Shown: one piece after another, positions 1-17,924 of the stretch
Layout of the letters: each line of letters begins with the position of its first letter
Position numbering within the stretch: position 1 is the first letter of the stretch
From: Pseudomonadota bacterium
GTDB lineage: Bacteria > CALINM01
DNA: 17,924 nt
NCBI GenBank assembly: GCA_026415985.1
Contig: JAOAGA010000029.1
Coordinates: 1-17,924 of the forward strand
Direction of reading: 5' to 3'
Notes under the pieces: generated by a model
What the model was told of the DNA's origin: nothing
The model's database searches: none
The model's input: only the letters and a program-made list of their open reading frames with translations
Translations under genes and position numbers: made by a program

Positions 1-99
1 ACCTATGTCAAACTCTTCATATAAAATTACCTCTTCTCCTCTTTTATCTTTTAACTGGTTAATATGTCTATACCTATTTGGGGTCCTTGTTATAAAAAA
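1..99 (-). other. Unassigned leading region with an open minus-strand frame lacking a start
   Basis: On the minus strand a frame stays open from an upstream stop near 115 to the window edge. It reads TRTPNRYRHINQLK then DKRGEEVILYEEFDIG, which looks protein-like in composition. It has no ATG, GTG or TTG after that stop; the only near-start is an ATA at 93-91. It could be the start of a gene continuing left with an atypical start, or a decayed fragment. No family was recognised. The plus strand here shows nothing. Confidence 0.25.
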
Positions 100-101
100 T
101 C

Positions 102-132
102 TTGACTTTTATTTCATATTTATGAGTATAAT
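102..132 (+). promoter_or_regulatory. Sigma-70 type promoter of the tRNA gene
   Basis: A TTGACT -35 box (102-107) and a perfect TATAAT -10 box (127-132) are separated by 19 nt. The spacer is slightly long. Shifting the -35 to TGACTT shortens it to 18. The expected transcription start lies a few bases before the tRNA 5' end at 143, as expected for a tRNA promoter. Confidence 0.6.
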
Positions 133-142
133 AAGTGTTTAT

Positions 143-216
143 GGGCTCATAGCTCAGCTTGGTAGAGCCACCGGCTCATAACCGGTCGGTCCCTGGTTCG
201 AATCCAGGTGAGCCCA
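143..216 (+). tRNA. tRNA with CAT anticodon, probably elongator tRNA-Met
   Basis: The 74-nt cloverleaf folds completely. The acceptor stem is GGGCTCA/TGAGCCC, the D stem GCTC/GAGC and the anticodon stem ACCGG/CCGGT. The 7-nt loop CTCATAA gives anticodon CAT. The variable loop is 5 nt, and the T arm is CCTGG-TTCGAAT-CCAGG. The discriminator base is A216. The 3' CCA is not encoded, so a CCA-adding enzyme is needed. It is not the initiator: the first acceptor pair is G-C rather than a mismatch, and the anticodon stem lacks three consecutive G-C pairs at the loop. A CAT anticodon is also used by the lysidine-modified tRNA-Ile2, which cannot be fully excluded by eye. Elongator Met is the preferred call. 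Confidence 0.93.
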
Positions 217-297
217 TCTTCTAAGATAAAAAATGGAAAATTTTTATAGACATAAATTTCTGTTTCTGGTGTTTTTCAAAAAAGATAGCAAAAGTTT

Positions 298-329
298 AAA
301 AAAAATGCCCTATAAAGGGCATTTTTTTT
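298..329 (+). terminator. Rho-independent terminator after the tRNA
   Basis: This is a perfect 14-bp inverted repeat. Eight A plus TGCCCT (298-311) pair with AGGGCA plus eight T (316-329) around an ATAA loop. The A and T tracts on both sides make it work in either direction. It lies about 80 nt after the tRNA and ends only 9 nt before the next gene's ATG, so it also sits in the leader of any transcript reading through. Confidence 0.85.
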
Positions 330-338
330 ATTTAAGAG

Positions 339-1424
339 ATGATTATAAAAAAAATATTTGATTTTTTAAATTCTTATGCACCATTTGCATTTCAGGAAAG
401 CTGGGACAACTCAGGACTCCAGATAGGGGATCTAAACAAAAAGGTAAGTAGGGCCTTATTATCTCTTGATGTAACTTTAGATACTGTGCTTGAGGCGAAA
501 GAGTTAGGGGCACAATTAATAATATCTCACCATCCCCTGTTCTTTAAGCCATTAAAGTGTGTAGATTGTTCAAACAATATTGTCAAGACATTGCTTGATT
601 TTAATATTTCTGTCATTTCCAATCATACGCCCCTTGATTTGGTACCAAAGGGAGTAAGTTTCTCTTTGGGTATGAAGTTAAATCTCAAAAATATGAGGGT
701 TTTATCTCCTTCTGAGGAAAAGTTTTTTTACAAACTTTTTTTTAATGTTCCCACGGGAATGGAAAGGACAATATTAAGCAAGATCTTTTCTGAAGGTGTT
801 GGTGAATATCTCTATTACAAAAACTGTGCTTTCGAAACCTTTGGAGAAGGGAGGTTTTCAGTAAAAGATGACGAGAATAGGGTTCCCTATTTAAAGGCCT
901 CTAATCCCTATAAAGAGGGGAAGATTGAAGTTTTGGTGAGAAAGGACAGGATTAACTGGGTCATCGATAAAATTAGATCAATACACCCCTATGATGAGTT
1001 AGCCTTTGATGTCTTTGAAGAATCCGTTAACCCTCTGAATATAGGCTATGGGGCTATTGGTGAGCTTTCAACTCCTAAAAAATTATCCAGCGTTATAGAT
1101 CTTGTCAAAGAGTCTTTAGGTATCAGTAAGGTAAGATATACGGGAGATTTAAACAGAAAGGTAAAAAAGGTTGCCGTTTTAGGCGGTTCCGGTAGTTCAT
1201 TTATAAAGGATGCCATAAGGGCTTCCGCAGAGGTGTTTATTTCAGGAGACATCAAGTATCACGATGCCCTTGATTATGGTGATAAAATTTCAATATTAGA
1301 TGTTGGACACAGGGCATCGGAAGAGCCGGTTTTATTTTACTTAAAAGAACAAATATCAAAGGAGTTTAAAGAAGTAGAGTTTTTTATAAGCAAAAGTTTC
1401 GGAGATTTTTACAAATATATTTAG
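339..1424 (+). CDS. Nif3-family (YqfO-type) metal-binding protein
   Basis: The protein belongs to the Nif3/YqfO (GTP cyclohydrolase I type 2-like) family: conserved cytosolic toroidal proteins with a dinuclear metal site and no firmly established reaction. The N-terminal half has the ESWDNSGLQIGD signature (residues 20-31), the metal-ligand pair H64-H65 in ISHHPLFF, and NHTPLD ending at D100. The C-terminal half has GDIKYHDA (H308) and GHRASEEP (H324, E328), the second set of metal ligands. At 361 residues it is the long form, with an inserted CutA/PII-like domain (roughly 125-235) between the halves. The start at 339 matches the usual family N-terminus. The only Shine-Dalgarno-like bases, AAGAG, touch the ATG. 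No promoter lies between the terminator hairpin and the ATG. The next gene follows after 16 nt, suggesting one transcript. Family assignment is firm; the function is unknown. Confidence 0.9.
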   Translation: MIIKKIFDFLNSYAPFAFQESWDNSGLQIGDLNKKVSRALLSLDVTLDTVLEAKELGAQLIISHHPLFFKPLKCVDCSNNIVKTLLDFNISVISNHTPLDLVPKGVSFSLGMKLNLKNMRVLSPSEEKFFYKLFFNVPTGMERTILSKIFSEGVGEYLYYKNCAFETFGEGRFSVKDDENRVPYLKASNPYKEGKIEVLVRKDRINWVIDKIRSIHPYDELAFDVFEESVNPLNIGYGAIGELSTPKKLSSVIDLVKESLGISKVRYTGDLNRKVKKVAVLGGSGSSFIKDAIRASAEVFISGDIKYHDALDYGDKISILDVGHRASEEPVLFYLKEQISKEFKEVEFFISKSFGDFYKYI

Positions 1425-1440
1425 GTTAAGGAGGTTAAAA

Positions 1441-2160
1441 TTGATAGAAGAATTAAAACTTTTATGGGATTTACAAAAGCTTGATATGGAGATAATGGAT
1501 TTGGAAAAAAGGATTTCGGAATATCCTTCCAAGAAAGACAGGGCAAGGAACAAATTAAACGAAATCAAGGGTGAATTAGATATTAAGCTTGAAGAAAAGG
1601 AAAGATTGCTAAGGGAAAAGGAAAACAAAGAAAAAGAGATAGAACAGGAAAATCAAAAGATTAAAAATGTTGAAGCTCGCCTGAATTATATCAAAAACCA
1701 GAAAGATTATCTGGAAATAAAGAAAAAGATTGAACTTGCCAAAAAATCAAACAAACTACGGGAAGATGATGTCCTTAAGAAGATGGAAGAAATTGATAAT
1801 ATTGAAAAAATTGTTTCAGAACTTACACAAAAACATGAAAAAGAGGAAGAAAGTATATCAAACATAATTAAGACCTTAGAAAATGAAGAAAAGGAGCTGG
1901 AGAGTAAAAAAGGCCTTCTTCTTATCAACAGAGATGAACTTATATCTAAAATCAATAAAGATATGTTAAGCAAATATGATTTTATAAGAAAAAACTGTCG
2001 GGGCATAGCGGTATCAAGGGTAAATAACGAAACTTGCGAAGGGTGTTTTATGAACGTCCCGCCTCAACTATACAATATGGTGATAAAAGGAGATAAAATA
2101 TACCAGTGTCCTTTCTGTCAGAGGTTTTTGATATATATAAAGGATGATAAAAAAGAATAA
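1441..2160 (+). CDS. Coiled-coil protein with C-terminal C4 zinc ribbon (COG1579 family)
   Basis: This 239-residue protein consists of a long, highly charged helical coiled coil (about residues 10-175, rich in Lys and Glu) ending in a zinc-ribbon domain. C199 and C202 (CEGC) and C223 and C226 (CPFC) form a CxxC-N20-CxxC metal knuckle, with the family-typical segment MNVPPQLYN between them. This is the COG1579 architecture, called a predicted nucleic-acid-binding Zn-ribbon protein; its molecular role is not established. It starts with TTG, chosen because a perfect AAGGAGGT (1428-1435) sits 5 nt upstream and the next in-frame ATG would cut into the conserved helix. It is 16 nt from the Nif3-family gene, and the two are commonly neighbours in related genomes (from memory). 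There is no signal peptide or membrane segment. Confidence 0.88.
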   Translation: MIEELKLLWDLQKLDMEIMDLEKRISEYPSKKDRARNKLNEIKGELDIKLEEKERLLREKENKEKEIEQENQKIKNVEARLNYIKNQKDYLEIKKKIELAKKSNKLREDDVLKKMEEIDNIEKIVSELTQKHEKEEESISNIIKTLENEEKELESKKGLLLINRDELISKINKDMLSKYDFIRKNCRGIAVSRVNNETCEGCFMNVPPQLYNMVIKGDKIYQCPFCQRFLIYIKDDKKE

Positions 2161-2234
2161 TTAACTTGATGAAAATTAAACAAAAAAGATTTTAAAAAAT
2201 TAATATTAAAGTCACAGCTAAACCAGTTCTAAGC

Positions 2235-2263
2235 TTGACAGTTTTATATAAATAAAATATTAT
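2235..2263 (+). promoter_or_regulatory. Sigma-70 type promoter of the pil operon
   Basis: A perfect TTGACA (2235-2240) is followed after exactly 17 nt by TATTAT (2258-2263). It lies in the only non-coding gap before pilB (2161-2276), which otherwise shows just AT-rich sequence without a clear terminator. The predicted transcription start is near 2270, leaving only about 6-8 nt of leader before the pilB ATG. Confidence 0.72.
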
Positions 2264-2276
2264 TAATTTAACATTT

Positions 2277-4022
2277 ATGGAAAAGATTGGTGAGCTTTTA
2301 CTCAAAGAAAGGGTTATAACGCCTGATCAGCTTAAGAAAGCCATAGAAGAGCAGAAAATCCATGGTGGTAGATTAGGGTCCACTATGGTTAACTTAGGGT
2401 TTATAAAAGAGTATGAGCTTGTTAATTTTCTAAGCAAGCAGTATGGTGTGCCTGCAGTTAATCTGAGAGAGTTTGAGATAGACCCGAAAATAGCAAAGGT
2501 TGTTCCTTATGAGGTTTGTGAGAAATATACTTTAATACCGATAAACAGAGCAGGTTCAACTTTAATAGTTGCTATTGCAGACCCTTCTAATATATTTGCC
2601 ATTGATGATGTGAAGTTTTTGACCGGCTATAATGTGGAGGTTGTAGTCTCTTCAGAGGCGGCGATTAAGGAAGCTATAGAAAGGGAGTTTAAAAAGTCAT
2701 CGGCCAAAGAACAGGAAACTCAACCGGAGGCTGGTTCAGAGTTAGAAGATATTTCTTTAGAAGATACCATTCAGCTAATAGAAGATGTGGAAGATATTGA
2801 AGTAGTTCAGGAAGAAGAAGATGTCAATATTTCCGAGTTGCAGAAAGCTACAGAAGATGCGCCCGTTGTAAAGCTTGTTAATGCCATTCTCAATGAAGCA
2901 ATAAAAAGAAGGGCCAGCGATATCCATGTAGAACCCTATGAGAAAACCTTTCGTGTCAGATTCAGGATAGATGGTGTCCTTCAGGAGATAATGACTCCAC
3001 CACTGAAACTAAAGAACGCTATAGTATCAAGGTTAAAGATACTATCAAGCCTTGATATCGCTGAAAGAAGGCTTCCTCAGGACGGACGCATAAAGCTTAA
3101 ATTAGGTCGCGGGAGAGAGATGGATTTCAGGGTAAATACACTTCCTACGCTTTTTGGTGAAAAGGTTTGTTTAAGACTTTTGGATAAGTCAAACTTACAG
3201 CTTGATATGACAAAGTTAGGTTTCAGTGAGGAACAGCTTAAGCTTTTTAAAGATGCCATTCACAGACCCTACGGGATGGTTTTGGTAACCGGTCCCACCG
3301 GTTCCGGTAAGACAACAACTCTCTATTCTGCCCTTGCAGAGCTCAATAAAATTACTGAAAATATCTCAACAGCAGAAGATCCTGTTGAATATAATCTTGC
3401 AGGAATAAATCAGGTTCAGATGAATGAAGCAATTGGACTAAATTTTGCCAATGTTTTGAGGGCTTTTTTAAGACAGGATCCGGACATAATAATGGTTGGT
3501 GAGATCAGAGATTTTGAAACGGCAGAAATAGCCATAAAGGCTGCGCTTACCGGCCATCTGGTTTTATCAACCCTTCATACTAACGACGCACCGAGCACTA
3601 TAGCCAGATTACTGAATATGGGAGTTGAGCCTTTTCTTGTTGCTTCAGCTACAAATCTCGTTCTTGCCCAGAGATTAGCAAGGAAAATATGTCAGGAATG
3701 CAAAGAGCCTATCAATGTGCCGGTCAAAGCCCTCGTAGATATAGGCATACCACCGGAAGAGGCAAAAGAAATAGTTTGCTATAAAGGTAAGGGTTGTAAC
3801 ACCTGTGGGAATACCGGTTTTAAAGGAAGGATAGCTCTTTATGAAGTTATGATGCTATATGATGAGTTAAAAGAACTGATTCTCGCGGGAGCACCTGCAA
3901 GTGAGCTGAAAAGAGCAGCAATGAGGCTTGGTATGGTTACTCTAAGACAAAGCGGTATAGAAAAATTAAAAGCTGGAATAACCACTATTGAAGAAGTAGT
4001 TAGATGTTCAGTGAAGGACTAA
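2277..4022 (+). CDS. pilB: Type IV pilus extension ATPase PilB (GspE/PilB family)
   Basis: This is the cytoplasmic hexameric secretion ATPase that powers pilin polymerisation. The N-terminal MshEN region (about 1-140) holds two related repeats: IGELLLKERVITPDQL (4-19) and RLGSTMVNLGF (32-42), the latter followed by the L-x3-L-x2-Q tail. This is the pattern described for c-di-GMP binding. An acidic linker (about 145-190) leads to the ATPase core. The core has Walker A GPTGSGKTT (339-347), the Asp box around AEDPVEY (366-372), Walker B IIMVGEIRD (404-412) and the His box GHLVLSTLHTN (426-436). A zinc-binding tetracysteine (C472, C475, C507, C510) distinguishes PilB/GspE from PilT. Its length of 581 is normal. 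The start matches the family, but no Shine-Dalgarno precedes it. With no secretin or other T2SS genes nearby and pilT/pilC following, the pilus role is much more likely than type II secretion. Confidence 0.95.
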   Translation: MEKIGELLLKERVITPDQLKKAIEEQKIHGGRLGSTMVNLGFIKEYELVNFLSKQYGVPAVNLREFEIDPKIAKVVPYEVCEKYTLIPINRAGSTLIVAIADPSNIFAIDDVKFLTGYNVEVVVSSEAAIKEAIEREFKKSSAKEQETQPEAGSELEDISLEDTIQLIEDVEDIEVVQEEEDVNISELQKATEDAPVVKLVNAILNEAIKRRASDIHVEPYEKTFRVRFRIDGVLQEIMTPPLKLKNAIVSRLKILSSLDIAERRLPQDGRIKLKLGRGREMDFRVNTLPTLFGEKVCLRLLDKSNLQLDMTKLGFSEEQLKLFKDAIHRPYGMVLVTGPTGSGKTTTLYSALAELNKITENISTAEDPVEYNLAGINQVQMNEAIGLNFANVLRAFLRQDPDIIMVGEIRDFETAEIAIKAALTGHLVLSTLHTNDAPSTIARLLNMGVEPFLVASATNLVLAQRLARKICQECKEPINVPVKALVDIGIPPEEAKEIVCYKGKGCNTCGNTGFKGRIALYEVMMLYDELKELILAGAPASELKRAAMRLGMVTLRQSGIEKLKAGITTIEEVVRCSVKD

Positions 4023-4028
4023 TAAGCT

Positions 4029-5132
4029 ATGGCAGATGAATTAAATATTCAGACACTACTTAAGATTCTGGTGGAAAGAGGTGGCTCCGATTTGCATATT
4101 ACTATAGGGAGCAAGCCTCAGATAAGAATTGACGGAGCCCTTAATCCCTTGGAAGAGTTTCCGGTACTGACTCCTGTTGATACAAAAACTCTCTGTTACA
4201 GTATCTTGACGGAAAATCAGAAACACAAGTTTGAAGAAGAAAATGAGCTTGATTTCTCCTTTGGAATAAAAGGACTTTCAAGGTTCAGGGGGAATCTTTT
4301 TTATCAAAGAGGCTCCATTGCAGGTGTTTTTAGAACAATCCCTTACAGGATTATGACCTTTGAAGAGCTTGGATTACCACCTATAGTCGCTGAATTGGCG
4401 GATAAAACAAAAGGGCTGATCTTGGTAACAGGGGCAACAGGCTCCGGTAAATCTACCACCCTGGCAACTATTATTGATAAGATTAATCGTGAAAGAAAAG
4501 AGCATATTATTACTATCGAAGATCCTATTGAGTTTTTGCACCCCCATAAAAACTGTATAGTCAATCAGAGGGAGATAGGCGCTGATAGCAAAAGCTTCCA
4601 ATTAGCTCTGAAACATATATTAAGACAGGATCCCGATGTAGTTCTGGTAGGAGAGTTAAGGGATAAGGAAACAATTGAAGCTGCGTTAACCATTGCCGAG
4701 ACAGGGCATTTGTGCCTTGCTACCCTTCATACAAACAGTGCTGTCCAGACAATTAACAGGATCATAGATGTTTTTCCACCCCATCAGCAACCGCAGGTAA
4801 GGGCACAACTATCCTTTGTATTGGAAGGAATACTCTGCCAACAGCTTTTGCCAAGATTGGGCGGTAAGGGTAGAGTAATGGCAATGGAGATTCTTGTGCC
4901 AAATCCCGCTATAAGAAATTTAATTAGAGAAGATAAACTGCATCAGGTCTATTCTCAAATGCAGATGGGGCAGATAAAATCCGGCATGCAGACTATGAAT
5001 CAGGCATTGGCTGGGCTTTTACAGAGAAGGTTGGTAAGCTTGGACGATGCAATGACATACAGTCCTGATTCTGAAGAGTTAAAGCAGTTATTATCTGGTC
5101 AGATGCGACCACAGCAACCAATAAGGAGGTAA
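4029..5132 (+). CDS. pilT: Type IV pilus retraction ATPase PilT
   Basis: PilT is the cytoplasmic ATPase hexamer that depolymerises pili, giving twitching motility. Residues 5-110 form the PAS-like N-terminal domain with GGSDLHIT (18-25). Walker A is GATGSGKST (135-143), the Asp box is around IEDPIEF (163-169), Walker B is VVLVGELRD (204-212) and the His box is GHLCLATLHTN (226-236). The hallmark retraction motif AIRNLIRE is intact at 294-301, and the protein lacks the MshEN domain and zinc cysteines of PilB. Its length of 367 is typical. The ATG lies 6 nt after the pilB stop, with GAAGGA (4013-4018) inside the end of pilB as ribosome-binding site. It is the second gene of the pil operon. Confidence 0.96.
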   Translation: MADELNIQTLLKILVERGGSDLHITIGSKPQIRIDGALNPLEEFPVLTPVDTKTLCYSILTENQKHKFEEENELDFSFGIKGLSRFRGNLFYQRGSIAGVFRTIPYRIMTFEELGLPPIVAELADKTKGLILVTGATGSGKSTTLATIIDKINRERKEHIITIEDPIEFLHPHKNCIVNQREIGADSKSFQLALKHILRQDPDVVLVGELRDKETIEAALTIAETGHLCLATLHTNSAVQTINRIIDVFPPHQQPQVRAQLSFVLEGILCQQLLPRLGGKGRVMAMEILVPNPAIRNLIREDKLHQVYSQMQMGQIKSGMQTMNQALAGLLQRRLVSLDDAMTYSPDSEELKQLLSGQMRPQQPIRR

Positions 5133-5142
5133 AACTTTTTAA

Positions 5143-6336
5143 ATGCCCACTTATAGCTGGCAGGGGAAAAACAGAGCGGGAAGGGTTATAAAAGGCAAAA
5201 TCGATGCAAAAAATGTTGATGAGGTATATAAATATTTAGCTCAACAACTTATAACTCCCATTAAGGTAGAAGAATCAAAAGAGAAGGTAAAAAGTGCCAA
5301 GGTCCCTATAAAAGATATTGTTATATTCACCAGGCAGTTCTCGACCATGATAGATGCGGGACTTCCTCTTGTGCAAAGCTTAGATATTCTTGCAGCTCAG
5401 CAACCTATTAAGGCCTTCAAAGAAGTTTTGTTAGCGGTAAAAAATGATGTAGAACAGGGTACTACCCTTGCTGATGCTTTAAAAAAGCATCCGAAGGTCT
5501 TTGATGATCTTTATGTTGGACTTGTTGCTGCCGGTGAGATGGGTGGAATGCTTGATACAATTCTCAACAGATTAGCAACATACATGGAGAAGGCGGAAAA
5601 ACTGAAAAAGAGGGTTAAAGGTGCTCTTACATATCCTATTGCTGTTATCGGCATAGCGGTTATTGTTGTGGCGGTTATACTTATCTGGGTTATTCCTGTT
5701 TTCCAGAAGATGTTTGCTGATTTTGGTGGTGAGCTACCCGCACCAACACAGTTTGTTATAAACTTGAGTCAGGGGTTAAAAAAATATGGTATCTTTATAG
5801 TAATAGGTTTTTTTGTATTATCTTCGGTTATTAAAAAATATTACGGAACACCAAAGGGGAGAAGAAAGATAGATGCCCTTTTATTAAAGGTTCCGGTTTT
5901 TTCAGATATTATAAGAAAAAGTAGTGTTGCAAGGTTTACAAGAACGCTTGGGACAATGATTCAAAGTGGAGTACAGATACTTGATGCGATGGATATAGTT
6001 GCAAAGACTGCCGGTAATAAGATAGTTGAAGATGCCATTGTTAACGCTAAGGTATCTATATCACAAGGTAAAACTATTGCAGAGCCTATAGGTGAAAGTG
6101 GTGTTTTCCCACCTATGGTTGTTCAGATGATTGCTGTGGGTGAGGCTACCGGTGCTATGGATACGATGTTAAACAAGATAGCAGATTTTTATGAAGAAGA
6201 AGTGGACGCAGCTGTTGATGCCTTAACAGCCCTTCTTGAGCCAATGTTGATGGTGGGGTTAGGTAGTATTCTCGGTGGTTTAATAATCTCTATGTACCTG
6301 CCTATTTTCAAACTTGCAGGCGCTGCAGGAGGATAA
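5143..6336 (+). CDS. pilC: Type IV pilus inner-membrane platform protein PilC
   Basis: PilC is the integral membrane platform of the pilus machine; it couples the PilB and PilT motors to pilin movement. Two homologous T2SSF domains are visible. The first (about 60-190) contains FTRQFSTMIDAGLPLVQSL and ends in a membrane helix (165-187). The second (about 262-388) contains FTRTLGTMIQSGVQILDAM and ends in a membrane helix (365-388). A further helix is at 215-230. The paired GEMGGMLDT (131-139) and GEATGAMDT (333-341) show the internal duplication. Its length of 397 is normal. A perfect AAGGAGGT (5123-5130) overlaps the pilT stop, 12 nt before the ATG, which is a rather long spacing. It ends at 6336, close to the next start. 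Confidence 0.95.
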   Translation: MPTYSWQGKNRAGRVIKGKIDAKNVDEVYKYLAQQLITPIKVEESKEKVKSAKVPIKDIVIFTRQFSTMIDAGLPLVQSLDILAAQQPIKAFKEVLLAVKNDVEQGTTLADALKKHPKVFDDLYVGLVAAGEMGGMLDTILNRLATYMEKAEKLKKRVKGALTYPIAVIGIAVIVVAVILIWVIPVFQKMFADFGGELPAPTQFVINLSQGLKKYGIFIVIGFFVLSSVIKKYYGTPKGRRKIDALLLKVPVFSDIIRKSSVARFTRTLGTMIQSGVQILDAMDIVAKTAGNKIVEDAIVNAKVSISQGKTIAEPIGESGVFPPMVVQMIAVGEATGAMDTMLNKIADFYEEEVDAAVDALTALLEPMLMVGLGSILGGLIISMYLPIFKLAGAAGG

Positions 6337-6349
6337 TAACTCCGTTCTT

Positions 6350-7945
6350 ATGTTACCATCCTATGAAATTCCCGTTGAAAGAGTTAGATGGGTATCTCTG
6401 TTTAGAGCCCTTATCGGGCTTGTTTCTTTAGTCCTTGTTATTTACTGGCAGACAAAGATTGAGACAATAGGCGATATTAAAGACTTTTTTAAGATATTAG
6501 TCTTTGTTTTCGGATTATCTCTTATCTATGGCACGGTTCTTATATATCTAAAAAGGGTTTTTGTACTCGGATTAGTTCAGATATTTCTTGACTATTTAAT
6601 AATTGGCTTTATTGTAGCAAAAACAGGTGGTATCGATAGCCCCTTCATATTCTTTTATGTCTTTCCTGTTATTGAAAGTGGCATGTTTTTTGGAAAAAAC
6701 GGCTGTTATTTAGCAACATTTTTTAATCTGTTTTTTCTCGGGCTTGGCTTTGTTCTCCAATACAACAAAGTCTTTCCTTATAGAGATATGCCAAGATATG
6801 TTTATGCAAAGGAAGATTTTTTTTATTACTATTCCATATTCTCTCTTGGATTTCTTGTTTTAGGGCTTTTGATAGCCTATCTTAACTCAGAAACAAGAAA
6901 GTTTAAAGAAAGGCTGAAAAAAAGTGAAGACAGATATCTTGATATGGAACAGCTCAAAAGCGCCATAATTCAAGCTATAGATAGCGGTTTGGTTATAATA
7001 ACAAAAGAAAAGGTAATTTACCCCATTAACGATCTTGCTAAAAAAATAATTACTAAATTGGCATTTAATGAAAAAGATATAGGCGTGATTTTTAAAAATG
7101 AGATTAATACTATTTTTGAAAATCAAGAACCCCAAAAAGTAGAAAAAAAGATAAACTATAATAACAATAATTTTTTCATATCAGCATCTCTTGTCCCCCT
7201 GTATGAACATTCAGGCGAGCTTTTAGGAGTTTTGATTAGCTTTTCTGATATAACAGAAAGAAAGTTTTTGGAAGAACAAATAAGGATAAAAGACAAGTTT
7301 ACCTTTTTAGGAAAATTGTCCACAGTAATCGCCCATGAGATAAAAAATCCCCTTGCTTCTATAAAGGGTAGTATAAACTTTGTTAAAGATTCAATACAAG
7401 GGGAAGGAGATATAAACAGACTATTGGATATATCTTCTAAAGAGCTTGATAGATTAAATAAGGTTATAAATGACTTTTTGTTTTATTCAAGGTATGCTCC
7501 TTTGGAAATAGGTAATATATATATTAAAAATCTCCTTGATGAGATATGGTTCGAGTTAATTTTTTCATCGGAAGATAAGGATAGGTTAAACTTTGTTTTC
7601 GAGGGAGAAGATCTGATTTTTAAGGGTGATCCCAATCAGATGAGGCAGGTTTTTTTAAATTTATTCTTAAACTCCCTTGATGTCCTCAGAGAAAAGGGAG
7701 GAGGTAATATCTATGTGAGGGTCAGAAATGAAGGCGATAAGGTTTTAATAGATTTTGAAGACGATGGCGGAGGTGTAAAAGAAGAATATTTGGACAAGAT
7801 ATTTGATCCCTTTTTCTCCACCAAGAAAAACGGCACGGGACTTGGTCTGGCGATCGTATATAAAATTATTGAGGAGCATAAAGGTCAGATACATGTGTCC
7901 AATACAGAGAGAGGTGCAAAATTCACGATAAGGTTTGAAAAATGA
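6350..7945 (+). CDS. pilS: Membrane sensor histidine kinase PilS
   Basis: This is a polytopic sensor kinase that would phosphorylate the adjacent PilR. Residues 1-185 form about six hydrophobic helices with very short loops, the PilS-type sensor. A weakly conserved PAS-like region (about 205-310) follows. The HisKA H-box is AHEIKNPLASIKG (phospho-acceptor H329). The catalytic domain shows the N-box NLFLNSLDVL, the G1 box DDGGGVKEE, the F-box FDPFFSTKK and the G2 box GTGLGLAI. Start choice: ATG 6350 gives 531 residues and the family-like beginning. An in-frame TTG at 6314 would overlap pilC and has no ribosome-binding site. The nearest AGGAGG (6327-6332) is 17 nt from 6350, unusually far. The stop overlaps pilR by 4 nt (ATGA). 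It is named PilS for its topology and position; the ligand is unknown. Confidence 0.88.
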   Translation: MLPSYEIPVERVRWVSLFRALIGLVSLVLVIYWQTKIETIGDIKDFFKILVFVFGLSLIYGTVLIYLKRVFVLGLVQIFLDYLIIGFIVAKTGGIDSPFIFFYVFPVIESGMFFGKNGCYLATFFNLFFLGLGFVLQYNKVFPYRDMPRYVYAKEDFFYYYSIFSLGFLVLGLLIAYLNSETRKFKERLKKSEDRYLDMEQLKSAIIQAIDSGLVIITKEKVIYPINDLAKKIITKLAFNEKDIGVIFKNEINTIFENQEPQKVEKKINYNNNNFFISASLVPLYEHSGELLGVLISFSDITERKFLEEQIRIKDKFTFLGKLSTVIAHEIKNPLASIKGSINFVKDSIQGEGDINRLLDISSKELDRLNKVINDFLFYSRYAPLEIGNIYIKNLLDEIWFELIFSSEDKDRLNFVFEGEDLIFKGDPNQMRQVFLNLFLNSLDVLREKGGGNIYVRVRNEGDKVLIDFEDDGGGVKEEYLDKIFDPFFSTKKNGTGLGLAIVYKIIEEHKGQIHVSNTERGAKFTIRFEK

Positions 7946-9318
7946 AAGGAAGAATAATAATTGTTGATGATGACAGAAGTTTAAGGGAGATGCTTGAGAT
8001 TATTTTAAAAAGAGAAGATTATGATGTCATTGCCTTTGATAGTGCAGATAGTGCTCTCGATTGGTTAAAGATTAATATAGAGGAGGTTGATGTAATAATC
8101 TCAGATATCATAATGCCTAAGATTGATGGCATCTCGTTCCTGGAGAAGATAAAGGAGATTAATAAAGAGATACCAGTGATCATGATTACCGCAAACACAC
8201 GGGTAGATTATGCAATAGAGGCATTAAAAAGGGGTGCCTATGATTATGTTACCAAACCCTTCAATAATGATGAACTGAAAATAATAATAAAAAATGCTGT
8301 GGAGAAGAAAAATTTAGAAAGTGAGTTAATGAGGCTAAGGTCATTAATTGATAATAAACAATTTCCCATAATATTTTCAAGCAAGATAATGGAAGACCTC
8401 TATTTAAAGGCCATCTCTATTGCAAAAACAAATTCTACTGTTCTTATTACCGGTGAAAGTGGCACCGGAAAAGAGCTTTTTGCAAGATTAATACACAATG
8501 AGAGTGACAGAAAAAACGGTCCCTTTTTTCCTGTAAATTGTGGTGCCATTCCGGAAAATTTAATGGAAAGCGAGCTATTCGGATATGAAAAGGGTGCCTT
8601 TACAGGGGCTATGTCATCAAAGTTAGGCTTTTTTGAATTAGCTAATAACGGCACCATCTTTTTAGATGAGATAGCTGAGCTTCCACTGACCTTGCAGGTA
8701 AAATTGCTGAGGGTACTTGAAGATAGAATGGTTTTAAGATTAGGTGGCAAAAGTCCTGTCCCAACAGATATAAGGGTAATATCTGCTACAAATAAGGATA
8801 TAGAAGAGCTGGTTAAAAATGGCGATTTCAGAGAGGATCTTTATTATCGTCTTAATGTCGTTAGAATAAAGATTCCCCCTTTAAGAGAAAGAAGAGAAGA
8901 TATAATACCACTATCAATGCATTTTCTTAAAAAATGTTCCCAGAGTCACAATAAGACTATAAAAGGTATTACTAAGGATGCGACTTCATTTTTAGAGGCC
9001 TATGATTACCCTGGAAATGTAAGGGAGCTCCAAAATATAATTGAAAGAGCCTGTGTATTTGAGACAGGAGAACTATTAGGAGTAGGCAGTCTGCCTTTAG
9101 AGATATTAGGAAGTAGCAAGACAACTGATTTAACAAACACTAAGGCAGAAGATGTGGTGTTTTCGAACTTTAATCTTGATAAATATATGGAAGATATTGA
9201 AAAAAAGATAATAGAGAAGGCTCTTGAAGAAACGAAGGGAAACAAAAAGGATGCTGCAGAACTGCTTGGAATATCTCTCTGGGCTCTCTACCATCGCCTC
9301 GAAAAGTATAAAAAATAG
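7942..9318 (+). CDS. pilR: Sigma-54-dependent response regulator PilR (NtrC class)
   Basis: PilR activates RNA polymerase holding sigma-54, classically at the pilin promoter. The receiver domain (1-120) has acidic pocket D9-D11, phospho-acceptor D55, switch T83 and K105. The AAA+ domain (about 142-375) has Walker A GESGTGKE (171-178), the sigma-54-contacting loop GAFTGA (218-223), Walker B GTIFLDEI (237-244) and arginine-finger region RLNVVRIKIPPLRER. A Fis-type helix-turn-helix (about 432-455, GNKKDAAELLGISLWALYHR) binds DNA. Its length of 458 is normal and no key residue is missing. The ATG overlaps the pilS stop, so the pair is translationally coupled. No pilA lies in this window, so its main target is elsewhere; the sigma-54 promoter near 10210 is a possible extra target. 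Confidence 0.92.
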   Translation: MKGRIIIVDDDRSLREMLEIILKREDYDVIAFDSADSALDWLKINIEEVDVIISDIIMPKIDGISFLEKIKEINKEIPVIMITANTRVDYAIEALKRGAYDYVTKPFNNDELKIIIKNAVEKKNLESELMRLRSLIDNKQFPIIFSSKIMEDLYLKAISIAKTNSTVLITGESGTGKELFARLIHNESDRKNGPFFPVNCGAIPENLMESELFGYEKGAFTGAMSSKLGFFELANNGTIFLDEIAELPLTLQVKLLRVLEDRMVLRLGGKSPVPTDIRVISATNKDIEELVKNGDFREDLYYRLNVVRIKIPPLRERREDIIPLSMHFLKKCSQSHNKTIKGITKDATSFLEAYDYPGNVRELQNIIERACVFETGELLGVGSLPLEILGSSKTTDLTNTKAEDVVFSNFNLDKYMEDIEKKIIEKALEETKGNKKDAAELLGISLWALYHRLEKYKK

Positions 9319-9344
9319 GAATTTTTTTATTTTCTTTTTTTGTG

Positions 9345-9350
9345 TATAAT
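9345..9350 (+). promoter_or_regulatory. Candidate -10 box of fur
   Basis: A perfect TATAAT lies 7 nt before the fur ATG (6 nt between), in the 38-nt gap after pilR. The -35 position is only a T-run and matches poorly. If used, transcription would begin at or within 1-2 nt of the ATG at 9357, making the mRNA leaderless. Read-through from pilR is the alternative. Confidence 0.4.
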
Positions 9351-9356
9351 TCACTA

Positions 9357-9788
9357 ATGGAAGAAAATATTGACGAACTTAAAAAATTTCTTAAAACCAA
9401 GGGACTCAGGTTTACAAAGCAAAGAGAGGTAATAGTCAACGAGTTTTTAAAAACAGGGTCTCATATAAGCGCGGGAGAACTCTACCGGAAAGTTTCAGCT
9501 AAATATAAAAATATTGGTTTCGCAACCGTTTACAGGACTCTTAAGGTGCTTATAGAGTTCGGACTTGCAGAAGGTAAAAGTTTCGGAGATGGCCAAGCAA
9601 GGTTTGAGCCATCGAAACAAACATCTCATCATGATCATTTAATCTGTGAAAAATGCGGAAAGATTTTAGAGTTTTACGATTCCAATCTTGAAAAGATTCA
9701 GGAAGAGATATCAAAAAAGTTTGGATTTACCATCAAAAGACATGATTTACAAATTTACGGTCTTTGTAAAAAATGTAATAAATCTTAA
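9357..9788 (+). CDS. fur: Ferric uptake regulator (Fur family repressor)
   Basis: This is a dimeric metal-sensing repressor; with Fe(II) bound it would shut off iron-uptake genes. The winged helix spans about 10-85, with recognition region GFATVYRTLKVL (54-65). Sensor-site candidates are H36, E84 and the HHDH cluster (91-94). The C-terminal dimerisation domain carries CxxC pairs C97/C100 (CEKC) and C137/C140 (CKKC), the structural zinc site, and H129. HHDHLICEKCGKILEF is closest to true Fur rather than PerR or Zur, but metal specificity cannot be proven by eye. Start choice: ATG 9357 (143 residues); a GTG at 9342 would add five residues, but overlaps the -10 box and lacks a ribosome-binding site. 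No Shine-Dalgarno precedes 9357 either. No clear Fur box is seen upstream. Confidence 0.9.
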   Translation: MEENIDELKKFLKTKGLRFTKQREVIVNEFLKTGSHISAGELYRKVSAKYKNIGFATVYRTLKVLIEFGLAEGKSFGDGQARFEPSKQTSHHDHLICEKCGKILEFYDSNLEKIQEEISKKFGFTIKRHDLQIYGLCKKCNKS

Positions 9789-9810
9789 TAATTACAAGCT
9801 CAATTGACAT

Positions 9811-9850
9811 AAAAAATAGGTAGGAATCAAAGTGTTCCCTACCTATTTTT
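9811..9850. terminator. Bidirectional terminator between fur and the convergent small gene
   Basis: AAAAATAGGTAGGAA (from 9812) pairs with TTCCCTACCTATTTTT (9835-9850), with one bulged C and a loop of about 8 nt. It has A- and T-tracts on the outside. It lies 23 nt after the fur stop and about 19 nt after the minus-strand stop at 9869, so it can end both convergent transcripts. Confidence 0.85.
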
Positions 9851-9868
9851 ATTTTTTGATGGATGCAA

Positions 9869-10156
9869 TTATTTTTTTGCGGGAGCTGCTGGAGCTGGTG
9901 CTGCAGGAGCAGGAGCTGCTTCTTTTTTCTCCTCTTTCTTCTCCTCTTTCTTCTCAGCCTTTTTTGCAGCCTTTTTCTTGGATTTCTTTTCTACCTTTTT
10001 CTCTTCTTTCTTTTCCTCTTTCTTCTCAGCAGGAGCTGCTGCAGGAGCTGCTTCTTTCTTCTCAGCTGGTTTTGCGGCTGGTGCCTGAGCAAAAGCAAAG
10101 CTTGAGAATACAACCATCAACATAGCTGCTAATACTGCGGTAAAAACTTTTTTCAT
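9869..10156 (-). CDS. Small secreted Ala/Lys/Glu/Pro-rich low-complexity protein
   Basis: The 95-residue precursor is of unrecognised family. A clear Sec signal peptide (MKKVF then a hydrophobic core, ending SSFAFA) predicts cleavage after residue 23. The 72-residue mature part is almost only four amino acids: 24 Lys, 22 Ala, 14 Glu and 9 Pro, plus one Gln, Val and Ser (net about +10). It is laid out as an Ala/Pro arm (about 24-43), a charged block of EEKK-type repeats (about 44-79, likely a single stable helix), a second Ala/Pro arm (80-93) and a terminal KK. There is no Cys, aromatic residue or membrane anchor, so it is probably free in the periplasm or exported. The Shine-Dalgarno GGGAGGTGAT (minus strand, 10170-10161) is near-perfect, and a sigma-54 promoter lies upstream, both implying strong, switchable expression. 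It is reminiscent of the acid-shock protein Asr in style only. Function unknown. Confidence 0.82.
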   Translation of the reverse strand: MKKVFTAVLAAMLMVVFSSFAFAQAPAAKPAEKKEAAPAAAPAEKKEEKKEEKKVEKKSKKKAAKKAEKKEEKKEEKKEAAPAPAAPAPAAPAKK

Positions 10157-10202
10157 CTAAATCACCTCCCTTTTCTGTTATTTAAAAATCGATTTTAATA
10201 TA

Positions 10203-10219
10203 AGCAAAAAAAATGCCAA
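10203..10219 (-). promoter_or_regulatory. Sigma-54 (-24/-12) promoter of the small secreted protein
   Basis: On the minus strand the sequence reads TTGGCA, eight T, GCT, against the consensus TGGCAC-N5-TTGC. The invariant GG and GC are separated by exactly 10 nt, and TGGCAT plus TTGCT match the two boxes with one mismatch. Transcription would start near 10192, giving a leader of about 36 nt containing the strong Shine-Dalgarno. Genes for two sigma-54 activators (pilR and the NtrC-type gene at 10290-11675) flank it. Confidence 0.75.
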
Positions 10220-10265
10220 TTTATAACATATTGATTTTAAAGAAAACATAAAAATATTGCCAATT
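10214..10265 (-). repeat. Direct repeat AATTGGCA upstream of the sigma-54 promoter
   Basis: The octamer AATTGGCA (minus strand) occurs at 10221-10214, where it forms the -24 box, and again at 10265-10258, 44 bp further upstream. The upstream copy is followed by a T-rich stretch but lacks the GC at the -12 position, so it is not a second sigma-54 promoter. It may be chance in AT-rich DNA, a duplicated promoter remnant, or part of an activator or IHF site. Confidence 0.35.
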
Positions 10266-10289
10266 AACAAATGACTTTTTGGTATAATT

Positions 10290-11675
10290 TTAACGTTTTG
10301 GTGTATTTTTCTCTTCTTTAAGGCCATACTTTTCCAATCTGTACTGAAGGGTTCTGTAGGTAATACCAAGAATCTTGCAGGCTTTGCTCATTTTCCATCT
10401 GCTTTCTTCCATTGCCTTTAGAATGAGATTTTTTTCAATCTCTTCCAGATTTAGGTTTTTTTCAGGATTGTTTGTTTGTGAGTTATCTTTTTCTGACTGA
10501 TGATTATATCCGGAAAGGTAAGGAATCAGGTCATCTTTTTTAATCTCGTCTGAGTCAGAGTTAATTATTGCCTTTTGGATTATTGATTCCAGCTCTCTTA
10601 TATTGCCATAAAAGGGATAATCCAGGAGTGTTTTTAATGCCTCTTTGTTTAAAAATTTAATGGCACCTCCCGCTAAGTACTTATATTTATCCAAAAAGTA
10701 GTTGACTAAGATAGGTATATCGCTACTACGTTCCCTTAATGGTGGTAGTTTTAAAAAGAATATGTTTAATCTATAATACAGATCTGCTCTGAATTTTCCG
10801 TTCTTTATCTCTTCTTCTAAGTTTTTATTGGTAGCGGAAACTATTCTTACATCAACTTTTACAGGTATTGTGGAGCCTACGGGGAATATTTCTTTATTCT
10901 GCAGGAATCTCAAAAGTTTTGCCTGGGTTGCTAAAGGCATTTCTGATATTTCATCTAAAAAGATAGTTCCACCATTACCTGCTTGGAAGATACCGCTCTT
11001 TTTTGTTGTTGCACCTGTAAAGGCTCCCCGCTCATAACCAAAGAGCTCGCTTTCTATCAGGTTTTCCGGTATTGCAGCACAGTTTATAGGGATAAAAGGT
11101 TTATCTTTTCTTGAGCTGATTTTATGTATTAGTCTGGCAATTAGTTCTTTACCGGTTCCGCTTTCTCCGCTAATCAAAACAGTCGAGTCAAAATTTGCAA
11201 TTTTGAAAACTGTCTTTATCACATTTTTAAAGGAGGGGTGTTCACCTATTATTCCCTCAAACTCTTCTTTGGATGAAAGTTTAGAAGATAAAAATTTTCT
11301 TTCCTTTAAAAGGGTAGTTCTTTCAACAGCCTTTTTTAAGATTGATAATAGTTGTTCTTTTTCAAAGGGTTTTGTTATGTAATCAAAGGCTCCTCTTTTT
11401 ATAGCAGAGACTGCAGAATCAATGGTTCCATGGCCTGTGATGATTATTATGGAAGTATCCGGAGATATAAGAAGAATCTCCTCCATAAACTCAATACCAT
11501 CCATCTTGGGTAGTTTCAGATCGGTTATAACTGCATCAAAATCATTTTCTTTATAGATTTTTAATGCCTCTTCCGCTGAGGGAGAACAAAAAGTCTCATA
11601 TCCTTCTTTCTCTAAAATTAATTTTAGTATATCTCTTTGTTTTTTTTCATCATCTACTACAAGAATCTTAGGCAT
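10290..11675 (-). CDS. NtrC-class sigma-54-dependent response regulator
   Basis: This second sigma-54 enhancer-binding regulator has 461 residues. The receiver domain (1-115) has D8-D9, phospho-acceptor D52, T80 and K102. The AAA+ ATPase domain (about 141-370) has Walker A GESGTGKE (170-177), the GAFTGA loop (217-222) intact, Walker B GTIFLDEI (236-243) and RLNIFFLKLPPLRER. A polar linker (about 393-415) leads to a Fis-type helix-turn-helix (MSKACKILGITYRTLQYRL). All elements for sigma-54 activation are present. Its ATG overlaps the upstream kinase stop by 8 nt, making them a cognate pair. It is distinct from PilR in sequence and linker. The only nearby target seen is the sigma-54 promoter at about 10203-10219, downstream of its own stop; this link is inference. 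No hairpin terminator is evident after it, so read-through into the small gene is possible. Confidence 0.92.
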   Translation of the reverse strand: MPKILVVDDEKKQRDILKLILEKEGYETFCSPSAEEALKIYKENDFDAVITDLKLPKMDGIEFMEEILLISPDTSIIIITGHGTIDSAVSAIKRGAFDYITKPFEKEQLLSILKKAVERTTLLKERKFLSSKLSSKEEFEGIIGEHPSFKNVIKTVFKIANFDSTVLISGESGTGKELIARLIHKISSRKDKPFIPINCAAIPENLIESELFGYERGAFTGATTKKSGIFQAGNGGTIFLDEISEMPLATQAKLLRFLQNKEIFPVGSTIPVKVDVRIVSATNKNLEEEIKNGKFRADLYYRLNIFFLKLPPLRERSSDIPILVNYFLDKYKYLAGGAIKFLNKEALKTLLDYPFYGNIRELESIIQKAIINSDSDEIKKDDLIPYLSGYNHQSEKDNSQTNNPEKNLNLEEIEKNLILKAMEESRWKMSKACKILGITYRTLQYRLEKYGLKEEKNTPKR

Positions 11676-13095
11676 CTTTAATATCCTTATCGAAGGTTAT
11701 AATAAACTCTGCCCCCTCTTTATAATTTGTGTTAAGATAAATATTGCCATTGTGTTCAAAGATAATCTTTTTTGTAAAGGCAAGTCCAAGCCCCATGCCA
11801 TTAGCCTTTGAAGAAAAATATGGTTCAAAGATCTTTTCCTTCAAATTTTCATCGATGCCCTCGCCATCATCTTTAAAGGATATAATGATTTTTTCTTTTT
11901 CTTCTGAAACATCAATTTTTATATTACCTTCATTTTTGATTGATTCGATAGAGTTCAGAAGGAGATTCAGGAAACAGCAGGAAAGCTTTTCTTTGTCGCC
12001 TAACATATTAATCTTTGTTTTGTTTGAGGTTATACTGACATTTATATCAAGGTCTTTTATCTTGACTTTTGTAAAATCAATAACATCTTTTATAACAGAG
12101 ATAATATCAATCAGTTCAATCTTTAATTTAAGCGGTTTATCATACTCAAGAAAATTTGTCACTAAATTGTTTAGTTTGTTAATCTCATCTTTTATCCCAT
12201 CAAGAAGATCTAACAGAGTATCTTTATCCTGACTGTCTGATTTTATCTCTTCTGATATCTCTGTTATGGCAAGATTTATAAAATTAAGAGGGTTTTTAAT
12301 CTCATGGGCGATGGCAGATGAGAACTGTGCGGTTTTATAATTATTTTCTATGGTATGTATCCTTTTTTCCAGTTCTTTCTTTTGTTTAAGCTTATCTACC
12401 ATATCGTTGAAGTTTTTTATAAGTTCTCTAATTTCCGGGCTATCGTTTATATCATATTCTAAGGTTACAAACTCATCTTTTGCAACCTTTTGAGTGGCGG
12501 TAACGACCTTTTTTATCGGGGCGGTGAATCTTTTTGCCATGAAAATAATTATTATAGTTCCCAAAATATAGATACTTATTGTGGAGAGTAGTCTGAGCAA
12601 GAAATTCTTTTGCTGAAGAGCGGTTAAATTTTCTAAATGCATGATAACATTGATATATCCATAATTTTCATCGCCTATAATTATGGGGATATTTATTTCC
12701 TTAATATTGTCTGGATTTGATTTTACCCCCAGTTCGGCCTTAATAAGAAAATCAGTGTCTTTCTTGCCGAGTTTTAATCCGACCTTTTTGGGGTTGGAGC
12801 TTGCGATTATTTCCTGATTTTCTGATAGAATTGAGATTTCGTTTATACCTCTCTTTTTAAAATTTGCTATGAGTTCCTTTAGTTTTTCCTGAGCAATCTC
12901 GTCTTCACTTGTTAACTTTTGAACACTAACCTGTATCGCCTTTGAGAGCTCATCGACACTATCAGTTACTTCTGAAAGAAATCTTTTCTGAGCGTTTTGG
13001 GAGATGATAAAAAGACTTATAGATGAAAGGGAAAGCAGGGTCATCATAAGAATTATAAGCTTATCTTTAAAACTCAGGTTTCTAAAAAATTTCAT
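11668..13095 (-). CDS. Membrane sensor histidine kinase with periplasmic sensor and HAMP domain
   Basis: This is the partner kinase of the overlapping NtrC-type regulator. It has a membrane helix at about 12-32, a periplasmic sensor of roughly 130 residues (33-165) with a Cache/PDC-like stretch (ISILSENQEIIASSNPKKVG), a second membrane helix at about 168-187 and a HAMP linker (188-240). The H-box is AIAHEIKNPLNFIN (phospho-acceptor H264). The catalytic domain has N-box NLLLNSIES (N377, N381), G1 DDGEG (409-413), F-box FEPYFSS and G2 GMGLGLA (433-439). All catalytic motifs are intact at 475 residues. It is unlike PilS, which has no periplasmic domain. The signal sensed is unknown. The start at 13095 has no Shine-Dalgarno. 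The gene is divergent from mraZ, with 117 nt between them. Confidence 0.9.
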   Translation of the reverse strand: MKFFRNLSFKDKLIILMMTLLSLSSISLFIISQNAQKRFLSEVTDSVDELSKAIQVSVQKLTSEDEIAQEKLKELIANFKKRGINEISILSENQEIIASSNPKKVGLKLGKKDTDFLIKAELGVKSNPDNIKEINIPIIIGDENYGYINVIMHLENLTALQQKNFLLRLLSTISIYILGTIIIIFMAKRFTAPIKKVVTATQKVAKDEFVTLEYDINDSPEIRELIKNFNDMVDKLKQKKELEKRIHTIENNYKTAQFSSAIAHEIKNPLNFINLAITEISEEIKSDSQDKDTLLDLLDGIKDEINKLNNLVTNFLEYDKPLKLKIELIDIISVIKDVIDFTKVKIKDLDINVSITSNKTKINMLGDKEKLSCCFLNLLLNSIESIKNEGNIKIDVSEEKEKIIISFKDDGEGIDENLKEKIFEPYFSSKANGMGLGLAFTKKIIFEHNGNIYLNTNYKEGAEFIITFDKDIKDA

Positions 13096-13146
13096 ATAAA
13101 CATTTTAATTTTTTTTTAGAAAAAATGAAATTTATTTAAATTTTAC

Positions 13147-13174
13147 TTGACAAATATAAAAAATGGAATATTAT
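13147..13174 (+). promoter_or_regulatory. Sigma-70 type promoter of the dcw cluster (mraZ promoter)
   Basis: A perfect TTGACA (13147-13152) and TATTAT (13169-13174) are spaced 16 nt apart in the 117-nt divergent region between the sensor kinase and mraZ. The predicted start is near 13181, giving a leader of about 32 nt that contains the GTGG repeats. No separate strong promoter for the divergent kinase gene was recognised here. Confidence 0.72.
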
Positions 13175-13210
13175 TGGTAAAAAGTGGTAAAAAAATTAAA
13201 AAAGTGGTAT
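13175..13210 (+). promoter_or_regulatory. Candidate MraZ operator: 10-bp-phased TGG/GTGG repeats
   Basis: TTGGTAA (13174-13180), GTGGTAA (13184-13190) and GTGGTAT (13204-13210) put their GG pairs at 13176, 13186 and 13206, exactly 10 and 20 bp apart. MraZ proteins are known to bind such short direct repeats on one DNA face just upstream of mraZ (TGGG-type boxes in E. coli, AAAGTG-type in other bacteria). The slot at 13194-13200 lacks a box. Binding here would block the promoter or early transcription, giving autorepression. Confidence 0.65.
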
Positions 13211-13212
13211 AA

Positions 13213-13662
13213 ATGTTTTTAGGCAGATACGAACATACAATCGATGAGAAGGGCAGGATTAGTATTCCCTCAAGATTCAGAGAGATACTGAGGGGGAGTT
13301 ATGATGAAAGGCTAATAATTACTACCTATGACGGATGTCTTTATGCATATCCGATAAAAGAGTGGAAAGAGATAGAGACGAGAGCGGTTAGTTTTGATCT
13401 TGTCCGGCCGGAAGACAAAAATTTTATGAGGGTATTTTTTTCAGGTGCCATGGAGTGTTTGGTAGATAAGTTAGGAAGAATATTGTTACCACCAACCCAC
13501 AGAGAGTACGCAGATATAAAAAGAGAGGTAATTTTCGCAGGGATGTTAAAAAGAATTGAGATATGGTCAAAGGAGAGATTTGAAGAAAGGGTTTTAAAAC
13601 CATCGATGGATATGACAAAGGAGATTGGTATTAGCGATATGGCAAGCAAGTTAGGAATATGA
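13213..13662 (+). CDS. mraZ: Transcriptional regulator MraZ
   Basis: MraZ is a ring-forming DNA-binding protein that usually heads the dcw cluster and represses it. It is built of two AbrB-like (SpoVT/AbrB) halves, each with the family motif DxxGR: DEKGR (11-15) and DKLGR (85-89), followed by ISIPSRFRE and ILLPPTHRE. The 149-residue length is normal. The start at 13213 fits the family N-terminus (MFLGRYEHTID). It has no proper Shine-Dalgarno; instead the phased GTGG boxes run right up to the ATG. The stop overlaps the rsmH start (ATGA). Confidence 0.95.
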   Translation: MFLGRYEHTIDEKGRISIPSRFREILRGSYDERLIITTYDGCLYAYPIKEWKEIETRAVSFDLVRPEDKNFMRVFFSGAMECLVDKLGRILLPPTHREYADIKREVIFAGMLKRIEIWSKERFEERVLKPSMDMTKEIGISDMASKLGI

Positions 13663-14537
13663 ATAATGTTCACAGACCTGTTTTGTTGGAAGAGGTCATC
13701 TCTTTCGTTAAAGATGATTATAGTGTTGTTTTTGACGGAACCTTCGGTGGAGGAGGCCACAGTTCAGAGATATTAGAAAAATTTAAGCGCATAAAGGTAA
13801 TAGCGGTCGATATAGATGAGTCTGCCCTTTTTAGGGGAAAGGAGAAGGCGAAAGAATATAATGACAGGCTCTTATTAATAAAAGAAAATTTTAAAAACAT
13901 CGATAAAGTTTTGAAAGAAAGAGGAGTGGAAAAGGTTGACTTTATCCTGGCTGATTTGGGTGTATCGAGTAACCTCCTCGAAGATAAAGAAAGAGGTTTC
14001 AGCTTTATGAAAGACGGACCTCTTGATATGAGAATGGACAGGGATTTAAAAATAGATGCAAGATTCGTAATTAATAACTACTCTGTCAGTGAGCTTGCAG
14101 AGATATTTAAAACATTAGGGGAAGAACCAAGAGCACTTAAGATTGCCAGGCAAATAAACGAAGAAAGAAAAAAAGCTCCAATAGTAACTACAAAAGGATT
14201 AAGCGATATTATATGTAAGGTTGTAAGAAAAGGGAGAGGGCTCCATCCTGCGACCTTAGTTTTTCAGGCCCTTAGAATTTATGTTAATAGAGAGCTTGAT
14301 TCTCTGAAAGAGTTTCTGAACAGGTCTGTTGATCTGCTGAGTAAGGGTGGAAGAGTTGCAATCATCTCCTTTCATTCACTGGAGGATAGAATTGTTAAGA
14401 ATTTTTTTAGAGAGGAGGAAAAAAAGGGATTATTAAGGATACTTACAAAAAAACCTGTTACGCCTAAATATGAGGAAGTTAGAACCAACAGAAGGGCAAG
14501 GAGTGCAAAGCTTAGGGTTGCTGAGAAAATAGTTTAA
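13659..14537 (+). CDS. rsmH: 16S rRNA (cytosine-1402-N4) methyltransferase RsmH (MraW)
   Basis: This is the S-adenosylmethionine-dependent enzyme that N4-methylates C1402 in the decoding centre of 16S rRNA. The start HRPVLLEEV (5-13) is typical. The AdoMet-binding loop is DGTFGGGGHS (26-35), followed by VDIDESAL (50-57), DLGVSS (99-104), RGFSF (112-116) and PLDMRMD (121-127). The helical insert HPATLVFQALRIYVN and the C-terminal RRARSAKLRVAEK are diagnostic. Its length of 292 is normal. Its ATG overlaps the mraZ stop by 4 nt, so the two are translationally coupled in the dcw cluster. Confidence 0.96.
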   Translation: MNNVHRPVLLEEVISFVKDDYSVVFDGTFGGGGHSSEILEKFKRIKVIAVDIDESALFRGKEKAKEYNDRLLLIKENFKNIDKVLKERGVEKVDFILADLGVSSNLLEDKERGFSFMKDGPLDMRMDRDLKIDARFVINNYSVSELAEIFKTLGEEPRALKIARQINEERKKAPIVTTKGLSDIICKVVRKGRGLHPATLVFQALRIYVNRELDSLKEFLNRSVDLLSKGGRVAIISFHSLEDRIVKNFFREEEKKGLLRILTKKPVTPKYEEVRTNRRARSAKLRVAEKIV

Positions 14538-14547
14538 GGAGCTACAT

Positions 14548-14868
14548 ATGAAGAGCTTTGTCCAACCTTTTAAAGAAAGATTTTCGCAAAAACTTAGTGT
14601 ATCCTTTGGCAATAAAAATTTTGATAAGGTCCTGATGTTTCAAATTTTTTTGCTGATATTCCTTGTTTTTTTCAAAGTTTATGTAAGGTGTTTGTATATA
14701 AACGAAGAGAAAAGGATAAATGTTTTAAAATATGACATTAAGATAACTCAGGGCGAGATAGGGAAATTGAAAACAGATTTAGACAAATATGTTGAAAGGG
14801 AGAGACTTGATCAATTGGCAAAGGCCTTTAAAAAAGAGGATGAAATAGAGGTATATGTGGTAAGATAA
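14548..14868 (+). CDS. ftsL: Cell division protein FtsL (FtsL-like)
   Basis: This small bitopic protein has 106 residues: a basic cytoplasmic N-terminus (1-27), one membrane helix (about 29-47, FQIFLLIFLVFFKVYV) and a periplasmic coiled coil with heptad-like Leu/Ile/Val (about 52-92). FtsL links FtsB and FtsQ to FtsW/FtsI at the septum. Sequence identity in this family is poor, so the call rests on topology, size and position between rsmH and ftsI. AAGGAG (14536-14541) lies 6 nt before the ATG. The last base of its TAA is the first base of the ftsI ATG. Confidence 0.82.
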   Translation: MKSFVQPFKERFSQKLSVSFGNKNFDKVLMFQIFLLIFLVFFKVYVRCLYINEEKRINVLKYDIKITQGEIGKLKTDLDKYVERERLDQLAKAFKKEDEIEVYVVR

Positions 14869-16826
14869 TGTCAAAACATAGTATAAAACTAAATGGAAAA
14901 AAGATCAGGATAGGCCTCTTTGGAGCTACAATAGTTCTTCTGTATTTTTTAGCCTTTTATAAACTTGTTGATGTTCAAATATTAAAGAGAGATTTTTATC
15001 TCTATAAACTTTCAAGACAATATGAAAATACATATTATGGCAGTAAGGTAAGGGGCAACATTTATGACAGAAACGGCAATGAGTTAGCTATTTCAGTTTT
15101 ATCATTTTCCGTATATGTGAATAAAAATAAGATAACTGATTTGGATAAATTTGCGAATACAATATCCAAGATTTTAAACACCACTCCGGAAAAGATCAAA
15201 AGGAGCGTTACAGAATCTGAACAAAAGGGTTTTTTTATTGTAAGAAAGTCGGAGGATAGGGCCTTAAAAGAAGAGTTCAGAAAGATTAAGGGCGAAAAGA
15301 TAGAAGGTATCTCAGGTGCAATAGAGATAGTTGAGGAAAGTAAGAGGTTTTATCCATATAAAGATTTGGCAAGTCATATAATCGGTTTTGCAAATGATGA
15401 CAACGAAGGATTAGAAGGAATTGAGTATTATTATGATAAAAAGATAGAAAACAACAAAGAAAGGGTTAGTTATTACAAAGATCTGACCGATGGAATCATC
15501 AGGACAAAAAAGACCTTTAAGGAAGAAAAATCTATTGAGCTAACTATTAATAAAGATATTCAGGCAATAGTTGAAGACGAACTAAAAAGAGGAGTTATAA
15601 AAAGTCAAGGCAGAAGCGGGGTTGCGGTAGTTATGGATCCTGAAAGTGGCGAAATTCTTGCAATGGCTTCTTATCCTGACTTTAACCCAAACGAGTATTA
15701 TAAATATAGTTCAAACAATCTAAGAAACAGGGCTTTAATTGATATCTTTGAACCGGGCTCAGTTCTTAAAGTTTTTTTAGTATCGGCTGCCTTGGAAGAA
15801 CACCTTATATCTCCCTCAACCCTGATAAACTGTGAGAATGGGAGATATAGGGTCCACGATAGAGTATTCAAAGAAGCTCACGAGAAAAGATACGGAACTA
15901 TGTCTGTTAAAGAAATTATTAAAAATTCAAGTAATATAGGTTGTATAAAAATAGCTGAAAAATTAGGCAAGAAAAAATTTCATAGTTATCTTGAAAAGTT
16001 TAATTTTGGCAAAAAAACAGATATTGGTTTGGCAGGTGAACCAAGAGGCATAGTTCCAAATCCAAAGGAGATTACACCGGTTAGGTTATCTACAATCTCC
16101 TTCGGTCAGGGAATATCTCTCAATGCGGTACAGATAGCAAACGCCTTTTGTGCCGTTGTAAATGGCGGTAACCTTCTTAAACCGAGGTTGATTAAAAGAA
16201 TTATTAATGAGGACAATGAAACTGTTTATGAAAATAATAAGGAGATAATAAGGAGAGTAATATCTCCCAAAACATCTGAGATTTTAAAAGATATAATGGA
16301 AGAGGTTGTTACAGATGGTACAGGAAAAAATGCAGCCATAGAAGGAACAACTGTAATAGGTAAAACAGGAACAGCACAAAAGCCGGGCAGAAGAGGTTAT
16401 CTGGATGAGTATATTGCCTCATTTCTTGGGGCCTTTCCAAAGGATAAGCCGAGGTATGTTATTTTTGTTGCCATTGACTCTCCTAAAGGGGTTGAATACG
16501 GTGGTTATGTCTCTGCACCGGTTTTCAGAGAGATTGGTAAAAGAATATTAGAGTTAGAGGGTGGAGAAAGAAAGGTTATAATCGTAAAAGATGATAAAGA
16601 AAAAACCTTTCAAACAAGCAGGTCTGTTGCATACAGCAATATAACAGGCGATATGAAGGACAAGATAATCCCTGATTTCAGGGGACTGACAATAAGAGAA
16701 GCAATTAAGATTGCTAATCTAAGGAAGATAGAGCTTGATATTTCTGGCTCAGGTGTTGTTTATTATCAGGATCCTCTGCCCGTAAAAGATCTTAATACCA
16801 AAAAAGTTAAGGTTTTTTTAAAATGA
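14868..16826 (+). CDS. ftsI: Septal peptidoglycan transpeptidase FtsI (PBP3) with C-terminal PASTA domain
   Basis: This is a class B penicillin-binding protein that cross-links septal peptidoglycan in the periplasm. It has a membrane anchor at about 13-32, a dimerisation/pedestal domain (about 58-220, with GNIYDRNGNELA) and a transpeptidase domain (about 250-560). The active-site motifs are SxxK S298-K301 (EPGSVLK), SxN S354-N356 (SSN) and KTG 499-501 (GKTGTAQKPG). A single PASTA domain (about 598-652, IPDFRGLTIREAIKIA) ends the protein. PASTA is common in Gram-positive PBPs but also occurs in FtsI of some Gram-negative lineages such as Geobacter-like bacteria. Its length of 652 is normal for the PASTA form. 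Overlaps of 1 nt with ftsL and 4 nt with murE show tight coupling. Confidence 0.94.
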   Translation: MSKHSIKLNGKKIRIGLFGATIVLLYFLAFYKLVDVQILKRDFYLYKLSRQYENTYYGSKVRGNIYDRNGNELAISVLSFSVYVNKNKITDLDKFANTISKILNTTPEKIKRSVTESEQKGFFIVRKSEDRALKEEFRKIKGEKIEGISGAIEIVEESKRFYPYKDLASHIIGFANDDNEGLEGIEYYYDKKIENNKERVSYYKDLTDGIIRTKKTFKEEKSIELTINKDIQAIVEDELKRGVIKSQGRSGVAVVMDPESGEILAMASYPDFNPNEYYKYSSNNLRNRALIDIFEPGSVLKVFLVSAALEEHLISPSTLINCENGRYRVHDRVFKEAHEKRYGTMSVKEIIKNSSNIGCIKIAEKLGKKKFHSYLEKFNFGKKTDIGLAGEPRGIVPNPKEITPVRLSTISFGQGISLNAVQIANAFCAVVNGGNLLKPRLIKRIINEDNETVYENNKEIIRRVISPKTSEILKDIMEEVVTDGTGKNAAIEGTTVIGKTGTAQKPGRRGYLDEYIASFLGAFPKDKPRYVIFVAIDSPKGVEYGGYVSAPVFREIGKRILELEGGERKVIIVKDDKEKTFQTSRSVAYSNITGDMKDKIIPDFRGLTIREAIKIANLRKIELDISGSGVVYYQDPLPVKDLNTKKVKVFLK

Positions 16827-17924
16827 TTTCAAAAAAAATATTACTTGAGACAGTAAATCCCTTAAAGACAGAGGGAAATATCCCCGATAGTTTTGATTAT
16901 TTTACCGATGACACCCGTGAATTAAGAAAGGATACACTGTTTTTTGCGATTAAAGGAGAGACTGTTGATGGACACGATCTTATTAAAGACAATAAAGATA
17001 AAATATTAACCGCAGTTGTTGAAAGAGATATTCCTGTTGATATCCCCAAGATATATGTAAGTTCTGCAAAAGAGGCATTTTATAAAATCCTTGAAATTAC
17101 TAATAATTTAAATCTTGAACGCTTTAAGATCATAGGGATTACGGGAACCAACGGAAAAACTACCTTTACCTATATAATGGAAAGCATTTTTAAGACAGCA
17201 AATATCTTATCCGGCGTGATAGGTACCGTTAATTACAGGTGCGGAGATTTTTCCAGTGAGGCAGGCAATACAACACCTGATTTAAAGAGATTAATCCCCC
17301 TATTTAAAAAATTCAGGGAGTTAGGAGCAGAAACTATAGTAATGGAGGTCTCTTCTCATTCTCTGAAACAGAACAGGCTTGCAGGCTTAAAATTTGACTC
17401 GGCAGTTTTTTCCAATCTTACCCAAGAGCACCTTGACTTTCACACCGATATGGAAGATTACTATAAATCAAAGAAGTTACTGTTTACAAGGCATCTTAAA
17501 GATAATTCCTTCGGAGTTATTAACATTGATGACCCCTATGGTGAAAGACTGTTTCTGGAATTAGGTGATGGCAGGATGAAAACCTATTCCTTCAAAAAAA
17601 GGGCTACATACAGATGTAAGATTTTAGAGAATAACGAAGAAGGTTTGGAAATAGAGATTTTATCAGAAAACCTAAAAGATACGGTAAGGGCAAATTTAAA
17701 AGGTGGGTTTAACGCCTATAATGTGACATCTGCTTATATTACAGCTTTAAATCTTGGCTTATCCGCTGAGATAATAAAAAAGGGCATATTAAATCTTAAA
17801 AATGTTCCCGGAAGGATGGAAGAGATAAAAAACGATTGTGGGCTAAAAGTATTTGTAGATTATGCCCATACGCCAGATGCCCTTGAAAATGTACTGAAGA
17901 CAATTAAAGAAATTTGCAGGGGAA
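16823..17924 (+). CDS. murE: UDP-MurNAc-tripeptide synthetase MurE (3' end outside window)
   Basis: MurE is a cytoplasmic Mur ligase that adds the third residue (usually meso-diaminopimelate in Gram-negatives) to UDP-MurNAc-L-Ala-D-Glu. About 367 of the usual 480-500 codons are present; no stop is reached. Visible signatures are the N-terminal DDTRELRKDTLFFAI (uridine-binding domain), the ATP-binding loop GTNGKTT (108-114), NTTPDL, MEVSSHSL, the stretch SNLTQEHLDFH with the carbamylated Lys region after it (YYKSKKLLF), and VPGRMEEI followed by DYAHTPDAL. The DNPR-type motif that tells DAP from Lys specificity lies beyond the window. The ATG overlaps the ftsI TGA by 4 nt. No Shine-Dalgarno is obvious, so coupling to ftsI is likely. 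Confidence 0.95.
   Translation, partial: MISKKILLETVNPLKTEGNIPDSFDYFTDDTRELRKDTLFFAIKGETVDGHDLIKDNKDKILTAVVERDIPVDIPKIYVSSAKEAFYKILEITNNLNLERFKIIGITGTNGKTTFTYIMESIFKTANILSGVIGTVNYRCGDFSSEAGNTTPDLKRLIPLFKKFRELGAETIVMEVSSHSLKQNRLAGLKFDSAVFSNLTQEHLDFHTDMEDYYKSKKLLFTRHLKDNSFGVINIDDPYGERLFLELGDGRMKTYSFKKRATYRCKILENNEEGLEIEILSENLKDTVRANLKGGFNAYNVTSAYITALNLGLSAEIIKKGILNLKNVPGRMEEIKNDCGLKVFVDYAHTPDALENVLKTIKEICRG

Follow-up and report, generated by a model that had tools for sequence, protein, structure and literature searches.

A secreted Lys/Ala/Glu/Pro-rich protein behind a sigma-54 promoter, in a probable ZraSR-like envelope-stress cluster

The window analysed here, a stretch of DNA of 17,924 nucleotides, carries on its minus strand the KAEP gene (9869–10156), which encodes a secreted Lys/Ala/Glu/Pro protein of 95 aa. 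Its signal peptide, MKKVFTAVLAAMLMVVFSSFAFA (10088–10156, minus), was assigned by eye and from conservation, as were all signal peptides in this work; cleavage is predicted between AFA and QA, and a helix at residues 2–24 is modelled with high confidence. The mature part of 72 aa (9872–10087, minus) comprises an Ala/Pro-rich arm, a Lys/Glu core and an Ala/Pro-rich tail with terminal KK. A composition count gives K24, A22, E14 and P9, which together make up 69 of the 72 residues and leave three others, with a net charge of +10 and no Arg, His, Cys or aromatic residues. The predicted structure of the protein shows a low-confidence helix at 45–80 and is otherwise unstructured; the model does not discriminate between disorder and a single helix, and was dropped as evidence because its confidence was too low. 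Also set aside were Pfam matches to eukaryotic membrane families, all weak or far below cut-offs, and a weak or below-cut-off PHROG spanin match, since such hits are typical for a low-complexity sequence with a signal peptide. Downstream of the gene is an intrinsic terminator (9812–9850, minus; hairpin −18.1 kcal/mol, z = −5.4) that is U-rich on both strands and is common to KAEP and a convergent gene for a Fur-family regulator (9342–9788, plus). The Fur-family gene is not kept beside KAEP in one of the two relatives (G002), where a different gene is found.

Conservation within the phylum was assessed by comparing the window with two other genomes (G001 and G002), representing two genera in all. 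The KAEP gene is single-copy and at the equivalent place in both. The order of kinase, regulator, sigma-54 promoter and KAEP gene is identical in the window, SKW176 (JAOABK010000010.1) and CALINM010000028.1, and in all three genomes this cluster is divergent from mraZ and cell-wall/division genes. Identity to the relatives is 82–88% for the KAEP protein, 64% for the regulator and 55–56% for the kinase. For the two pairs with unsaturated dS, KAEP gives dN/dS values of 0.03 and 0.06, and the signal peptides of G001 and G002 show no amino-acid differences; purifying selection on the protein is strong. Repetitive purine-rich sequence opens long frames on both strands, and KAEP could on that ground be taken for a chance low-complexity frame without function. 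The low dN/dS, the near-invariant signal peptide, the conserved promoter and ribosome site and the gene's own terminator refute this as far as sequence can, and we give the idea practically no credence.

The signals for expression are kept as well. A Shine-Dalgarno sequence, GGGAGGTGAT (10161–10170, minus), lies 4 nt before the ATG, with GGAGGTGAA or GGAGGTGAT at the equivalent place in G001 and G002. Upstream of it we see a perfect-consensus −24/−12 element, TGGCATTTTTTTTGCT (10203–10218, minus), which follows the pattern TGGCA(C/T)-N5-TTGC(A/T) with the GG-N10-GC spacing of sigma-54 promoters and whose position predicts a transcription start at about 10192. The relatives carry TTGGCACCAACATTGCT and CTGGCATTTTGTTTGCT at the equivalent place, where the intergenic flanks drift and the −24/−12 letters and their spacing are kept. 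In the 1.57-Mb genome of the window, a fragmented assembly that is 84% complete, the exact consensus TGGCAYN5TTGCW (TGGCAYNNNNNTTGCW) occurs 13 times versus 0 for the reversed control pattern. Other copies precede an ammonium-transporter-like ORF and a FlgM-like ORF, both recognised by eye, so that some look to have ordinary sigma-54 targets behind them; the same genome gives about 28 matches to NtrC-type activators. A housekeeping sigma-70 promoter would make the sigma-54 element coincidental, with TTGGCA and a TAAAAT 16 nt downstream serving as the −35/−10 pair, and a pattern scan did return two TTGGCA...TAAAAT pairs among five promoter-like sites in all, versus 1.7 expected. However, the relatives conserve TGGCA and TTGCT at fixed spacing but have no −10-like hexamer at the corresponding distance, and the sigma-54 element both exceeds its control in the genome and recurs before related genes elsewhere. 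We therefore consider sigma-70 control very improbable, while sigma-54 regulation of the KAEP gene is well supported at the level of sequence.

A preliminary description of this locus had proposed a clean signal peptide and a 72-residue mature part built almost wholly from four amino acids, preceded by a near-perfect Shine-Dalgarno and a GG-N10-GC promoter starting at about 10192, and it proved correct in each checkable detail, the start being a prediction here as well. It had named a lack of conservation of the ORF or promoter in close relatives as grounds for rejection, and both are conserved in G001 and G002. Its view of the product as a secreted cationic low-complexity polypeptide with strong translation signals is likewise supported. 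The interval it marked spans the gene and promoter and omits the enhancer-like boxes, the terminator and the kinase and regulator genes; in the same way, its interpretation stands as regards the secreted cationic chain, sigma-54 control and Asr-like style, and did not see the kinase–regulator–effector cluster or its recurrence elsewhere.

Directly upstream of KAEP, on the same strand, lie genes for an NtrC-type response regulator (10290–11675, minus) and a sensor histidine kinase (11668–13095, minus). Pfam assigns the regulator a receiver domain, an AAA+ sigma-54 activator domain and a Fis-type HTH, and its orthologues stand beside the kinase in other families. The kinase, as judged from Pfam and a predicted model, has two TM segments, a periplasmic alpha/beta domain, HAMP, HisKA and HATPase; it scores 18.6 bits for Cache_WalK against a cut-off of 27, and a fold search with the model gave general kinase matches only. 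No plasmid copies of the regulator were found. Another kinase with its NtrC-type regulator, a PilSR-like pair, is encoded in the window at 6314–9318 (plus), after pilB/pilT/pilC-like genes; the regulator of that pair is 44% identical to the KAEP-cluster regulator and has a different recognition helix.

The AAA+ activator is encoded beside a promoter with conserved tandem boxes that form a candidate activator site. Box 1, CCAAAACG (10294–10301, minus), lies 83 nt upstream of the −24 element, and box 2, CCAAAAAG (10275–10282, minus), 64 nt upstream. In the window, G001 and G002 alike, a CC-W4-GG pair is found 83 and 63–64 nt upstream of −24; both relatives have TACCATAAGGTA at the box 1 place, and their pairs read CCATAAGG/CCTTTTGG and CCATAAGG/CGTTTTGG. 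A genome of another lineage with an orthologous kinase, G172, has boxes CCAAAAGG/CCAAATGG at −116/−94, and the tandem spacing is 19–22 nt across these four genomes. Such a pair arises by chance in 0–6 of 300 shuffles per sequence (0–2%), and none is found at the 12 other sigma-54 sites of the window's genome.

A full-length orthologue of the kinase was found once per genome in seven tested genomes, with E-values of about 1e-107 to 1e-117 and the next kinase at 1e-43 or weaker. At E ≤ 1e-90 the kinase is present in 17 of 386 sampled genomes, and an NtrC-type regulator then follows it in most regions inspected. In three further families (loci L220, L223 and L224) the gene after the kinase and regulator, in the same orientation, encodes a secreted Lys/Glu-rich protein, of 84 aa in G263 (MKKVIALIVALLFAFAMTSVAFAADKPAAAPKADK...), 150 aa in G126 and 126 aa in G172. 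The G126 and G172 proteins (L223 5016–5468; L224 about 3070–3450, minus) have a small beta-rich-looking domain between charged arms, for which there is no Pfam match over cut-off and which we take to be perhaps DUF5666-like. The gene in G172 is preceded by the promoter TGGCATAGTTACTGCT, and those in G263 (TGGCATGTAATTTGTA) and G126 (TGGCATGATTATTGTA) by promoters with GT instead of GC at −12. In G100 and G366 the kinase gene is instead divergent from a gene whose secreted, K/H-rich product carries a peptidoglycan-binding domain (PF01471, 70.5 bits). The latter genes (L227 1420–1812; L228 8676–9068) have a candidate sigma-54 element, TGGTATAGAACTTGCG, a long way before the start. Kinase-positive G356 carries two tandem KAEP genes behind TGGCACCGTTCCTGCA, distant from the kinase. 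Within this tandem (L230 1794–2352) the signal peptides are identical, the ribosome sites near-identical and the mature parts different, which looks like a recent duplication whose low-complexity part is drifting.

The K/H-rich protein with PF01471 beside an orthologous kinase, and the divergent position of the cluster from mraZ and cell-wall synthesis genes in the three phylum genomes, would suit a structural envelope polycation, that is, a spacer or charge neutraliser on peptidoglycan, lipopolysaccharide or surface polymers with no chaperone action. However, the KAEP protein itself has no binding domain and the mraZ adjacency is not seen outside the phylum, so we regard a purely structural role as possible but doubtful.

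In a sample of 382 diverse genomes outside the lineages used for model building, three of six KAEP-positive genomes are kinase-positive, versus 13 of the 382 (hypergeometric p of about 6e-4); at a stricter KAEP cut-off the co-occurrence is non-significant (p 0.13). Profile recall of low-complexity proteins is poor domain-wide, so absence is weak evidence.

A single weak match (G310) led to an order in which such proteins abound. We call it Geobacterales-like, an affiliation that we infer from pilins closely matching Geobacter-type ‘geopilin’ structures. KAEP-related proteins, unnamed in the libraries searched, are present in 122 of its 141 genomes, often several per genome and with up to eight KAEP profile matches. 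Their mature parts vary in sequence and length yet retain a net charge of +8.8 (sd 1.2) and a composition with Arg and aromatics nearly absent. The motif TGGCA(C/T)-N5-NTGC is found 53–72 nt before the ATG in 66 of 67 genes examined, with 0.09 expected by shuffling; these 66 genes are related and not independent events, and span many genera as well as paralogues. Upstream, 44 of the 66 have an ACC-N8-GGY palindrome (consensus TACCNCAWATGRGGTA), versus about 5 expected, and other spacings are at background level. The site has its midpoint roughly 100 nt upstream of −24, and a further half-site is frequently found about 21 nt beyond it. G356 carries an enhancer site of this same type (19.5 bits, 0/200 shuffles). 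A scan of the window family with the Geobacterales-type matrix found no site. One good match in the window, at 306–321, was rejected as a terminator-like hairpin; this palindrome lies further down from a tRNA gene (143–216, plus), before a Nif3-like ORF. The recognition helix Y(R/K)TLQYRL is common to the regulators of the window family and the Geobacterales-like order. As the enhancer differs by lineage (CC-W4-GG versus ACC-N8-GGT), the same regulator would need to have altered its site.

The KAEP genes inspected in this order are not adjacent to the kinase or regulator, and in some genomes the kinase is present and a KAEP gene is not detected. With the kinase in nearly every genome of the order, comparing its presence with that of KAEP there carries no information and was rejected as a test. 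Shared neighbours, with identities assigned by eye, provide one hint of a link. A radical-SAM/RNase G gene pair immediately follows the kinase and regulator in Ca. Magnetobacterium casense (L049 5998–12920), and the equivalent radical-SAM/RNase G-like pair has a KAEP gene beside it in two Geobacterales-like genomes (L168 1799–6260; L170 5438–10686).

These genomes also bear on whether the KAEP protein could be a feedback partner, which would bind the periplasmic sensor domain and hold the kinase off, in the manner of CpxP and ZraP, until damaged envelope parts titrate it away. The position of the window gene directly after kinase and regulator fits this, as does ZraP, which is described as both chaperone and ZraSR repressor in the title of a reference in PMC4987338. 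Bulk effectors nevertheless fit better with the high copy numbers and off-kinase positions seen in the Geobacterales-like order, and the sequence drifts apart from composition with no folded interface predicted; we judge a feedback role unlikely.

Our preferred reading, which we consider fairly probable, is that the window holds a three-gene envelope-stress circuit, ZraSR-like, with an Asr-like disordered polyampholyte as effector. What the sequences show in its favour is the order of the genes, the promoter, the boxes, purifying selection on the protein and the return of the arrangement in other lineages. Weighing against it are the distance of the inspected KAEP genes from kinase and regulator in the Geobacterales-like order, the genomes with a kinase in which no KAEP gene was detected, the lineage difference in enhancers, and the loss of significance of the co-occurrence at the stricter cut-off. 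In such a circuit the membrane sensor kinase would detect some extracytoplasmic condition and phosphorylate its cognate NtrC-type regulator, which would in turn bind the tandem CC-W4-GG boxes and open the sigma-54 promoter (10218–10203) by ATP hydrolysis. The transcript would be short and strongly translated and would end at its own terminator. Its product, exported via the signal peptide, would be a soluble, mostly disordered Lys-rich polyampholyte of net charge +10 that most likely acts in bulk in the periplasm, as Asr does in E. coli, and may protect envelope proteins and polymers through its charge, as a chaperone or shield. The suggested chaperone or charge-shielding role follows by analogy from Asr, reported to be an intrinsically disordered periplasmic chaperone that supports outer-membrane integrity and shows about 1000-fold acid induction (PMC10746267), and from ZraP, which acts as a chaperone in the periplasm and is controlled by a two-component system of the sigma-54 type (PMC4987338).

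A wider proposal, which we put forward tentatively and with slightly more doubt than confidence, is that one orthologous kinase–regulator pair across phyla drives, via sigma-54, effectors whose composition and net charge are conserved and whose sequence is not. Lineages would swap the effector (a pure KAEP chain, KAEP with a small beta-rich domain, or a K/H-rich protein with a peptidoglycan-binding domain) and re-code the enhancer. Should this hold, a widespread class of exported disordered polycations is under sigma-54 control and has been overlooked, since low-complexity filters and family cut-offs remove such proteins from sequence searches. It would also extend envelope-stress circuits of the ZraPSR type to an effector that is non-folded and non-zinc, and would show in a defined instance that selection can act on charge and composition in place of sequence. 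The pairing of KAEP with the kinase and regulator in distantly related bacteria points to a little-noticed form of envelope protection, and as the class is near-universal in the Geobacter-like order, its role is directly testable.

Compared with known proteins, KAEP resembles Asr in having an MKK-type signal peptide, cleavable as judged by eye and conservation, and then a low-complexity chain that is basic by composition. It differs in its many Glu, its lack of His, and its sigma-54 promoter and own two-component system; asr is under other regulators. Searches agree with the preliminary view that the protein is Asr-like in style yet not recognisably Asr. PF06392 (Asr) matched the E. coli control and nothing in the window's genome, and membership of NF033636 was rejected because the score of 19.5 bits falls short of the cut-off of 50, which KAEP-related genes (20–36 bits) also fail to reach. 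Spy and CpxP profiles were not among the matches of the KAEP protein, and one relative matches Spy at 20.9/174 bits. In the literature searched, which covered few subscription papers, there was no description of a sigma-54-controlled acid-shock-like protein or of a KAEP module, and the main text of the G. sulfurreducens RpoN paper is without ‘acid shock’, ‘lysine-rich’ or ‘alanine’. The closest counterparts are the Geobacterales-like proteins, which share with the window protein a signal peptide, Ala/Pro arms, a Lys-rich core, mostly a C-terminal Lys, and a sigma-54 promoter, but which differ in their frequent multiple copies, the distance of those inspected from kinase and regulator, and the ACC-N8-GGT enhancer.

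As in ZraPSR, a membrane kinase and an NtrC-type regulator adjoin a sigma-54-promoter gene for a small secreted protein, here predicted to be periplasmic, and the cytoplasmic part of ZraS is the best crystal-structure match to the predicted kinase model (28% identity). The two systems differ in that the kinase scores 145 bits against the ZraS cut-off of 479 and the regulator 348 against the ZraR cut-off of 760, and in that the KAEP gene lies downstream on the same strand, whereas the ZraPSR effector gene is divergent. Unlike zinc-binding ZraP, the mature KAEP part is of low complexity and offers 0 His and 0 Cys as metal-ligand residues. In short, from sequence comparison we read the KAEP cluster, which lies outside the Asr, ZraS and ZraR cut-offs, as a probable functional counterpart of ZraPSR whose effector is Asr-like.
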